From Planctomonas sp. JC2975 (lineage in GTDB: Bacteria > Actinomycetota > Actinomycetes > Actinomycetales > Microbacteriaceae), in assembly GCF_012985205.1 (NCBI RefSeq), contig NZ_JABEKS010000001.1, forward strand, positions 1,984,001-2,048,000: DNA of 64,000 nucleotides, in the 5' to 3' direction. The notes beneath the pieces are model-generated. The model saw nothing but the letters and a program-made list of their open reading frames with translations, did no database searches and was not told the origin of the DNA. The position numbers were made by a program, and so were the translations under genes. Shown here piece after piece: positions 1 to 64,000 of the stretch. Each line of letters opens with the position of its first letter. Positions within the stretch are counted from its first letter, which is position 1.

Positions 1-1098
1 GCATCCGGCTTCGCCATGATCCCGATGGTCATCGGCCTGATGATCGCGTCGCTCGGATCGGGCCAGCTGGTCGCGCGCACCGGCAAGTACCGCATCTTCC
101 CGGTGACCGGCACGCTGTTCACGGCGGTTGGCTTCCTGATCATGACATTCCTCACGTACGACAGCCCCCTGTGGTTCCTCATGATCGGCACGTTCGTGAT
201 CGGCCTCGGCCTCGGCCAGCTGATGCAGTCGCTCGTGCTCGCCAGCCAGAACTCGGTGAAGCCGCAGGACATGGGCGTCGCGAGCAGTGCGGCCACGTTC
301 TTCCGCCAGATCGGTGGAACGCTCGGCACGGCGATCATGCTGTCCGTGCTGTTCTCGGTACTGCCGGCGAACATCATCCACGCCACCGCGGACAAGTCCA
401 CCCTGAGCTCGGCCCTCGACGCAGCTCTGAACCCGGCAGTGGCCGCCAAGGCGGAGAACAAGCCGATCATGAAGCAGCTCTGGAACCCGATCGTCACCCC
501 GATCGAGACCAACGTCCAGAAGCAGCTCGACGCGGCATCGGACCAGGCGAAGGCCGCAGCAGTCACGGCAGTGACCGAGAAGGTGACCGAGGCCGTCAAC
601 GCGCAGGTCGCCGCCGGCGTCATCCCGGAGGCTGCAGCATCGACGGTCATCCAGCAGCAGGTCACCGCCGCGACCCCTGCCGCTGAAGAGGCAGCGCTCG
701 GCGTCGTCGCGAAGAAGGCGTACGCCACTGTGACGGACGGTCAGGTGCAGGTCGACTGGTCGAGCGCTAACCAGCGTTCGCACTGGGTCGACCAGCTCAC
801 GCCGACGCTCGAGAAGCAGCTGAAGAAGAACGACGCCAAGACGTCTGGCGCCTCGAGCTCGACCAGCGACACGTCGTTCCTCAACGGCGCTGACAGCCGG
901 CTGAGCAAGCCGTTCATGGTCGGATTCACGCAGTCGGTCGTGACCGTCTACTGGGTCGGATTCGGCGTGATCCTGCTCGCGTTCATCCTCACCTGGTTCT
1001 TCAAGGTGCCGCCGCTGCGCAAGACGTCGGCGCTGCAGGAGCAGGCGGATGCCGCCGGCCTCAGCGAGACCGGCTCGATCCAGCTCCAAGGCGCGTGA
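1..1098 (+). CDS. MFS drug exporter, DHA2 type (3' part)
   Basis: The gene is cut by the window edge; the reading frame is open from base 1. The visible part holds several hydrophobic segments, then a long Ala/Gln/Lys-rich extracytoplasmic stretch of roughly 150 residues, then a last membrane helix (from about residue 305) and a short basic tail. The segment ending in SSAATFFRQIGGTLGTAI is typical of the second half of 14-helix drug:proton antiporters (EmrB/QacA group), which also carry a long loop between the last two helices. It is followed by a strong hairpin and a TetR gene in the same direction, so a drug-responsive exporter/repressor unit is likely. The substrate cannot be told from sequence. 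Confidence 0.88.
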   Translation, partial: ASGFAMIPMVIGLMIASLGSGQLVARTGKYRIFPVTGTLFTAVGFLIMTFLTYDSPLWFLMIGTFVIGLGLGQLMQSLVLASQNSVKPQDMGVASSAATFFRQIGGTLGTAIMLSVLFSVLPANIIHATADKSTLSSALDAALNPAVAAKAENKPIMKQLWNPIVTPIETNVQKQLDAASDQAKAAAVTAVTEKVTEAVNAQVAAGVIPEAAASTVIQQQVTAATPAAEEAALGVVAKKAYATVTDGQVQVDWSSANQRSHWVDQLTPTLEKQLKKNDAKTSGASSSTSDTSFLNGADSRLSKPFMVGFTQSVVTVYWVGFGVILLAFILTWFFKVPPLRKTSALQEQADAAGLSETGSIQLQGA

Positions 1099-1103
1099 TC
1101 GCA

Positions 1104-1139
1104 CACCCGGGACGGCCTTTTGTGCGGCCGTCCCGGGTG
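1104..1139 (+). terminator. Hairpin terminator after MFS gene
   Basis: Perfect 14-bp inverted repeat (arms 1104-1117 and 1126-1139) with an 8-base loop containing TTTT, starting 5 bases after the MFS stop. There is no downstream U-run, as is common for actinobacterial terminators. It separates the exporter from the TetR gene and may only attenuate read-through. Confidence 0.75.
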
Positions 1140-1163
1140 GCAACACGCCAGAATGGATACATC

Positions 1164-1760
1164 ATGACCACCGCTCAGCAGCCAGCCGGTGACACCCTGC
1201 GAGAGCGCAAGAAGCAGCACACCCGGCAGGCGATCCACGAGGCAGCGCTCGATCTCGTCGACCGCAACGGTCTCGACGGCACCACGATCGAGCAGATCTG
1301 CCAGCAGGCCGACGTGTCGCCGCGCACGTTCTTCAACTACTTCCCGTCGAAGGCCGCCGCGGCGCTTGGCCTTCCGGAGACGGCGATCTCACCCGAGATC
1401 ATCGATCAGTTCAGGGCTGCGACCGGAGACCTGGTTCCCGCGCTGTGCCACCTCGTCGGTGAGCCCGCCGATGCCCGGCTCGACCGTCTCCGCATGAAGG
1501 AGATGATCCATCGTCGCCCGGAGCTGATGCCCGCCTTCACGCAGTGGATGACGAACGTGCGCGACCAGTTCGTGCAGCTGGCCGAGGAGCGCTCGCCGTC
1601 CCACGAGGTCGCCATGACCGCCGTCACCCTCGTCATGGCGGCGTTCGGACTCATCGTCCACGACCACTCTGAACAGAATGGCCCGGCATCCGAACGCCTG
1701 CAGGACGCCGTCGACAAGCTGGTCGCCGTGCGTGCGGCCGAGCTCACGCCGCCCAAGTAG
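1164..1760 (+). CDS. TetR family transcriptional regulator
   Basis: 198 residues. The N-terminal helix-turn-helix is clear: residues about 10-65 contain TRQAIHEAALDLVDRNGLDG, then TIEQICQQADVSPRTFFNYF, the standard TetR recognition helix, and a PSKAAA turn. The C-terminal ligand domain is of ordinary length and has no recognisable ligand signature. I chose the ATG at 1164 because the open frame before it runs through the hairpin and has no family similarity. It lies just downstream of the DHA2 exporter, so it probably represses that exporter and responds to its substrate, which is inference from context. Confidence 0.88.
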   Translation: MTTAQQPAGDTLRERKKQHTRQAIHEAALDLVDRNGLDGTTIEQICQQADVSPRTFFNYFPSKAAAALGLPETAISPEIIDQFRAATGDLVPALCHLVGEPADARLDRLRMKEMIHRRPELMPAFTQWMTNVRDQFVQLAEERSPSHEVAMTAVTLVMAAFGLIVHDHSEQNGPASERLQDAVDKLVAVRAAELTPPK

Positions 1761-1809
1761 CCGGAGGTCTCGGCGAGCCGCTCAGCGGCATCCGCTCCAC
1801 GAATTCACG

Positions 1810-1837
1810 AATGGCAGTCCCGAAAGGGGCTGCCATT
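1810..1837 (+). terminator. Hairpin terminator after TetR gene
   Basis: A 12-bp stem (1810-1821 with 1826-1837, one G-T pair) closed by a GAAA tetraloop, about 50 bases after the TetR stop. It fits an intrinsic terminator of the actinobacterial type. Confidence 0.7.
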
Positions 1838-1867
1838 TCTCGTACCGCACCGGCACCCTGCGCCGCC

Positions 1868-1924
1868 CGAGACGTCAAATAGTGCGACGACAACTCCTCC
1901 GTAGCCGCGCTATTTGGCGTCTCG
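1868..1924. repeat. Long intergenic inverted repeat, function unknown
   Basis: Arms of 19 bases (1868-1886 and 1906-1924) pair throughout apart from two positions that would be G-U in RNA; the spacer is 19 bases. The arms contain the AT-rich core CAAATAG/CTATTTG, unlike the GC-rich terminators nearby, and the element sits 30 bases beyond the TetR terminator, so it is redundant as a terminator. It lies in the 426-base gap 1761-2186 before the ABC permease. It could be a dispersed palindromic repeat or a regulatory stem for the downstream operon. Confidence 0.6.
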
Positions 1925-2186
1925 CAGGAAAGGGGCGAGAGAGAGGAGGGACGCGGAGGGACGAGTCGGAGGAACGAGGACGAAAAGACGAGGCTCCTGC
2001 AGGCTTGATCCTCCTGCCTTGCTATGGATTGTCCGAACGGTGACCGGACATTCTTCGAACGCTTTCTGTGACGCCTCCAAGGCTCCGGATGGGGCCCGGA
2101 AAAGTCGCCCTCCTACGGTTCTGATGTGTCCCGGCGGCTCACCCGACGCCCGTCGCGGCATCCAGACGTTTCCGAAGGAGAACCCG

Positions 2187-3689
2187 ATGTTCCTCACCTA
2201 CCTCAGACGCGAGCTGAGCAATCGCAAGAAGCAGACCGTGATCATCGCCGTAGGCATGGCGCTCGCGATCGCGCTCGTCATCCTCGTCAACGGCGTCTCG
2301 ACCGGTGTGAAGGATGCCGAAGCAACGGCCCTGGAGTCCGTGAACGGTGTCGGCACCGACATCACGATCTCCCAGACGGCAAAGCCGGGATCAGGCAACC
2401 AGCGTTTCGACTTCGGATCCGGCAACAACGGCAACGGCAGCGACGGAAGCACCAGCCTCTCGCAGAGCAGGCTCTCCACGGCCATGGGATCCGCCTCGTA
2501 CAGCGCATCGGCACTGACCAAGGTGAAAGCCGTCGATGGCGTCAAGGCCGCGACCGCGACTCTGTCACTGCAGAACAGCACGTTCTCCGGCCAGATCGCC
2601 CAGCAGGGCAGCAGCTCCGGCAGCGACGGCTCCAGCGGCTCGCAGTCGCAGACGACCCCGCCATCGGGCAGCGGCAGCGGCAGCAGCAGCAGCAGCGGAA
2701 TGGGCCCCAGCTCCTTCGGCATCGACCAGTTCACGGTGACCGGCATATCGCTCGACACCCGCAGCGTCGGCCCGATGAGCTCGACCACGCCCACCAGCGG
2801 CCGATACCTGAGCTCCACCGATTCCGGCAAAGACAACGTCGTGCTCGACAGCAGCTACGCGAAAAGCGCTAGCAAGAAGGTCGGCGACACTGTCAAGATC
2901 GGCGACACCAGCTTCAAGGTCGTCGGCATCGTGAAGTCCACCTCGTCCTCCTCGACCACCGCCTCGAACTCGTATATCCCCCTCGACACGGCGCAGAAGG
3001 TCGCCGACCTCGACGGCAAGATCACGAATGTGTACGTGACGGCAGTCTCCGCCGGCGACGTCTCCACGCTGAAGACCGCGCTCGAGAAGGTTCTCCCGAG
3101 CGCCACAGTGAACACGCAGGCGGATCTCGCGGCCAGCATCTCCGGATCACTCTCGACGGTCTCCGCACTGGTGACCAACCTGGGTACGTGGCTCTCCCTG
3201 CTCGTGCTCGCGGCGGCCTTCCTCATCGCGGTGCTCTTCACGATCTCCGGTGTCAGTCGCCGGACTCGGGAGTTCGGCACGCTCAAGGCCATCGGCTGGA
3301 GCAACGGCCACGTCGTGCGTCAGGTGACCGGCGAATCCCTCGTGAACGGCCTCATCGGCGGTGCCGTCGGCGCCCTCGTCGGCATCGCGAGCATCCTCAT
3401 CGTGAACTGGATCTCGCCCACCCTCTCCGTCGGTTCCGGCGGAGCGCCGTCTGGTGGCGGCGCACGGTCCGGTGCAGGAGCGGCCGCCGGAGCACCGAGC
3501 GGATTCCCCGGCGGAGGAGCCAGTGCCGCGCAGAGCGGTAGCGAGATCGCGCTGCACGTCCCGCTGACGGCGGGCATCATCCTGATCGCAGTCGGCCTAT
3601 CGGTGCTCGGCGGCCTCATCGCCGGAGCGTTCGGCGGCTGGTGGGCGTCGCGGCTCCGTCCGGCCGAGGCGCTGCGGAGCGTGGCCTGA
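2187..3689 (+). CDS. ABC transporter permease, MacB/FtsX type
   Basis: 500 residues. A membrane helix at about 20-40 is followed by a long extracytoplasmic domain (MacB periplasmic-core-like) with two Ser/Gly-rich low-complexity stretches near 70-100 and 150-180. Two closely spaced helices (about 330-365) lead into the FtsX signature TREFGTLKAIGWS, then a helix, a second Gly/Ala-rich insert and a final helix near 455-485. The ATG at 2187 has an AAGGAG site at good spacing. With the ATPase that follows it should form an ABC exporter that works on a substrate outside the membrane (lipoprotein, peptide or drug). The Gly/Ser inserts are longer than usual for the family. Confidence 0.9.
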   Translation: MFLTYLRRELSNRKKQTVIIAVGMALAIALVILVNGVSTGVKDAEATALESVNGVGTDITISQTAKPGSGNQRFDFGSGNNGNGSDGSTSLSQSRLSTAMGSASYSASALTKVKAVDGVKAATATLSLQNSTFSGQIAQQGSSSGSDGSSGSQSQTTPPSGSGSGSSSSSGMGPSSFGIDQFTVTGISLDTRSVGPMSSTTPTSGRYLSSTDSGKDNVVLDSSYAKSASKKVGDTVKIGDTSFKVVGIVKSTSSSSTTASNSYIPLDTAQKVADLDGKITNVYVTAVSAGDVSTLKTALEKVLPSATVNTQADLAASISGSLSTVSALVTNLGTWLSLLVLAAAFLIAVLFTISGVSRRTREFGTLKAIGWSNGHVVRQVTGESLVNGLIGGAVGALVGIASILIVNWISPTLSVGSGGAPSGGGARSGAGAAAGAPSGFPGGGASAAQSGSEIALHVPLTAGIILIAVGLSVLGGLIAGAFGGWWASRLRPAEALRSVA

Positions 3690-3820
3690 GGATGCCGTCC
3701 CGCAGCCTCGCGCTACTGCCGGCCGGTCCGGCGACCGCGGGGCCCACCGCGGGCGTCCCGCACGATCACGACTCCATCCCCTCCGATCCACCCTTTCGCA
3801 ACACAGCCAAGGAGCGTCTC

Positions 3821-4543
3821 ATGACCAACACCCTGCAGATCCCGTCCGAATCCACGCGCGACACCCTCGGCGTCGCATACTCGCTGCGCGACGTCGTCAA
3901 GACGTACAAGCAGAAGGGACGCACAGTACAGGCGCTGCGCGGCATCGATCTGGAGATCCCACGCGGCCAGCTGGTGGCCATCCAAGGCCCTACGGGTGGC
4001 GGCAAGTCCACGCTCCTTCAGATGCTCGGCGCGCTCGACCGGCCCACCTCCGGAACGGTCATGCTCGGTTCGCAGGACCTGTCACGGGCATCCGACAGGT
4101 CGCTCGCGAAGGTGCGCGGAACGGAGATCGGCTTCGTCTTCCAGGGCTTCAACCTGATCCCGACGCTCTCCGCGATCGAGAACGTCGAGACCGCGTTCGC
4201 GACGGACGACCTGCCGAGGGCAGAACGCAGACGACGCAGCGCCGAGGCGCTGGCATCCGTCGGTCTCGCCGATCGCTCAGACCACCGGCCGAGCGAGCTC
4301 TCCGGGGGCCAGCAGCAGCGCGTCGCCATCGCACGCGCCCTGGTCAAGGAGCCCGATGTGCTTCTCGCCGACGAGCCGACCGGCAGCCTCGACGAGGCGA
4401 CCCGTGACGAGATCATGGCGCTCCTCGAGAAGGTGTGGCGCGAGCGCCTCCTCACGGTCGTGATCGTCACTCACGACTCGGCCGTGGCGCGTCGGGCGGA
4501 GCGGCGACTGCGCATCAAGGACGGACGCGTCACCGAAGTGTGA
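3821..4543 (+). CDS. ABC transporter ATP-binding protein, MacB/LolD type
   Basis: 240 residues. Walker A is GPTGGGKST, the Q-loop lies at [10 protein letters not shown], the ABC signature is [15 protein letters not shown], Walker B is [13 protein letters not shown] and the switch histidine is in VIVTHD. The EPTGSLD form and the spacing place it with the LolD/MacB/FtsE group, which pairs with FtsX-like permeases such as the one just upstream. The ATG at 3821 follows AAGGAGCG. The 130-base gap after the permease has no obvious terminator, so the two genes probably share a transcript. Confidence 0.92.
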
Positions 4544-5042
4544 GGAGCCATGCCTCAACGCCTTGGGGCGAACGGTCTGCCCACTACGGCTCCCTGATCG
4601 GGCCCAGCGAGTCGGCTCACACCGCACCTCGACTCGCTCTGCTCGCTCACTGGGCTCGAGCCCGGGCAATGGGCCGTGGCTTGCTCAGCGGACACCAACA
4701 GGGCTCGTTCGGGCGCCCACACGGCGTGGAAACAGGCCCGGTTCACCACTTCGATCAGGCTTGAGCAAATCTTGAGGCGATCCCGCGGAACCCTCTCCAT
4801 CACGTTGGCAGGATAGGTCGAGTCGCGCATCGCGCGGCGAAGCCCTCAACCCACAATGGCGCGCACCGATGGTGCCGCCAAAGCCCGCTGAACGCTGGTT
4901 CGAGCGTCGCGGTGAGGTGCTGGGCCCGTCTTCCGCAATGACCCGAACGCGGGACGGACCCAGCGCCCGGGGGCTCCGGCTCGGGCTTTGCGCGAGCATC
5001 AGGCCCTTCGCGTGCGAGGGTCGGACTTCGGCCCGACGAGCC
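4544..5042. other. Non-coding gap with motif shared with 8.2 kb
   Basis: About 500 bases between the converging ABC ATPase and AfsA-like genes. I find no convincing reading frame; the open frames here have no protein-like composition. It contains CTTGAGGCGATCCCGCGG at 4771-4788 and CCCTCAACCC at 4843-4852, both of which recur in the same order in the gap upstream of the histidine kinase at 8.2 kb. It may be a decayed gene or an ancient copy of that regulatory region. Confidence 0.5.
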
Positions 5043-5879
5043 TCAGACTCCCTCCGACCGCGCATCGACGATCGGCCGCTGGACGCCTGTGGCCGCCGTG
5101 GCGATCGTGCGCGCTCCCTGAACGAAGGCGACTTCCAGTCCGCTGGGAGCGAGCGTCGCCTCGATCGTCGTCTCTGCACGAAGTTCACCGAACGCGGGAA
5201 AGCCCACCGTGAGGGAGCGCGGCGGAGCGCCGTGGACATCCTCGTGCAGCAGCGCTGCGGCGTGCAGCAGCAGCATTCCGGGGAGGTGGTCCACCGGGTG
5301 GTCGAAGAAGAACGGGTCGGACTCGTCGACGGAGAGACGGGCCTGCAGCGTGTCATCCGCTCGTCCCGTCACGGTGATGAGCGGGGAGGACATTCCACGG
5401 ATGTCGTCACCGAGCCGCTGCGCGTTGCGACGGATGGCACGGTAGTCGGCATCGGAGAGCGCGCGAGCACTCACGTGCCCCGAGGCGACGCCAGGCAGAC
5501 GGTAGTCGACCTCGAGGATGTGCGGAACGCCCTTGCGCAGCTGGATCTCGGCGAAGTCCACCTCGAGGCGTCCGGTCACGGCGCCGAACCGGGGGAACTC
5601 GAGGGTCTCGGCCTCGACGTTCACGGTGATGCTCGAGACCACGAACTGCACGGACTGGCCCAGCTCCAGGCCAACGACGCAGATCGCGAGCCCGGCCTGG
5701 CGGAAGGCTTCGGCGAGCAGCGAGACCGGAACCCGCGACGGAGCCGGATGGCACAGCCAGTGGCTTCGAGGGATCTCGACATCCGCCCACCACATCTGCC
5801 CCGCGACATGCTCGATGCCCCAGACGAGCAATTCGGACCGGGTCGAACGGTGGGCAGCGCTGTGATCGATGAGTGCCAC
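5043..5879 (-). CDS. AfsA-like double hotdog protein
   Basis: 278 residues, two hotdog halves. The first half carries the family motif EAxRQ (E57, R60, Q61 in LLAEAFRQAG). The second half carries DHPVDHLPGMLLL (about 193-205), diagnostic of the A-factor biosynthesis repeat of AfsA/ScbA. Those enzymes make gamma-butyrolactone autoregulators by condensing a beta-ketoacyl chain with dihydroxyacetone phosphate. In this protein the second EAxR motif is replaced: H206 and A209 stand where E and R are expected (E240/R243 in ScbA, recalled as important for activity). The start is GTG at 5879 with TAAGG upstream. No butyrolactone-receptor TetR is adjacent; the next gene upstream is a histidine kinase. 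The family is sure, the reaction is not. Confidence 0.78.
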   Translation of the reverse strand: MALIDHSAAHRSTRSELLVWGIEHVAGQMWWADVEIPRSHWLCHPAPSRVPVSLLAEAFRQAGLAICVVGLELGQSVQFVVSSITVNVEAETLEFPRFGAVTGRLEVDFAEIQLRKGVPHILEVDYRLPGVASGHVSARALSDADYRAIRRNAQRLGDDIRGMSSPLITVTGRADDTLQARLSVDESDPFFFDHPVDHLPGMLLLHAAALLHEDVHGAPPRSLTVGFPAFGELRAETTIEATLAPSGLEVAFVQGARTIATAATGVQRPIVDARSEGV

Positions 5880-6046
5880 GTGAACGCACCTTAACGTGTC
5901 CCGCTCGCGTCGAGGGTGGCGCGGACGAACGATGACGGCCGCGAATCGTCTCGGGCCTCTTCGACCGCGGCCGGGCGAGGTGATTCAACAGTACTGGTCA
6001 GCGGATCTCCTCGTGCACGGTCCGCTCTACCCCCGCACTCGTGAGC

Positions 6047-8050
6047 TCAGGGCCTCAGCGGAAGCGTGCGGAGCGGGCTGGCTTCGGCGCGGATCGGCAG
6101 CCGCACGGTGAACACGGTGCCGCGCCCCAATTCGCTGTCGACCCCGACCGTGCCGCCGTGCGCGTCGACGATCGTCTTGACGATGGTCAGTCCGATGCCG
6201 ACGCCCTGGATCGCGGCGTCGCGGGCATCGCGCGCCCTGAAGAAGCGGTCGAAGAGCCGCGCCTGATCCGACTTGCTGATGCCGCGGCCGTTGTCGGCGA
6301 CCGAGATCACGACGGACTCGTCGTCGAACTCGAGCCGCACCAGGATCCGGCCGCCCTCGGCCGTGTACTTCGACGCGTTCGAGATGAGGTTGTCGACGAC
6401 CTGCTTGATCCTGCCTCGATCGAGATGCACGAGAACCGTGGTGTTCGGAACGTGCAGGTCGAGCGTCTGATGCAGCGCCTCGACGACCGGGCGGAACGTG
6501 GTGACGGATTGCGTCAGCAGTGCGGCCAGGTCGATCGGCTCGATCCGCAGCGCAAGATCGCTCGTACTCGTGCTGAGCAGGTCGCGGATGAGCGCCAGCA
6601 TCTGGTCAGCGCTGTGCTGGATTGTGCGGAACTCCTTGCCGAATCCGAGTGCCTCCACGTCGAATCCGTCGTCGATGAGGTCGAGGTAGCCGACGATCGA
6701 GGTGAGCGGAGTGCGCAGCTCGTGCGACACGGTCGCGAGGTACTCCTCGCGGATCTCGATCGCGTTCGCCAGGTCCGTCACGTCGTACGTCACAACGGCG
6801 GAGCCGAGTCGCTCGCCGTCCGGCCGGGTGATGGTGTGCGCCTCGGTGACCACGGCACGCTGTTCGCCCCGCGGGTCCCCGATCCAGTAGATGAGACCGC
6901 GCTCGTCGCCTTCCAGGGTCTCGGCGAGGATGTTCTTGCCGCGCTTCACGCGCGTGTTCCTGTCCGACGCGTACACATGGTCGCTCCGGCCGGTCTGCGG
7001 ATCGTATCCGGTGAGCGTCAGCAGCCGCGCGAGCATCCGGTTGTGCAGCACGGGCCGATTCTCGGTGTCGTAGAACAGCACGCCGACATTCACCGCATCC
7101 GCGACCGAACGCACGACCACGCCCAGATCGCCCATCTCCTCGACGAGCCGCTGCAGTTCGGTCTCGGTGCGCTGCTGCCGCTCGCTCAGCCAGAGCTCGG
7201 AGACCGCACGGCCGATCTGGGCCGCGACGAAAGCGACGAGCGAGCGTTCGAACGATGTGCGTCGGGGCGCGCGAGCACCGTCCGCAAGCACGAGGGCGCC
7301 TTTCGCGGCACCGCCCGGCTCGATCGGTGCGAAGATGCCGTGCAGTGCCTCCGGCCCGAACAGTCCGCCGACGAGCGCCGAGCCGTCCTCCACGGAGAGT
7401 TCCACCGTGGGACCGTCCACCTTCGAGGCGTCACGCGACGCCGCATCAGCGATCTGGGCGCTGCGCGAGCGCAGCCGATCCGCGACGGCGGCGTCTGCAT
7501 CCGAGGCTCCGCCCGGCGACACCCAGATGAGCGGGTGCGCCCCGCTTGCGGCGTCCGGGTCCGCCGGCAGCAGGACGACGGCGGCCCGTGCTCCGAACAC
7601 CGAGCGCACGCCGTCGCTCGCGGCCCGCGCAAGGTCCGTCGCGGTCCTCGCGGCGTGCACCTCGGACGCGAGGGCCATGGCCCGGCCGCGCAGCTCCTCC
7701 GCCTGCTCCAGCTCGTCGCGTCGGCGGCGCGCACGCTCGCGCAGGAGGCCGACCCTGACGGAGAGCTGCTGCGGGACATCCGTCACCAGGAGGTAGTCGC
7801 GGTGCACCGACGATACGAGGGTCTCGGGATCCAGGTCGTTCAGCGAATCGGCGACCACGAGCATGGGGCCACGCGATGGTGCCTCGGCGGCATCCCGGAT
7901 GACGACGACCTCCGCTCCGAATCCGGCAGCCCCAACGGCCCGCTCCACCGCTGCGACCGCGAGTGGTGTGAGCGGGAGGATGGACACGTCGGGCCCGTCG
8001 CCCTCGCCGGTCACCGCAGACGCACGGTGCCGGTGCAACGACTCGGCCAT
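6047..8050 (-). CDS. GAF/PAS sensor histidine kinase
   Basis: 667 residues from the ATG at 8050, chosen because it follows AGAGAGGA; the open frame extends 62 codons further upstream without family similarity. A coiled stretch near 110-140 leads into a GAF-like domain (about 145-285), then a PAS-like domain (about 310-425), the phospho-acceptor helix with H443 in TVSHELRTPLTS, and a HATPase domain with N-box NLISNASKYT, G1 box DNGRGIS and G2 region GVGIGLTIV. There are no membrane helices, so it is probably a cytosolic sensor. An OmpR-type regulator lies upstream in the same direction, separated by a 461-base gap, and is the likely partner. Confidence 0.9.
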   Translation of the reverse strand: MAESLHRHRASAVTGEGDGPDVSILPLTPLAVAAVERAVGAAGFGAEVVVIRDAAEAPSRGPMLVVADSLNDLDPETLVSSVHRDYLLVTDVPQQLSVRVGLLRERARRRRDELEQAEELRGRAMALASEVHAARTATDLARAASDGVRSVFGARAAVVLLPADPDAASGAHPLIWVSPGGASDADAAVADRLRSRSAQIADAASRDASKVDGPTVELSVEDGSALVGGLFGPEALHGIFAPIEPGGAAKGALVLADGARAPRRTSFERSLVAFVAAQIGRAVSELWLSERQQRTETELQRLVEEMGDLGVVVRSVADAVNVGVLFYDTENRPVLHNRMLARLLTLTGYDPQTGRSDHVYASDRNTRVKRGKNILAETLEGDERGLIYWIGDPRGEQRAVVTEAHTITRPDGERLGSAVVTYDVTDLANAIEIREEYLATVSHELRTPLTSIVGYLDLIDDGFDVEALGFGKEFRTIQHSADQMLALIRDLLSTSTSDLALRIEPIDLAALLTQSVTTFRPVVEALHQTLDLHVPNTTVLVHLDRGRIKQVVDNLISNASKYTAEGGRILVRLEFDDESVVISVADNGRGISKSDQARLFDRFFRARDARDAAIQGVGIGLTIVKTIVDAHGGTVGVDSELGRGTVFTVRLPIRAEASPLRTLPLRP

Positions 8051-8193
8051 CGGGATCCTCTCTGTGGACGTCGTGCCGACCTCCTTCACGGTCGCGGCGT
8101 GCCGCCCTCCGCGGAGATCGATCTCCACGATCGCCGATGCGGAGCGGTCGCCCAACCAGTCTGCGCCGTGATTTCGATTCTCCTGAGGGACTC

Positions 8194-8211
8194 TTGAGGC
8201 GTCCCCGCGGC
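8194..8211. promoter_or_regulatory. Motif CTTGAGGCG-NN-CCCGCGG upstream of kinase gene
   Basis: This 18-base motif matches 4771-4788 at 16 of 18 positions. It lies about 145 bases upstream of the kinase start, inside the 461-base gap 8051-8511. It could be a binding site of the adjacent response regulator, but that is inference. Confidence 0.35.
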
Positions 8212-8266
8212 CTTCCTGTCGACAGAGAGGAGACACTGGAGTGATCGCTCAACGCGACAAGGATGT

Positions 8267-8299
8267 GGGGGCGCCCTCAACCCGAATGAAGGCGCCCCC
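8267..8299. terminator. Hairpin in the regulator/kinase gap
   Basis: A perfect 9-bp stem (8267-8275 with 8291-8299) with a 15-base loop, between the regulator gene and the kinase gene, both on the minus strand. It may terminate or attenuate read-through from the regulator gene. Its loop holds the first copy of a direct repeat. Confidence 0.5.
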
Positions 8300-8335
8300 T
8301 CCCCCCTTGTCCAAAGACGTGCCTCAACCCGAATG
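8275..8335. repeat. Two direct copies of CCTCAACCCGAATG
   Basis: Perfect 14-base direct repeats at 8275-8288 and 8322-8335, 47 bases apart start to start. A related CCCTCAACCC lies at 4843. Paired direct repeats near a two-component gene pair are typical of OmpR-family binding sites, but no binding is shown by the sequence itself. Confidence 0.6.
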
Positions 8336-8511
8336 TGGCCCGTCATCACGGCGCGCGGCGCCTGTGTGGAGCTTTCAGGGTACGGGAATTCCGTCGACTT
8401 ATCGAGCCTCTCGCGCATATCGATAGTGAACGTCACCCTAATGGGTGTCAAAGGTTTCGATGGTCGCGCTCTCCGCGCCGTCGATGCCTTGGTGTTCGCC
8501 CGGATCCGGCC

Positions 8512-9321
8512 CTAATTCTCGTTCGGATCACGCGGCGCAGCCAAGCGATATCCCACGCCGCGGACCGTCTCGATCAGATAGGGCGCCGCCGCGTTGTCCT
8601 CGAGCTTCTTGCGCAGGTTTCCGATGTGCACCTCGACGCCGCGCCGGTCGGCATCGCTGACGTAAGGATTGGCGACATACGCGTCACCGCGAAGGATGCG
8701 CGCCAGATCGTCCTTGCGGCGCACCGTGCGACCCGACTGGAGGAGCGCCTGCAGGAGCTCGAACTCGCTGCGGGTGAGGTCGAGTTCGCGCCCTTCCCGT
8801 CGCACGATGTGCGTCGCCGGATCCAGGATCACCCCGTTGTGCTCCAGCACGACGGTGGGTGTCGGTGCTGTGGCGTCGGAGACGCCATCAGCATCCGACA
8901 CGGCCGCTGGGACATCGGCCGACCCTCCGGGGGCACCCTCGACCACGCGCGGCCGACGGAGCATGGCCTCGGCTCGGGCGCGCAGCTCGCGGGGACGGAA
9001 CGGCTTGAGCACATAATCGTCGGCGCCGGCACCCAGCCCCTGCAGGGCGTCGATCTCCTCGTCGCGCGCAGTGAGCATGATGATGTACGCACTGCTGATC
9101 GCCCGGATGCGCTTCGCGGTCTCGAAGCCGTCCATGCCCGGCATGCTGACGTCGAGGGTCACCAGAATCGGATCGCACTCGCCGACCTGCTCCACCCCGT
9201 CGGTGCCGTTGGACACGGCGACCACATTGAGGCCCATCTGCTCGAGGACCAGGGCGATCAGCCCGCGGATGCCCTCGTCGTCCTCGATGACGACCGCGTG
9301 TCCGCCTCCGATCGATGCCAT
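8512..9321 (-). CDS. OmpR-family response regulator
   Basis: 269 residues. The receiver domain (1-120) has the acidic pair at 14-15, the phospho-acceptor D57 in LVTLDVSMPGMDG and the conserved lysine in VLKPF. A linker of about 50 residues, longer and more Ala/Pro/Asp-rich than usual, leads to a winged-helix effector (about 165-265) with LTRSEFELLQALL and the C-terminal VRGVGYRL signature. It is the likely partner of the GAF/PAS kinase downstream. Targets are unknown; the repeated motifs in the following gap are candidates for autoregulation or kinase control. Confidence 0.92.
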   Translation of the reverse strand: MASIGGGHAVVIEDDEGIRGLIALVLEQMGLNVVAVSNGTDGVEQVGECDPILVTLDVSMPGMDGFETAKRIRAISSAYIIMLTARDEEIDALQGLGAGADDYVLKPFRPRELRARAEAMLRRPRVVEGAPGGSADVPAAVSDADGVSDATAPTPTVVLEHNGVILDPATHIVRREGRELDLTRSEFELLQALLQSGRTVRRKDDLARILRGDAYVANPYVSDADRRGVEVHIGNLRKKLEDNAAAPYLIETVRGVGYRLAAPRDPNEN

Positions 9322-9369
9322 GCTCGAAGCGTAGCAATCGTGCGACGGCGCCCGGCGTCGCCGAGGCCC

Positions 9370-9726
9370 TCAGGACGCCGGAACAGGGCGCACGAGCTCC
9401 TCGAGGCTCTTGAACCGGCCGTCGTCGGCGACAGAGGCGAAGACGAAGGCCTCCTGGGCGAGAACGGATCCGTCGGGCTGCGTCACGCGGATGATGTGCC
9501 GCTCGGCATATGCCGAACCCTGCGCCACCTCGGCGACGACCTCGATGTCGACGTGATCGACGAAGGCGCGCAGCTGCGTCATCTGTTCGGCGAAGACCGC
9601 TCGATCGATCCATTCGCCGCCCGTGCTCTGGCGGTAGTCGTCAGTGAAGTGGCGCTGCAACACGGACTCCAGGGGGAGGTCGCGCTCTCCGAGCAACTCG
9701 TGCAGCGCCGCAGAGATCGAGGGCAT
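9370..9726 (-). CDS. SnoaL/NTF2-like protein
   Basis: 118 residues from the ATG at 9726, which follows GAAGGA; the longer frame to 9765 adds 13 unlikely residues. Size and pattern (helical start, RHFTDDYRQSTGGEWIDRAVF, then alternating strands ending in EELVRPV) fit the NTF2-like fold with a nuclear-transport-factor-2/SnoaL-like profile. Members bind small hydrophobic ligands or act as small isomerases/hydrolases; nothing here decides the role. It lies about 50 bases before the response regulator in the same direction and could be co-transcribed. Confidence 0.7.
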   Translation of the reverse strand: MPSISAALHELLGERDLPLESVLQRHFTDDYRQSTGGEWIDRAVFAEQMTQLRAFVDHVDIEVVAEVAQGSAYAERHIIRVTQPDGSVLAQEAFVFASVADDGRFKSLEELVRPVPAS

Positions 9727-9852
9727 TGAAGGTCCTTCGGGGCGATACTGCGTGGCTGCGATCACCGTACCGCGTTCAGCGGGTCTCCCCTGCCCCCCGG
9801 CAGAGGGCCACTTGGGTCTCGGCCAAAGGCGCTCACGTCGAAGGGTGCCGGA

Positions 9853-10560
9853 TCAGCCCCGAGGGGCGAGCGGCACGTCGATCGACAGCACTGTCCAGTG
9901 CCGATCGGCCGCGACGGCCAGCATCGCCGGATCGGATCCCACGACGACGGGATCCGTCACCCGCTCGAGCAGCGGCAGGTCGCTCGGATGATCGCCGTAA
10001 CCCCAGCTGCGCACGCCGTCGCCGAGCGGTCGCAGGTAGTCCTCGACGGCGTGCCGCTTGTCGTCGCCGATCATCGCCTGGCTGATGCGCCCGGTGTAGC
10101 GGCCGTCCGTCACCTCGAGCTCGGTGCAATACAGCCTGTCGATGCCAAGGGCGTCGCCGAGCGCGCGCAACGGGCCGTCGAAGGATCCGGAGACGAGCAC
10201 GATGTGGTCGCCGGCCGATCGATGATCGCGGAGCAGCCGCAGCACGTTGTCTCTGAAGAAGCCGGGCACAGCCGACACCTCTGCGTACCAGGCGCGTCCG
10301 GCCTCGAGCACCTGTTCCTCCGGCTGGCCGGCCCAGATTCCGAAATAGACGCGGTTGAACTCGGTGCGATCCAGCTCGAGCACCTGATCCCGCAACTCAC
10401 GCAGCCGCTCGAGCGAGATCATCGTCGGCACGCGCTTCAGATAGAACATCAGGAACGACTCGAGGGTGCGCACGGACACCAACGTCTCGTCCACATCGAA
10501 GAACGCGACACCACGCGGAACGGACACTCGGCTCACTCTCCTCACGGCCCGCGACGGCAT
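9853..10560 (-). CDS. HAD-IB family phosphatase (SerB-like)
   Basis: 235 residues. HAD motif I is FFDVDETLV (the two aspartates at about 22 and 24), motif II is LVSGSFDG, and the motif III/IV region is GYGDHPSDLPLL. The cap-region pattern and length place it in HAD subfamily IB, phosphoserine-phosphatase-like enzymes, where actinobacterial members are mostly uncharacterised phosphatases. The ATG at 10560 has a weak site; a GTG at 10527 preceded by AGGAG is an equally good start and would remove 11 residues. It neighbours CutC in the same direction. The substrate is unknown. Confidence 0.85.
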   Translation of the reverse strand: MPSRAVRRVSRVSVPRGVAFFDVDETLVSVRTLESFLMFYLKRVPTMISLERLRELRDQVLELDRTEFNRVYFGIWAGQPEEQVLEAGRAWYAEVSAVPGFFRDNVLRLLRDHRSAGDHIVLVSGSFDGPLRALGDALGIDRLYCTELEVTDGRYTGRISQAMIGDDKRHAVEDYLRPLGDGVRSWGYGDHPSDLPLLERVTDPVVVGSDPAMLAVAADRHWTVLSIDVPLAPRG

Positions 10561-10617
10561 CCGCCGCTCGGCCGGTCCGACGGTAACACGCCGGGATCGC
10601 CTGCCGGCGGGCTGCGT

Positions 10618-11340
10618 CTATCGACCGCCGCCGCGCGTCGCGCCCACCACGGCGGCCACCGTCGCGAGGTCCGTCGCGTCGTAGGAATCCGCTCCGCCGC
10701 CAGGCCCCGCGACCGTGGCTGTGACTCGCGTGCGAGCCGAAAGGTGCACGGCGTCGACGCCCGTCGAGATCAGAATCGGAAGATCGGCGATGCGGATGCC
10801 GCCGCCGGCGACCACCTCCAGGCGTCCGGCAGCGCGCTCCACCAGCCTGGTCAGCACGGGTGCGCCGTCGACACTGCGCTCCGCCCCTCCCGAGGTGAGA
10901 ATGCCGGAGACGCCGGACTCGACGAGTTGCTCGACCACGGACTCGGGGTCGGGCACCGCGTCGATCGCCCTGTGGAAGATGAGATGCGCGTCGCCCGCGG
11001 CCTCTCGCCAGCGCCTCACCGCGTCGACGTCGATGCGTGCGTCCGGAGTGAGCGCTCCGACGATCATCCTGGTGATGCCGACTTCGACGAGGAAGCGGAT
11101 GTCCGCACTCACCACCGCGATCTCGTCGCTGTCGTACACGAATCCGCCTCCGCGCGGGCGCACGAGCACGCCGATCCGTTCCGGTCCGTCTGACGCCTCT
11201 ATCACGCGGTCCACGGCACCCGGCGAGGGCGTCAGGCCGCCCATGCCGAGCGCCTGGCACAGCTCGATGCGGTCGGCACCGGCCGCAAAGGCGGAACGTG
11301 CACCGGCGGGATCCTGCACGGCGATCTCGACGATCGTCAC
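10618..11340 (-). CDS. cutC: CutC family protein
   Basis: 240 residues from the GTG at 11340; upstream frame has no family similarity and GGAGAG precedes this start. The N-terminus VEIAVQDPAGARSAFAAGADRIELC and the segments GGLTPSPG, VLVRPRGG and FHRAID are hallmarks of the CutC TIM-barrel family, as is the later LTSGGAERSVDGAPVL. CutC was named for copper homeostasis in E. coli but its biochemical role is disputed, so only the family is certain. It sits between HAD phosphatase and YceI genes, all on the minus strand. Confidence 0.92.
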   Translation of the reverse strand: MTIVEIAVQDPAGARSAFAAGADRIELCQALGMGGLTPSPGAVDRVIEASDGPERIGVLVRPRGGGFVYDSDEIAVVSADIRFLVEVGITRMIVGALTPDARIDVDAVRRWREAAGDAHLIFHRAIDAVPDPESVVEQLVESGVSGILTSGGAERSVDGAPVLTRLVERAAGRLEVVAGGGIRIADLPILISTGVDAVHLSARTRVTATVAGPGGGADSYDATDLATVAAVVGATRGGGR

Positions 11341-11395
11341 GGCATCCGCTCTCCGAGTCTCTCGATCACCGCGCAACGGGCTCCGGCGTCGCCCG

Positions 11396-11959
11396 TCAGG
11401 CCGCCTGAGCCTCGCGCTTGATCGCCGAGATCTCGAACTCGAGGGTGATCTTCTCGGAGACGAGCCAGCCACCCTGGTCGAGAGCCATGTTCCATTCGAG
11501 ACCGAACTCGCGACGGTCGATGCGTCGGGTGCCCTCGAAACCGGCGCGGAGCGCACCGAAGGCATCCGTCTGCACACCGGTGAACTCGATCGGGATCGTG
11601 AGCGGCTTGGTGACGTCGCGGATCGTGAGGTCGCCGGAGACCACGAGCGCGTTCTCACCGACCTCTTCGATGCGGGTGCTGCGGAAGGTGATGTCCGGCC
11701 ACTGCTCCACGTCGAAGAAGTCCCCGCTGCGCAGGTGCTCGTCGCGCTGGTCGTTGCGTGTGTCGACGCTGGCCACCTTGAGCACGACCTCGGCCTTCGA
11801 ATTCTCCGGGTCGGCGAAGTCGGCGTGCAAGGTGCCCGTCACCTCGTTGAACGCACCACGGACGTTCGCCACCATGGCGTGCTTGGCGGAGAAGCCGATG
11901 CGCGTGTGGGCGGGGTCCAGGTCCCAGTCGCCGCTCAGGTCGGGTCCGTTGTCGGTCAT
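11396..11959 (-). CDS. YceI family protein
   Basis: 187 residues from the ATG at 11959, which follows AGGAAGATC. The start GDWDLDPAHTRIGFSAKHAMV is the classical YceI opening, with VASVDTRNDQRDEHLRSGDFFD and the TFRST strand later. The family forms a lipocalin-like barrel that binds polyisoprenoids or other lipids. There is no signal peptide, so unlike E. coli YceI it should be cytoplasmic, as in most actinobacteria. No regulatory site is evident. Confidence 0.9.
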   Translation of the reverse strand: MTDNGPDLSGDWDLDPAHTRIGFSAKHAMVANVRGAFNEVTGTLHADFADPENSKAEVVLKVASVDTRNDQRDEHLRSGDFFDVEQWPDITFRSTRIEEVGENALVVSGDLTIRDVTKPLTIPIEFTGVQTDAFGALRAGFEGTRRIDRREFGLEWNMALDQGGWLVSEKITLEFEISAIKREAQAA

Positions 11960-12163
11960 GATCTTCCTATCGGTCGTTGCATGAGCTCCCACAGTCTCTC
12001 ATCCGTGGGTTGATCGAATGCCCAGAGCCTCGGACAGCGGGTGCGCGTGGGCAGCCGATCGCGACGACGCACGCGGTGCGCGTACAGAACGAGCGGCGAG
12101 GCTTCACCGTCCGCCGGGCCGCGCGGGGGCCACGAAGCGTCACACAAGAGTGCTAGATCGAGA

Positions 12164-12751
12164 TTACCGTGCGCCCCGAGTGCGGGCAGACAGCTTGTGC
12201 CCCGGATCCGCCGCCGCGATGATCTTCCGCCGAGCGGATTCCACGGATGCCTTGTCCCCTGCCGTGATCCGCACGGCTCCGCTGCGGTCCACGGCGATCT
12301 GGGCACCGGATTCGCGGCAGATCGCCTGGATGGTCTGCCCTCCCTTGCCCTTCACGCGTCCGACTGCGCCGGGGACGATCCGGAATTCGGCCACGTACGT
12401 CCACGCCGTCGACTTGACCACCGCTTCGCCCGCACTGGGCCACGGCTCGGCGACCCACACCTTGAGCACGCGTCCGTCGAAGTCGCCCTCGAGTCGCACG
12501 CTGTTCTCCGCGGGATCGTGCAGCACGCGTGCCGGCCGTGCCAGAACGGATTCGAGCTGCTGCCGGTCTACGCCGCGCTGGAGCATCCGCTCCCTGGCAT
12601 GCGCCGTGTATCTGATCGGAGCGGCGACACCGCCGGCCCCGGGACGACGGCCGGAACGACGGACATTCCGCCGCGCCGCCCACGAGAGCAGGACGATCGC
12701 GACGACGACCGCGACAAGGGCGAAAGGGATCCACAACCATGATCCCTGCAT
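12164..12751 (-). CDS. Membrane-anchored DUF4258-KH fusion protein
   Basis: 195 residues. A single N-terminal membrane helix (about 5-24) and a basic linker precede a DUF4258-like domain (about 45-110: YTAHARERMLQRGV, then DGRVLKVWVAEPW), a small fold related to RelE/BrnT-type toxins. The C-terminal part (about 120-185) is a KH-type RNA-binding domain: VPGAVGRVKGKGGQTIQAI contains the GxxG loop as GKGG. The pairing suggests a membrane-tethered RNA-associated protein. The ATG at 12751 follows GAGAGGA. DUF4258 function is unknown and I do not claim nuclease activity. Confidence 0.7.
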   Translation of the reverse strand: MQGSWLWIPFALVAVVVAIVLLSWAARRNVRRSGRRPGAGGVAAPIRYTAHARERMLQRGVDRQQLESVLARPARVLHDPAENSVRLEGDFDGRVLKVWVAEPWPSAGEAVVKSTAWTYVAEFRIVPGAVGRVKGKGGQTIQAICRESGAQIAVDRSGAVRITAGDKASVESARRKIIAAADPGHKLSARTRGAR

Positions 12752-12865
12752 GTGCGCATCCTCTCGATCGGCGTCGGCGAGGGCCTCAGCCCTTTGACCA
12801 TTGTGACGCGAGCCGACCAGTGGCTGGATTCCGCAGTGCCGGAGCCGGGGCGCCGCCGCTCCACG

Positions 12866-13600
12866 TCACGCCTGCGTCGGCACCAACCCGGCGACGGATG
12901 CCTCCGCGATCACCGCCGCGACGGCGTCCGGCTGCGACACCGCCAGCGCGTGGGATCCGCCCGCGAGCTCCGTCGTTCCGCGCGAGGAAGCACGCGCAGC
13001 GCCTGCACGGTGCACGGCCACCGGGATGTTGCGGTCCTCATCGGCGAAGACGTGCCACGACGGGATGTCCTTCCAGGCCGGCCGATCGGTGGGCAGCGGC
13101 TCCGTGAGCGCCGCCTGGGTGACCGCGCGCTGAGTGGCCGCCATGAGTGCCGCCTGATCCTCGGGGACATCCGCCGCGAACTGGCTCCGGAACAGGTCGG
13201 GCCGGATGACGAACTCGACGTCGCCGGTGGAAAGCGTTCGCGGATCGAGCGCATCGCCGAGCGTGCTGCCCGGCTCGCTGGTGGAGAGATCGAACGCGTT
13301 CTGTCCCGTCTCGGGGACGAAGGCGTTGACATAGACGAGCGCGGCGACGGACTCGTTCCGCGCCGCAGCCTCCGTGATGACGAGTCCGGCGTAGGAGTGG
13401 CCGACCAGCACGACGGGACCGCCGACGGATGCGATGGCATCCCGCACATAGGCGGCGTCGCCCGCGAGGCTGCGCAGCGGGTTTCCCACTGCGACGGCGT
13501 GCAGGCCGTGCTGGTGCAGCCTGCTGATGACGCCGTTCCAGGATGCGGATTCCGCGAAGGCGCCGTGCACCAGGACGATGGTGGGCTTCTGGTCGTTCAT
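12866..13600 (-). CDS. Alpha/beta hydrolase
   Basis: 244 residues. The oxyanion-hole motif VLVHGAF lies at about 9-15, the nucleophile elbow GHSYAG at about 67-72, and the terminal histidine in the GGSHAL region. This resembles the EstC/pyrethroid-hydrolase-like group of cytosolic alpha/beta hydrolases. GAGGAGAG precedes the ATG at 13600. It is divergent from the NAD(P)-binding gene at 13857, and the 256-base interval contains the ECF41-type promoter facing the other way. The substrate is unknown. Confidence 0.88.
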   Translation of the reverse strand: MNDQKPTIVLVHGAFAESASWNGVISRLHQHGLHAVAVGNPLRSLAGDAAYVRDAIASVGGPVVLVGHSYAGLVITEAAARNESVAALVYVNAFVPETGQNAFDLSTSEPGSTLGDALDPRTLSTGDVEFVIRPDLFRSQFAADVPEDQAALMAATQRAVTQAALTEPLPTDRPAWKDIPSWHVFADEDRNIPVAVHRAGAARASSRGTTELAGGSHALAVSQPDAVAAVIAEASVAGLVPTQA

Positions 13601-13761
13601 TGTCTCTCCTCGATTCGTTGTGGTGCGTTGCCGATGGACCGAACATGGATTGTGCGCCGGGTTCGGAGGACGCCGGCGACATCAGTTGAGACAGCGGAGG
13701 CGCTCCGCTTGTGACGGCCGCGGCGATATCCGGCGATTCGCACTTCTCTGTCGCAGATCTC

Positions 13762-13788
13762 TGTCACAGATCGAGGACTCGTCCTGTC
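13762..13788 (+). promoter_or_regulatory. Candidate ECF41 promoter TGTCACA-N16-TGTC
   Basis: TGTCACA at 13762-13768, a 16-base spacer and TGTC at 13785-13788, about 70 bases upstream of the first oxidoreductase gene. The published ECF41 consensus as I recall it is TGTCACA-N16-CGTC, so one base of the -10 differs. The same arrangement recurs at 15988 before the paralogous gene. Confidence 0.7.
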
Positions 13789-13856
13789 AGACCTGTCAGA
13801 AGAGCTTTCGTCCGCTCGGGCGAGCTGGGAATCAACCAGAGAAGAAGGAGTGAGCA

Positions 13857-14633
13857 ATGAAGATCACGGTGGTCGGCGGCACGGGACTGATCGGCACGAA
13901 GCTCGTGCGTCTGCTGCGCGAACAGGATCACGAGGTCGTGGCTGCGGCACGGTCGACAGGGGTGAACTCGTTCACCGGTGACGGGCTGGAGGCGGCCCTG
14001 GAGGGCGCGGAGGTCGTGGTCGACGTCTCCAACGCGTCGTACTCCGATGAAGAGGGTGCCAGGGAGTTCTTCGCCACGTCGACGCAGAACCTGCTGACCT
14101 ACGGCGATGAGGCGGGCGTGAAGCACCACGTGGCCCTGTCCGTCGTCGGCTCCGACCGCCTGGCCGGCGACCTCGGCGGGTACTTCACCGCGAAAGCGGA
14201 GCAGGAGCTCATGATCCAGAACTCAGGGCGCTCGCACTCGATCGTGCAGGTGACGCAGTTCTTCGAGTTCGTGCGCGGCATCAGCGCCTCAGCGATCGAC
14301 GCAGACGGTGTTGCGCTGGAGAACATCCTGATCCAGCCGATGGCGGCGGATGACGTCGCCGCCGTGCTCGCATCCGTCGCGTGCGGCCCGGCGGTGGAGG
14401 GGACCATGGAGTTCGCCGGGCCCGAGGTGTTCAGCCTCGCGGAGATCGCGCGAAGGGAACGCCACTTGGGCAGGGATCCCCGGGAGACTGCGCCCGACGT
14501 GCTCGGAACGTACCTCGACGTGCGACTCGGCACGCGCGACCTGCTCCCGGGACCGGATGCGACGCTCGCGCCGACCACGTTCGACGGGTGGCTCCACGCA
14601 TCCGCCCTCCGCCCCCAGACCAGCGGTGTCTGA
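13857..14633 (+). CDS. NAD(P)-binding oxidoreductase, ECF41-linked (copy 1)
   Basis: 258 residues. The N-terminus VVGGTGLIGTKLVRLL is the NAD(P)-binding Rossmann turn of atypical SDR/NmrA-like proteins, followed by HHVALSVVGSDR and YFTAKAEQELMI, which holds the usual tyrosine/lysine pair. Start ATG at 13857 follows AAGGAG. ECF41 sigma factors are known to sit beside carboxymuconolactone decarboxylase, oxidoreductase or epimerase genes, and this gene directly precedes the sigma gene and carries its promoter motif. A second copy of the same family lies at 16066. The substrate is unknown. Confidence 0.88.
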   Translation: MKITVVGGTGLIGTKLVRLLREQDHEVVAAARSTGVNSFTGDGLEAALEGAEVVVDVSNASYSDEEGAREFFATSTQNLLTYGDEAGVKHHVALSVVGSDRLAGDLGGYFTAKAEQELMIQNSGRSHSIVQVTQFFEFVRGISASAIDADGVALENILIQPMAADDVAAVLASVACGPAVEGTMEFAGPEVFSLAEIARRERHLGRDPRETAPDVLGTYLDVRLGTRDLLPGPDATLAPTTFDGWLHASALRPQTSGV

Positions 14634-14721
14634 TACACAGGCGAACGGGGTGTGCGCGGTCCTCGAGCCGCGGGCACCCCGCAACTCTTCTCGATCGGAA
14701 CGAATGAGGGCGGCACGACGG

Positions 14722-15606
14722 ATGGATGCAACGGAGCAGTTCGGAGTACACGAGGCGGCAGCGGAGTTCGAGCGGTCGCGGCGGCGACTGTTCGGGATCG
14801 CGTACCGCATGCTGGGCAGCGTGGCGGATGCGGAAGACATCCTGCAGGAGGTCTGGATCCGCTGGCAGACCACCGACCGCGCCGACATCAAGGAGCCGGC
14901 CGCGTTCCTCACCACGATCACCACTCGCCTCTCGATCAACTCGCTCCAGTCGGCGCACACCCGCCGCGAGACCTATATCGGACCCTGGCTCCCCGAGCCG
15001 GTGAACACGGAGAACGACCCAGCGCTCGGCGCCGAACGCGGCGAGGCGCTGGAGTACGCCGTCCTCCTCCTGCTCGAGAAGCTGACCCCCACCGAGCGCG
15101 CCGCGTACGTTCTGAGGGAGGCGCTGGACTATCCGTACGGGCGGATCGCCGAGATCCTGCAGTGCACGGAAACCGCCGCCCGTCAGCTGGTCAGCCGGTC
15201 CAAGAAGCATCTGCAGTCGGAGCGGAAAGCCCAGGTCGACACGGCAGATCAGCGACGGCTGCTCACCGCGTTCCTCGCCGCTGCCCAGCAGGGGAACGTC
15301 GACGAGCTCGAGCGACTGTTCGTCACCGACATCGTCAGCCTCACGGATGGGAACGGGGCGAAGCTCGCCGCGCGCATCCCCGTGGCTGGAGCCCTGCGGG
15401 TGGCCAAGTTCGTCGCGGCCTTCTCGTCGCATTTCTGGACGGGAAAGTCCATCGACTGGGTCGAGATCAACGGACGTCCCGGCGTCACCCTTTCCGAGGA
15501 CGGCGTCGTCACCACCGCCCTCACGGTGACTGTGTCGCCTCAGGGGATCACCCGCCTGCTCTGGGTGATGAGCCCGGACAAGCTCCGCCACGTCTCGATG
15601 GCCTGA
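14722..15606 (+). CDS. sigJ: ECF41-type sigma factor (SigJ-like)
   Basis: 294 residues. Sigma region 2 is RRLFGIAYRMLGSVADAEDILQ, with EVWIRW after it; region 4 is at about 115-165 (LTPTERAAYVLREALDYPY, then IAEIL and RQLVSRSKKHL). A WLPEP linker motif and a C-terminal SnoaL-like domain (about 180-294) mark group ECF41, which has no separate anti-sigma factor and is controlled by this extension. The usual DGGGR motif reads DGNGAK and the NPDKL motif reads SPDKL. An in-frame ATG at 14704 could add six residues. It sits between two oxidoreductase genes and 2 bases before a gene for a detached C-terminal-like domain. Confidence 0.92.
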   Translation: MDATEQFGVHEAAAEFERSRRRLFGIAYRMLGSVADAEDILQEVWIRWQTTDRADIKEPAAFLTTITTRLSINSLQSAHTRRETYIGPWLPEPVNTENDPALGAERGEALEYAVLLLLEKLTPTERAAYVLREALDYPYGRIAEILQCTETAARQLVSRSKKHLQSERKAQVDTADQRRLLTAFLAAAQQGNVDELERLFVTDIVSLTDGNGAKLAARIPVAGALRVAKFVAAFSSHFWTGKSIDWVEINGRPGVTLSEDGVVTTALTVTVSPQGITRLLWVMSPDKLRHVSMA

Positions 15607-15608
15607 AC

Positions 15609-15977
15609 ATGAAGACGTGGAAATCGCGACGCACGCCCGTCGCAGAGCTGCTCTACGCGTGGGAGCGCGACGAGCTGTCGGAGCTCATCGAGGTGCTGCA
15701 TCCGCGCGCGACGCTCACCGTGGACGGCGGCGGCACGATGGTGGACGTGCCGCCGGCGACGGGATCCTTGGCCGTGGCATCCGCGCTGCTCGCTGTGCGC
15801 GACGAGCTGCCCGGCAGCACGCTTGCGCTCGGCGAGGTCAATGCGACGCCGGGGATCGTCATCCGCTCGCACGACCGCGTCGTCGGAATCGTCGCCGTGT
15901 CGGCGCAGGGCCCGCGCGTGAAGTCGCTGTGGGCCGTGCTCAATGAGGCGAAGCTCACGCACTGGAATCGCAACTGA
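15609..15977 (+). CDS. Stand-alone SnoaL-like domain, paralogue of the sigma C-terminal domain
   Basis: 122 residues, starting 2 bases after the sigma stop without a clear ribosome site, so translation is probably coupled. It aligns by eye with the sigma C-terminal extension: VDGGGTM matches the DGGGR position, GSLAVASALLAV matches GALRVAKFVAAF, TPGIVIRSHDRVVGIVAVS matches the strand pair there, and LNEAKLTHW matches SPDKLRHV. It has no sigma regions 2 or 4. The DGGG motif is better kept here than in the sigma factor itself. It may act in trans on the sigma factor or bind a shared ligand; this is inference. Confidence 0.78.
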   Translation: MKTWKSRRTPVAELLYAWERDELSELIEVLHPRATLTVDGGGTMVDVPPATGSLAVASALLAVRDELPGSTLALGEVNATPGIVIRSHDRVVGIVAVSAQGPRVKSLWAVLNEAKLTHWNRN

Positions 15978-15987
15978 TGCACGTCGC

Positions 15988-16014
15988 CGTCACAACGACG
16001 CCCGTTCTCTTGTC
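15988..16014 (+). promoter_or_regulatory. Candidate ECF41 promoter CGTCACA-N16-TGTC
   Basis: CGTCACA at 15988-15994, a 16-base spacer and TGTC at 16011-16014, 52 bases before the second oxidoreductase gene. Spacing and -10 are identical to the site at 13762, which makes chance unlikely and predicts that both paralogues belong to the sigma factor's regulon. Confidence 0.68.
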
Positions 16015-16065
16015 AACACTGCAGGGCGTCGACAGGCGCCGAACAACGTGAAGAGAGGTACGGAA

Positions 16066-16821
16066 ATGGCAAGGATCATCGTCGTCGGCGGCACGGGTCT
16101 CATCGGATCCAAGGTGGTCGCGAAGCTTCGCGAGCACGGCCACGACGCCATCGCTGCTGCGCCCAGCACCGGCGTGAACACCATCACGAACGAAGGCGTG
16201 TCGGATGCCCTTGCCGGCGCCGATGTCGTGGTGGACGTGGCGAACTCCCCCTCGTTCGAGGAGAAGGCCGTCCTGGAGTTCTTCGAGACGTCGACGGGCA
16301 ACCTGATCGCTGCGGAGCGCGAAGCCGGTGTGCGACACCACGTCGCCCTGACGATCGTCGGCACGAATCGTCCGCAGAACATCGCCTACTTCGCGGCGAA
16401 GAGCGCACAGGAGAAGCTGATCCGCGAGTCGGGCATCCCGTACTCGCTCGTGCATGCGACGCAGTTCTTCGAGTTCCTCGGCAGCATCGCCGACATCTCC
16501 ACGGAGGGCGACACCGTGCGGCTTCCTGGTGCGCTCATCCAGCCGATGGCCGCGGAGGATGTCGCCACCGCGGTGGCACGCGCTGCCGCGGGCGATCCGG
16601 TGGGCGAGATCGAGATCGCGGGACCTGAGCAGTTCGGGATGGACGAGTTTGTACGCCGCGGACTGACCTTCCGCGACGATCCACGCACGGTCGTGCGCGA
16701 CGACACCGCGCCCTACTACGGCGCCGTGATCGAGGAGCGCACGCTCATCCCGGTCGAAGGCGCGACCATCTTCGAGACCCGACTCGAGGACTGGCTGCCG
16801 GCGAACCCGCCGCGCAAGTAG
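16066..16821 (+). CDS. NAD(P)-binding oxidoreductase, ECF41-linked (copy 2)
   Basis: 251 residues. Rossmann motif VVGGTGLIGSKVVAKL at the N-terminus, HHVALTIVGTNR and YFAAKSAQEKLIRESGIPYS follow. It is clearly a paralogue of the protein at 13857 (same length class, co-linear motifs such as QFFEF and LIQPMAAEDVA). The ATG at 16066 follows AGAGAGG; the open frame upstream runs through the promoter motif and is not used. It ends in a strong terminator, closing the ECF41 locus. The function is probably reduction or epimerisation of a small metabolite; not known. Confidence 0.88.
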   Translation: MARIIVVGGTGLIGSKVVAKLREHGHDAIAAAPSTGVNTITNEGVSDALAGADVVVDVANSPSFEEKAVLEFFETSTGNLIAAEREAGVRHHVALTIVGTNRPQNIAYFAAKSAQEKLIRESGIPYSLVHATQFFEFLGSIADISTEGDTVRLPGALIQPMAAEDVATAVARAAAGDPVGEIEIAGPEQFGMDEFVRRGLTFRDDPRTVVRDDTAPYYGAVIEERTLIPVEGATIFETRLEDWLPANPPRK

Positions 16822-16832
16822 CGGCCTTGAGG

Positions 16833-16875
16833 AACGGGGTGGATGCGGCACGACCGGTGCCGCATCCACCCCGTT
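16833..16875 (+). terminator. Strong intrinsic terminator of ECF41 locus
   Basis: Perfect 18-bp stem (16833-16850 with 16858-16875), 7-base loop, running directly into TT. It follows the second oxidoreductase by 11 bases and probably also blocks convergent transcription from the membrane protein gene. Confidence 0.88.
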
Positions 16876-16915
16876 TTCTGTGCGGCTGTGCCGCCAGAAG
16901 CCGTGTCCTGATCGA

Positions 16916-17497
16916 CTATCGTTCGGCGACGCTCGTCTCCGGTGCGGCATGAGGCATCAGCCCGAGGACGCCGGATGCGAGGAACAGCAAAGCGCCACCG
17001 ACCGTGCCGAGCCCGGTCCAGAACGGGCTGAGCAGCGCATCCGTCCCCGGAACGACGAAGGACCCGACGGCTGCCGCGGCGAACAGGATGGATCCGCCGA
17101 GGTTCAGCCAGGCGCCGGCACGGTCACGACCACGGTTGCTCGGATGCACGGCCATCGCGCTCGAGACGAGGAAGCACACCGAGCCGTAGACGTCCGGCCG
17201 CCATCCCGTGCCGCCCGCGGCACCGGCCGACACCACGGAGACGAGCGCGAGCGCGGTGCTCAGGTTGAACAACAGTGTTCCGAGCAACTGGATGCCGGAC
17301 GACCACCACGTCGGATCCGCCAGGGAGCACGCCGCGCCGATGGTGAAGAACACGGAGCCGACCACGAACACGATGTTCGTGGTGATCAGCCCGAGCTGTT
17401 CGGCAGCGGAGGGAAGCGCCGCGATCGCGAAACAGACCGATCCGATCACGAAGGCCGCTGCCGCGACACGGCTTCGGACCGTCAGGAACTCGCGCAA
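16916..17497 (-). CDS. Multi-pass membrane protein (YrhK-like)
   Basis: 193 residues with about five to six hydrophobic segments (near 12-30, 38-58, 66-92, 105-116, 128-146 and 158-182) and little else. The pattern GSVFFTIGAACS and SSGIQLLGTLLFNLSTA resembles YrhK-type small integral membrane proteins found widely in actinobacteria. The start is TTG at 17497, since no ATG or GTG lies further upstream in frame. It follows the lipoprotein gene in the same direction by about 35 bases, suggesting one transcript. No function can be assigned. Confidence 0.7.
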   Translation of the reverse strand: MREFLTVRSRVAAAAFVIGSVCFAIAALPSAAEQLGLITTNIVFVVGSVFFTIGAACSLADPTWWSSGIQLLGTLLFNLSTALALVSVVSAGAAGGTGWRPDVYGSVCFLVSSAMAVHPSNRGRDRAGAWLNLGGSILFAAAAVGSFVVPGTDALLSPFWTGLGTVGGALLFLASGVLGLMPHAAPETSVAER

Positions 17498-17531
17498 GGA
17501 CTCGTCCTCGCCTTCCAGCTGCCGATCACCG

Positions 17532-17951
17532 CTAGTGCTTGATGTGCGGCACGTGTTCGCGATGCACAGCGGTGGTCTTGCCGGGGTCGTCCCACACGAT
17601 CACCGTCGCCAGGTCGGTGTTCCGAGGAGCACCCCACACGAAGACCTGGTCTCCGATGGCCTTCAGCTGCGCTGTCCCCAGTTGCTCGTCGACGAAGACC
17701 TCGATCGTGTCCGACCCTCTGTCCTCCACCCGCGTCACCATGGAGAGTGGACTGGCATCCGGGATGCCGACCGCGAAGTTCGACGTCAGCTCCCCCCAGA
17801 CCGCGACCGACAACGGGCCGGTCACGGGTATCTCCGGCTCCCCCATGATCCTGACGGACGGTCCGGGGCTCGCCGACGCTGTCGAGCATCCGGACAGGAG
17901 CAGACAAGCCGCGACCAGCGCCGCGACGGATAAGGCCTTCGGAGACTTCAC
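17532..17951 (-). CDS. Lipoprotein of unknown function
   Basis: 139 residues from the GTG at 17951, which follows GGAAGGA; a longer frame to 18092 has no signal peptide at its start. The N-terminus has basic residues, a hydrophobic core and the lipobox LLSGC, so lipidation at that cysteine and anchoring on the outer face of the membrane are expected. The mature part is short and beta-rich with no known motif, and ends in a His-rich HREHVPHIKH. It is divergent from glutamate decarboxylase. Confidence 0.75.
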   Translation of the reverse strand: MKSPKALSVAALVAACLLLSGCSTASASPGPSVRIMGEPEIPVTGPLSVAVWGELTSNFAVGIPDASPLSMVTRVEDRGSDTIEVFVDEQLGTAQLKAIGDQVFVWGAPRNTDLATVIVWDDPGKTTAVHREHVPHIKH

Positions 17952-18181
17952 CGACTTTCCTTCCCCCGAAGAAAGCACAGCAACCGCCTCAGTATGACCC
18001 TTCGACGGTAGGCGATCAATGGCCCTGAGAATCGCTCGACATTCATCCGCGACGTCCCGGGCAGTGGTTAGGTTGTGAGGGGATCGAAGCACGGCCGGGG
18101 GCGGCGACGTGGGCCGTGCGGTCGATCCGACTGGTCGGGGGCGCGGGCAGACCCGTCCCTTTTCTTCGGGGGAGGTTCCAG

Positions 18182-19603
18182 ATGGCCACCAGAAAACCGT
18201 CGGTGACGAGGGGACCGGTGAACGCCTTCACCGGGATCGGCGACACGACTCAGCTCAATCCGCTTTTCGCTCGAGCAGGCGAGATGACCGACTTTCCTGT
18301 CGACCAGCTCCCCGACGGGGAATCCCTCCCGGAGACTGCCTATCAGGTCGTGCACGACGAGGCGATGCTCGACGGCAACGCGCGGCTGAACCTTGCGACC
18401 TTCGTCGGCACATGGATGGACGACCAGGCCACCAGGCTCTACGTCGAAACCGCCGACAAGAACATGGTGGACAAGGACGAGTATCCGCAGACCGCCGCCA
18501 TCGAGACGCGCTGCTGGAAGATGATCGGACGGCTGTGGAACGCCCCCGATCCCGAGCGAGCCATCGGCACCTCCACGATCGGATCGTCGGAGGCCTGCAT
18601 GCTCGGCGGTCTCGCGCTGAAACGGCGCTGGCAGAAGGCACGCAGGGCGGAGGGCAAGTCGACGGACAAGCCGAATCTCGTGCTGTCGAGTGCCGTGCAG
18701 GTGTGCTGGGAGAAGTTCTGCAACTACTGGGATGTCGAACCCCGGTTCGTCCCCATCACCGAGGAGCACAAGGTGCTCGACGGTCACGACCTCGACCGGT
18801 ACGTCGACGAGAACACGATCGGCGTCGTGGCCATCATGGGCGTGACGTACACGGGGATGTACGAGCCCGTCGCGCGGATCAGCGAGGCGCTCGACCGCAT
18901 CCAGGAGGCGAAAGGACTCGACGTCAAGATCCATGTCGACGGCGCGTCGGGAGGGATGATCGCCCCGTTCCTGCAGCCCGATCTGGAATGGGACTTCAGG
19001 GTCGACCGTGTGGTCTCCATCAGCACTTCGGCGCACAAGTACGGGCTCGTGTTCCCTGGACTCGGCTGGGTCGTGTGGCGATCGGTGGACGACCTGCCCT
19101 CCGATCTCGTGTTCGACGTCACCTACCTCGGCGGACACATGCCGACGTTCGCACTCAACTTCTCGCGCCCCGGTGCGCAGGTCCTGCTGCAGTACTACCT
19201 GTTCCTGCGACTCGGACGCGACGGTTACTACCGGGTGCAGAAGGCGACGCAGGACATCGCCGTCTACCTCGCGTCCGAGATCGCGAAGATGCCCGCCTTC
19301 GACCTGTGGAACGACGGAACCGACATCCCCGTCTTCGCCTGGCGCCTGACAGAGGGATACACCGACAAGTGGAACCTCTACCACCTCTCAGAGCGCTTGC
19401 GCCTGAAGGGATGGCTCGTCCCCGCCTATCCGATGCCGGATGACCTGACCGACGTGGTCGTGCAGCGCATCGTCGTGCGAAGCGGGCTGAGCCGCAGCCT
19501 CGCCGAGTCGCTGATCCAGGACATCCGCGAGGCCGTCGACTATCTCGACGACCTCGAGTCGCCGATGCCGACAGAGGGCCTCACGTCGACTTTCACGCAC
19601 TGA
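18182..19603 (+). CDS. gadB: Glutamate decarboxylase (PLP-dependent)
   Basis: 473 residues. The PLP lysine is K286 in STSAHKYG, with the cofactor aspartate D253 in HVDGASGGMIAPF. The opening (NPLFARAGEM, DGNARLNLATFVGTWMD) matches bacterial and plant GAD closely. The enzyme converts glutamate to GABA, consuming a proton, and supports acid tolerance or nitrogen recycling. The ATG at 18182 follows GGGGGAGG. No GadC-type antiporter lies next to it. The C-terminal segment, which in E. coli GadB closes the active site at neutral pH, is short and ends in FTH, so pH gating may differ. Confidence 0.94.
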   Translation: MATRKPSVTRGPVNAFTGIGDTTQLNPLFARAGEMTDFPVDQLPDGESLPETAYQVVHDEAMLDGNARLNLATFVGTWMDDQATRLYVETADKNMVDKDEYPQTAAIETRCWKMIGRLWNAPDPERAIGTSTIGSSEACMLGGLALKRRWQKARRAEGKSTDKPNLVLSSAVQVCWEKFCNYWDVEPRFVPITEEHKVLDGHDLDRYVDENTIGVVAIMGVTYTGMYEPVARISEALDRIQEAKGLDVKIHVDGASGGMIAPFLQPDLEWDFRVDRVVSISTSAHKYGLVFPGLGWVVWRSVDDLPSDLVFDVTYLGGHMPTFALNFSRPGAQVLLQYYLFLRLGRDGYYRVQKATQDIAVYLASEIAKMPAFDLWNDGTDIPVFAWRLTEGYTDKWNLYHLSERLRLKGWLVPAYPMPDDLTDVVVQRIVVRSGLSRSLAESLIQDIREAVDYLDDLESPMPTEGLTSTFTH

Positions 19604-19690
19604 AGAAGATCGCACCCCGAGACAGCCACGGCTGAGAGGACGGTTGCCGCTTCCGAAGCGTTTCGGTGCGACATCCCGCTCGCAGCCGCC

Positions 19691-20641
19691 TCACACGGGC
19701 GTTGGCACGGCCGCGTGAGGCCAGAACGGGGCCGATGACTGCTGGCGCAGCCATCCGCGCACGTCGGCCTGCTCGAGCGCGGTCTCGATGAAGTCCGCGA
19801 CGGCACGGTTCGACGGTTCGTCACGCCACACGATCGACCACGGATAGACCGGTTGCAGCTCAGCCGGCCGGTGCACCGGCATCCCGTCGTGCACGTAGCG
19901 CAGCGCGTAGGACTCGAACTCGAGCAGGTACCGCCGATCGGATGCCCGCAGCATTCTGACTCTGCACTGATCGAACGTTCCCGGGTTGCCGAGCCAATGG
20001 AAGGCGACGCCGGCGTGCGCTTCCAGCTCGCTCACGAACTCGCCGTGGGCGTTGAACATCGCCGATCCGACCGGGTCGCTGAACACCTCGATCGGCCGCT
20101 CGTACATCGAAGCGGTCTCCGCTGCCGGATCGCCGGGCCGCCCCACCAGCCAGAAGGGCTCGTAGCGCAACGGGAGTCGCCGCCAGCCGACCGGATGAGC
20201 GTTGGTCATGGCAGGCGTCAGCCGGACGATGGCAACATCGAGCAGTCCGCTCATGAGCGCGTCGAACTGTCTTCTGCTGTCCATCGAGCTCGCGGTCACC
20301 TGCACGTCGGGGTATCGGCTCGAGAACGCGTCGACCACGACTCGGCAGGTGTCGAGGTCGAAGATGTGCGCGACACGGATGCCGGACACGTCGGGTCGCG
20401 TCATCCGGCTTGCATGCGCGATGAGCGCCCGACCGTCACGCAGAAAGCGGACACCCTCCGTGGTGAGCGCAACGTGGCGGCTGTCCCGCACGAGGAGCCG
20501 GAACCCGACCTCCTGTTCCAGGCGCCGGATCTGCTTCGACAGGGCGGGCTGACTGATGTGGAGTCTGGCGGCCGCGCGACCGAAGTGCAGTTCGTCGGCG
20601 ACGGCGACGAAGTAGCGCACCAGCCGAAGATCGAGATCCAC
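19691..20641 (-). CDS. LysR-type transcriptional regulator
   Basis: 316 residues from the GTG at 20641, which follows GAGAGGA; the frame continues 50 codons upstream without similarity. The N-terminal helix-turn-helix is canonical: LRLVRYFVAVADELHFGRAA, LHISQPALSKQIRRLEQEVG. The rest is a substrate-binding-like ligand domain. It is divergent from the hydrolase/SDR pair at 20794, with 152 bases between, and is the likely regulator of that pair. The inducer is unknown. Confidence 0.92.
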   Translation of the reverse strand: MDLDLRLVRYFVAVADELHFGRAAARLHISQPALSKQIRRLEQEVGFRLLVRDSRHVALTTEGVRFLRDGRALIAHASRMTRPDVSGIRVAHIFDLDTCRVVVDAFSSRYPDVQVTASSMDSRRQFDALMSGLLDVAIVRLTPAMTNAHPVGWRRLPLRYEPFWLVGRPGDPAAETASMYERPIEVFSDPVGSAMFNAHGEFVSELEAHAGVAFHWLGNPGTFDQCRVRMLRASDRRYLLEFESYALRYVHDGMPVHRPAELQPVYPWSIVWRDEPSNRAVADFIETALEQADVRGWLRQQSSAPFWPHAAVPTPV

Positions 20642-20793
20642 GCGTGTCCTCTCGTTCGCGACCTTATGGAAGGTTCCTCTTCCGGCGGCGATTGATGCAA
20701 CCTCAGTTATCGATTTGCCCAGAACAGGTCCTGGACCGAACCCGATTCGCGGGTGTTTGCTGATCACGACAGTTGACTGCGAGGAGCACAAAC

Positions 20794-21594
20794 ATGGCCG
20801 AACAAGCCCGTCCCGTCGTTTTCATCCACGGACTGTGGCTTCACGCCACCAGCTGGCAGCCGTGGATCGAACGCTTCCAGGCGGCCGGATACGCTCCGGT
20901 CGCGCCCGGATGGCCCAACGAGGCGGCCACGGTGGCCGAGGCGCGCGCGAATCCCGAGGCAGTCGCGAACATCGGGATCGATGAGGCAGCGGCGCACTAT
21001 GCGGAGGTCGTGTCGGGCCTCGGCGAAGACACCATCCTCATCGGACACTCGTTCGGCGGACTCCTCGCCGAGAAGCTGCTCGGCGAGGGCATCGGCGCGG
21101 GCGCGGTCGCGATCGACCCGGCCCAGATCAAGGGCGTGCTGCCCCTTCCGCTCGCACAGTTGCGCTCGGGCTTCCCCGCGCTCGGCAACCCGGCGAACCT
21201 GCACCGCGCCGTCTCGCTCACGGCGCCCCAGTTCCGGTACGGGTTCGGCAACGCGCTCACCGAGGAGGAGTCTGACGCTCTCTTCGAGAGCTGGACCATC
21301 CCCTCCCCTGCCCGTCCGCTCTTCCAGGCCGCGGCAGCGAACTTCGTCATGCACTCCGCGGCGGCGGTCGACACGAAGCGGGAACCGCGCGGCCCGCTCC
21401 TGCTCATCTCCGGCACGGCAGACCACACGGTCCCCGACGTCGTCACGAAGTCGACGCTGAAGCAGTACCGCGACTCGATGGCGGTCACGGAGTTCAAGCA
21501 GTTCGAGGGCAGGGGCCACTCCCTGACGATCGATCACGGCTGGGGCGACGTCGCGGACGCCGTCCTCGAGTGGCTCGCAGCACAGGGACTCTGA
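20794..21594 (+). CDS. Alpha/beta hydrolase
   Basis: 266 residues. VFIHGLWLHATSW provides the oxyanion region, GHSFGGLLAEKLL the nucleophile serine, and GRGHSLTID the catalytic histidine. The aspartate is probably in ISGTADHTVP. The ATG at 20794 follows GAGGAGC. The stop codon overlaps the start of the following SDR by one base, so both are co-translated. With the divergent LysR gene this looks like a small inducible pathway that hydrolyses and oxidises an unknown compound. Confidence 0.9.
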   Translation: MAEQARPVVFIHGLWLHATSWQPWIERFQAAGYAPVAPGWPNEAATVAEARANPEAVANIGIDEAAAHYAEVVSGLGEDTILIGHSFGGLLAEKLLGEGIGAGAVAIDPAQIKGVLPLPLAQLRSGFPALGNPANLHRAVSLTAPQFRYGFGNALTEEESDALFESWTIPSPARPLFQAAAANFVMHSAAAVDTKREPRGPLLLISGTADHTVPDVVTKSTLKQYRDSMAVTEFKQFEGRGHSLTIDHGWGDVADAVLEWLAAQGL

Positions 21595-22379
21595 TGGATC
21601 TCGGCCTGGACGGCGCCGTCGCCATCGTCACGGGCGCCGGGCGCGGCATCGGCCTGGCCGTCACACGAACGCTCGTCGCCGAAGGCGCCAGAGTCGTCGC
21701 CGCCTCGCGCAGCATCACGCCTGCACTCGCGGAGCTCGCCGACAGCGGTGCCGTTGAGACCGTCGCGGCAGATCTCACGGATCCCGAGGTCCCCGACCGA
21801 CTCGTCGCTCGAGCGCTGACGCTCGGCCAGCTCCGCATCCTGGTGAACAACGTCGGCGGGGTGCGGCCGCGAACGGGTGGCTTCGCATCCGTCACCGACG
21901 ACGAGTGGACGAACACGTTCCAGCTCGACGCCCTGAGCGCGATCCGGATGACCCGGGCCGCGCTCCCGACGATGCGGAGCGCAAGGCGCGGAGCGGTGGT
22001 GACCGTCGCATCCGTGAATGCCAAGCTGCCGGATCCTGCCGTCATCGACTACAGCGCCGCGAAGGCGGCACTCGTCAACTTCTCGAAGTCGCTGTCGAAG
22101 GAAGTCGGAGCGGATGGCATCCGCGTCAACACCGTGAGCCCCGGGCCGGTCGCCACCGACCTCTGGCTCGGCCACGACGGCGTAGCCGACACGATCGCCG
22201 CAGCCGGCACGGATCGGGCGAAAGTCGTCGCGGGAGCGGAAGCATCGATGGTCACCGGACGCTTCACGAAGCCCGATGAGGTCGCCGCGCTCGTCGCGTT
22301 CCTGGCGAGCGACCTGGTCGCCGGCAACACGACGGGGGCGGACTACCTCATCGACGGTGGGTTGACGGCGGAGCTGTAG
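21594..22379 (+). CDS. Short-chain dehydrogenase/reductase
   Basis: 261 residues. The cofactor motif is TGAGRGIG (about 14-21), NNVGG follows at about 85, the catalytic serine is in TVASVNAKLP, and the YxxxK pair is YSAAK. This is a classical SDR; the start overlaps the stop of the hydrolase by one base (TGATG), indicating translational coupling. It ends in a hairpin shared with the convergent PHP gene. Its substrate is probably the product of the hydrolase, but nothing identifies it. Confidence 0.92.
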   Translation: MDLGLDGAVAIVTGAGRGIGLAVTRTLVAEGARVVAASRSITPALAELADSGAVETVAADLTDPEVPDRLVARALTLGQLRILVNNVGGVRPRTGGFASVTDDEWTNTFQLDALSAIRMTRAALPTMRSARRGAVVTVASVNAKLPDPAVIDYSAAKAALVNFSKSLSKEVGADGIRVNTVSPGPVATDLWLGHDGVADTIAAAGTDRAKVVAGAEASMVTGRFTKPDEVAALVAFLASDLVAGNTTGADYLIDGGLTAEL

Positions 22380-22506
22380 CGACACACTGCGTTCATCTCT
22401 CCGTCACCCTCGAGTAGGGATCCGCACCCGTCGCAGGGTTACGCTCGACGGCACCGAACAGCGGAAGACGCGTTCGGTTGCGATCCCGCTGGGGGTTGGG
22501 ATCGTC

Positions 22507-22543
22507 GTTGAGCCCTGGCCTTTCGGGTAGGCCGGGGCTCAAC
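22507..22543. terminator. Bidirectional hairpin terminator
   Basis: 14-bp stem (22507-22520 with 22530-22543, one G-T pair), 9-base loop, 4 bases from the end of the PHP gene on the minus strand and in line with the SDR gene on the plus strand. It probably serves both converging transcripts. Confidence 0.78.
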
Positions 22544-22547
22544 AGCC

Positions 22548-24125
22548 TCAGTGGCCGCGGAGCCAGATCGGGTTCGTGAGTGCGGCCATCGGTCCGAAGC
22601 TCAGCGACGGCCCCATCGAGGTGCCGCCGGCAGAACCGTCGGCCATCGGATGCCGCACTTCGGCCCGCACGAACGCCGCGATCTCGGGGCGAGTGACCCA
22701 GGTCACCGTTCCCTCACCGGATGCCGGCAGTCGGGTCTGCAGCATCTGTCCCTCGTCGGTGAACAGCCGGACGGTGCCGTTCGGCACACCCGAGGCCTCC
22801 ACCGTGACGGTCACGTCCTCGCTGTCGTCGGCCTGCAGGATGTCGCCGATCCCGGCCGTGCGACCCTTCGCGCTGGTGGCGGAGAAGGCGAGCTGCACGT
22901 CGGCGGATTCCGCGATCCAGGATCGTCCTGCCTTGAGCCCTGCGAGGATCGCCTGGCGAGACAGGTCGTCGGCGAGCACGACATTGTGCGGCAGGCCGAT
23001 CACGTCTGTCGGGTTGTGGGCGTCGCTGTTGCCGAATGCAGGAAGCCACTTCTTGCCCGTGCGTGCGGCCTGCGCGAGCAGGTTGGCCCAGGTGGAGACC
23101 GCTGCGTCGTCATCCCATCCCCACGGTCCAGTCCAGACCTCGGTGCCGTCGAGCCCGTCCCAGCCGAACTTCCACTCGGCGCCGATCCAGGGGCAGTACA
23201 TGTGCGCGGAGACGTTGAGACCGCCGTCGGCCCCGACGCGCCGCTGGAAGGCGGGGAACACGTTGTCGCGCGCGCGATAGCGCCAGTCGATGAAGTCGCC
23301 GGGCATCGTGCCGATGGCCAGCCAGTGCCCGTTGCGGGTGGTGACCTCTTCGCCGGTGATGATCAGCAGGTCGTCGCCGGCCAGCGGGCCCCACACGCCA
23401 TGGGATGCCGTCGTGTTGTGGTCAGTGGACACCATGAAGTCAAGACCGCGCGCACGCGCACCAGCTGCTACGTTGTCCGGGGTGTTGCGTCCATCGGAGT
23501 AGACGGTGTGCAGGTGGCAGTCGCCCCGGTACCACGCGCGTCCGCGGCCCTTGGCGGATGTGGCGGGATACGCGGGAGCGAACGCGCTGCCGGGGGCACC
23601 TGCAGTCAGCGTGACCTGCACCTCGTAGTCCATGCCCTGCGGGGTGACCTGGTACGGGCCGAGCACGACATGCCAGGTGCCAGGCATCACGTTGCCGGGA
23701 AGGTATCCGGGCGTCGCCTCGGACTTGCTGATCGCGAACTCGGTGCGGAATCCGCCCGACCAACCGCGGAATCCGGCCCCGCCCACATCCATGCCGCGAG
23801 CATCGAACATGCCGATGTCGCACGAGTTGCCCGGCGTGCCCGACGGCACCGACGGCTTCGAGTAGCTGTAGGAGACGGCGATCTGCGTGATGCCGGCCGG
23901 AACGACGACGGGGAGGTAGACGAAGTCGGGGGCACCGGCATCCAGATGGCCGCTGATCGTCTTGGTCTGCGGTCCGCTCGGCGTAGCAGCGGTGGCCGCG
24001 TCGGCGGGGTCTGCGAACACCATCGGGGCGAGCGCAATCCCCGCGCCGGTGCCCAGTGCGGCAAGCAGAGCACGCCGCGAGAGGCCACGAGCGGGGGCGG
24101 GTGGTGCTGCATCCTGAACGTTCAT
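22548..24125 (-). CDS. Tat-exported PHP-domain metallohydrolase (CehA/McbA-like)
   Basis: 525 residues. The N-terminus has a twin-arginine signal (GLSRRALLAALGTG) with an AxA cleavage region near 43. A beta-rich domain (about 50-180) precedes the PHP domain, which starts at DCHLHTVYSDG and has the metal ligands in STDHNT, GEEVTT and NSDAHNPTD. The family (CehA/McbA, PHP metalloesterases) hydrolyses phospho- or carboxy-ester substrates outside the cytoplasm; the natural substrate is unknown. Export by Tat fits cytoplasmic metal loading. The gene is monocistronic, with a terminator at its end. Confidence 0.88.
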   Translation of the reverse strand: MNVQDAAPPAPARGLSRRALLAALGTGAGIALAPMVFADPADAATAATPSGPQTKTISGHLDAGAPDFVYLPVVVPAGITQIAVSYSYSKPSVPSGTPGNSCDIGMFDARGMDVGGAGFRGWSGGFRTEFAISKSEATPGYLPGNVMPGTWHVVLGPYQVTPQGMDYEVQVTLTAGAPGSAFAPAYPATSAKGRGRAWYRGDCHLHTVYSDGRNTPDNVAAGARARGLDFMVSTDHNTTASHGVWGPLAGDDLLIITGEEVTTRNGHWLAIGTMPGDFIDWRYRARDNVFPAFQRRVGADGGLNVSAHMYCPWIGAEWKFGWDGLDGTEVWTGPWGWDDDAAVSTWANLLAQAARTGKKWLPAFGNSDAHNPTDVIGLPHNVVLADDLSRQAILAGLKAGRSWIAESADVQLAFSATSAKGRTAGIGDILQADDSEDVTVTVEASGVPNGTVRLFTDEGQMLQTRLPASGEGTVTWVTRPEIAAFVRAEVRHPMADGSAGGTSMGPSLSFGPMAALTNPIWLRGH

Positions 24126-24676
24126 GGCACCGAGCGTGGCGAGCGAAAACGCCTGCGGTGCGACGGGGACGTGAACGGATGGGCAACCTGGGGTGTCTAG
24201 CCGCGTTTGGGGGTGGTCGTCTCATGTCCCCTTCCGCCGCAAGAATCAAGGCTTCCTGAATCAACCGTCACCAACTCGCCCACAACCCCGACCCTCAACC
24301 CCACCAACCGCTAGGCAAGCCGTGGCACGGAAACTCACCCGATGAGGGCGCTACCACAACGCCACCAGACAGTGGTCGTTATCCGGTCCATCCCTGCGCC
24401 GTCTGCGACGGACTCCCTACCTACTGCCCGGTGATGGATCCGCCTGCGTGTGGCAGGGTGTTCGCTCGTGGCCAGGATTTGAACCCGCCGCACGGTCTCC
24501 GCGGTCGTCCTCAATTCAAGCAACTGTGCTGATCAGAAGCTACTTCACGATCACACACGATAGTCTCCGATCACGTCTTTTGACGATGGATTATCGTCAT
24601 CTTTGTCGTCAACCGGCGACGCCATCCGCGCTTCCGGCTGCTCGTCGCCGCCTCGGCACCGACGGCGATCGCTCGC
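24126..24676. other. Gene-free gap of atypical composition
   Basis: 551 bases upstream of the PHP gene and downstream of the quinone oxidoreductase-like gene. It is visibly richer in A and T than its surroundings, most clearly at 24530-24600. I find no convincing coding frame. A short stretch around 24471-24490 read on the minus strand looks like a tRNA T-arm (GGGTTCAAATCC), but no full cloverleaf can be built, so it is at most a tRNA fragment. Confidence 0.5.
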
Positions 24677-25651
24677 CTAACTTTCTCGTACTCGCAGCAC
24701 CGTCTTACCCGGCGCCTTTGAGGTTCCCCGGCTGCCATAAGCCGCGGCCCCCTCGGCGAGCGGATAGGTGTCGGCGATCGCAACCTCGAGTTCGCCCGTG
24801 GCGAGCACGGCCGCGAGCCGACCGAGCACGGCGGCGTCGGCCGTTACGACGAAGAACTGGGCGTCCACGCCGTAGGCGGCGGCGAGATCTTCTGACGGCG
24901 GCTCTTGCAGAGTGATCACTCGACCGCCGGGACGCACCGCGGAGTAGAGCCACTCCGGCGTGCCGGCGCCGACGGTGTCGATCGCGCCGTCGAAGCTTGC
25001 AGCGGGAACGCGATCGGTCTCCGTTCCGACGAGAGCGGTTGTCGCGCCGAGCCGCTTGGCACGCTCGGCGGCCTCAGCCGACCGTACCGTAGCGGTGACC
25101 TCGATTCCCATCCGGCCGGCGAGCTGCACGACGAACGCACCGACTCCACCCGTGCCGCCACGGATCAGCAGGCGGCCGCCGTCGGCGACCTGCAGGTGCT
25201 GCTCGAGCGCCTCCATCGCGGTAAGCGCGGGCAGCACGGCCGCGGCGGCGGTCGCATCGCTTACCTCGGCCGGCTTGCGGGCGATCGAGGATGCGGGCAC
25301 GAGCACGTACTCGGCGGCAGCGCCGTTCCGGTTGAACGGCACGAGCCCGAAGACCGCATCGCCGACGGCGAGTCCCGTCACTTCCGGGCCGACTGCGGCG
25401 ACCATGCCGGCGAACTCGTGAGACGGCACGATCGGCGTTCGGTCGACGCCGTCCGCCTCCCAGGTCTCCGGCCAGGTCAGCTCGTCGAAGGTGATGGCCG
25501 CGACAGCGACTCGGACGAGAACGTCGGCGCCGGTCGGGGCACCCGGAACCGGTGCGTCTTCGTAGACGAGCTGCTCGGGGCCGCCGCGCGCGTGGGCGCG
25601 CAGCGCCTTCATCTGAGCAGTCAGTGGTGCAGAGGAGTCCGTGGAGTTCAT
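24677..25651 (-). CDS. NADP-dependent quinone oxidoreductase-like MDR protein
   Basis: 324 residues. GroES-like N-terminal domain (VPSHEFAGMVAAVG), then the nucleotide-binding motif GGTGGVGAFVVQLA. It lacks the structural-zinc cysteines of alcohol dehydrogenases, as expected for the zeta-crystallin/quinone-oxidoreductase branch. It should reduce quinones or enones with NADPH. The ATG at 25651 follows AAGAAGG. It is an isolated gene without an adjacent regulator. Confidence 0.9.
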   Translation of the reverse strand: MNSTDSSAPLTAQMKALRAHARGGPEQLVYEDAPVPGAPTGADVLVRVAVAAITFDELTWPETWEADGVDRTPIVPSHEFAGMVAAVGPEVTGLAVGDAVFGLVPFNRNGAAAEYVLVPASSIARKPAEVSDATAAAAVLPALTAMEALEQHLQVADGGRLLIRGGTGGVGAFVVQLAGRMGIEVTATVRSAEAAERAKRLGATTALVGTETDRVPAASFDGAIDTVGAGTPEWLYSAVRPGGRVITLQEPPSEDLAAAYGVDAQFFVVTADAAVLGRLAAVLATGELEVAIADTYPLAEGAAAYGSRGTSKAPGKTVLRVRES

Positions 25652-25834
25652 GCGTTCGCCTTCTTGGTGATTCGGATGATGGCCAGCTCACGCACGGGCG
25701 CGCGAACCGCGACCGGTGCGATGAAAGTCAGATACAAATCGCTCGTCGCCGCAAGACCCACGGCCGAGGTAGGGCTCGCCTGTCGCACTCTGATGGCAAG
25801 CTGCGCCTCCATTCAGATGCTCGGAAGACGTACT

Positions 25835-26914
25835 TCACCCGACGGGAAATGGTGGCTGCCACCACCACGGTGTCGTCTGCAGTTCGATGCGGTCCACCCA
25901 CTTGACCCACCAGTAACCCCGAAGGCCAGGTGCCACGATGCGCGCGGGAAATCCATGATCGGGAGTCAGCCGGGCGCCTCCGACGTGCGTGGCGAGAAGC
26001 AGTCGGTCAACCTCCTCGACTGGGTAGCGGATCCAATAGCCCGTCACAGAGTGCACATACACGGATCGCGCCGTCGACTCGACGTGCAGCAGGGCGCTGA
26101 GCGGAACGCCGGCCCAGTCCTGGTCCGTGTACCAACCGGATGTGCAGTCGAGGGTGGCACGCACCTGCGTTCGGGAGCGGTCGAGTTCAGCGAGGGTGAG
26201 TGCGCGCGTCCCGTGCGCATCGACGATATCGAGACGCCATCGTTGTGAGTCGACGCTCGGCACGGCATCCAGAATCCAGCTCGTAACCGGTATCGCATCG
26301 GGATTGAACGATGCCGTCTCATACGATCCGGTGAACCTGCGACGAGCCCCCGGCAACTTCAGCCAATCCACCGTTGCAGCGGTCGCAGCATAGAGGCCGG
26401 CTGCTCCGACAGCAATGACCCCGGCGCGCAGCAATACTCGACGGGAAAGATCAGTGCGGCGTGGAAAGACCGGGCGAGCGATGACGTGCCACACGATCAG
26501 CGGCACCATGAGCAACGCCACGAAGATGTGAACCCAGATCGCGGGCTGGCCGGCGATCGTCGCAACGAGTCCGGTGGCGGACCCGATACCAGCGACGAGC
26601 GTGATCAGCGTCAGCACAGCCAGCAGCAACGACGCCCAACGGCTCGGCCCGTGTCGCCGCATGCCCACTTCTGCGATGCGGGTCTTCCACGGGATCAGCA
26701 GGATGACCGCGATGCCCACCATCCCGTGCGTGACAGCCACCCAGGCTCCCGCCGCCGTGCCGACGACGATCGTGGCGATTCCGGTGACGAAAGCGAGCAC
26801 CAGCACCACCAGAAGCACCTCGTTGGTGTGACGGCCAGCAGGGCGCGCCAACGTTCGCAGCCACGAGCGCTGCGAACGCGGAGACGAACGGGACCCGCCC
26901 CATCGGAGGCGCAT
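25835..26914 (-). CDS. Membrane-bound sulfite-oxidase-like molybdopterin protein
   Basis: 359 residues from the ATG at 26914; the frame further upstream overlaps the tRNA and is not used. Four to five membrane helices (about 30-150) resembling a small cytochrome-b561-type anchor are followed by another helix (about 170-190) and a C-terminal oxidoreductase molybdopterin-binding domain. The molybdenum-ligand cysteine is in [14 protein letters not shown], with RYPVEE and GFPARIVAP in the usual places. It probably passes electrons between a Moco domain outside the membrane and the quinone pool; the substrate is unknown. Confidence 0.85.
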
Positions 26915-27118
26915 ACCCGCGTTATACGCCGCGCGGTTGGATATCGGCCAGATGTCCGAAGACCGCTCTACGGATCCGGGCGACCTCGCCTGATTCCCCT
27001 CCCAACACCGATCCGAGGGAGCTCGGCGACCTCCGGGCGCCCGCTCACCGGAGGCCAGGCCCCACCACCCGTAGAAAGAGTGGGCTAATTGTGGGCAAAC
27101 GCGGTTTCCGAGAGAAGC

Positions 27119-27163
27119 AAGAACCCCCGGATCCTTGTAAACACTGGGATCGCGGGGGTTCTT
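27119..27163 (-). terminator. Hairpin terminator of tRNA-Ser
   Basis: 11-bp GC-rich stem (27119-27129 with 27153-27163) immediately after the tRNA 3' end on the minus strand, with extra pairing inside the loop (GATCC/GGATC). On the minus strand the descending arm ends in TT. Confidence 0.75.
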
Positions 27164-27165
27164 CG

Positions 27166-27255
27166 TGGCGGTACCGGTGGGATTTGAACCCACGGATGGC
27201 TTGCACCATCACATGTTTTCGAGACATGCTCCTTCGGCCGCTCGGACACGGTACC
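27166..27255 (-). tRNA. tRNA-Ser (anticodon CGA)
   Basis: 90 bases including an encoded CCA. The acceptor stem pairs GGTACCG with CGGTACC, the discriminator base is G, the T-arm is GTGGG-TTCAAAT-CCCAC, the anticodon loop reads TCTCGAAAA with CGA in the middle, and a long variable arm (GATGGTGCAAGCCATC) identifies a class II serine tRNA. It reads UCG codons, which are frequent in this genome. A terminator hairpin follows directly. Confidence 0.97.
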
Positions 27256-27340
27256 GCCGTCTACTGTACGCGACGCCTCGGTCCCGCACCAATTCGACGG
27301 CGGGGCCGGCCGCGCGCGCTGGTGCGGCATCCGTTGCGGT

Positions 27341-27637
27341 TCACGGCTGCGCGATGCGTCCGGTCGCCGTGTGCTCTGCAGCGGCCCGGCGGCGTGCCGC
27401 AACGGCGTCCTCGATCGCCCTGACAACGGCCGATGCGACGAGCGCGAAGAGGGAAGCGAGCAGCCCGAATCCGAACAGGCCGAGCCCCACGCCCAACAGC
27501 CAAGGGCCGACCCAGCTGGCCGCTTCCAGAGCGCCCGTCACCATCAGCACGCCGACAAAAGTGGCGAGGCATCCCAGCCCGAGACCCAGCACGGTGATCC
27601 ACACCAGTGCGCTCAGCGCCGTGTTTCTCTTGGTCAT
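27341..27637 (-). CDS. Small two-helix membrane protein
   Basis: 98 residues from the ATG at 27637. Two hydrophobic segments (about 8-33 and 42-72) rich in Gly, Leu and Val are followed by a short basic tail of Ala/Arg residues. No family is recognised. It lies between tRNA-Ser and the SGNH hydrolase gene and has no clear operon partner. Composition is like the neighbouring genes, so I treat it as a real but uncharacterised gene. Confidence 0.6.
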   Translation of the reverse strand: MTKRNTALSALVWITVLGLGLGCLATFVGVLMVTGALEAASWVGPWLLGVGLGLFGFGLLASLFALVASAVVRAIEDAVAARRRAAAEHTATGRIAQP

Positions 27638-27864
27638 AGTCCGTCCCCTCCATGACCGGCAACGCGGTGCAGGGCCGCCCCGATTGCTCACGCCCATCAT
27701 TTCGCTCGCCGCTCGTGGTCAGAGGACCGACACGGCAACAGCCCAAGGAGTGAACGCGCGATCCGGCACCAGAGTTCTGGCAACCGCCCTGAAGCGTTAG
27801 CCGAGTGGCAAGCGGCATCCACTGCACCGCACGTAGGGTGGGCCAGGTGGGGAGCCGGGGAAGG

Positions 27865-28641
27865 ATGTCGCGCAGAGGCCTCACCGCGTTGGTGGCGGCA
27901 TCCGTTGGCCTGTCGGTGGTGGCAACGAGCGTCGCATTCGCGCGGTCGGCGGTGCGCCGCACGCGATCTGCCGCCGCTGAGCTGAACGAGACGCTGCCGG
28001 TCAACTCCGCATGGTGGCGCGCCAAGGCGCAGGCCGATGGCGAGTTGCTCTACGTCGCGCTCGGCGACAGCGCGGCGCAGGGCATCGGGGCGAGCCGGCC
28101 GGAGTTCGGGTACGTGGGCATTCTCGGGGACCGCATCGCCGCGCGCTCCGGGTGCTCCGTTCGCACCGTGAACCTCGCCGTGTCCGGCGCCACCGTGGCA
28201 CAGGCCGTCGACTACCAAGTGCCGCGGCTGGAGGCGCGGCGGCCCGACGTCGTCACCGTGTCCATCGGCGCGAACGACATCACGTCGTGGGATGCGACGG
28301 CGTTCGAGACAGCGCTCGGCACCGTCTTCGACGCGCTCCCTCCGCACGCGATCGTCGCCGACCTGCCCTGCTTCTACCTGCCCCACAACGAGCGACTGGT
28401 GGCCGAGGCGAATCGGGTCGTGCGGCGACTCGCCGCCGCCCGCGGCCTCGTGGTGGCTCCCCTGCACGAGACCACGCGACGCCCAGGACTGTTCGGCGTG
28501 CTCACCATGTTCGCAGGCGACCGCTTCCATCCGAACGACCGGGGATACCGCGTGTGGGCATCCGCTTTCGCACCGCTCGTGGATGCGCGCGTCGACCAAC
28601 TCGTCGCCGAGCGCCCTGCCACGCCGACATCCGAGCCCTGA
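27865..28641 (+). CDS. SGNH/GDSL-type esterase or lipase
   Basis: 258 residues from the ATG at 27865 (GGGGAAGG upstream; an ATG 20 codons earlier is possible). An N-terminal hydrophobic segment looks like an uncleaved signal anchor. The GDS block is ALGDSAAQG, block III is GANDIT, and the catalytic Asp/His are in DRFHPNDRG. The family hydrolyses esters of lipids or acylated carbohydrates; with the anchor it should act on the outer side of the membrane. It stands alone between short gaps. Confidence 0.88.
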   Translation: MSRRGLTALVAASVGLSVVATSVAFARSAVRRTRSAAAELNETLPVNSAWWRAKAQADGELLYVALGDSAAQGIGASRPEFGYVGILGDRIAARSGCSVRTVNLAVSGATVAQAVDYQVPRLEARRPDVVTVSIGANDITSWDATAFETALGTVFDALPPHAIVADLPCFYLPHNERLVAEANRVVRRLAAARGLVVAPLHETTRRPGLFGVLTMFAGDRFHPNDRGYRVWASAFAPLVDARVDQLVAERPATPTSEP

Positions 28642-28783
28642 GCAGGCATCGCAGACGCCGTCGACGAGCGGATGTCTCCCCCTCCCCAGCCACGCATCCT
28701 CCACAACTCGCGCCACGGCATCCGCCCACGTCGGAGGTCGCCCCTAGCCTGAGTCGTGATCGCATTCGCTGATCGGAGGGTTC

Positions 28784-30136
28784 ATGGCGAAAACGCAGGG
28801 CGGATACCGCTGCACCGTGTGCGGCTGGACGACAGCCAAGTGGGTGGGGCGCTGCGGTGACTGCCAGGCGTGGGACACCATGACGGAAGTGGTGCAGACA
28901 TCCGCTCGGCTCACTCCGGCGCGGATCGCGGATGACCGTGCGGCCACCCCGATCACCGAGATCTCGACGGATGCCGTGTACCACTGGCCCAGCGGCATCA
29001 GCGAGTTCGATCGTGTACTCGGCGGCGGTGTAGTGCCGGGCGCGGCCATCCTGCTGTCCGGTGAGCCGGGCGTCGGGAAGTCGACACTGCTGCTCGAGGT
29101 CGCGTCACGCACGGCAGCGTCGAAGTCGCGTGTGCTGTATGTGTCCGCCGAAGAATCCGCCGGCCAGGTGCGGCTCCGTGCCGAGCGGACGGGAGCCCTG
29201 CATCAGAATCTGTACCTTGCGGCCGAGACGGATCTCGCCGCGGTCGTCGGACAGATCGACGCGATCGATCCGCAGCTCGTCATCGTCGACTCCGTGCAGA
29301 CCATCGCCAGTGCCGCCATCGATGGCATCGCCGGCGGGCCGAGCCAGGTGCGGGAGGTCGCGACGACACTCATCAGGGTGGCGAAGGAGCGCAATCTTCC
29401 CATCCTCCTCGTCGGCCATGTCACCAAGGACGGCCAAGTCGCCGGGCCCCGCGTGCTCGAGCACCTCGTCGACGTCGTCTGCCAGTTCGAGGGCGACCGG
29501 CAGACCGCGCTCCGGTTCGTGCGAGCGCTGAAGAACAGGTTCGGGCCCACCGACGAGGTCGGATGCTTCGAGATGTCCGGGGACGGGATCGTCGAGGTCC
29601 CGGATCCGAGCGGGTTGTTCCTCAGCCGCTCGTCGACACCCGTGTCGGGCACCTGCGTCACCGTGGCGATGGAGGGCAAGCGCGCCATCCCCGTGGAGGT
29701 ACAGGCGCTGGTGATCGACACCTCGGCACCCAATCCGCGACGAGTGACCAGCGGAGTGGATGCCGCCCGCCTCGCCATGCTGCTCGCGGTGCTCGAGAAG
29801 CGGGCGAACATCCGGGTGTCCGACAAGGATGTCTACGTCTCCACCGTGGGCGGGGTGCGCCTCACGGAGCCCGCCGCAGACCTCGCGATCGCGATCGCCG
29901 TCGCATCCGCCGTGCGAGACAAGGCGATCGGACACGACACCGTGGCGTTCGGTGAGATCAGCCTCGCCGGTGAGGTGCGCGCCGTCACCGCTTCGCGTCA
30001 GCGCGCGGCGGAGGGTGCGCGCATGGGTTTCCGAGAACGGATCGACGCGGAGACGGGAAGCATCGCCGCAGCACTCCGGCTGGCGTTCGCGACCGGACTC
30101 ACCGAGCGCGAACGAGAGCTGGACGCGGCGTTCTGA
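28784..30136 (+). CDS. radA: DNA repair protein RadA
   Basis: 450 residues, full length. The N-terminal zinc finger is CTVCGWTTAKWVGRCGDC, Walker A is GEPGVGKST, the RadA-specific motif KNRFGPTDEVGCFEM is intact, and a Lon-protease-like C-terminal domain follows (about 290-440). RadA is a RecA-related hexameric helicase that drives branch migration during recombinational repair. The ATG at 28784 follows GGAGGG. Its usual actinobacterial neighbour disA is not seen next to it. Confidence 0.97.
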   Translation: MAKTQGGYRCTVCGWTTAKWVGRCGDCQAWDTMTEVVQTSARLTPARIADDRAATPITEISTDAVYHWPSGISEFDRVLGGGVVPGAAILLSGEPGVGKSTLLLEVASRTAASKSRVLYVSAEESAGQVRLRAERTGALHQNLYLAAETDLAAVVGQIDAIDPQLVIVDSVQTIASAAIDGIAGGPSQVREVATTLIRVAKERNLPILLVGHVTKDGQVAGPRVLEHLVDVVCQFEGDRQTALRFVRALKNRFGPTDEVGCFEMSGDGIVEVPDPSGLFLSRSSTPVSGTCVTVAMEGKRAIPVEVQALVIDTSAPNPRRVTSGVDAARLAMLLAVLEKRANIRVSDKDVYVSTVGGVRLTEPAADLAIAIAVASAVRDKAIGHDTVAFGEISLAGEVRAVTASRQRAAEGARMGFRERIDAETGSIAAALRLAFATGLTERERELDAAF

Positions 30137-30148
30137 GCCTGAGCACGC

Positions 30149-30787
30149 TCAGTACAGCAAGAACTGCTTGGTCGTCTTCGACGTGACGCCGTTGACCTGC
30201 ACCTTCAGGTGATACGACGCTCCTGCCGCAGGAACCGCTTCACGCTGCTTGTCGCCGCACGTCGAGGGCGCCGAGCGGGTGCGGTCCCAGGCGATCGGCG
30301 TCGAGGTGAGCGTCTTGCCCGGCTCGAGCAGCACGACGGTGCTCTTCGGATCCGTCTGGCAATCGCTCGACTTCCAGTACACCTCCGTGCCGCTCGTGAT
30401 CGTGAATGTCTGCTTGGCCGTGCCGACATCGAAGGCGCAGGCCTTCGACCCGGTGTTGGTGATCGAGAACGACAACTGAGGCTGGACGCCTGCGGTGTAC
30501 GTGTTCGAATCCGTCGCCGACTCGACGTCGATCGCCGAGGCTGCACACGTCTTTCCCGACGCCGTCGCCGCCGTGGTCGGCACTGTGGTCGGGTTGGTCG
30601 TGTGCCTTGGCGTCGAGGTCGGGGTGTTCGTGGGGGCGGTGGCCGAAGCGTCCGACTTGCCACGGGGAGCGAAGACGATCAGAAGAACCACGACGACGAT
30701 TGCCAGCAGCGCCAGACCCACCACGAGCCGACGACGCCAGTAGATCCTGCTCGACTGCGGGCCGACCGGATGCTTCAGGCTCGACAT
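30149..30787 (-). CDS. Membrane-anchored secreted protein with Thr-rich linker
   Basis: 212 residues. A basic N-terminus, one membrane helix (about 20-42) and a Thr/Pro/Ser-rich linker (about 50-78) lead to a C-terminal beta-rich domain with cysteines near 80, 117, 143 and 177 that could form disulphides. This is the architecture of a surface-exposed domain on a flexible stalk; the domain reads like an Ig-like fold (SFSITNTGSKACAFDVG). No family name can be assigned with confidence. It converges on radA. Confidence 0.7.
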   Translation of the reverse strand: MSSLKHPVGPQSSRIYWRRRLVVGLALLAIVVVVLLIVFAPRGKSDASATAPTNTPTSTPRHTTNPTTVPTTAATASGKTCAASAIDVESATDSNTYTAGVQPQLSFSITNTGSKACAFDVGTAKQTFTITSGTEVYWKSSDCQTDPKSTVVLLEPGKTLTSTPIAWDRTRSAPSTCGDKQREAVPAAGASYHLKVQVNGVTSKTTKQFLLY

Positions 30788-30901
30788 GCCAACAGATTAA
30801 GCGGCACCCTTGCGACAGCTGTGGCAACTCGCCGGTCGCGTGCGGCAATACCAGGGCGGCGCCATGGTAGCGGAGCCGCAACGGAAGGGTCGCAGTCGCC
30901 C

Positions 30902-31444
30902 CTACAGGTGCTTGATCATGCGGGTGTTGCCGAGTGTGTTCGGCTTCACCCTGGCGAGATCGAGGAACTCGGCCACACCTTCGTCGCGGCTGCGGAGCAG
31001 TTCGTTGTAGATCTCGGGATCCACGGTCTCGTGTCCCATGTCCTCGAAGCCGTGGCGCGAGAAGAACCGCACCTCGAACGTGAGGCAGAACAAGCGGCTC
31101 AGGCCGAGCCCGACCGCGTCGTACTCGAGCCGCTCCAGCATGGCGTGACCCACACCGCGTCCGCGCCACTGATCCGCGACGGCGAGTGTGCGCACCTCGC
31201 CGAGGTCTTCCCACAGCACGTGGACGGCGCCGCATCCGATGAGCTCGCCCTCGAGATCCTCCGCAACGCGGAATTCCTGCAGCGCCTCGTAGAGCGCAAC
31301 GCGCTCCTTGCCGAGCAGGATCCGACCGTCGACCAGTGGCTGCACGAGTCGCTGGATGCCGGGGACGTCGCTGGTACGCGCGCGTCGCACGCGGAATCCG
31401 CGGAGTTCGGTCGTCGAGATCGGCTCGGTGAGGAGGTCAGCCAC
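30902..31444 (-). CDS. GNAT amino-acid N-acetyltransferase
   Basis: 180 residues. The acetyl-CoA loop is QWRGRGVGHAML, and the C-terminal FFSRHGFEDM is typical of the short N-acetylglutamate synthase type used for arginine synthesis in actinobacteria (Rv2747-like). The opening RVRRARTSDVPGIQRLV is also in line. It probably acetylates glutamate or another amino acid. It lies downstream of clpC in the same direction but behind a strong hairpin. Confidence 0.85.
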   Translation of the reverse strand: MADLLTEPISTTELRGFRVRRARTSDVPGIQRLVQPLVDGRILLGKERVALYEALQEFRVAEDLEGELIGCGAVHVLWEDLGEVRTLAVADQWRGRGVGHAMLERLEYDAVGLGLSRLFCLTFEVRFFSRHGFEDMGHETVDPEIYNELLRSRDEGVAEFLDLARVKPNTLGNTRMIKHL

Positions 31445-31528
31445 GGATTCAGTCTAGGGATCACGTCGCCACGATCCCTGGATGCGCTCGCGCGGGCATC
31501 CGCGGTGCGACAGACCGCCCGCGCAACG

Positions 31529-31595
31529 AACCGCAGCCACTTCGCATGTTCACAGCCCCGAAGGGTGGCCGCGGTTGTGCGAAGTGGCTGCGGTT
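31529..31595 (-). terminator. Terminator-like perfect inverted repeat after clpC
   Basis: Perfect 18-bp arms (31529-31546 and 31578-31595) separated by 31 bases, starting 18 bases past the clpC stop. The loop is unusually long for a simple terminator, but the position right after clpC makes that the best reading. Confidence 0.65.
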
Positions 31596-31613
31596 GGGTG
31601 GCCGTGGCGGATG

Positions 31614-34136
31614 CTACATGCCTGCGGCGAGGTCCGGCGTGGTCGAACCGGTGCCGACCGTGCCGGCGGAGATCGCACCGACCGGGTCCTTGCGGGCCGC
31701 GGTCGTGAACACGAACTCGTTGTCCTTGAAGTCCACGGTCACGTGGTCGCCTGCGTTGAGCTCGCCGTGCAGGATCTTCTCGCTGAGGCGATCCTCCACC
31801 TCGTGCTGCACCGCACGACGCAACGGACGTGCGCCGAGGGCCGGATCGAATCCGACCTCGATGAGCTTCTCCTTCGCGGCCTGCGTGAGCTCGATCGTCA
31901 TGTCGCGGTCGAGCATCCGCTCGCCAAGACGCTTCACGAAGAGGTCGACGATCTGCAGCAGCTCGTTCTTGTCGAGCTGCGGGAACACGATGATCTCGTC
32001 GACGCGGTTCAGGAACTCGGGCTTGAAGTTCTTCTTCAGCTCTTCCTTCACCTTGCCGCTCATCCGGTCGTATCCGGACTGGCTGCCGGCGTCGCCCTCG
32101 GCCTGGAAGCCGACGGGACCACCGGAGATGGCCGCGGTTCCGAGGTTGGTCGTCATGATGATGACCGTGTTCTTGAAGTCGACGACGCGGCCCTGGCCAT
32201 CCGTCAGACGTCCCTCTTCCAGGATCTGGAGGAGCGAGTTGAAGATGTCGGGATGCGCCTTCTCGATCTCATCGAAGAGCACGACGCTGAAGGGCTTGCG
32301 GCGAACCTTCTCGGTGAGCTGGCCGCCCTCTTCGAAGCCGACGAACCCGGGAGGAGCACCGAACAGTCGGGAGACGGTGTGCTTCTCGCCGTACTCCGAC
32401 ATGTCGAGCGAGATCATCGCCGACTCGTCGTCGAACAGGAACTCGGCGAGCGCCTTGGCCAGCTCCGTCTTGCCGACACCGGTCGGTCCGGCGAAGATGA
32501 ACGACCCGGACGGGCGGTGCGGATCCTTCAGGCCGGCACGCTGACGGCGGATGGTGCGGGAGAGCGCCGAGATGGCCTCCTCCTGACCGATGACCCGCTG
32601 GTGCAGCGCCTTCTCCATGAAGACGAGCCGACTGGATTCCTCCTCGGTGAGCTTGAACACCGGGATGCCCGTCGCCTGCGCCAGAACTTCGGCGATGAGA
32701 CCCTCGTCCACCTCGGCCGTGGTCTTCACGTCGCCGGAGCGCCACTGCTTCTCGAGGCGCAGACGCTCGCCGAGGAGGTTCTTCTCCTCGTCGCGCAGGC
32801 TCGCGGCCTTCTCGAAGTCCTGCTCCTCGATCGCGGCTTCCTTGCGCTCGCGCACCTTGGCGATCTTGTCGTCGAACTCCCGCAGCTCAGGCGGCGCGGA
32901 CAGGATCGACAGGCGCAGGCGGGCGCCGGCCTCGTCGATCAGGTCGATCGCCTTGTCAGGAAGGAACCGGTCGCTGATGTAACGGTCGGAGAGGTTCGCC
33001 GCGGCGACGATGGCGCCATCCGTGATCGACACCTTGTGGTGCGCCTCGTAGCGGTCGCGCAGCCCCTTCAGGATGTTGATCGCGTGAGGCAGCGACGGCT
33101 CCGCCACCTGGATGGGCTGGAAGCGGCGCTCGAGCGCGGCATCCTTCTCGAAGTGCTTGCGGTACTCGTCGAGCGTGGTCGCACCGATGGTCTGCAGCTC
33201 GCCGCGGGCGAGGAGCGGCTTCAGGATGCTCGCCGCATCGATCGCGCCCTCGGCCGCGCCCGCACCCACCAGGGTGTGGATCTCGTCGATGAACGTGATG
33301 ATGTCGCCGCGGGTGCGGATCTCCTTGGTGACCTTCTTGAGGCGTTCCTCGAAGTCACCGCGGTAGCGGGATCCGGCGATGAGGGAGCCGAGGTCGAGCG
33401 TGTAGAGCTGCTTGTCCTTCAGCGTCTCCGGCACGTCGCCGCGCACGATCGCCTGGGCGAGGCCCTCGACGACGGCCGTCTTTCCGACGCCGGGCTCACC
33501 GATCAGCACGGGATTGTTTTTGGAGCGGCGCGACAGGATCTGCATGACGCGCTCGATCTCTTTCTCGCGCCCGATCACGGGATCGAGTTTGTTCTCTCTC
33601 GCCGCCTGCGTGAGGTTGCGGCCGAACTGGTCGAGGATCTGGCTGCCGCCCTGAGCGCTCTGCTGCTCGTTGGCGCCCACCTGCACCTGCTCCTTGCCCT
33701 GGTAACCCGAGAGCAGCTGGATGACCTGCTGACGCACCCGGTTGAGATCCGCTCCGAGCTTCACGAGCACCTGGGCGGCGACGCCCTCGCCCTCGCGGAT
33801 GAGGCCGAGCAGGATGTGCTCGGTCCCGATGTAGTTGTGGCCGAGCTGCAGCGCCTCTCGCAGCGACAGCTCCAGCACCTTCTTCGCGCGCGGCGTGAAC
33901 GGGATGTGCCCGGTGGGCTGCTGCTGTCCCTGGCCGATGATGTCCTGCACCTGCTCGCGGACGGCATCGAGGGAGATCCCCAGCGACTCCAGGGCCTTCG
34001 CCGCGACGCCTTCGCCCTCGTGGATCAGGCCGAGCAGGATGTGCTCGGTACCGATGTAGTTGTGGTTGAGCATCTTGGCCTCTTCTTGGGCCAGGACGAC
34101 GACTCGGCGAGCTCGGTCGGTGAATCTCTCAAACAT
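31614..34136 (-). CDS. clpC: ClpC AAA+ unfoldase
   Basis: 840 residues. Duplicated Clp-N repeats (about 1-150), first AAA module with GEPGVGKT, a UVR-type middle region ([18 protein letters not shown]), second AAA module with GPTGVGKT, and the C-terminal D2-small domain. It unfolds substrates for ClpP and is essential in many actinobacteria. The ATG at 34136 gives the canonical [11 protein letters not shown] start and follows GAGGAG. The frame upstream of it is not part of the family. A ClgR-like operator lies about 130 bases upstream. Confidence 0.97.
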
Positions 34137-34268
34137 GTGGTCACTCCTCGCGGAGCCGCTGGCGGGATGCGGGCGGGATGTCTGCGGTGATTGCTCGCCG
34201 ACATCCGGATGCCTGCACGTCGGCTCCGATACTTCGAGGGTAGCCAGCGGCAAGGCTGCCCGGGCCGC

Positions 34269-34286
34269 TGTTCGCCGTCGGCGTTA
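34269..34286 (-). promoter_or_regulatory. Candidate ClgR operator upstream of clpC
   Basis: TGTTCGCCGTCGGCGTTA contains CGC-N5-GCG flanked by A/T and agrees with the ClgR consensus WNNWCGCYNANRGCGWWS, recalled from Corynebacterium, at all but the central A and the final S. It lies 133 bases before the clpC start, a normal position for activation of clp genes. Confidence 0.45.
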
Positions 34287-34353
34287 AGGGCCCCTGGCGC
34301 GCGACCATGCGCGCATACTCCGGGCGCTCCCGGACGGATGTCGGTACCGCCGA

Positions 34354-34782
34354 CTACTTCGAGCCGAGAGGCGCGAGCTTCCAGGTGAGGCCCTGGCCCG
34401 TGATGGAGACGTCGGAGCTGCGGTCGATGGTGTTCGGAGTCGCGAACACCGTGGTGTGCGGCACGTAGTCCATGGTGCAGGCGGTCTTTCCGCCGGTCGA
34501 GATGGTGAGCTCCATCTTGTTGTGCCCGGTCAGAGCGAACTTCGTCGCGACCGGCGGGCACGTCGAGCTGCCATACAGCGTGACAGTGAACTGGTCGCCG
34601 TTCTTGAGCCAGACCGAGAACGGCGCCCCGCCCGCGCTGCTCGCCGGCGCCTCGACGCCCTTCGGCTCGCCCTTGTAGTTCGTGATCGGCTTCGTGGAGT
34701 TCTGCGTGCATCCGGCAAGGGCGATCACGGTGAGACCCGCGACGACGGATGCAACGGCAAGACGAGCGAAGCGGCGCGGCAT
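34354..34782 (-). CDS. Lipoprotein of unknown function
   Basis: 142 residues. A short signal with basic start and the lipobox ALAGC (cysteine 25) predicts a lipid-anchored exported protein. The mature part is about 115 residues, beta-rich, with two further cysteines (in STCPP and TACTMDY) that may pair. No family motif is recognised. It lies between the clpC promoter region and the repeat array before pirin and is transcribed away from the array. Confidence 0.78.
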   Translation of the reverse strand: MPRRFARLAVASVVAGLTVIALAGCTQNSTKPITNYKGEPKGVEAPASSAGGAPFSVWLKNGDQFTVTLYGSSTCPPVATKFALTGHNKMELTISTGGKTACTMDYVPHTTVFATPNTIDRSSDVSITGQGLTWKLAPLGSK

Positions 34783-34892
34783 GCCTCAATCGTAGGGCCA
34801 GCAAGGAGCGAGGGACGGGATCGAACGGGCAGCGATTGCGTGACGATCGTTCGCATCCGCACGGTACAGGGATCGTTCTCCAAGGGCCGAGT

Positions 34893-35088
34893 CGGGCACC
34901 CCCTCGAAGGGATGAACGGGCACCCTCAGAAGGAAAGCCGGCACCGTCGGAGAAACGGGCACCCTCAGGGAGAGAAACAGGCACTCTCGGGGAGAGAAAC
35001 AGGCACCCTCGGGCGGAGAAACGGGCACTGTCGGGCGGCGAAACGGGCACTTTCGAGGGGAGGAACGGGCACCGTCGGGGAGGTCGTA
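34893..35088. repeat. Tandem array of about nine 22-bp units before pirin gene
   Basis: GGCAC cores start at 34895, 34919, 34940, 34958, 34980, 35002, 35024, 35046 and 35068. The last six are spaced at exactly 22 bases; the first three intervals are 24, 21 and 18. A typical unit reads GAAACGGGCACCCTCGGGCG with small changes. Since 22 is not a multiple of three the array does not encode a peptide repeat. It occupies most of the 316-base gap between a lipoprotein gene and pirin, and the pirin ribosome site lies in its last unit. Confidence 0.88.
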
Positions 35089-35098
35089 GGCTCCTCGC

Positions 35099-36073
35099 AT
35101 GAGCAACCTGGAGCGGCATCCGGCCGAACTCGTGGCCGAGTGCGACACCCTCGACGCGGAAGGCATCTTCCTCATCGAGCCGCGTGACGTTCCGCTCGGC
35201 GGCCCCCGCGCGATGCCCGTTCACCGCACGCTCCCGCAACGCGCGAAGTCCACCATCGGCGGGTGGTGCTTCCTCGACCACTACGGTCCCGACGACGTGT
35301 CGGTGACCGGCGGGATGCGCGTGCCGCCGCATCCGCACACCGGGTTGCAGACCGTGAGCTGGCTGTTCCAGGGCGAGATCGAGCACAGGGACAGCGTCGG
35401 ATCCCACGCGATGGTGCGGCCCGGCGAGCTGAACCTGATGACCGCAGGACACGGGATCAGCCACTCCGAGGACTCGACGCCCGAGACGACGGTGCTGCAC
35501 GGCGCCCAGTTGTGGCTCGCGCTGCCGGACGCATCCCGTGATCAGGATCCGTTCTTCGAGAACACCGTGCCTGATCCGATCCGCATCGACGGCGCAGTCG
35601 TGCGGGTGTTCATCGGCGAGCTGGCCGGGGCATCCGCAGACGCAACGGTGTTCTCACCGCTCGTCGGCGCTCAACTCGACCTGGATGCCGGCGCCTCCGT
35701 CGTTCTCGACGTGCGGTCCGAGTTCGAGCACGGAATCCTGCTCGACCTCGGCGACGTGAGCGTGGCGGGCGTCGAGGTACCGCACCGCCACCTCGCGTAT
35801 GTGCCGCCCGGACGCACCCGGCTGCGGCTGTCGTCGGTGGGCGGCGCGCGCATCCTGCTGCTCGGCGGGGAGCCTCTCGGCGAGCAGATCGTGATGTGGT
35901 GGAACTTCATCGGCCGCACGCACGACGAGGTCGTCGCCTCACGCGAGCAGTGGCAGCACGACGTGATCGACGGATCGGACGCGACCGGCCGATTCGGCAC
36001 CGTCGCTGACTACCCCGGGCGGCCGCTTCCGGCGCCGGAGATGCCGACGGTACGGCTCAAGCCGCGCGAGTAG
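35099..36073 (+). CDS. Pirin family protein
   Basis: 324 residues. The N-terminal cupin has the iron-binding signature PPHPHTGLQTVSWLFQGEIE, with a further HGISHSE metal motif; the C-terminal half is the second pirin cupin. Bacterial pirins are quercetin dioxygenase-like or redox-responsive cofactors; which applies here is not known. The ATG at 35099 follows GGGGAGG, part of the last repeat of the 22-bp array, so that array lies in the leader or promoter of this gene. Confidence 0.93.
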   Translation: MSNLERHPAELVAECDTLDAEGIFLIEPRDVPLGGPRAMPVHRTLPQRAKSTIGGWCFLDHYGPDDVSVTGGMRVPPHPHTGLQTVSWLFQGEIEHRDSVGSHAMVRPGELNLMTAGHGISHSEDSTPETTVLHGAQLWLALPDASRDQDPFFENTVPDPIRIDGAVVRVFIGELAGASADATVFSPLVGAQLDLDAGASVVLDVRSEFEHGILLDLGDVSVAGVEVPHRHLAYVPPGRTRLRLSSVGGARILLLGGEPLGEQIVMWWNFIGRTHDEVVASREQWQHDVIDGSDATGRFGTVADYPGRPLPAPEMPTVRLKPRE

Positions 36074-36082
36074 GCGCGGCCG

Positions 36083-37246
36083 TCAGCGGTAGAGCGGCGT
36101 GCCGTCCGCTGCTGCCGGCACCGGGGATCCGTCGACGTGCGTCGGCCATGCCAGCGATGCGCCGCCGACCGCGGCGAAGTCCGGCGTTCCGCCTGGTCCG
36201 ACCGGAACCGGGCGTCCGTCGGCCAGGCGCGGCCACGCGAGCGGCTGGTGCGCGCCGGCCGCGGACGGGGTGGGTGCGAACACGGGCTGAGCCTGCGCGG
36301 CGGCCGCAGGGGTCGTCGGCACGGCGAACCCCTGTGCCGCTGCCGGGTAGCCGGCGGCCGGGTAGCCGGGCCCACCAGGGACGGGTGCGCCAGCTGCGAA
36401 GCCGTAGGGTGCGGGTGCTCGCCGCGCGCCGTTGTTCCGGTTGATGAGGAGGCCCCACAGCGGGATCAGCACCAGAGCGACACCGCCGATCACGGCGATG
36501 GATGCGACGATGCGTCCGTAGGCGTCGTAGTCCCAGAGGTGGTTGAACGGGGTGGGTGCCGGAATGGTCACCAGAACGGCGATGACGCCGAAGGAGCAGG
36601 CCGCGACCCACGCGAGCGAGCGCGTCACCGTGGTGACCCAGCGGGAGTAGAGGAACCGGACGAGGTCGACGAGCGCGAGCATCCCTCGGACGAACAGCAG
36701 CGAGAGGAGGCCGAGCCAGATGCCCAAAGCGAGGGCTGCACCGCTGTTGTAGTACGAGTAGTCGGTCGAGCTGCCGGTCGCGGTCCAGACGATGACGATC
36801 CAGAGCAGCAGGATGTAGGCATCGGTGGCGAGAGAGGCGAACTCGAACCACTCGGGGCGATACGCGCCGATCACCGTGTCGAGCCACACCAGGAGCGCGA
36901 ACAGGATGAGTGCGACATCCGTCGTGATGACACGGCCGAGGGTGTCGCCGCCGGTGCCGAACAGGATGAACACCACCGACACGAGTGCGCACGCTGCGAC
37001 GACGATGAGCACGATGCGAGCGCCCCATGCGCCGAGCACACTCGTTCGCCGCCCCGCGTGCTGCGGCCCGGGATAGGCCGGAGCAACCCCGGGCTGAGCC
37101 GCCGGTGCAGGATGCTGGGGCTGCGGTGCTACGGGTTGCGGCGTCGCCCCGGGCTGCTGGGGCGCTGCGTACTGACCGACGGACGCCTGCTGCTGGTACT
37201 GCGGCTTTGGCTGCTGCGGCTGGGCTTGGGGATTCTCGTGGCTCAT
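36083..37246 (-). CDS. Membrane protein with Pro/Gln-rich head and repeated tail motif
   Basis: 387 residues from the ATG at 37246 (GGAGG upstream). A Pro/Gln/Ala-rich disordered head (about 1-65) precedes five to seven membrane helices (about 70-275). The cytoplasmic tail is Ala/Pro-rich and holds two related copies of LAWP-x5-DG-x-PVP (about 325-345 and 362-380). The middle region is a generic multi-pass membrane domain without known motifs. The tail repeats might be interaction sites. It is convergent with the pirin gene. Confidence 0.7.
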   Translation of the reverse strand: MSHENPQAQPQQPKPQYQQQASVGQYAAPQQPGATPQPVAPQPQHPAPAAQPGVAPAYPGPQHAGRRTSVLGAWGARIVLIVVAACALVSVVFILFGTGGDTLGRVITTDVALILFALLVWLDTVIGAYRPEWFEFASLATDAYILLLWIVIVWTATGSSTDYSYYNSGAALALGIWLGLLSLLFVRGMLALVDLVRFLYSRWVTTVTRSLAWVAACSFGVIAVLVTIPAPTPFNHLWDYDAYGRIVASIAVIGGVALVLIPLWGLLINRNNGARRAPAPYGFAAGAPVPGGPGYPAAGYPAAAQGFAVPTTPAAAAQAQPVFAPTPSAAGAHQPLAWPRLADGRPVPVGPGGTPDFAAVGGASLAWPTHVDGSPVPAAADGTPLYR

Positions 37247-37364
37247 CGGGTGTGGCCTCCTCGTGATCGCGCGGCCAGCGTATCGGAGGCCGGGCGGCCA
37301 TGGGCCGCTCTCCACAGACTTTTCCGTTCGGGCGGACGCGGCGGCCGGCCGACGAGATGCTGGG

Positions 37365-38828
37365 TCACTGCAGGGCGGACGTCAGCCTGGCCAGGTTGTC
37401 GAGCACTGTCGGCCACAGCCCCTGCTTCAGCCACTGGTCGAGCGTGAGCTGACGGCTCGCCTGGCGGTAGCCCTCTTCGACATCGCGCATGGCCGACACG
37501 AACGCCGTTCCGCGCACCATCAGCGAGATCTCGGCGTTGAGCTGGAACGAACGCATGTCCATGTTGCTTGATCCGATGACGGCCACCTCGTCGTCGATCG
37601 TGAAGTGCTTCGCGTGCAGGATGAAGGGCGCCTTGTACATCCAGATGACGATGCCCGCTCGCAGAAGCTGCTCGTAGTACGAGCGCTGGGCGTGGTAGAC
37701 GAGGCCCTGGTCGCCGATCTCGGACACGAAGAGCTCGACGCGGACCCCGCGCTGCACGGCAGTGGTGAGGGCCGCGAGCATGGCCTCGTCCGGCACGAAA
37801 TAGGGAGAGGTGATGATGATGCGATCCGTCGCGTAGTAGAGGAGTGCGAGGAACAGCTTGAGGTTGTTCTGACCGATGAATCCCGGTCCGCTCGGCACCA
37901 GCTGGCAGTCGATCGCGTCGTCACTGCGAACGACGTCGACGGACTCCCGCTCGCGGGCGAGCAGTTCGCCGGTCTCCGAGTACCAATCCGTGATGAAGAT
38001 GGCGTCGAGACCCTGCACGATCGGTCCTTCGAGCCGGGTGACCAGTTCTTTCCACTTGAGCCCGCGCTTGAGGTTCGACCTCTTGTCGTAGCTGCGGTCG
38101 ATCACGTTCTGCGAGCCCATGAAGCCGACGTCCCCGTCCACCACGAGCAGTTTGCGGTGGTTGCGCAGATCCGGTCGCTGGTACTTGCCCTTGAACGGCT
38201 GCACGGGAAGCATCAGCTGCCACGAAGCACCCATCGTGGTCAGCCGCTTGATCGTGCGCTTGTAGTTCTTCGTTCGTAGCGAAGCGATGTGGTCGAGAAG
38301 CACGTGCACCTTCACGCCGCGTGCCACGGCAGCCTCGAGCGCGTCGAAGAACGGGCCAGTGGTCTTGTCCCACGACAGGATGTAGAACTCGACGTGCACG
38401 TAGCGGGTGGCGGAGTGGATCTCGCGAGTCATGGCATCCAGCGACCCGTCGTAGTCGCCGTTGAGCGACGCCGAGTTGCCGCCCACCAACGGCATCGCAC
38501 CCAGGTTGCGGTTCAGCGTGACCACGGATTCGAGCCACGGCGGCCACGGATGATCGCGGCGCACCTGTTCGATGCCGTCGGTGGACTCGAGGATGAAGTC
38601 GTTGATCTGCTGCTGCCGCTCGCGGCGCACCTTGGGGAGCTTGAAGCTGCCGATGAGCAGGAAGAACAGCCATCCGACGTAGGGGATGAAGTAGATCGCG
38701 AGCAGCCAGGCGGTGGCGGAGGTGGGCCGCCGGTTGCGCGGGATGACGATGATGGCCACGATGCGCAGCACGAAGTCGATGACCAGAAGCGCGACGATGA
38801 TGATCGTCGTCAGTGTGCCGCTGTCCAT
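37365..38828 (-). CDS. cls: Cardiolipin synthase
   Basis: 487 residues. Two N-terminal membrane helices (about 5-30 and 40-62) and a PLDc_N segment are followed by two phospholipase-D domains with HKD motifs: NHRKLLVVDG (about 222-231) and HAKHFTIDDE with GSSN (about 400-425). This is the bacterial ClsA-type layout, making cardiolipin at the membrane. The start at 38828 agrees with the family. The 247-base interval upstream, towards the small membrane gene, should hold its promoter. Confidence 0.95.
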   Translation of the reverse strand: MDSGTLTTIIIVALLVIDFVLRIVAIIVIPRNRRPTSATAWLLAIYFIPYVGWLFFLLIGSFKLPKVRRERQQQINDFILESTDGIEQVRRDHPWPPWLESVVTLNRNLGAMPLVGGNSASLNGDYDGSLDAMTREIHSATRYVHVEFYILSWDKTTGPFFDALEAAVARGVKVHVLLDHIASLRTKNYKRTIKRLTTMGASWQLMLPVQPFKGKYQRPDLRNHRKLLVVDGDVGFMGSQNVIDRSYDKRSNLKRGLKWKELVTRLEGPIVQGLDAIFITDWYSETGELLARERESVDVVRSDDAIDCQLVPSGPGFIGQNNLKLFLALLYYATDRIIITSPYFVPDEAMLAALTTAVQRGVRVELFVSEIGDQGLVYHAQRSYYEQLLRAGIVIWMYKAPFILHAKHFTIDDEVAVIGSSNMDMRSFQLNAEISLMVRGTAFVSAMRDVEEGYRQASRQLTLDQWLKQGLWPTVLDNLARLTSALQ

Positions 38829-39075
38829 CCCGTCCCCTCGTGCAGCGATGGAGCCCGTTCGTGACCCCGCTCCTGGAACGGATCCCGGCCGGTCACGTCT
38901 GCGTTCGTGCAGGCTCCGGTGCCGACACTGATGCGACGGGCCACGGCGGAACTGGAGCCGACGCTAACACCAGGGCTACGGTATCCGCCCCACCGAGAAC
39001 GGGTGATGTCGAACACCCGGGACTCGCCCGCGATGAGGCCGCCGCGACGAGGGCTTCGGAGCCCGCAGATGCCGG

Positions 39076-39249
39076 TCAGGACTTGTGCGGGAGACCCCGG
39101 CGAGCCCGCTCCTGAGCCTCGACCTTGGCGTACGCCTTGCGCTCGCTGCGGTCGGCACGGACCACCGCTCTCATCACGATCCAGAACACCAGCCCGACCA
39201 GCACGGTCGGCGCCAGAGCCCAGATGATGCCTGCCAATACGCCGTTCAT
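39076..39249 (-). CDS. Small membrane protein (57 residues)
   Basis: MNGVLAGIIWALAPTVLVG begins a single membrane helix (about 4-28) followed by a strongly charged Arg/Lys/Glu tail ending in RRGLPHKS. The ATG at 39249 lies 7 bases after the stop of the LacI-like gene, so translation may be coupled. Hydrophobicity pattern and codon use look genuine, and similar short proteins are common in this group of bacteria, where their role is unknown. Confidence 0.7.
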   Translation of the reverse strand: MNGVLAGIIWALAPTVLVGLVFWIVMRAVVRADRSERKAYAKVEAQERARRGLPHKS

Positions 39250-39255
39250 GATGGG

Positions 39256-40185
39256 TTAAAGGATACGCTCGCGCTGTCGCGCTTCTGTCCGCGTCAGACG
39301 GGCCGCTCCCGGTGTCGGATCGACCGCATCGCGGTTCGACCCGCGCGGCGCTGCCGTCGAGCCGCGAGCGACGAAGACCGACAGGGGCGCCGTGACGTCC
39401 TCCGGCTCTCCGCGCTCGATCACGGAGACCAGAGCGGCAGCGGCAAGGCTTCCGAGTTCGCGCACGTCGTGACTCATGACGGACAGAAGCGGGGTCGCGA
39501 GCCTGCAGAGCGTCGAGTCGTCCCAGGCGAGGATCGAGAGGTCGTCGGGCACCGTCAGTCCCCGCGCCTTGACGGCATCGAGACCGGCGACGGCCATCAC
39601 GTCGTTGTCGAAGATGACGGCAGTCGGCGGCTCGGGGAGTTCGAGGAGTTCGATGACGCCCGCCGCCCCGGACGCCGCCGTGTAGTCGCCGATCGCTGTG
39701 CTTCCCGTTCCGCCGACCGCGGCGATCGCGTCGTCGAACGCCACGGTGCGCGTCTGCGTGTGCAGCAGGTGCTGGGGGCCGGACACGCGCCCGATCCGTC
39801 GATGGCCGAGTGCGGCGAGCTCTTCGACGGCGCGCACCGTCGTCGTGTAGTTGTCGACGCGCACGACGGCTCCGCCTGCGGCGTCGACAGGTTCACCAAG
39901 GGTCACGTGCGGCAGGCCGAGTTCGGTGAGCAGGGCCGCGCGAGGGTCGTCAACGGTGATGTCGCTGATCACGACGCCCGCGACGGACTCCAGCTCGGCC
40001 CACCGACGATAGGCGGCCAAGGCGTCATCGATCGTCGGCACCGTCTGCATGAGGACCTGCACCCCTTGCGGATGCAGCACGTCTTCCATGCCCGCGATGA
40101 CCTCACTGTAGAACGGGTCGACCCCCTCGGAGGAGCGCAGGAACGCCATGCCGATGGCACGATGGCGCCGCTGAGATTCGCTCAT
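39256..40185 (-). CDS. LacI-type sugar-sensing domain without HTH
   Basis: 309 residues. The sequence from residue 9 on (IGMAFLRSSEGVDPFYSEVIAGMEDVL) aligns with the LacI/GalR core just after the hinge, and the rest is a complete two-lobe ligand domain (VAGVVISD, GHRRIGRVSGP, FDNDVMAVAGLDA, LSILAWDDS). The roughly 55-residue helix-turn-helix and hinge are absent, and the bases upstream encode the end of the mannosidase. Start and mannosidase stop overlap (ATGA). It may be a free sugar-binding partner for another regulator or a remnant of a LacI repressor. Confidence 0.85.
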   Translation of the reverse strand: MSESQRRHRAIGMAFLRSSEGVDPFYSEVIAGMEDVLHPQGVQVLMQTVPTIDDALAAYRRWAELESVAGVVISDITVDDPRAALLTELGLPHVTLGEPVDAAGGAVVRVDNYTTTVRAVEELAALGHRRIGRVSGPQHLLHTQTRTVAFDDAIAAVGGTGSTAIGDYTAASGAAGVIELLELPEPPTAVIFDNDVMAVAGLDAVKARGLTVPDDLSILAWDDSTLCRLATPLLSVMSHDVRELGSLAAAALVSVIERGEPEDVTAPLSVFVARGSTAAPRGSNRDAVDPTPGAARLTRTEARQRERIL

Positions 40186-42677
40186 TGTTCAAGTATCCCC
40201 GGACTCTCCGTCTTGGTGCTGAGCAGGTCGTTCGCCGAGCGGAGCACGAGGGCGTCCGTGAACGCCGCAGGGTCGACATCCGAACTGCTCGCCACATCAA
40301 GGGTGACGGATTCGCCTGGGAGCAACGTGACGAGGCCGGCGTCGACCGATGCATCGCAATCGACGCGGTCGACGGCCAGGAAGACCTCCCGCAGGTAGGA
40401 GTGCGCCGTCACCACGACACGGTAGCCGCCCTCCGTGCGGGTCGCGGATGCTTCGAGTGCGGCCGGATCCAGCTTCTGGTCGACCACCTCTGCTCCGTTC
40501 CAAATCGCGCGGGGGAATCCGTCGACGATCGCCGCGATCAGTTCCCTCGCGGGATCACCGAATCCGGCGAGGTCGGCAGCAAGCTCGAACGTGGCTGCGC
40601 CGCGGGCATCGACGCGCACGTCGATGTCCTGTTCCACCAGGACCGTGCCGTCGAAGGCCAGGCGGGAGACGCGCGCGGTCGTCGCGACGGCATCCGCCGT
40701 GTCGTTCACCAGCACGAGTGCGAGCCCACCGTTCCGGGGCTGGATGGTGGCGAGCCGGGGAGCGTAGGCGTCGCGCATGGCGAACCACAGCGGCTTGCGA
40801 TGCCCGTTGAAGTCGACTGCAGCCCATGAGACGACTGGCCAGTCGTCGTTCAGCTGCCACAGGACGGTGCCCGTGTTGTGCGGGGTGAGGGATCGGAAAT
40901 GCTCGACGCCGAAGCGGATCGCCTGTGCCTGGTTGAGCTGGGTCGCCCAGTGCCAGTCCTCGATCGTCGCAGGCACGGGCAGGTGCCCGGCCATGCCGCG
41001 CTCGAGCTTGAGGTTGCCCGCCTCCGCCTTCTGGTGCACGAGCATCTGCTCGCCGTACGGGTCGAGGGGTGCGTCGTGGACGACATCCGTCAGGGTGGTC
41101 CAGGCCGGCGGTCCCTGGAACCCGAACTCGCTGACGAACCTCGGTGCATAGTCTCGGTACGCCGAGTAGTCCCGCTCGTTCCAGACATCCCAGATGTGCA
41201 TGGTGCCGTTGCGCTCATCATTCGGATGCGCGTAGTCGACGAACGAGAACGGGCTCGCCGGCGAGTACGACCGAGTCGGGTCGAGCTCGGCGACCAGGCC
41301 GGGAAGGAGATGACGGTAGTACCCGTCTCCCCACGCCCGTTCGCCGAGGGTACGGCGCCAGCCCCACTCGACATAGCCCCAGATGTTCTCGTTGTTGCCG
41401 TTCCAGATCGCCAGCGACGCGTGCTGCGACAGTCGCGTGATCTGCTCGCGCGCCTCCGCCTCGACCTCCACGGCGAGCCAGTCGTCTTCGGAATAGGCGG
41501 CGCAGGCGAACAGGAAGTCCTGCCAGACCAGCACCCCGAGCTCGTCGGCCAGCTCGTAGAAGTCCTCGGACTCGTAGATTCCGCCGCCCCACACCCGCAG
41601 GAGGTTGACGTTCGCCTCGACGGCATCCGCGAACCGGCTCACGTAGCGGTCGCGTGTCATCTCGGTGATGAAGGCGTGGTCGGGAATCCAGTTGACCCCG
41701 CGGATCAGCACGTCCTCGCCGTTCACCCGCACCACGAAGCGGTTACCGGATGCGTCGGCACCGGTGTCGACCTCGATCGTGCGGAAGCCGATGCGTCCGC
41801 GCCACTCGGCAGGGGTGCCGTCGATGGCGACCGTCACCGGGTACAGCGGCTGGTCGCCGTGTCCGATCGGCCACCACAGGCGGGCATCGGGTACGCGAAC
41901 CACGATGGATGCCTCGGTCTCGTCGGCCGCAATGCGCGCTTCTGCCGCCTCGTCGCCGGCCCGGACGGCGAGCGTCAGCGCGCCGGAGCGCGCCGCATCC
42001 TGCGATCCGTCTCGCTCGACGGCGACGTGCACCGTTGCAACGCCATCAGTGCCGTCGACGTCGACGAGCGGGCGGACGGCGGAGATCCGCGCGCCGCTCC
42101 ACGATTCGATGCCGATGGGCTGCCAGATGCCGCTTGTGGCGACGTCGATGCCCCAGTCCCAGCCGAAGTTGGACGCCGACTTCCGCAGCTGGTTGAACGG
42201 ATGGTGGTTCACGTGCGGCCAGGCGCCGTGCTCGGCATCCCGGCGCTCCGCCTCGACGACGGGCGCTTCGAACGTGACGGCGAGTTCGTTCGCGCCCTCA
42301 CGCACGACGCCTCGCAGGTCGAACCGGTAGGAGCGATGCTGGTTCTGAGTGCTACCGATGACCGTGCCGTTGAGCTCGATGGTGGCGACGGTGTCGAGTC
42401 CGAGGGCGACCAGGTCGTGACGGACGTTGCCGTCATCCGTCCAGTCGAAGGTCGTCGAGTACCGCCATGTCGTGCTTCCGATCCACTGCTGCAGCGATTC
42501 GTTGTCGCCGTCGAACGGCTCATCGATCAGACCGGCACGGAGGAGGTCGGTGTGCACGCAACCGGGCACCACAGCGGGAACGGCGCGGAGGTCGAGGCCG
42601 TCCGGGGTGGGGCCGGCCAACGCCGTGACCGTCCATCCGTCGTGGAGCGAGGTGAAGGAGCGGGAAAGGAAGGACAT
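40182..42677 (-). CDS. GH2 beta-mannosidase
   Basis: 831 residues from the ATG at 42677. The N-terminal sugar-binding domain (HDGWTVTALAG, VPGCVHTDLLRAGLIDEPFDGDNE, WIGSTTWRYSTTF) and the catalytic TIM barrel (GVNWIPDHAFI, LRVWGGGIYESEDFYELADELG, WNGNNENIWGYVEW, ending FVSEFGFQ) match family GH2 beta-mannosidases; the acid/base glutamate is in GNNEN and the nucleophile in SEFG. It cleaves terminal beta-mannose residues. No signal peptide, so it acts in the cytosol on sugars brought in by the ABC importer upstream. Confidence 0.93.
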   Translation of the reverse strand: MSFLSRSFTSLHDGWTVTALAGPTPDGLDLRAVPAVVPGCVHTDLLRAGLIDEPFDGDNESLQQWIGSTTWRYSTTFDWTDDGNVRHDLVALGLDTVATIELNGTVIGSTQNQHRSYRFDLRGVVREGANELAVTFEAPVVEAERRDAEHGAWPHVNHHPFNQLRKSASNFGWDWGIDVATSGIWQPIGIESWSGARISAVRPLVDVDGTDGVATVHVAVERDGSQDAARSGALTLAVRAGDEAAEARIAADETEASIVVRVPDARLWWPIGHGDQPLYPVTVAIDGTPAEWRGRIGFRTIEVDTGADASGNRFVVRVNGEDVLIRGVNWIPDHAFITEMTRDRYVSRFADAVEANVNLLRVWGGGIYESEDFYELADELGVLVWQDFLFACAAYSEDDWLAVEVEAEAREQITRLSQHASLAIWNGNNENIWGYVEWGWRRTLGERAWGDGYYRHLLPGLVAELDPTRSYSPASPFSFVDYAHPNDERNGTMHIWDVWNERDYSAYRDYAPRFVSEFGFQGPPAWTTLTDVVHDAPLDPYGEQMLVHQKAEAGNLKLERGMAGHLPVPATIEDWHWATQLNQAQAIRFGVEHFRSLTPHNTGTVLWQLNDDWPVVSWAAVDFNGHRKPLWFAMRDAYAPRLATIQPRNGGLALVLVNDTADAVATTARVSRLAFDGTVLVEQDIDVRVDARGAATFELAADLAGFGDPARELIAAIVDGFPRAIWNGAEVVDQKLDPAALEASATRTEGGYRVVVTAHSYLREVFLAVDRVDCDASVDAGLVTLLPGESVTLDVASSSDVDPAAFTDALVLRSANDLLSTKTESPGILEQ

Positions 42678-42715
42678 GGATTTCTTTCTGTGTTTCTCGA
42701 TGGCAGGCGTGAGCG

Positions 42716-42759
42716 CTCGGATGCGACCGTCCGGCATCGGTGGAGCGGTCGCATCCGAG
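42716..42759 (-). terminator. Stem-loop between oppF and mannosidase genes
   Basis: Perfect 13-bp stem (42716-42728 with 42747-42759) and an 18-base loop in the 99-base gap between the two genes. It may partially terminate or protect the upstream mRNA, giving less mannosidase than transporter. Confidence 0.7.
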
Positions 42760-42776
42760 GGTCGGATGGCAGCGGA

Positions 42777-43586
42777 TCAGGCCCCGGAGAGCTGCTTCAG
42801 CCGGATCTCCGGGTTGGGCGCTGCGGAGGCGAGCAGCTTCGTGTATTCGTGCTGCGGGTTGAGGATGACGTCGTCCGCCGGCCCCCGCTCGACGATTCGC
42901 CCTCGGTACATCACCAGGATCTCATCGGAGAAGTGTCGAGCCGTGGCCAGGTCGTGCGTGATGTACAAGACGCCGAGGTTCTCCTCGCGCTGGAGTCCGG
43001 CGAGGAGGTTGAGCACACCGAGGCGGATCGAGACGTCGAGCATGGACACCGGCTCGTCGGCGATCAGCATGGTCGGCTCCGGAGCGAGCGCCCGCGCTAT
43101 GGCCACGCGCTGACGCTGACCGCCTGAGAGCTCGTGGGGATGCTTCCCCGCGTATTCCTCCGGCGGCGAGAGCCGCACACGCTCCAGCAGTCGAGACACC
43201 GCCGAGTCGATCTCCGCGCGCGTGCGGCCTCGGCCGTGCAGCTTGAGCGGCCGCGCAAGGTGGTGGGCGATCGAGTGGTACGGGTTGAGCGAGGCGAACG
43301 GATCCTGGAACACCATCTGCACCTGATGCCGGTAGTCCCGCAGCCCTCGGCCCCTCCTGGCGATCGGCTTGCCGTCGAGCAGGATCTCGCCCGAGCTCGG
43401 GCTCTCGAGCTGCAGCATCAGCTTCGCGATCGTCGACTTGCCGCTACCGGACTGGCCCACGAGCGCGACGGTCTTGCCCGACTCGAGCACGAAGCTCACG
43501 TCGTCGACGGCGAGCAGCTCGTTCGACTTCCCCGCGCCGCGCACGCGATAGCGCTTCGTCACGTTGCGGAACTCGAGTGTCGTCAT
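42777..43586 (-). CDS. Opp/Dpp-type ABC transporter ATPase (F subunit)
   Basis: 269 residues. Walker A GQSGSGKST, signature [15 protein letters not shown], Walker B MLIADEPVSMLD, switch VLYITHDLATARH. The EPVSMLD form is typical of OppF/DppF subunits. Start overlaps the D-subunit stop by four bases (ATGA). It forms the ATPase heterodimer with the next gene upstream. No C-terminal oligopeptide-transporter extension is present. Confidence 0.92.
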   Translation of the reverse strand: MTTLEFRNVTKRYRVRGAGKSNELLAVDDVSFVLESGKTVALVGQSGSGKSTIAKLMLQLESPSSGEILLDGKPIARRGRGLRDYRHQVQMVFQDPFASLNPYHSIAHHLARPLKLHGRGRTRAEIDSAVSRLLERVRLSPPEEYAGKHPHELSGGQRQRVAIARALAPEPTMLIADEPVSMLDVSIRLGVLNLLAGLQREENLGVLYITHDLATARHFSDEILVMYRGRIVERGPADDVILNPQHEYTKLLASAAPNPEIRLKQLSGA

Positions 43587-44674
43587 CGCACGTCTCCTTC
43601 GGTGTCGGCACTGGTCTCGAAACCGGATCCGAACTCGGAGTCCGACCCTGGCTCGACATCGATCTCCGCTGCGGCTGAATCCGTCTCCGGCAATCCCGTG
43701 GCCGGAGCGTCGAAGAGGACGCCTTCGTGCAGGCCCGCGGATGTCTGCGAGTGGATGGTCGGAGCATCCGTCTGCGCAGTGCCGCCCGCGCCGAGCCGCT
43801 CGTCGTGCACGCCGGTGCGGATGAAGTCGCCGCGTTCGCCTGTGAGGCTCGGGAACGAGGCGAGCAGCTGCTTCGTGTACGGATGCTGCGGGTTCGTGTA
43901 CAGATCGTACGCGTCGTTCAGCTCGACGATCTCTCCCGCCTTCATGACCGCGATGCGGTCGCTGATCTCCAGAAGCAGCGGCAGATCGTGCGTGATGAAG
44001 ATGACCGCGAATCCGAGCTCGGAGCGCAACCGGGTGATCTCGTTGAGGATCTCGCGCTGCACGACGACATCGAGGGCTGTCGTCGGCTCGTCCATGATCA
44101 TCACCTGCGGGTCGAGCGCCATCGCCATCGCGATCATGACGCGCTGCCGCATGCCGCCGGACAGTTCGTGTGCGTACGACCGCAGCCTGCTCCGGTCGAC
44201 CCCCACCCGTTCGAGCAGGTCGCCTGCCGCCCTCACGCGCTCGGCCTTCTTCATCTCCGGCCGGTGCGTGGCGAAGATGTCGGTGAGCTGATCCTGAATG
44301 CGGAGGACGGGGTTGAGCGAGTTCATCGCCCCCTGGAACACCATCGAGATCTTGTCCCAGCGGAACGCCCGCAGGTCGGATCCTTCCAGCTCGGCGACGT
44401 CGATCGAATAGCCCTCACGCGAGTGGAACGTGGCCGATCCGGAGGTGATGAGCGCAGGCGGCTTGAGCAGGCGGGTGACCCCGTATGCGAGCGTCGACTT
44501 GCCGCATCCGGATTCGCCGGCCAGGCCGAGCACCTCGCCGCGAGCGAGAGTGAGGGACACGTTCTTCACGGCGTGGGTCGTGCGCGAGCCCAGGTAGTCG
44601 ACGCTGAAGTCGTCGATCGTGAGTACCGGATCGCTCGTTCTCCTGGCCGGACGAATGGTCGTTGCCTGGCTCAT
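43583..44674 (-). CDS. Opp/Dpp-type ABC transporter ATPase (D subunit)
   Basis: 363 residues from the ATG at 44674. Walker A GESGCGKST, signature LSGGMRQRVMIAMAM, Walker B VMIMDEPTTALDV and switch VIFITHD. After the usual oligopeptide-transporter segment (NPQHPYTKQLLASFP) there is an unusual Ser/Thr/Glu/Asp-rich tail of nearly 90 residues, probably disordered, ending in TSADTEGDVR. Both ends overlap neighbours by four bases, so the permease, D and F genes are translationally coupled. Confidence 0.92.
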   Translation of the reverse strand: MSQATTIRPARRTSDPVLTIDDFSVDYLGSRTTHAVKNVSLTLARGEVLGLAGESGCGKSTLAYGVTRLLKPPALITSGSATFHSREGYSIDVAELEGSDLRAFRWDKISMVFQGAMNSLNPVLRIQDQLTDIFATHRPEMKKAERVRAAGDLLERVGVDRSRLRSYAHELSGGMRQRVMIAMAMALDPQVMIMDEPTTALDVVVQREILNEITRLRSELGFAVIFITHDLPLLLEISDRIAVMKAGEIVELNDAYDLYTNPQHPYTKQLLASFPSLTGERGDFIRTGVHDERLGAGGTAQTDAPTIHSQTSAGLHEGVLFDAPATGLPETDSAAAEIDVEPGSDSEFGSGFETSADTEGDVR

Positions 44675-45642
44675 TTGATGTCCTCCTTCTCGAGGCGCTT
44701 GATCTGGGCCGCGCTGAGACCCCACGCCTTGCGGGCCGCGCGGGTCTGGTTGCGGAGCTTGGGGTTGATGATCTCGTCGATAGAGAAGTTGATCAGCGAG
44801 AGCGCCGCGCCGAAGAGGGCGATGACGAGCCCCGGCGGGATGAACCACCACCACGCGCCCTGAGTGAGTGCGAGGTCGTTGTAGGCCTGGAACAGGATCG
44901 TGCCCAGCGTGAAGGTGTTGCTCGCGCCCAGTCCGAGGAACGACAGGCCGGCTTCGCCGAGGATCGCGAAGATGATCGCGAACACGAACTGCGACGCCAT
45001 GACGGGGATGAGGTTGGGCAGGATCTCCACGACGAGGATGCGCCACGTCTTCTCCCCTGACACCCGGGATGCTGACACGTAGTCCCTGTTGCGCAGAGAG
45101 AGCGTCACGGCGCGCAGCACGCGAGCGGATCCGGCCCAGCTCGTGATGGCAAGGACGACGGCGACCAGGAACAGTCCGCGCTGGCTCGGCGGCACGTAGT
45201 TTCCGATCACGATGACGAGCGGGATGCCGGGGATCACCAGGGCGACGTTGGTGAAGAGGGCGAATCCCTCGTCGACGATCCCGCCGATGTAGGCGCCCAG
45301 TACGCCGAAGAGGGCGGAGAAGATCGTGGCGAGGATGCCGACGACGAACCCGATGATGAGCGAACCGCGTACGCCGTAGGCCATCTGCGTCCAGACGTCC
45401 TGGCCGGTCTGCGTCGTCCCGAGCCAGTGCTCAGGACTGGGCGGGGCGAAGGCGTCCGTGCTGATCTGGTTCGGATCGCCGACGAGCAGCGGGCCGATGA
45501 TGCCCCAGAGGATGATGACGCCCGCGATGACGAGCCCGACGACGAGCTTCGGCGAACGCGACGGGAGCAGGCGCGAGAAGCTGCGCTTGCGCGGCTGGGC
45601 AGCAGTGATGACGGTCTCGTTGACCGCGAGGGTGGATGCCAT
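44671..45642 (-). CDS. Opp/Dpp-type ABC permease (C subunit)
   Basis: 323 residues with about six membrane helices. The OppC N-terminal domain is followed by HWLGTTQTGQDVWTQMAYG, and the EAA loop is SASRVSGEKTWRILVVEILPN, as in DppC/OppC. With the B subunit it forms the channel through the membrane. The stop overlaps the start of the D subunit. The final 35 residues are charged and cytoplasmic. Confidence 0.93.
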   Translation of the reverse strand: MASTLAVNETVITAAQPRKRSFSRLLPSRSPKLVVGLVIAGVIILWGIIGPLLVGDPNQISTDAFAPPSPEHWLGTTQTGQDVWTQMAYGVRGSLIIGFVVGILATIFSALFGVLGAYIGGIVDEGFALFTNVALVIPGIPLVIVIGNYVPPSQRGLFLVAVVLAITSWAGSARVLRAVTLSLRNRDYVSASRVSGEKTWRILVVEILPNLIPVMASQFVFAIIFAILGEAGLSFLGLGASNTFTLGTILFQAYNDLALTQGAWWWFIPPGLVIALFGAALSLINFSIDEIINPKLRNQTRAARKAWGLSAAQIKRLEKEDIK

Positions 45643-45654
45643 TGGTCAGCGCTC

Positions 45655-46647
45655 CTAAGATCGCGCCCGCGTGCGCGGGTCGATGAGTCCGTACAGCACG
45701 TCGACCACGAGGTTCGCGGCGAGCACCGAGAGTGAGATGACGAGGAAGACGCCCTGCATGAGCGCGTAGTCGTCGTTCGAGACGGCGGTGAAGAGCAGCT
45801 GTCCGATGCCTGGATAGCTGAAGACCTGCTCCGTGACGATGGATCCCGACACGACGAATCCGAGTGAGATCGCGAAACCCGACAGCGACGGGAGGACGGC
45901 GTTGCGCGCGGCGTAGGTCATGCGCACGCGCCTGGGATTGAGACCCTTCGCCTCTGCCGTGACGATGTAGTCCTCGGAGAGCGTTGAGACCATCATGTTG
46001 CGCATGCCGAGCATCCAGCCGCCGATCGAGGAGATCACGATGGTCAGTGCCGGGAGGAACCCGTAATAGATGGCGCTGCCGATGAAGTCGAGCGTGAAGC
46101 CGGGGGTGGTGGTGGTGACGTCGTACCCGCCGGCGAACGGGAACAGCGGTATGACCCGCGTGAACACGAGCACCAGGATCAGGGCCAGCCAGAAGTACGG
46201 GACGGCCTGGAACATGGTCGTCACCGGGATGAGGTTGTCGAGCCAGGACCCGCGCTTCCATCCGGCGAGCATGCCGAGGCCGACGCCGAGAACGAAGGAG
46301 ATGATCGTCGCGATGCCGATGAGGGCGATGGTCCAGGGCAGCGCCTGGCCGATCACCGTCGTGACCTGCTCGGGATAGTTGGTCAGCGAGATGCCGAGGT
46401 TTCCGTGCAGCAGGTTGACGAGGTAGTCGCCGTACTGCTGGAGGAGGCTGCCGCTCGAGCCGCCGAGTTCGACCTCGAGAGCGTGCCTCGTGCCCGGCGT
46501 GATCGGCTGTCCCGCCGCGCCCATTTTGGCGATCATGATGTCGACGGGGTTGCCGGGCATCAACCGCGGGATCAAGAAGTTGAGCGTCACCGCGGCCCAG
46601 AGGGCAACGAGATAGAACGCGATTTTCTGCAGGTAGAACCGCATCAT
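45655..46647 (-). CDS. Opp/Dpp-type ABC permease (B subunit)
   Basis: 330 residues with six membrane helices. The opening FYLQKIAFYLVALWAAVTLNFLIPRLMPGNP is typical of DppB/OppB apart from a slightly longer lead, and the EAA loop is TAEAKGLNPRRVRMTYAARN. Two consecutive ATG codons at the start make 46647 or 46644 equally possible. It lies 12 bases upstream of the C subunit and downstream of the binding-protein gene, from which it is separated by a stem-loop. Confidence 0.93.
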   Translation of the reverse strand: MMRFYLQKIAFYLVALWAAVTLNFLIPRLMPGNPVDIMIAKMGAAGQPITPGTRHALEVELGGSSGSLLQQYGDYLVNLLHGNLGISLTNYPEQVTTVIGQALPWTIALIGIATIISFVLGVGLGMLAGWKRGSWLDNLIPVTTMFQAVPYFWLALILVLVFTRVIPLFPFAGGYDVTTTTPGFTLDFIGSAIYYGFLPALTIVISSIGGWMLGMRNMMVSTLSEDYIVTAEAKGLNPRRVRMTYAARNAVLPSLSGFAISLGFVVSGSIVTEQVFSYPGIGQLLFTAVSNDDYALMQGVFLVISLSVLAANLVVDVLYGLIDPRTRARS

Positions 46648-46665
46648 TCTGCTTTCTCACGTGCT

Positions 46666-46703
46666 GGAGCCGGACGGATGCGCGAGGGCATCCGCCCGGC
46701 TCC
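46666..46703 (-). terminator. Intercistronic stem-loop after binding-protein gene
   Basis: 16-bp stem (46666-46681 with 46688-46703, one mismatch) and a 6-base loop, in the 74-base gap between the binding protein and permease genes. Such structures commonly raise binding-protein mRNA above that of the permeases. Confidence 0.72.
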
Positions 46704-46721
46704 GGCCCTATCGCGTGATGG

Positions 46722-48425
46722 CTACTTCGTGACCGGACGGATCGTCTTCAGCACGATTCCGACACCCCAGTTGCCGCCCCACGGAAGCGGGAACGCGTAC
46801 TGGTTGTCCTGGCTCGGCCATCCGGTGGCGCGCGAGTTGTTGTACTCGGCGAGCGCGGAGTTCACGTAGACGGGCACGTACGGCATGTCCTTGACGATCT
46901 GGTCCTGGATCGTCTTGTACGCGGCCTGCTTCACCGAGTTGTCGTTCGTGGTGGCGAGCTGCTTGATGGCGGCATCCACCGACGAGTTGGAGTAACGCGA
47001 CGTGTTGGTGGAGGGCGCAGGGTCGCCGACCTTGGCCGTCGCCGACGACGCGAGGTACGCGCTGTACTGGTAGTACGGGTCGGAGGAGACGCCCATGTTG
47101 ATGGAGTTCATCGACATCTGGAACTTGCCGGTCGACTCGGACTGGCTCCACGCGTTCTGCGCCATCTGCTGAACGGTCAGCTTGATGCCCGCGTTCTTGA
47201 ACTGGCCCTGCAGAAGCTGGCAGATCGTGTCGTAGTCAGTCCAGCCGGAGACCACGTTGATCGACAGGTCGAGCTCCTGGCCGTCCTTCGCGTAGTAGCC
47301 GTTCGAGTTCAGCTTCCAGCCGTCGGCCTCGAGGAGGCTCTTCGCCTTGGCCGTGTTGGCCGTCTGCGGCACCTCGAGGTAGTCCGGGTTGGTGATCTGG
47401 GACTTGTTGACCGTGTTGAGCAGGAGCGACGACGATGCCGGAGCGCTGAATCCCGCTGCGGCCTGGGTGTCGAGCTGCTTGCGGTCCATGGCGTAGTACA
47501 TGGCCTGGCGGACGGCGACGTCCGTCTGCGGGCCGGTGCATCCGAGGTCCGCGTTGGAGCACGTGAAGAGCGCCGTCGTCGCCTGCGGCGAGTTGGAGTA
47601 ACTGAGGTTCTTGTGCTTCGACATGATGTTCTTCAGCGTCGGCAGGAACGAACCCATGTAGTCGGTCTGGCCTGCTTCGAGTGCCGAGGTGGCGGCATCC
47701 GCGTTGGCGAGTGAGATGTAGCGGACCTGGTCCACCTTGGGCGCGTTGTCGCCGGTACCCCAGTAGTTCGGGTTCTTCTCGAGCACGAAGCTCTGCGGCG
47801 TGAAGCTCTTGAGCACGTACGGACCGGTGCCGACGGGCGTCGTGTTGGTGACCTTCGTCGGGTCGGAGATCTTGGACCAGATCTTCTGCGGGACGATCGG
47901 CTCGTTGCCGAGGATCTGCGGCTCGAGCGTGAACGAGGTCGACGGGAAGGTGAGCACGACGGTGTCGTCTGCGGTCTTCTTCGCGACCCACTTGGTGCCG
48001 GAGGTGTTCAGCGCGGGGTTGTTCGAAACGAGGTTCAGCGAGTACACGACATCGTCGGCGCTCTCGGGGGAGCCGTCGGAGAACTTGACGCCCTGACGCA
48101 CCTTCACGGTGAGCTCTGTGCCGTCGGAGTTCCAGCTGTACGAGGTGCCCAGCAGGGATACCGGCTTCTCAGCGCGAGCCTTGTTGTAGTAGAAGAGCGG
48201 CTCATAGAGCACGCCGTTGGTGGGCTGCAGGTACGCGCCCGTGTTGTTGAGCGGGTTGAAGTTCTCCGTGAAGTTTCCGACCTGCCCGCTGAAGAGCGTG
48301 ACCGAGCTGGTGCCGGAGGCGCTCTTGGTGCCGCTCGATGAACAGCCCGAGAGAGCGAGCGTGGCCGCTGCCGCGACCGCGACCATCGCGACGCCGAGAC
48401 GGAGCCCTGTGCTGCGTGGAGACAT
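46722..48425 (-). CDS. ABC transporter solute-binding lipoprotein (family 5)
   Basis: 567 residues from the ATG at 48425, preceded by GAAAGGA. A signal with lipobox ALSGC precedes a large family-5 binding domain (FNPLNNTGAYLQPTNGVLYEPLF, RQGVKFSDGSPESADDVVYS, GTGPYVLKSFTPQSFVLEKNPNYWG). In actinobacteria proteins of this family bind either peptides or oligosaccharides; the neighbouring beta-mannosidase and ROK regulator favour a beta-linked oligosaccharide. It is the first gene of the importer operon and has a good promoter upstream. Confidence 0.93.
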   Translation of the reverse strand: MSPRSTGLRLGVAMVAVAAAATLALSGCSSSGTKSASGTSSVTLFSGQVGNFTENFNPLNNTGAYLQPTNGVLYEPLFYYNKARAEKPVSLLGTSYSWNSDGTELTVKVRQGVKFSDGSPESADDVVYSLNLVSNNPALNTSGTKWVAKKTADDTVVLTFPSTSFTLEPQILGNEPIVPQKIWSKISDPTKVTNTTPVGTGPYVLKSFTPQSFVLEKNPNYWGTGDNAPKVDQVRYISLANADAATSALEAGQTDYMGSFLPTLKNIMSKHKNLSYSNSPQATTALFTCSNADLGCTGPQTDVAVRQAMYYAMDRKQLDTQAAAGFSAPASSSLLLNTVNKSQITNPDYLEVPQTANTAKAKSLLEADGWKLNSNGYYAKDGQELDLSINVVSGWTDYDTICQLLQGQFKNAGIKLTVQQMAQNAWSQSESTGKFQMSMNSINMGVSSDPYYQYSAYLASSATAKVGDPAPSTNTSRYSNSSVDAAIKQLATTNDNSVKQAAYKTIQDQIVKDMPYVPVYVNSALAEYNNSRATGWPSQDNQYAFPLPWGGNWGVGIVLKTIRPVTK

Positions 48426-48505
48426 CCTTGTCCTTTCGTTGACCGGAGGAGTGCGGTGCAAGGTGACCGCTTCCGCAACGAAGGACGCTTCGTTGCGATG
48501 GGTCT

Positions 48506-48534
48506 TTCTTAGGTCACTTTATAAAGCGTGTCAA
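48506..48534 (-). promoter_or_regulatory. Importer promoter with CTTTATAAAG palindrome
   Basis: On the minus strand TTGACA (48529-48534) and TAAGAA (48506-48511) are separated by exactly 17 bases, a good housekeeping promoter about 80 bases before the binding-protein gene. The spacer contains the perfect 10-base palindrome CTTTATAAAG (48517-48526), placed where a repressor would block the polymerase. The divergent ROK regulator is the obvious candidate to bind it. Confidence 0.68.
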
Positions 48535-48584
48535 GTTAGTATCCTGTGCGAGGATTCCGATGTTCGTGACGGGAGGAGGCCGGG

Positions 48585-49796
48585 ATGCCACGACAACGCG
48601 CCACACTCGTCGGCGGCACGAGCAAGGGCGTCGTGCTCGACCTCATCCGCGCCCAGGGGCCGATCAGCAGGGTCGCTCTCTCCGAGGCGACGGGTCTCAC
48701 GCAGGCGACGATGTCCACTGTGGTGCGGCAGCTCCTCGACGACGGGCTGGTCGTGGAGACGGGCAGAGGCGAGTCGACGGGCGGCAAGCCTCCCGTCATG
48801 CTCGACGTGAATCCGAGTTCGCGCTTCGCGGTCGGCGTGCAGTTCGGGATCGAGTCGCTGACCTACGTCGTGATCAACCTCGCCGGCGACATCGTCGGGC
48901 GCACGCGCACCGGCGGCAGCGGACGCGCAGCTCCGCGGGCCATGGTCGACCGCATCGCATCCGAGATCGAGCAGACTCTCGCCGGACTCGGGATCGACAA
49001 GAGCTCCGTGGTCGGCGTCGGCGTCGTCGCCCCAGGCCCGATCGACCCTCAGCGCGGCCTCATTCTGCACTCACCGCATCTGGCTGCCTGGCGAGACGTA
49101 CCGGTGCGAGAGATGCTCGCCGAGGCCATCGATCTCCCCGTGCTCCTCGACAACGACGCGACAGCCGCGGCGCTCGGCGACTTCTGGAGCGGCAGGCTCG
49201 ATGATGCTGTTGCGCATGCCACGATCTACATGGGAACCGGAATCGGCTCCGGCGTCCTCATCGACGGCATCGTGTTCCGTGGCGCGAGCTCGAACGCGGG
49301 CGAGCTCGGACAGATCGTGGTCACCGGCCGGGACGGAACGTGGACCACTCTCGAAGAAGTCGCCGATCCGGGAGCAGTCGTGCGGCGCGCGCACGAGCTC
49401 GGACACGCGGACCGGCTCAAGCTGGCCGGTCACGACGAGTTCGAGGACTTCCGCACCATAGCGATGGCGGCCGTGCGCGGTGACGACGAGGCGGCAGCGC
49501 TGATCGAGGAATCCGCGGAATTACTGGCCAACGGCGTGCTCACCATGGCGAATCTCTTCGACCTCGATTCGGTGTCGCTCGCCGGACCGGCATTCACGGT
49601 CGCCGGCCCCACCTACGCCCGCGCCATAGCGCACCGTCTCGACACCGACTTCTTCGTGCGATCGCAGCACTCGGTTCGGGTGCGCCTGTCGACGGACGCC
49701 TCGGACGCCGCCGCCGTCGGGGGCGCAGCACTCGTGATGCAGACGGAGCTGTCCCCGCGGGTCATGGGGCTGAACACGCCGTCCGGGGTCCACTGA
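48585..49796 (+). CDS. ROK family transcriptional regulator
   Basis: 403 residues. N-terminal winged helix-turn-helix (VVLDLIRAQGPISRVALSEA, TGLTQATMSTVVRQLLDDGLV), followed by the ROK sugar-kinase-like domain with LLDNDATAAALGDFWSGRLDDA and TIYMGTGIGSGVLIDG. The zinc-binding cysteine motif of many ROK proteins is not apparent. The ATG at 48585 follows GGGAGGAGG. It is divergent from the importer operon and likely represses it in the absence of the sugar. Confidence 0.92.
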   Translation: MPRQRATLVGGTSKGVVLDLIRAQGPISRVALSEATGLTQATMSTVVRQLLDDGLVVETGRGESTGGKPPVMLDVNPSSRFAVGVQFGIESLTYVVINLAGDIVGRTRTGGSGRAAPRAMVDRIASEIEQTLAGLGIDKSSVVGVGVVAPGPIDPQRGLILHSPHLAAWRDVPVREMLAEAIDLPVLLDNDATAAALGDFWSGRLDDAVAHATIYMGTGIGSGVLIDGIVFRGASSNAGELGQIVVTGRDGTWTTLEEVADPGAVVRRAHELGHADRLKLAGHDEFEDFRTIAMAAVRGDDEAAALIEESAELLANGVLTMANLFDLDSVSLAGPAFTVAGPTYARAIAHRLDTDFFVRSQHSVRVRLSTDASDAAAVGGAALVMQTELSPRVMGLNTPSGVH

Positions 49797-49880
49797 GCTC
49801 ACCCGTGCCCCGGCGATGAGTCGCAGGAGGTCGGCACCACCACGGCTCGTGCGATCCCCTGCTGCGTCACGACGACGGCA

Positions 49881-52814
49881 TCACGAGGCGGGGCGAGTCG
49901 CCTCCTCGAGCACCTCGAGCACGTGACGGTACGGGCGCCCTGTCGCTCGTGACATGCCGATCTCGCAGGTGCGGTTGGCCGAGACGTACGCGTCGAACTC
50001 GCGCTCTCCGAGCTCCAGCGCCTCGGCGGACGTGGCGGATGCCGTGAGCTCCGGATGCAGCATCCCGCGGTCCCCTGCGAAGGCGCAGCAACCCCACGCG
50101 TCCGGCTCGTAGACCTCGTCGGCGACGAACGCGCAGACGGCATCGAGGGCGGCATCCACGTGCAGCGCGGCGGTGGAACACGTGCGGTGCACGGCGACGG
50201 ATGCGAGGCGGCGGGTCGCGGTCAGGTGCGGCAGCAGCATGCGGCCGGCGAACTCGGTCGCGTCGACGAACCGCAGTCCTGCGCCCGACTCGGCAGCCAG
50301 ATGCTGCATGGTCTCCAGCCCCTCCGTGCAGGATGCCGCGTCGCAGACGACGTCGAGACGGCCGCCTCCGCTCGCCTTCAGCAGCGCGGGCAGCACACGG
50401 TCGGACATGTCGCGATACCCGTGCAGATGCCCCTTGGACTTCCACGGGGTGCCGCAGCAGAGGCCGTCGATGCCGTCGGGCACGATCAGGCGTGCGCCGG
50501 CGCGTGCGGCGAGCCTGCGCAGGGCTTCGGCGGATCCGATGCCGCCGGCCTCTGGGCCGAACATCGTCCCGACGCATGCCGAGAAGAAGACCACCTCGGT
50601 GGCGGCGCCGTCCGGCAGGCTGGTGCCGGACTCCCCCGGTTCGCTCGTGCCGCGCGTCCGTCCGCCCGCCGGCAAGCCGGCGTCGTAGTGCGGAACGGTC
50701 TCGGTGCCGAAGACGGCACGTGCCGCCGTGGTTGCCGCACCGACGAGCGAGGGCGGCAGCGTGTGCGCGACGGTCAGCGCCGTCGACGCGACGCGGGTCG
50801 ACGCCTCCCAGTGGTGCGCCGCCGTGCGCCACGCCCGATCCAGCAGCGGAGTCGGCTCCTCGGCGCGCAGCCGACGCACGAGGTCGCCCGTGTTGATGTC
50901 GACGGGACAGGCGACGGCGCACATGCCGTCGACGGCGCACGTGTCGACGCCGTCGTATCCGTAATCCTGCTCGAGCTCCGCCACGAGCTCGTCGTCGCCT
51001 GCCGCCCTGGCCCGCTCGACCTCGCGGCGCAGCACGATGCGTTGACGCGGGGTGAGCGTGAGGTTCTTGCTCGGACAGACCGGCTCGCAGTATCCGCACT
51101 CAACGCAGCGGTCCACCTCGGTCTCGACCTGCGGCGCGGTCTTGATGTCGCGGAGGTAGAGCTCGGGATCGTCCGCGAGCAGCACACCGGGATTGAGCAT
51201 GCCGCTCGGGTCGGCGAGTCGCTTGATCTCGAGCATCATCGCGTAGAGCTCGTCGCCGTACTGACGACGCACGAACGGGGCCATCACGCGGCCTGTGCCG
51301 TGCTCGGCTTTCAGCGACCCGCCCTGGTCGAGCACCAGGTCGACCAAGTCGTCGGTGAACGCGCGGTACCTTGCCAAGGACGCGGCGTCGCCGAAGTCCT
51401 CGGTCAACATGAAATGCAGGTTGCCGTCCTTGGCGTGGCCGAAGACGACCGCCTCGTCGTAGCCGTGCTTGTCGAACAGTGCCGTCAAGGCTGTGCAGGT
51501 GTCGAGCAGCCGTTCGACCGGCACCACGATGTCCTCGAGCAGTGCCGTCGTCCCCGGCGAGCGAGCGCCGGCGACTGTGGCGTAGAGACCCTTGCGCACG
51601 TGCCAGAGCGCTGCGCGCTCGGCGGGATCCGACGAGAGGTCGACCGGGGATGCCAGCTGGAGGGCATCCAGGACGGGCCGGGCGTCCGCGAGCGCGGCGG
51701 CCAGCTGATCCGCATCCGCGGCCTGGAACTCGACGAGCAGCGCGGTGTGGTCGACCACCTCGAGCCTGCGGATCGCCTCCGGTGAGTCGGACGCGGCCTG
51801 CGCAACTCGAAGGGACGCGGCATCCATCAACTCGATGGTCGCGGGGCCGACGCTCACCAGGTCGGGCAGCGCGGCCGTCGCCTCCGCGAGGTTCGCGAAG
51901 ACCAGGAGGCCCGTCGCGATCGCCGGACGCAACGGCACTGTCGCGAACCTCGCCTCAGCGACCCAGGCCAGCGTGCCCTCGCTGCCGATCACGAGGTGCG
52001 CCAGGATGTCGACGGCGTGCTCGAAGTCGAGCAGGGCGTTGAGGCCGTATCCCATGGTGTTCTTCATCGAGAACTGACGGCGGACTTCGGCCGCCGCATC
52101 CGGTGAGGCGAGGAGCCTGCGACGCAGCTCGAGCAGGCCGGCGTGCAGAATCGGCTCACGGTGGCGGAGGCGGGCGTCGGCGTCAGGGAGCGCCGTGTCG
52201 ACGACCGTGCCGCTGGGCAGCACGAAAAGCAGCGACTCGACGGTGCGGTAGCTGTTCTCCGTGATGCCGCACGCCATGCCGGACGAGTTGTTGGCGATCA
52301 CGCCGCCGATCGTGCAGGCGATCTCGCTCGCCGGATCCGGCCCGAGCCGGTATCCGTGGCGTGCGAGCCGGGTGTTCACCGCACGCACGGTGGCGCCGGG
52401 CTGAACGGTCACTCGTCTGCCGTCGTCCTCGATGCGGATCCCGCGGAACGCACGCCGCGTGTCCACCAGCACAGAACTCGTCACGCCCTGCCCCGACAGG
52501 CTGGTGCCGCCGGAGCGGAACGTGAGCGTTCGACGGGATGCCCTGGCACCGCCGAACACGGACCGCACCTCCTCGACGCTGCGCGGCGCCACCACCGCCT
52601 CGGGCACGAGCAGATAGTGGGACGCATCGTGCGCCGCCGCGTAGCGGTCGATGGAACGATCTCGGACTTCGAGTCCTGACAGGAACTCGCGCACCGCGGG
52701 TTCGCGGTCGCGGGCGGGGCCGGGATCCGTCCCGCTCGACGTCGCGGGCGCGTCGACGCTGACGCCCGTGCTCCCCGCTCCGGTGTCCCGATCGTCTGTT
52801 CGATGCTGTGCCAC
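49881..52814 (-). CDS. YdiJ-like FAD-linked oxidase fused to Fe-S/CCG domains
   Basis: 977 residues from the GTG at 52814 (GAGGGGAG upstream); the frame to 53123 adds Arg/Ser-rich residues without similarity. PCMH-type FAD domain (FRSGGTSLSGQGVTSSVLVD, IGGVIANNSSGMACG), FAD-oxidase C-domain (GHAKDGNLHFML, EHGTGRVMAPF), then two 4Fe-4S motifs (CVECGYCEPVCPS and CAVDGMCAVACP) and two CCG domains (GLCCGTPW and WGCCAFAGDRG). This is the layout of E. coli YdiJ and related D-lactate or D-2-hydroxyacid dehydrogenases. It should oxidise a D-2-hydroxyacid and pass electrons to the membrane. Confidence 0.92.
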   Translation of the reverse strand: MAQHRTDDRDTGAGSTGVSVDAPATSSGTDPGPARDREPAVREFLSGLEVRDRSIDRYAAAHDASHYLLVPEAVVAPRSVEEVRSVFGGARASRRTLTFRSGGTSLSGQGVTSSVLVDTRRAFRGIRIEDDGRRVTVQPGATVRAVNTRLARHGYRLGPDPASEIACTIGGVIANNSSGMACGITENSYRTVESLLFVLPSGTVVDTALPDADARLRHREPILHAGLLELRRRLLASPDAAAEVRRQFSMKNTMGYGLNALLDFEHAVDILAHLVIGSEGTLAWVAEARFATVPLRPAIATGLLVFANLAEATAALPDLVSVGPATIELMDAASLRVAQAASDSPEAIRRLEVVDHTALLVEFQAADADQLAAALADARPVLDALQLASPVDLSSDPAERAALWHVRKGLYATVAGARSPGTTALLEDIVVPVERLLDTCTALTALFDKHGYDEAVVFGHAKDGNLHFMLTEDFGDAASLARYRAFTDDLVDLVLDQGGSLKAEHGTGRVMAPFVRRQYGDELYAMMLEIKRLADPSGMLNPGVLLADDPELYLRDIKTAPQVETEVDRCVECGYCEPVCPSKNLTLTPRQRIVLRREVERARAAGDDELVAELEQDYGYDGVDTCAVDGMCAVACPVDINTGDLVRRLRAEEPTPLLDRAWRTAAHHWEASTRVASTALTVAHTLPPSLVGAATTAARAVFGTETVPHYDAGLPAGGRTRGTSEPGESGTSLPDGAATEVVFFSACVGTMFGPEAGGIGSAEALRRLAARAGARLIVPDGIDGLCCGTPWKSKGHLHGYRDMSDRVLPALLKASGGGRLDVVCDAASCTEGLETMQHLAAESGAGLRFVDATEFAGRMLLPHLTATRRLASVAVHRTCSTAALHVDAALDAVCAFVADEVYEPDAWGCCAFAGDRGMLHPELTASATSAEALELGEREFDAYVSANRTCEIGMSRATGRPYRHVLEVLEEATRPAS

Positions 52815-53151
52815 GCCCGCTCCCCTCGGCGGCCGCGCGAGGTCGGACGTCGCGGGCCGCTCGTGCTGAATCGTACGCCGACGGCGGATCCGCGATCCGA
52901 GAGCATCCTGTCCGTCGACTCCGGGGCGGGTTCGCCCCCCGGCAGGCACAGAGGATGACGGCGGATAATGGCGTGGCGGCCGCATCGCGCGACGGCGACC
53001 GCGGAGTCGCCGACGGCATCCGCTCGACGCGACTCTCCTGCACGAATCGGAGTCCCCCACGCCTGACGTACTGACGTTCCTCACGACGTTCTCGTTCAAC
53101 CCGTATGCGCTCGGGGTCATCATCGTCGCCGGTGGCCTCTACGGACTCGGA

Positions 53152-53946
53152 GTGTTCTTCGCGCACCGCAACGGGGTCAGGTGGCCCGCGTGGCCGATCG
53201 TCGCGTTCTACCTGCTCGGCCTCGGCTCGTACGCGTGGATCGAGTTCGGATTCCTCGGCACGTGGAGCACCGAGTTGCGGTGGGCGTTCACCACCAGGGT
53301 CGCGTTCCTCCTCTTCGTGGTGCCGGGGCTTCTCGCACTCGGACGTCCCGTCACGCTGGCGCGCTCCGCGATGTCGGGGCTGCCTGCGCGGGTGTTGGAC
53401 CGCATCCTGAAGTCGTGGCCCATACGGATGATGGGCAACGCGATCTTCGCGCCGGTCGTCGCCCTGATCGGCTTCAGCCTCTTCCTCACCCCGTTCGCGG
53501 CGGCTCTGCGCCTCGATCCGGCATGGGAGGCCGCCATCTCCATCGGCATCCCGTTGGTCGGCCTGCTGATGGTGCTGCCCGTCACCGACAGCGGACTGCT
53601 GCGCACGAGCCTCTTCATCACAGCGGAGTTCATGCTCGCGTTCGTCGAGCTGGTCCTGGATGCCGTGCCCGGCATCCTGCTGCGCCTCAACGAGTCCGTG
53701 CTCGACCATGCACCGCCCGTCATCGGGCTGCTGCCGCCGTGGTTCCCCTCCCCGCTTCACGACCAGCACCTGTCGGGCGACTTCCTGTGGTTCATCGCCG
53801 AGATCGCGGATGTGCCGGTGCTGATCATCCTGTTCATCCGGTGGATGCACTCCGATCGCCGCGAAGCCAAGAAGATGGACGAGCTCACGGACGAACAGAT
53901 GGACCAGCTCACGCAGGAACACCTGAAGCGGTACCAGCAGCACTGA
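53152..53946 (+). CDS. Cytochrome c oxidase assembly protein, CtaG/caa3 type
   Basis: 264 residues from a GTG at 53152, with about six membrane helices and a charged, Gln/Glu-rich C-tail. The pattern (TRVAFLLFVVPGLLALGRPVT, LPPWFPSPLHDQHLSGDFLWFIAEIAD) fits the CtaG_Cox11-unrelated caa3_CtaG family. The same frame is open and hydrophobic from about 53070 (LTFLTTFSFNPYALGVIIVAGGLYG with a break), which looks like the missing first helix, so the true start is probably upstream at a non-ATG codon such as CTG; I could not fix it. The 337-base interval 52815-53151 otherwise holds only the divergent promoters. Confidence 0.78.
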   Translation: MFFAHRNGVRWPAWPIVAFYLLGLGSYAWIEFGFLGTWSTELRWAFTTRVAFLLFVVPGLLALGRPVTLARSAMSGLPARVLDRILKSWPIRMMGNAIFAPVVALIGFSLFLTPFAAALRLDPAWEAAISIGIPLVGLLMVLPVTDSGLLRTSLFITAEFMLAFVELVLDAVPGILLRLNESVLDHAPPVIGLLPPWFPSPLHDQHLSGDFLWFIAEIADVPVLIILFIRWMHSDRREAKKMDELTDEQMDQLTQEHLKRYQQH

Positions 53947-53987
53947 GGTCGCGCCGGCGGCGTCACGTCACCACCGACAGCCGATTC

Positions 53988-54060
53988 GAAACAGCAGTGG
54001 TCACGCTCTCGCGCCGAGAACAGCAGGATGTCTGCTGTTGCGGACGACATCTGCTGTTTC
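53988..54060. repeat. Structured repeat, left copy (mirrors 55027-55099)
   Basis: Four octamers: AACAGCAG at 53990 and 54019, CTGCTGTT at 54032 and 54051. The inner pair forms an 8-bp hairpin with a 5-base loop; the outer pair extends to a 10-bp stem (53988-53997 with 54051-54060). The reverse complement of 55027-55099 has the same octamer spacing (29, 13, 19) and agrees at about 59 of 73 positions by eye. Confidence 0.88.
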
Positions 54061-54088
54061 CGGAACGTCTGGGGATCCCCGGCGGCGA

Positions 54089-54922
54089 TCACGGATGTCC
54101 GGCCGCAAGCAACGTGCGCACCACACCGATGCACCCGTCGATGTCGGACATCACCTGGTTGTAGTCGAAGCGATGCGACCTCATGCCCCGTCGGACCAGT
54201 TCTGCCTCTCGTGTCCGATCACGGGCACGCTGCTCTGGCGTCGAATGCCACCGATCACCGTCGACCTCGATCACGAGCCACCCATTGATGACGAGATCCA
54301 CTCGGCCTACACCCGTGATGCTCACCTGGACAGCGACCGACCAGCCCTCCTGGCGAGCCGCGAGACGGAACAGTGACTCGATGCCGGACTCGGCCCGAGC
54401 ATCGATGAGCCGCCGGAGGGGTGCACAACGTCGGGGCAGCCGGGCGAACAGCTCGTCGAGACGCGACGCAGGAAGTACCGCGGTGTACAACGCGCTGTCC
54501 ACGGATGCGATGAAATGTTGCGACTCCACCCGTGGAGCCAGGTGCACAAGCGCGTCCAGTACATCAGCTCGCCAGCGAATGCCTGTCGGCCACGAGAAAT
54601 CGTGAGGATAGATCCGATACTCGGCGTCGGCGAGTTCCGGCAATCTGCTCGTCCCCGGCTTGACGGAGACGCAGAGTCCGCCGTTGTGGGATACCCAGAT
54701 TCCGTGAGAGCGGAGGGCACTCTCGCCGCCGAGGAGTCCGCCTAGCGTCACGGCGCGGACGGCGGCGGGGTCCGCGTACGGAGATGCGACCCACGAGCGA
54801 CGAACCACCCGGCCACCATCGTCCACGTACGCCGCGATTGCGCGAGCACCGCAACCCAACTGCCGTAGCTGATTCCGGGTCGCCAGACCGCCGTATCTCT
54901 TGAGTGCAAGGGCGACATCCAC
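54089..54922 (-). CDS. AbiEi-like/DUF559 endonuclease-domain protein
   Basis: 277 residues. The N-terminal part (LKRYGGLATRNQLRQLGCG, then VVRRSWVASP) resembles the winged helix of AbiEi-type antitoxin/regulator proteins. The C-terminal part (about 178-275) is a DUF559/Vsr-like PD-(D/E)XK fold: E182 in ESGIESLF, D209 in GRVDLVI, E219 and D221 in VIEVDGDRWH, then an Arg-rich helix and HRFDYNQVM. Such proteins occur in many copies in actinobacteria and their role is unsettled. The gene sits alone inside mirrored 73-base repeats, 28 bases before one and 104 bases from the other. Confidence 0.8.
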   Translation of the reverse strand: MDVALALKRYGGLATRNQLRQLGCGARAIAAYVDDGGRVVRRSWVASPYADPAAVRAVTLGGLLGGESALRSHGIWVSHNGGLCVSVKPGTSRLPELADAEYRIYPHDFSWPTGIRWRADVLDALVHLAPRVESQHFIASVDSALYTAVLPASRLDELFARLPRRCAPLRRLIDARAESGIESLFRLAARQEGWSVAVQVSITGVGRVDLVINGWLVIEVDGDRWHSTPEQRARDRTREAELVRRGMRSHRFDYNQVMSDIDGCIGVVRTLLAAGHP

Positions 54923-55026
54923 CGCATCACCGTGGCAGGAACGATCAACCGTGCAGCGTTCGACTGCACCCTCTGGGGACTATTGGTGATTCGGTGCCCC
55001 TGTGGAGGCCAGCTCCAGCGGCTACC

Positions 55027-55099
55027 AGAACAGCAGATGTCGTCGAGAACAGCAGACATGCTGCTGTTTCCGACGCTAGAGCGCGATCACTGCTGTTCT
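55027..55099. repeat. Structured repeat, right copy (mirrors 53988-54060)
   Basis: AACAGCAG at 55029 and 55048, CTGCTGTT at 55061 and 55090. Inner 8-bp hairpin with a 5-base loop and an outer 10-bp stem (55027-55036 with 55090-55099). The flanking bases of the outer stem differ from the left copy on both arms in a paired way (AG/CT here, GA/TC there). Confidence 0.88.
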
Positions 55100-55116
55100 C
55101 GCGCCGGCTGCAGATT

Positions 55117-55135
55117 GCCGGGCCTGGAGCCCGGC
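55117..55135 (-). terminator. Possible lysS terminator hairpin
   Basis: 7-bp GC stem (55117-55123 with 55129-55135), 5-base loop, within a very GC-rich stretch after the lysS stop. The region can also form other stems, so the exact terminator is uncertain. Confidence 0.4.
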
Positions 55136-55191
55136 CGGACCGGCGGCCGCGCGGGCCGGATCCGGGCCGGAGGCCGGGCGCGCCGGCGGCG

Positions 55192-56757
55192 CTACTTCAC
55201 CAGGGGGAACAGGATCGTCTCGCGGATGCCGAGGCCCGTCAGCGCCATCAGCAGCCGGTCGATGCCCATGCCCATGCCACCGGTCGGCGGCATGCCGAAC
55301 TCGAGGGCGCGCAGGAACTCCTCGTCGAGGCGCATGGCCTCGTCGTCGCCTTGCGCGGCCAGGCGCGCCTGCTCGACGAACCGGTCGCGCTGCACGACGG
55401 GGTCGACGAGCTCGGAGTATCCGGTGGCGAGCTCGAAGCCGCGAATGTAGAGGTCCCACTTCTCCACGACGCCCGCCTTGCTGCGGTGGGCACGCACCAG
55501 CGGCGACGTGTCGACGGGGAAGTCGCGCACGAAGGTCGGACGCTCCAGTCCGCCCTTCACGAAGTGCTCCCACAGTTCCTCGACGTACTTGCCGTGAATG
55601 GGGTGCTTCACCTCGATCTCGACCAGCTCGGCGAGGGCGGCCAGCTCGTTCAGGGGCGTCTCGGGAGTGATGTCCGTGCCGCCGGTCCACGGCACGCGAC
55701 CTGCGGCGACGGCTGCGGTGAGGGCATCCGTGAGGCTCTCGTACATCGACACCGAGTCCCACTGGCCGCCGAGGTCGTAGTCGGTGCCGTCCGCCCACGT
55801 GACGACGTGGCTGCCGCTGGTGGCCCACGCCGCGTCCTGGATGAGCGTCTGCGTCAGCTCGGCCATCGTGTTGTAGTCGCCGTACGCCTGATAGGCCTCG
55901 AGCATCGCGAACTCGGGCGAGTGCGTCGAGTCGGCGCCCTCGTTGCGGAAGTTGCGGTTGATCTCGAACACCCGGTCGATGCCGCCGACGACGGCACGCT
56001 TGAGGAAGAGCTCGGGCGCGATGCGCAGGAAAAGATCGGTGTCGAACGCGTTCGAGTGCGTGACGAACGGACGAGCGGATGCCCCGCCGTGCATCGTCTG
56101 CAGCATCGGGGTCTCCACCTCGATGAAGCTCCGCGACGCGAAGGTGGCGCGCAGCGACGCGACCGCCTTGGCGCGGTTCAGCACATTGGTGCGGGCCTGA
56201 TCGCGCGCGATGAGGTCGAGGTAGCGGCTGCGCATCCGCGTCTCTTCGGAGAGCTCGTTGTGCAGGTTCGGCAGCGGCAGGATCGCCTTGGCGGCGATAG
56301 CCCAGTCGTCCACCATGACGGAGAGCTCGCCGCGACGCGAGGAGATGACCTCGCCGTGCACGAAGACGTGGTCGCCCAGGTCGACGAGCTCCTTCCAGCG
56401 CGCGAGCGACTCCTCGCCCACCGCGGCCAGCGAGACCATGGCCTGGATGCGGGATCCGTCTCCGGCCTGCAGGGCGGCGAAGCAGAGCTTGCCCGTGTTG
56501 CGCAGGTGCACGATGCGGCCGGCGATACCGACGAAGACGCCGGTCGTGGCATCCGCTTCGAGACCGCCGTACTCGGCGCGCAGCTCCGGAATGGTCGAGG
56601 TGATCGGAAGGGTGACCGGGTAGGCGCCGCCTGCGGCATCCGCTTCGGCGTTCAGGCGCTCGCGCTTGGCGAGCCGCACGGCCTTCTGCTCGCCGACCTC
56701 GTCAGCGCTCAGTTCGTCGGTACGGTTCTCGTCTGCACGACGCTCGTCGGTCGCCAT
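55192..56757 (-). CDS. lysS: Lysine-tRNA ligase, class II
   Basis: 521 residues. An OB-fold anticodon domain (about 70-170) is followed by the class II catalytic domain: motif 1 near SFIEVETPMLQ, motif 2 FRNEGADSTHSPEF, motif 3 GMGMGIDRLLM at the C-terminus. It charges tRNA-Lys in the cytosol. The N-terminal 45 residues are acidic and variable, as in other actinobacterial LysS. The panC cluster lies upstream in the same direction, with a short REP-like sequence between. Confidence 0.97.
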   Translation of the reverse strand: MATDERRADENRTDELSADEVGEQKAVRLAKRERLNAEADAAGGAYPVTLPITSTIPELRAEYGGLEADATTGVFVGIAGRIVHLRNTGKLCFAALQAGDGSRIQAMVSLAAVGEESLARWKELVDLGDHVFVHGEVISSRRGELSVMVDDWAIAAKAILPLPNLHNELSEETRMRSRYLDLIARDQARTNVLNRAKAVASLRATFASRSFIEVETPMLQTMHGGASARPFVTHSNAFDTDLFLRIAPELFLKRAVVGGIDRVFEINRNFRNEGADSTHSPEFAMLEAYQAYGDYNTMAELTQTLIQDAAWATSGSHVVTWADGTDYDLGGQWDSVSMYESLTDALTAAVAAGRVPWTGGTDITPETPLNELAALAELVEIEVKHPIHGKYVEELWEHFVKGGLERPTFVRDFPVDTSPLVRAHRSKAGVVEKWDLYIRGFELATGYSELVDPVVQRDRFVEQARLAAQGDDEAMRLDEEFLRALEFGMPPTGGMGMGIDRLLMALTGLGIRETILFPLVK

Positions 56758-56816
56758 GGTTCCTCTTCGTTCTCGTTCTCGGATGCTGATCGTTCGGGCG
56801 CATTCACCGGTCGTCG

Positions 56817-56841
56817 GCCGGCTTCGACAAGCTCGACCGGC
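56817..56841. repeat. REP-like sequence GCCGG-cttcgacaagctcga-CCGGC
   Basis: Five-base arms enclose CTTCGACAAGCTCGA. Sequences of this type are, from general experience, dispersed in many copies in intergenic regions of actinobacterial genomes. It lies in the 133-base gap between panC and lysS. Confidence 0.4.
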
Positions 56842-56890
56842 AGTGGTGCGTGGCTGCTGCTGTCGTCAGGTTCAACCAGCAGCGTGCCGC

Positions 56891-57766
56891 CTACCCGATG
56901 ATGATGCTCGCGTTGTCGATGAGCCGCGTTGTGCCGACCCGTGCCGCGATCAGCACGGTTGCGGCTCCGCGGTACCCGTCGGCGACGGAACGGAAGGTCT
57001 GCGGGTCGACGATGGCCAGGTAGTCCAGCTTAACCGGCGCGGATGCCCGCACGCGCGCCACCCCAGCAGCCAGCGCCGCCTGCACTCCGGCTCCCGCAGC
57101 CGCACCGGTGTCGTGCAGCGCACGCGACAGGGTCACGGCGGCCTCCCTGGCATCCGGATCCAGGTAGCGGTTGCGGCTGGACAGCGCGAGCCCGTCGGCC
57201 TCGCGCACGATCGGTACGGCCTCGATGGAGACCGGGATGTCGAGATCCGCGACCATCTGGCGTACCAGGAAGACCTGCTGCGCATCCTTCTGGCCGAACA
57301 TGGCGGCATCCGGCTGCACGATGCCCAGCAGCTTGTTCACGACCGTGAGCATGCCGTCGAAGTGGCCGGGGCGGGAGGCGCCCTCGAACTCGCCTGCCAC
57401 CTCGCCTGCCACGATCCTGGTCTGCGACGGGCCGTTGGGATACATCTCAGCGACCGTCGGCGCGAACACGTGGTCTGCGAGGTCGCCGAGTGCTTCGAGA
57501 TCAGCGTCGAGAGTGCGCGGGTAGCGGTCGAAGTCCTCGTTCGGGCCGAACTGCAACGGGTTCACGAAAATGGACACGACGACCACGTCCGCGAGTCCTC
57601 TCGCGGTGCGCGCCAGCGACAGGTGGCCGTCGTGCAGAGCGCCCATCGTCGGGACGAGGGCGACGCGCTCGCCGCGGGCGCGGGCATCCCGCACGATCGA
57701 CCTGATCTCGGCGATCGTCGTCGACACAGCGGGTCTACCCGGTGTCGGCGCGGTCGTGTCTGTCAT
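56891..57766 (-). CDS. panC: Pantoate-beta-alanine ligase
   Basis: 291 residues from the ATG at 57766. The nucleotidyl-transferase motif is PTMGALHDGH, with FVNPLQFGPNEDFDRYPR, MFGQKDAQQVFLVRQM and LALSSRNRYL in order. It joins pantoate and beta-alanine with ATP to give pantothenate for coenzyme A. Its neighbour upstream is the DUF2520 protein, a common actinobacterial arrangement, but panB and panD are not in this window. Confidence 0.96.
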   Translation of the reverse strand: MTDTTAPTPGRPAVSTTIAEIRSIVRDARARGERVALVPTMGALHDGHLSLARTARGLADVVVVSIFVNPLQFGPNEDFDRYPRTLDADLEALGDLADHVFAPTVAEMYPNGPSQTRIVAGEVAGEFEGASRPGHFDGMLTVVNKLLGIVQPDAAMFGQKDAQQVFLVRQMVADLDIPVSIEAVPIVREADGLALSSRNRYLDPDAREAAVTLSRALHDTGAAAGAGVQAALAAGVARVRASAPVKLDYLAIVDPQTFRSVADGYRGAATVLIAARVGTTRLIDNASIIIG

Positions 57767-57829
57767 CGTTCCTCCGTCGTCATCGTGCTCGTGCACTCGT
57801 GGTCGTCATGAGAGCGGATGCGCGTGCCG

Positions 57830-58699
57830 TCACCGCTCCCGCCCATCGTCGCCGGTGTCGGTACCTGGCCAGCCGCCACCCGTCGCGCCGTTCTCGCCGG
57901 GCCATCCGTTCGACTCCGGCCACTCGCCCCGATCGTCTGCCGCTGATGGCGGCATCGACAGGCCCTGCCGGCCGCCCAGCAGGCCGGGGATGTCGAGGGC
58001 GTCCAGCTCCGTTGGCGCGCCGGCGCGGCGCAGCGCTTCGTCGACGGACGACCGCACCAGCGACGACAGGTATCCGCCGGGGTTCTCGATGCCGAGCCCC
58101 GCGAGGATCCCGGATGCCTGCTCCACGATCGACCGCGAGAACGTCGTGGCCGTGGAGACGGCCTCTGCGTAGGCCCGGCGATCCGCTTCCTCGATGATCA
58201 CGGGCTCGCCGCCCATCTCGACGACGAGCGCCTGGCCGATAGGCAGGACGGGAGCCGGAGCCGTCACCGCGAAGTAGCTCTCCGCGAGGCGGGCGAGATC
58301 GAGGCTCGTCCCGCTGAACACCATCGCCGGGTGGATCGCGAGCGGAATGGCGCCGCGCTGCAACGCTGGCAACAGCACGTCGACGCCGTGCTCCGGTGCT
58401 GTATGCACGACGAGCTGGCCCGGCTGCCATGAGCCGGCGGCGGCGAGCCCGCTGACGAACTCGGGAAGCTCAGCGCCGGGCACGGCGAGCAGGACGAGCT
58501 CCGAGCGCTCGATGAGGTCTGGCACAGAGAGCACCGGCACTCCCTGCAGCAGTGCCTCCGCACGCTCGCGGTTCTGCTCGCTCGATGTCGCGATGCCCAC
58601 GATCGCGTGCCCGGCTCCGGCGAGCGCGGCGCCGAGCACGGGCCCGACGCGTCCAGCGCCCACGATGCCGACGCCGAGGCGTCCCGAACGTCCGGCCAT
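57830..58699 (-). CDS. Rossmann-like/DUF2520 protein
   Basis: 289 residues. N-terminal NAD(P)-binding fold with VGIVGAGRVGPVLGAAL (about 9-25), then a DUF2520 helical domain (about 140-245; PLAIHPAMVFSGTSLDLARL opens it). The C-terminal 40 residues are Gly/Pro/Asp-rich and look disordered. The family is related to ketopantoate reductase-like dehydrogenases, and its habitual position beside panC suggests a role in pantothenate supply, which is unproven. Its start overlaps the stop of the PH-domain gene by one base. Confidence 0.88.
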   Translation of the reverse strand: MAGRSGRLGVGIVGAGRVGPVLGAALAGAGHAIVGIATSSEQNRERAEALLQGVPVLSVPDLIERSELVLLAVPGAELPEFVSGLAAAGSWQPGQLVVHTAPEHGVDVLLPALQRGAIPLAIHPAMVFSGTSLDLARLAESYFAVTAPAPVLPIGQALVVEMGGEPVIIEEADRRAYAEAVSTATTFSRSIVEQASGILAGLGIENPGGYLSSLVRSSVDEALRRAGAPTELDALDIPGLLGGRQGLSMPPSAADDRGEWPESNGWPGENGATGGGWPGTDTGDDGRER

Positions 58700-60351
58700 C
58701 AGCTGTCGCCTTCCGCGTGAGGTTCGTGGTCTTCGGCTCCGTGAGTCACCGGGGACACCGAGTCACCGGCTCCCTGTGCACTGCTCGGCCCCGCCTCCGC
58801 GTCGGCCCAGGCGATCGCGCCTGCGCTGACCAGTCCGAAGAGTTCTTCCGCCGCGCGCACGTCGATGACCGGCAGCTTGGCGTGCACGGGCCCGTCGACG
58901 ATGTGCACGTCGGCCGATGCCAGGTTCAGGATGCGCCGAGCCGGCCCCTGCTCGACCTCCACGCTCTGCAGGCGGGCGAGCGGTACGAAGATGATCCGTC
59001 GCCACACGGCGCCGTGCCGGAACACGATCACGCCGTCGGCGACGGTGTATCCGGTCTTGCTCCAGGAGAAGGGGCGCAGCCAGGCGGCCCTGCGCGGAGC
59101 GGACGAGAACGCTGACTGGTCGGCGCGAGTGCGCATGGCCGCGTGCGCGATGGCATCCCGCACCGTGTCGTCCATGCCAGGCAGCAGCAGCGGCAGCACG
59201 CGCTGCACGTCCCGGATGCTGCCGACCGGCAGCGTGGTCGTCCGCGACTCGCCCGCCGAGTTCTTGCCGCGGGTGTGGCCGGCCGTGTTCATGCGGATCT
59301 GCCACCATCCGAACGGACGCCACGCCAGCGGCTGCAGCACCTCGACGGCGTGGACGCGCCGCGGGGGGATGGTCTCGCTGCTGGTGGTGAGCAGCCCGAA
59401 TCCGATGCGGACGCCGTGGCCGCTGCCGGCGATGTTGTAGCGCAGCGCCTTCGTGAAGCGGCGGGCGTAGAGGCCGCCGAGGCTCAGCACCGCCGGGAAG
59501 ATGATGATGATCAGCCACGGGCGTCCGGTCGACGCCCCCACGATCATCGCGATCACGATGAGGAAGAGCACCATCGTGGGTCCGCTGAGCAAGAGTGATC
59601 CGGCCAGCCGAAGAGGGTGCATCCGAACGACGGATGCCTGTGGCGCGGCGTCGGGGTCGAGATCGGCCGGCGAGAGCAGGAACTCGTCCACGCGGTCGGC
59701 GACGATGTTGCGGGTCGCCTCGCCGCGCGACACCGGATCAGCCTGTACAGGCGCGGATTCAGGCGATGCCGTGACCGCGCCGACGCCCTCCGCCTGCCCG
59801 GCCTCATGGGCCTGCACGCCAGAGGCTCGGCGCAGGATCTCCCTCCGCAGCGTCTCCGTCACCTTCGACGGCAGATAGGAGAGGTCGAGGTTCGCGTCGT
59901 GTCCAGCGACGACGATCTCGAGCTTGGCGGCGCCGAAGATCCGCGCGAACAGCGGCCGGTGCACGTTGATGCCCTGGATGCGGTCCAGCCGCGCCTTACG
60001 CTCCTGGCGACGCAGGATTCCGCTGCGCAGCTCGACGGCCTGCCGCGTCACGCGGAACGTCTGCACCCGCCACGACAGTGCGAAGACGCCGACGCAAGCC
60101 GCGATGATGACGACCGCGATGCCGATCGCCGGCCAGACGAAGTTGTGCCTGACGATCATGTCAACGGGGTCGCCGGACGGATAGTCCGGGGTGTTGAAGA
60201 AGAACGCGACGATGCGCTCCCGCAGGTTCGCGACGATCACGCCCACGATCGCGACGATGGCGATGCCGCCTCGCAGGAGCGGCGTCGCCTTGTGCATCCG
60301 GTGCCACTCGCCGTCGGCGAGACCGGTCGCTCGGGTGTACGTCTGGGTCAC
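58699..60351 (-). CDS. PH-domain membrane protein (YdbT-like)
   Basis: 550 residues with several membrane helices (about 27-45, 70-92, 250-300) and three bacterial PH (bPH2/DUF304) repeats, each marked by the pattern RTFRVTRQAVELRSGIL, ARLQSVEVEQGPARRIL or a close variant. The GTG start overlaps the upstream gene by four bases. Such YdbS/YdbT pairs are membrane proteins of unsettled role; in Bacillus they affect resistance to antimicrobial compounds made by other bacilli. Context with pan genes is probably conserved synteny only. Confidence 0.88.
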   Translation of the reverse strand: MTQTYTRATGLADGEWHRMHKATPLLRGGIAIVAIVGVIVANLRERIVAFFFNTPDYPSGDPVDMIVRHNFVWPAIGIAVVIIAACVGVFALSWRVQTFRVTRQAVELRSGILRRQERKARLDRIQGINVHRPLFARIFGAAKLEIVVAGHDANLDLSYLPSKVTETLRREILRRASGVQAHEAGQAEGVGAVTASPESAPVQADPVSRGEATRNIVADRVDEFLLSPADLDPDAAPQASVVRMHPLRLAGSLLLSGPTMVLFLIVIAMIVGASTGRPWLIIIIFPAVLSLGGLYARRFTKALRYNIAGSGHGVRIGFGLLTTSSETIPPRRVHAVEVLQPLAWRPFGWWQIRMNTAGHTRGKNSAGESRTTTLPVGSIRDVQRVLPLLLPGMDDTVRDAIAHAAMRTRADQSAFSSAPRRAAWLRPFSWSKTGYTVADGVIVFRHGAVWRRIIFVPLARLQSVEVEQGPARRILNLASADVHIVDGPVHAKLPVIDVRAAEELFGLVSAGAIAWADAEAGPSSAQGAGDSVSPVTHGAEDHEPHAEGDS

Positions 60352-60845
60352 AGACCCGTCCTGCGCGCCTCAGCGAGCTCGACGAGGCGATCTCGCAGCC
60401 ACGCGGCATCCGCTTCGACGAGGCCGGGGATGGAGACCCGACTGGATGCCGCCGCCGTCACGAATCGCAGCTCGGCCAGCCCCAGCATGCGATCGACGGG
60501 CCCGCGCTCGATGTCGAGCAATTGCATGCGGCCGTATGGCACGGCCACGAACCGCTGGAACATGATGCCGCGGCGGATCACGAGGTCGTCGTCGCGCAGG
60601 ACGTAGCCGATGGCGCGGGCACGACGCGGCGCGATGATGAGCTGCACGATGGCGATGACCACGATGACGATGAGCGCGATCCAGGCCCACCACCACTGGA
60701 GCACGAGCCACGCGAACACGACGACTGCGGCCGCGATCAGCCCGCTGATCAGCGACCCGACGATCACGACCCACACGTACTTGGGCGAGACCCGTCGCCA
60801 CTGCGTCGTGTCGTCGAGCGCCGCGACATCCAGCCGTTGTGACAC
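60348..60845 (-). CDS. PH-domain membrane protein (YdbS-like)
   Basis: 165 residues from the GTG at 60845, which follows GGGAG. Two membrane helices (about 25-70) and one bPH2 domain (GYVLRDDDLVIRRGIMFQRF, PYGRMQLLDIERGPVDRMLGLAEL). The stop overlaps the GTG of the YdbT-like gene (GTGA), so the two are translated together and probably form one complex. Confidence 0.88.
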   Translation of the reverse strand: MSQRLDVAALDDTTQWRRVSPKYVWVVIVGSLISGLIAAAVVVFAWLVLQWWWAWIALIVIVVIAIVQLIIAPRRARAIGYVLRDDDLVIRRGIMFQRFVAVPYGRMQLLDIERGPVDRMLGLAELRFVTAAASSRVSIPGLVEADAAWLRDRLVELAEARRTGL

Positions 60846-61059
60846 TGCGCTCCCGTCGTCGTGCAGCGCGGGCGATCGGCCGTGTCGGCATCGCTCTTCG
60901 CCTGCGCATTCCATGGTACTGAGCGGCGCCGACGTGCACTCCCAGCGGGCTACCGGACGCGGTCGAAGCCTCGGATGCGCGGCCGAGACCTAACGCCCTC
61001 GTCACGGCCGGTAGCGTGGCGGGGGTCGACACATCTCCGACAGCACCGGGAGCCACCTC

Positions 61060-61965
61060 ATGACCGACACAGCTGCGTCCGAGCCTGTAGACGCGACGGT
61101 ACGCCGGCGCTTCTCCGAAGCGAGTGCCGTCACCCGGCTCGACGAAACGCGTTTCGCGGCAGAGATCGATGCCGGCTGGGGCATCGGCGGCAAGCCGAAC
61201 GGCGGATACCTCACCGCGATCCTCGCGCGCGCCGCCACCGAGGCTGCTTCGAGCGTCACCGATCATCCGCACCCGGTGGCCGTGTCTGCGCACTTCTGCA
61301 GCTCTCCGGATGCCGGTGGCGCCGAGATCGAGACGCAGGTGCTGCAGTCGGGCCGCACGATCACGCGCGTGCGCTCGGTGCTCCGCCAGGAGGGCAAGCT
61401 GTGCGTGGATGTGGTCGCCACGCTCGGGCACCTGCATCCGTCTGCACGGACGACGGCACTGGCGACCGACGAGCCGAACGGCGATCACGGATCGCGCGAC
61501 GCCTCATGGGCGGGTGGCGTTCCCGAGCGCGACGATCGCGACGCAGCCGAGTACCTCGCGTTCCGGCCGCCGCGCGGCACGTTTCCCCGCGGCATCCCCG
61601 ACCTGCTGGACTTCAGGATGTCACCGGAGTCGCTGCGCTCCCTCACCGGGTCACCGAGCGGTCGCGGCGAGCTGCGATCGCGGCTGGCGCTTCCGGATGA
61701 CGAGCCCTTCGACCCGATCTCGCTCCAGTTCGCCCTCGACGCGATGCCGCCCGCGACGCTCGACATCGGACCTCTGACCGGCTGGGTGCCGACGCTCCAG
61801 TTCACGACCTATGTTCGTGCACTCCCCGCGCCGGGCCCCATCCAATTGCTGCACCGGGCGCACCTCGTGGCCGACGGGCTTGTCGACGAGACCTGCTACG
61901 CCTGGGACTCGACAGGCGCTCCCGTCGCGCACAGCACGCAGCTCGCGGTCATCGCGCGACGCTGA
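61060..61965 (+). CDS. Acyl-CoA thioesterase-like protein
   Basis: 301 residues with a double hotdog layout. The N-terminal half has GWGIGGKPNGGYLTAILARAA and HPVAVSAHFCSSPDAGG, and the C-terminal half ends in YAWDSTGAPVAHSTQLAVI, as in the TesB-related thioesterase family (4HBT_3/acyl-CoA thioesterase II-like). It should hydrolyse acyl-CoA esters in the cytosol. It stands alone, divergent from the PH-domain genes. Confidence 0.85.
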   Translation: MTDTAASEPVDATVRRRFSEASAVTRLDETRFAAEIDAGWGIGGKPNGGYLTAILARAATEAASSVTDHPHPVAVSAHFCSSPDAGGAEIETQVLQSGRTITRVRSVLRQEGKLCVDVVATLGHLHPSARTTALATDEPNGDHGSRDASWAGGVPERDDRDAAEYLAFRPPRGTFPRGIPDLLDFRMSPESLRSLTGSPSGRGELRSRLALPDDEPFDPISLQFALDAMPPATLDIGPLTGWVPTLQFTTYVRALPAPGPIQLLHRAHLVADGLVDETCYAWDSTGAPVAHSTQLAVIARR

Positions 61966-62040
61966 CGTGAGGCGCCGCTGCCGCCGCGCGATGCCCTGGC
62001 GGTTCACGGTCGCGCGACGCGCCGTCGCACCATGAGCGCG

Positions 62041-62655
62041 TCACAGCCAGCCGTTGTCGAGCGCGATGCGCACCGCCTCTGCGCGGGTGCGGGCGTCCGT
62101 TTTGCCGATCGCGCTCGAGAGGTAGTTGCGCACCGTGCCCTCCGACAGATGCAACTGCCCGGCCACGTCGGCGATGGTCCCTCCCGACTGGGCAGCCCTG
62201 AGCACATCCGCCTCCCGCTCGCTGAGCGGCGACTCCCCGGCGACGAGGGACTCGGCGGCCAGCTCCGGGTCGATCACGCGGATGCCGTCGGCCACGTCGC
62301 GCACGATGGCGGCGAGCCGCTTGGCCGGCGTGTCCTTGACCACGAAGCCGGCGACTCCGGCCCGCATCGCCCTCCGCAGATACCCTGGCCGACCGAACGT
62401 CGTCACCATGAGCACGCGGATGCCCGGCATCCGCTCCCGAAGTTCGGCCGCCGCCGTGATGCCGTCACCGCCTGGCATCTCCACATCGAGCAGCGCGACG
62501 TCGGGTCGTGATTCGAGCGCGGCCGGAACGACCTCGTCGCCCCTTCCTACCTCGGCGACCACCTCGATGTCCGGCTCGAGTGACAGCATCGTGGCCAGAG
62601 CGCCGCGCACGAGGGCTTGATCGTCGGCGAGCAACAGTCGCAGGATGCGGGTCAT
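62041..62655 (-). CDS. NarL/FixJ-family response regulator
   Basis: 204 residues. Receiver domain with D57 (ALLDVEMPGGDG) and lysine in FVVKDTPA, then a LuxR-type helix-turn-helix (about 140-204: LSEREADVLRAAQSG, LHLSEGTVRNYLSSAIGK). The start overlaps the stop of the kinase gene by four bases, so the pair is co-translated. Targets are probably the transporter gene whose end is seen at the window edge, as is common for such pairs. Confidence 0.95.
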   Translation of the reverse strand: MTRILRLLLADDQALVRGALATMLSLEPDIEVVAEVGRGDEVVPAALESRPDVALLDVEMPGGDGITAAAELRERMPGIRVLMVTTFGRPGYLRRAMRAGVAGFVVKDTPAKRLAAIVRDVADGIRVIDPELAAESLVAGESPLSEREADVLRAAQSGGTIADVAGQLHLSEGTVRNYLSSAIGKTDARTRAEAVRIALDNGWL

Positions 62656-63968
62656 GCCGGCTCCGCCTGATCGTCGTTCGCACCGTCTCGACCGTACGGC
62701 TCCGACTCGACGCTGAGCTCTGTCGGGCCGCGGAGCAGGGACAGCCGGAACCCACCGAGCTCGCTGCTGCCGGTCTCCACGCGCCAGCCGGCGGTCTCCG
62801 CGCGCTCACGCAGCCCGCGCAGCCCGTTCCCGAGCGAGGACTGCGGTGTCGGCCCGGATCCCTGACCGCGCCCGTCGTCGGCGACTTCCACCCGATCGGC
62901 CTCCACGAGAATGCGGCAGATCCGGGCGTTCGAGTGTCGCAGCACGTTCGTCACGCCCTCGCGCACGAGCCATCCTGCGAGTTCCCGGTCGGCGGCCGGC
63001 AGTGCCTCCACCGTGGCGGGGAACTCCGCCTCGATGCCCGCGCTGGTGAGCACGGACCGTGCGTTCGCCAGTTCGGCGGCCACACTGGTTCCTCGGTAGC
63101 CAGCGACGGTGGTGCGCACGTCGGCCAGCGCGGCGCGTGCGAGCTGCTCGACGGCTGCGGCTTCCTCGCGCGCTTTCCCCCCGTCGTCGGTGTCGATCAG
63201 CATGCCGGCGAGCTCTGCCTTGACGGCGATCGCAGTGAGCGAGTGCCCCAAGATGTCGTGCATGTCCCGCGCGACACGTCCACGCTCCTCGGCCACGGCG
63301 AGCTGGGCCAGCTCGTGACGAGTCTGCTGGAGCTGAACGATCGACGCCGCCTGGCGGGAGAACGCCGACATCATGAGCGAGACCGATGCGATGATCGACG
63401 GCAGCCACACCAGTTCGACTCCTCGCTCGCCGTTCGCATACTGGAATGCGAAGGCGAGCGCGGCGATGACCACGGTGAGAACCCCGGTCATCGCCGTGGT
63501 GAACATGCTGACGCCGACGACGATCGCCGCGAAGATCCAGAGTATGCAGACGTTCCACTGCAGCACCGGCCACATCGCGAACGCGAGTGCGAGATAGCAG
63601 GCGCAGACCACGAGTCGCAGACGGCGCGGAACGCGCCAGGTGATGACCGCGGCCAGTGAACCTGCCGCAGCCACCACGACGACCATCACCGAGGCGTAGG
63701 CGATGAGCCACGGTTCATCGCTGCGGATGTCGGCCGACACGACGAACGACAGCGACACCAGCACCGCGATGAACCGCACGATCGAGCGTCGTCCGCCCCC
63801 GAAGACGATCGTGCCGCTGGGGGTGACGTTTCCCAGAATGGGGATCCTGGGACCGCTGCGCAGGTCGAGATCCGCCGGCGGTTCGGGCACCGGCACCTCG
63901 AGGTCGATCAGCTTCGATGACACCGTGCCCACAGTAGCCGGGGGTGTCTGCGCGAGGGCAGCGGGCAT
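62652..63968 (-). CDS. Sensor histidine kinase, HisKA_3 type
   Basis: 438 residues. Five to six membrane helices (about 62-205) lead to the dimerisation helix with H237 in GRVARDMHDILGHSLTAIA and a HATPase domain (VREGVTNVLRHSNA, DDGRGQGSG, GNGLRGLRERAE). This is the DesK/LiaS-like class that works with NarL-type regulators such as the adjacent gene. A GTG at 63923 is an alternative start that would remove 15 residues. The signal is unknown; the short loops suggest sensing in the membrane. Confidence 0.93.
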   Translation of the reverse strand: MPAALAQTPPATVGTVSSKLIDLEVPVPEPPADLDLRSGPRIPILGNVTPSGTIVFGGGRRSIVRFIAVLVSLSFVVSADIRSDEPWLIAYASVMVVVVAAAGSLAAVITWRVPRRLRLVVCACYLALAFAMWPVLQWNVCILWIFAAIVVGVSMFTTAMTGVLTVVIAALAFAFQYANGERGVELVWLPSIIASVSLMMSAFSRQAASIVQLQQTRHELAQLAVAEERGRVARDMHDILGHSLTAIAVKAELAGMLIDTDDGGKAREEAAAVEQLARAALADVRTTVAGYRGTSVAAELANARSVLTSAGIEAEFPATVEALPAADRELAGWLVREGVTNVLRHSNARICRILVEADRVEVADDGRGQGSGPTPQSSLGNGLRGLRERAETAGWRVETGSSELGGFRLSLLRGPTELSVESEPYGRDGANDDQAEPA

Positions 63969-63972
63969 CCGC

Positions 63973-64000
63973 TCAGCCGCGCTTGGTGTCGCGGCGGAAA
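63973..64000 (-). CDS. 3' end of a gene, possibly ABC permease
   Basis: Only the last eight residues (FRRDTKRG) and the stop are inside the window. This type of ending is common in ABC-2-type permeases, which often precede such kinase/regulator pairs. The call is weak because so little is visible. The stop lies 4 bases before the kinase start, so both would be in one operon. Confidence 0.35.

Follow-up and report, generated by a model that had tools for sequence, protein, structure and literature searches.

A predicted AbiEi-like nuclease gene of Planctomonas sp. JC2975 is bracketed by inverted copies of a dispersed four-box palindromic element

Why does a single gene for an AbiEi/DUF559 protein of Planctomonas sp. 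JC2975 lie between two mirrored, structured repeats? The initial annotation of the window (the whole 64,000-nucleotide stretch analysed here) had considered a REP/RAYT-like unit, a mobile cassette, and a pair of terminators of the neighbouring genes ctaG and lysS. Our results point to a nuclease gene of the chromosome that is accompanied by a dispersed palindromic family of its own, a partnership resembling that of REPINs and RAYTs with an unrelated enzyme, and we give this reading a probability of roughly 0.6. The features of the locus are as follows.

53152..53946, + strand: flanking gene of the Caa3_CtaG family, outside the unit
53988..54060, + strand: left (ctaG-side) four-box palindromic element, boxes at 53990-53997, 54019-54026, 54032-54039 and 54051-54058, with dispersed copies elsewhere
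54089..54922, - strand: predicted AbiEi-DUF559/MTES_1575 nuclease gene, 277 aa, putative GTG start
54401..54922, - strand: N-terminal part (about residues 1-174, boundary approximate) with a predicted AbiEi-like fold (Foldseek 6y8q, AbiEi_4), proposed as the box-binding module
54092..54400, - strand: C-terminal part (about residues 175-277), predicted Vsr/EDxHD-type nuclease domain (MTES_1575, 3hrl, 3r3p, invariant residues)
55027..55099, - strand: right (lysS-side) four-box palindromic element, an inverted copy, boxes at 55090-55097, 55061-55068, 55048-55055 and 55029-55036
55192..56757, - strand: flanking gene lysS, outside the unit

The octamer boxes start at 53990, 54019, 54032 and 54051 in the left element (spacing 29/13/19) and at 55029, 55048, 55061 and 55090 in the right element (19/13/29, the mirror of the left). 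These coordinates and the alignment of the arms confirm the two inverted repeats with matching 29/13/19 spacing that had been described at first. The arms, 53990-54058 and 55029-55097, are 69 nt long and 86% complementary; the high similarity seen by eye was correct, and the computed value replaces the estimate of about 81%. The inverted-repeat score of the pair was 47.0, against a maximum of 15.8 among 378 random flank pairs of identical geometry from the same window, and both copies folded as single-stranded DNA well beyond shuffled sequences (z -5.6 and -5.2). Eight of the nine copies of the octamer AACAGCAG/CTGCTGTT within the 64-kb window sit in the two flanking elements. The bracketing pair is a real feature, well above chance. 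The remaining listed ORFs between the repeats all overlap the AbiEi/DUF559 gene. A search of Rfam at curated thresholds returned tRNA as the sole match in the window, with group I and group II intron families absent. Two further details were observed. The spacer CGCTCTCGCG (window 53988-54060), common to many Humibacter elements, folds into a third, small hairpin that sits between outer and inner stems and was not seen among the elements of the sister genus g26. Near lysS, at about 56815-56845 of the window, a CTTCGACAAGCTCGACC stretch resembles the short repeat CTTCGACAGGCTCAGG downstream of lysS in genome G054, a kind of repeat that we take to be common in the family.

The enclosed protein matched MTES_1575 in Pfam (E 1e-11, residues 190-265) and DUF559 (E 1.9e-4), together with a weak AbiEi_4 match under its cut-off at residues 7-36; AbiEi_4 was matched in 11 of 41 aligned homologues. 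The structure model from the 41-sequence alignment had a mean pLDDT of 96.1, and its top Foldseek match was the AbiEi antitoxin 6y8q (E 3.9e-4, TM 0.48 on target). Foldseek gave no aligned range, and the position of AbiEi_4 at residues 7-36 was the reason for assigning the match to the N-terminal part. The next match was 3r3p, the EDxHD homing endonuclease I-Bth0305I (E 6.5e-3, probability 1.0, TM 0.77 on target), and 3hrl was also found (E 0.071). The sequence profile over the C-terminal part matched the same two structures (3hrl 2.9e-8; 3r3p 1.1e-4). The columns G180, E182, Q199, D209, D221, H226 and G246 are invariant across the 41 sequences, among which E182, D209, D221 and H226 are presumably the catalytic residues of the EDxHD/Vsr type. 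The prediction is thus of an AbiEi-like DNA-binding part fused to a nuclease domain of the Vsr/EDxHD fold. Pfam and domain searches gave no match to a known transposase, and no HUH match is listed among its hits, which are MTES_1575/DUF559 in Pfam and AbiEi and EDxHD in the fold search. No AbiEii toxin gene adjoins it, the neighbours being lysS and the Caa3_CtaG gene, and a second close copy of the gene was not found in the genome.

The repeat occurs far beyond this locus. In the genome of Planctomonas sp. JC2975 (G000; 4.36 Mb, 11 contigs), a BLAST search for the left element gave 12 rows at 11 places (E <= 1e-4), and some of the weaker matches had the same skeleton with different octamers. 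Of 71 elements found by BLAST, 53 went into a covariance model (18 matches shorter than 64 nt were excluded from the alignment), which was searched against 150 Microbacteriaceae genomes under stricter filters, with the best 32 first-look candidates scored per genome; the resulting counts are lower bounds, and weak families may be missed. At E <= 0.001, at least 24 rows were found in G000, 31 in Humibacter albus DSM 18994 (G001), 17 in Humibacter sp. RRB41 (G004), and 19 and 15 in G029 and G105, two genomes of g26. After hand-merging of overlapping rows on opposite strands, at least 21, 31, 16, 16 and 14 places remained, respectively, both flanks being included wherever the gene is present. Matches at this threshold occurred in 7 of the 150 genomes, two of which had weak rows alone (2 and 1), and there was none in the other 143 among the best 32 candidates scored per genome; on the same basis, strong matches were confined to two genera. 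The many genomic copies that had been predicted are therefore present by both BLAST and the covariance model, and the repeat is not restricted to this locus, as had also been considered, but forms a dispersed family in its own genome and in relatives. The element is about 73-75 nt long, has four boxes, and is nearly always intergenic. A conserved GTAG or CGTC tag was absent from the consensus of the 53 aligned elements and, by eye, from their contexts.

The boxes of an element change in concert. Among the 53 aligned elements, identity between boxes of the same element was 0.81-0.88, against at most 0.73 when boxes were dealt at random. In comparison with shuffles that do not preserve the relatedness of the elements, the 18 stem pairs were paired in 89.7% of cases versus 70.1%, and the paired cells held 184 two-sided changes versus 71.0 expected, a number reached by 0 of 500 shuffles. 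Changes on both sides were found in 15 of the 18 stem pairs; 29 of 500 shuffles did as well, and this measure of pairing is weaker than the others. G-T and A-C mismatches in the stems were about equally common (37 and 45), and thus give no pointer to RNA folding, in a weak test with transcription direction uncontrolled. One element of G000, C1:2498912-2498985 (L010), is a mosaic with the boxes AACAGCAG, AACAGCAG, AACCGGAG and AGCAGGAG, and is possibly a transitional copy.

These data bear on the proposal that the repeats are terminators, or mRNA-stabilising hairpins, of the flanking genes. The elements can fold, and their gene context, called with a simple in-house gene finder for 71 elements including 10 DUF559 flanks, also speaks for such a role: 31 lay between convergent genes, 32 between tandem and 3 between divergent ones, 1 was in an ORF and 4 were undefined. 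However, no terminator-like site was found in this stretch of the window, the four-box architecture carries a species-specific sequence, and the near-equal mismatch counts, weak as that test is, lend no help to a role in RNA. The same element also stands at many unrelated intergenic places, and a paralogue of the gene has an unrelated pair of its own (see below). The suggestion that the two copies merely end ctaG and lysS was therefore abandoned, and we consider a terminator or hairpin role very improbable.

An orthologue of the gene is the neighbour of lysS in each of the five genus genomes, those of the other four being 57-76% identical to that of the window, and every one of them stands between inverted elements built in the same way, with flank scores of 25.4-47.0 against a control maximum of 18.2. 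The flank octamer is AACAGCAG in G000 and mainly AACAGCAG in G003, a MAG of the same genus; it is AACCGGAG in G002, AACAGGCA in G004, and AACAGGAC/AACATGCC in H. albus. Queries of each flank type were searched over the five genomes, where one element may match more than one query. In the order G000, G001, G002, G003 and G004, the AACAGCAG type gave 12, 11, 1, 9 and 0 rows (E <= 1e-4), and at E <= 0.001 the G002 type gave 5, 0, 16, 3 and 0, the G004 type 0, 0, 3, 0 and 8, and the G001 type 1, 9, 7, 0 and 0. Several copies of the own flank type are therefore dispersed in each genus genome. Other types are abundant as well in two of them. H. albus has many AACAGCAG elements, yet the flanks of its gene beside lysS are of the ACATG/ACAGGAC type. 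G002 carries three or more types beyond its own flank type or types close to it. A strict rule of one type per gene in the lysS lineage does not account for these other types. The loci of the abundant AACAGCAG family of H. albus are L041, L044, L047, L049, L051, L053 and L055, with no matching flank on the lysS side.

H. albus and G002 have types in abundance that their DUF559 flanks beside lysS do not match, which might mean that another enzyme, such as a RAYT or an insertion-sequence transposase, spreads the elements, and that the DUF559 gene is hemmed in by them or exploits them. The majority of dispersed copies, which do not flank a DUF559 gene, would suit that explanation too. The homologues of the gene argue the other way. 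G000 has a DUF559 paralogue at C1:1887500 that is 34% identical and flanked by an unrelated 74-nt pair, and the element of this type was found at 13 places in G000 (2 of them the flanks) and 3 in G002, and was absent from five other genomes searched (E < 0.01). Two paralogues in one genome thus stand with two families. Among 81 Microbacteriaceae homologues (14 of 14 genus rows and 67 of 93 non-genus rows, leaving out the 25 lowest-ranked and G058, which is near a contig start), the ungapped flank-pair score exceeded the 99th percentile of controls in 41, compared with 3 of 280 controls, and exceeded every control in 34. The significant pairs comprised 9 of 14 homologues in the genus and 32 of 67 outside it. 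With a gapped score, 37 of 81 were above the 99th percentile and 31 above the highest control. The 280 displaced control pairs were drawn from 40 of the 81 loci, and were used instead of a mismatched-flank null, which was dropped as contaminated by orthologous lysS/ctaG pairs. The differing pairs around 41 of the 81 homologues, the two families of the two paralogues, and the lack of a conserved GTAG or CGTC tag in the aligned elements make another enzyme a doubtful explanation, to which we give a small share of the probability. The concern that DUF559 genes in relatives might lack such flanks applies to the 40 of 81 homologues with no significant pair in the ungapped test and not to the other 41, and the expectation that copies often flank DUF559 genes holds for the genus orthologues and other homologues, not for most dispersed copies.

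Some additional arrangements were recorded around these homologues. Paralogue-type pairs 1.1-1.4 kb apart at L304 (G000 C3:115537-116649) and L305 (G000 C1:1927269-1928661) enclose no DUF559 match, and one of these stretches reads like what we assume to be a signal peptidase gene. The left flank at L065 (G122) appears to consist of two tandem four-box elements beside a DUF559 homologue.

The lysS locus was surveyed in 26 other Microbacteriaceae genomes, 24 of which gave the locus, with one cut by a contig end. A DUF559 match within 1.5 kb of lysS was present in 2 of the 24, G029 and G066, and a DUF559 gene is adjacent to lysS in Agromyces cavernae too. The site is usually unoccupied outside the genus, which implies a past gain or loss of the gene. 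In the genus, the locus was occupied in five of five genomes with no empty ctaG-lysS site. Empty sites in close relatives, which had been proposed as a mark of mobility, are thus missing within the genus; further out, 22 of the 24 lysS loci are without the gene. Relative to lysS, the gene of G066 (loci L062/L237) points the other way from its counterparts in Humibacter, G029 and Agromyces, an arrangement that a flip of the segment between the repeats, or its independent placement, would produce.

A recently mobile cassette with terminal inverted repeats would explain why inverted repeats bracket the gene, and would accord with the unoccupied loci of the family and the inverted gene of G066. 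It is contradicted by the same lysS-side position in all five species and the position next to lysS in A. cavernae, G029 and G066, by the absence of any match to the gene among the plasmid records (E 1e-10) and the phage records (E 1e-5), and by the lack of a second close copy in the genome. This idea was not borne out by the occupied genus loci, and we now give it hardly any weight. The gene is best read as now mostly inherited vertically and domesticated.

The sister genus g26 offers a comparison with and without the gene. In G029 the order is lysS, a small ORF, an element, the DUF559 gene, an element and the next gene. G105 has the same flanks at lysS without an adjoining DUF559 match, and its whole genome has no DUF559 match at E <= 1e-25. 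By eye, half an element is left at this site, the closest of the gene-less ones, broken at the palindrome centre, which the covariance model does not score; the site looks like gene loss. Departures from the boxes numbered 16 of 364 in G105 (13 of 14 elements) versus 13 of 420 in G029 (15 of 16 elements), so that no clear decay of elements followed the loss, in a comparison where badly decayed elements would escape model-based finding. Unless the gene was lost recently, the little decay in G105 is mild evidence that the gene does not maintain the elements constantly.

Elements sharing an intergenic site across species were identified by flank alignment. One site is common to G000, G001, G002 and G003, a second to G000, G001 and, on right-flank evidence only, G002 (L133), and two further sites to G000 and G002. 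The 11 elements at these four sites comprise 8 of the own flank type, the mosaic at G000 C1:2498912, and 2 of another type, namely that of G000 at the four-species site (AACAGG boxes) and L133 of G002. At a fifth site, G000 C3:58413 and G001 have the same element type in opposite orientation. G002 L097 was rejected as the counterpart of G000 C1:2498912, since flank alignments put it across the gene; judging by the right flank only, the counterpart is L133, and an orientation flip noted at this site was withdrawn. Spacers at the shared Humibacter sites (11 pairs at four sites) gave no signal of inheritance, with an identity of 0.605 versus 0.592 for random between-species pairs, and 681 of 2000 draws as high. 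The Humibacter elements were therefore either overwritten where they stood or came separately to favoured sites.

A different picture was obtained in g26, where a counterpart in G105 was found for 9 of the 14 dispersed elements of G029, all nine in the same orientation. At the shared sites (7 pairs without a shift; 2 of the 9 pairs and one element per genome were left out for a 1-nt shift), boxes were 95.9% and spacers 64.5% identical, versus 94.4% and 43.3% between different sites within G029 and 92.3% and 46.0% within G105. The places of the g26 elements look inherited and their boxes selectively kept. This is what would be seen if the elements were regulon or chromosome-organisation sites, that is, host-useful binding sites of a domesticated AbiEi-nuclease, kept by selection and not copied, with the flank pair serving autoregulation; AbiEi antitoxins are described as autoregulating through inverted repeats in the part of PMC7319586 consulted here. 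However, the gene is flanked by a downstream copy as well as an upstream one, several box families coexist within one genome, and the Humibacter spacers fit replacement or independent arrival better than simple inheritance. Sites kept only by selection are in our judgement unlikely, though they deserve real weight. Several observations count against our preferred explanation itself: the abundant types of H. albus and G002 that differ from their lysS-side flanks, the mosaic element and the two of another type among the 11 at shared sites (the latter two lower our confidence slightly), the elements kept by G105 after the gene was lost, the 40 of 81 homologues with no significant pair, and the Humibacter spacers without a signal of inheritance. 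In addition, no dispersed element was established as present in one species and cleanly absent from another.

The gene and the elements are associated, and from this we infer that the protein of this nuclease-repeat partnership recognises the repeat and binds, cuts and copies it. The AbiEi-like part would read the octamer boxes, probably as a dimer on inverted boxes, and the Vsr/EDxHD domain would nick or cut the element. Repair or strand transfer could then copy the element to new places or overwrite diverged copies, and in this scheme box sequence and protein specificity would drift together. A wider proposal is put forward tentatively, at less than even odds: AbiEi-DUF559/MTES_1575 proteins may be a large undescribed actinobacterial class of repeat-tending nucleases, each with its own element population, in which break-and-copy overwriting of diverged copies (a homing-like concerted evolution) makes the boxes switch together with protein specificity. 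Such a class would be a second, independent origin, besides REPINs, of stable intragenomic sequence populations in prokaryotes.

Several known systems share single features with this unit. Type IV AbiE toxin-antitoxin systems resemble it in the predicted N-terminal fold (6y8q) and in belonging to a family whose AbiEi proteins are described as binding inverted repeats (PMC7319586, seen in part), but here there is no adjoining AbiEii toxin and a nuclease domain is fused. EDxHD homing endonucleases have the same predicted nuclease fold (3r3p), and PMC3943268 describes I-Bth0305I as forming a dimer on a target that spans nearly 60 bp, a size comparable to the 73-nt element. In contrast, there is no intron or intein here, the gene does not split its own site but has a whole element on either side, and an AbiEi-like part is fused; the gene may be a free-standing homing gene acting elsewhere. 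Insertion sequences and MITEs with terminal inverted repeats differ in that the enclosed protein here has no match to a known transposase. Excerpts of PMC3733652 describe dispersed palindromes, families of terminal inverted repeats around transposase genes, and CGTC repeats apparently without a dedicated transposase. The likeness to CGTC-tagged REPs and TIRtrons lies in the dispersed palindromes, and the difference is that TIRtrons carry tyrosine transposases; the word DUF559 is absent from the main text of that paper. In the open-access literature, seen partly at the level of titles, no earlier description of such repeats with DUF559 or MTES_1575 genes was found (PMC3710099 included), nor any such system under REP-associated nuclease, actinobacterial REPIN-nuclease, Microbacteriaceae palindromic repeats or homing-endonuclease REP.

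The closest comparison is with REPINs and RAYTs, and the likeness suggested at the outset has been strengthened by the many copies and by the pairs around orthologues and other DUF559 homologues. As far as the sections of the sources consulted describe it, the RAYT gene is single-copy and vertically inherited, with co-evolved dispersed extragenic palindromes (PMC8049555, PMC8266576), and is flanked by its repeats (PMC3733652). Similarly, the gene studied here is flanked by inverted repeat copies in all five genus genomes, and the copies are dispersed and mostly intergenic. As for the match between repeat type and enzyme lineage, each genus genome has its own flank type dispersed, and H. albus and G002 also have abundant others. 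The differences are that the enzyme here is predicted to be of the AbiEi-Vsr/EDxHD type and there is an HUH/Y1 tyrosine transposase, that the elements here have four boxes with 29/13/19 spacing in tens of copies per genome, and that no conserved GTAG or CGTC tag stands at the palindrome foot. Because enzyme and tag differ, the unit is not a member of the REPIN/RAYT systems, despite features that point to a similar way of working. If the partnership is real, an unrelated nuclease would underlie a second system of this kind, showing that such populations can arise more than once; it would also suggest a role for DUF559/MTES_1575 proteins of unknown function, and the species would form a natural series for comparing the gene, the box sequence and the shared sites.
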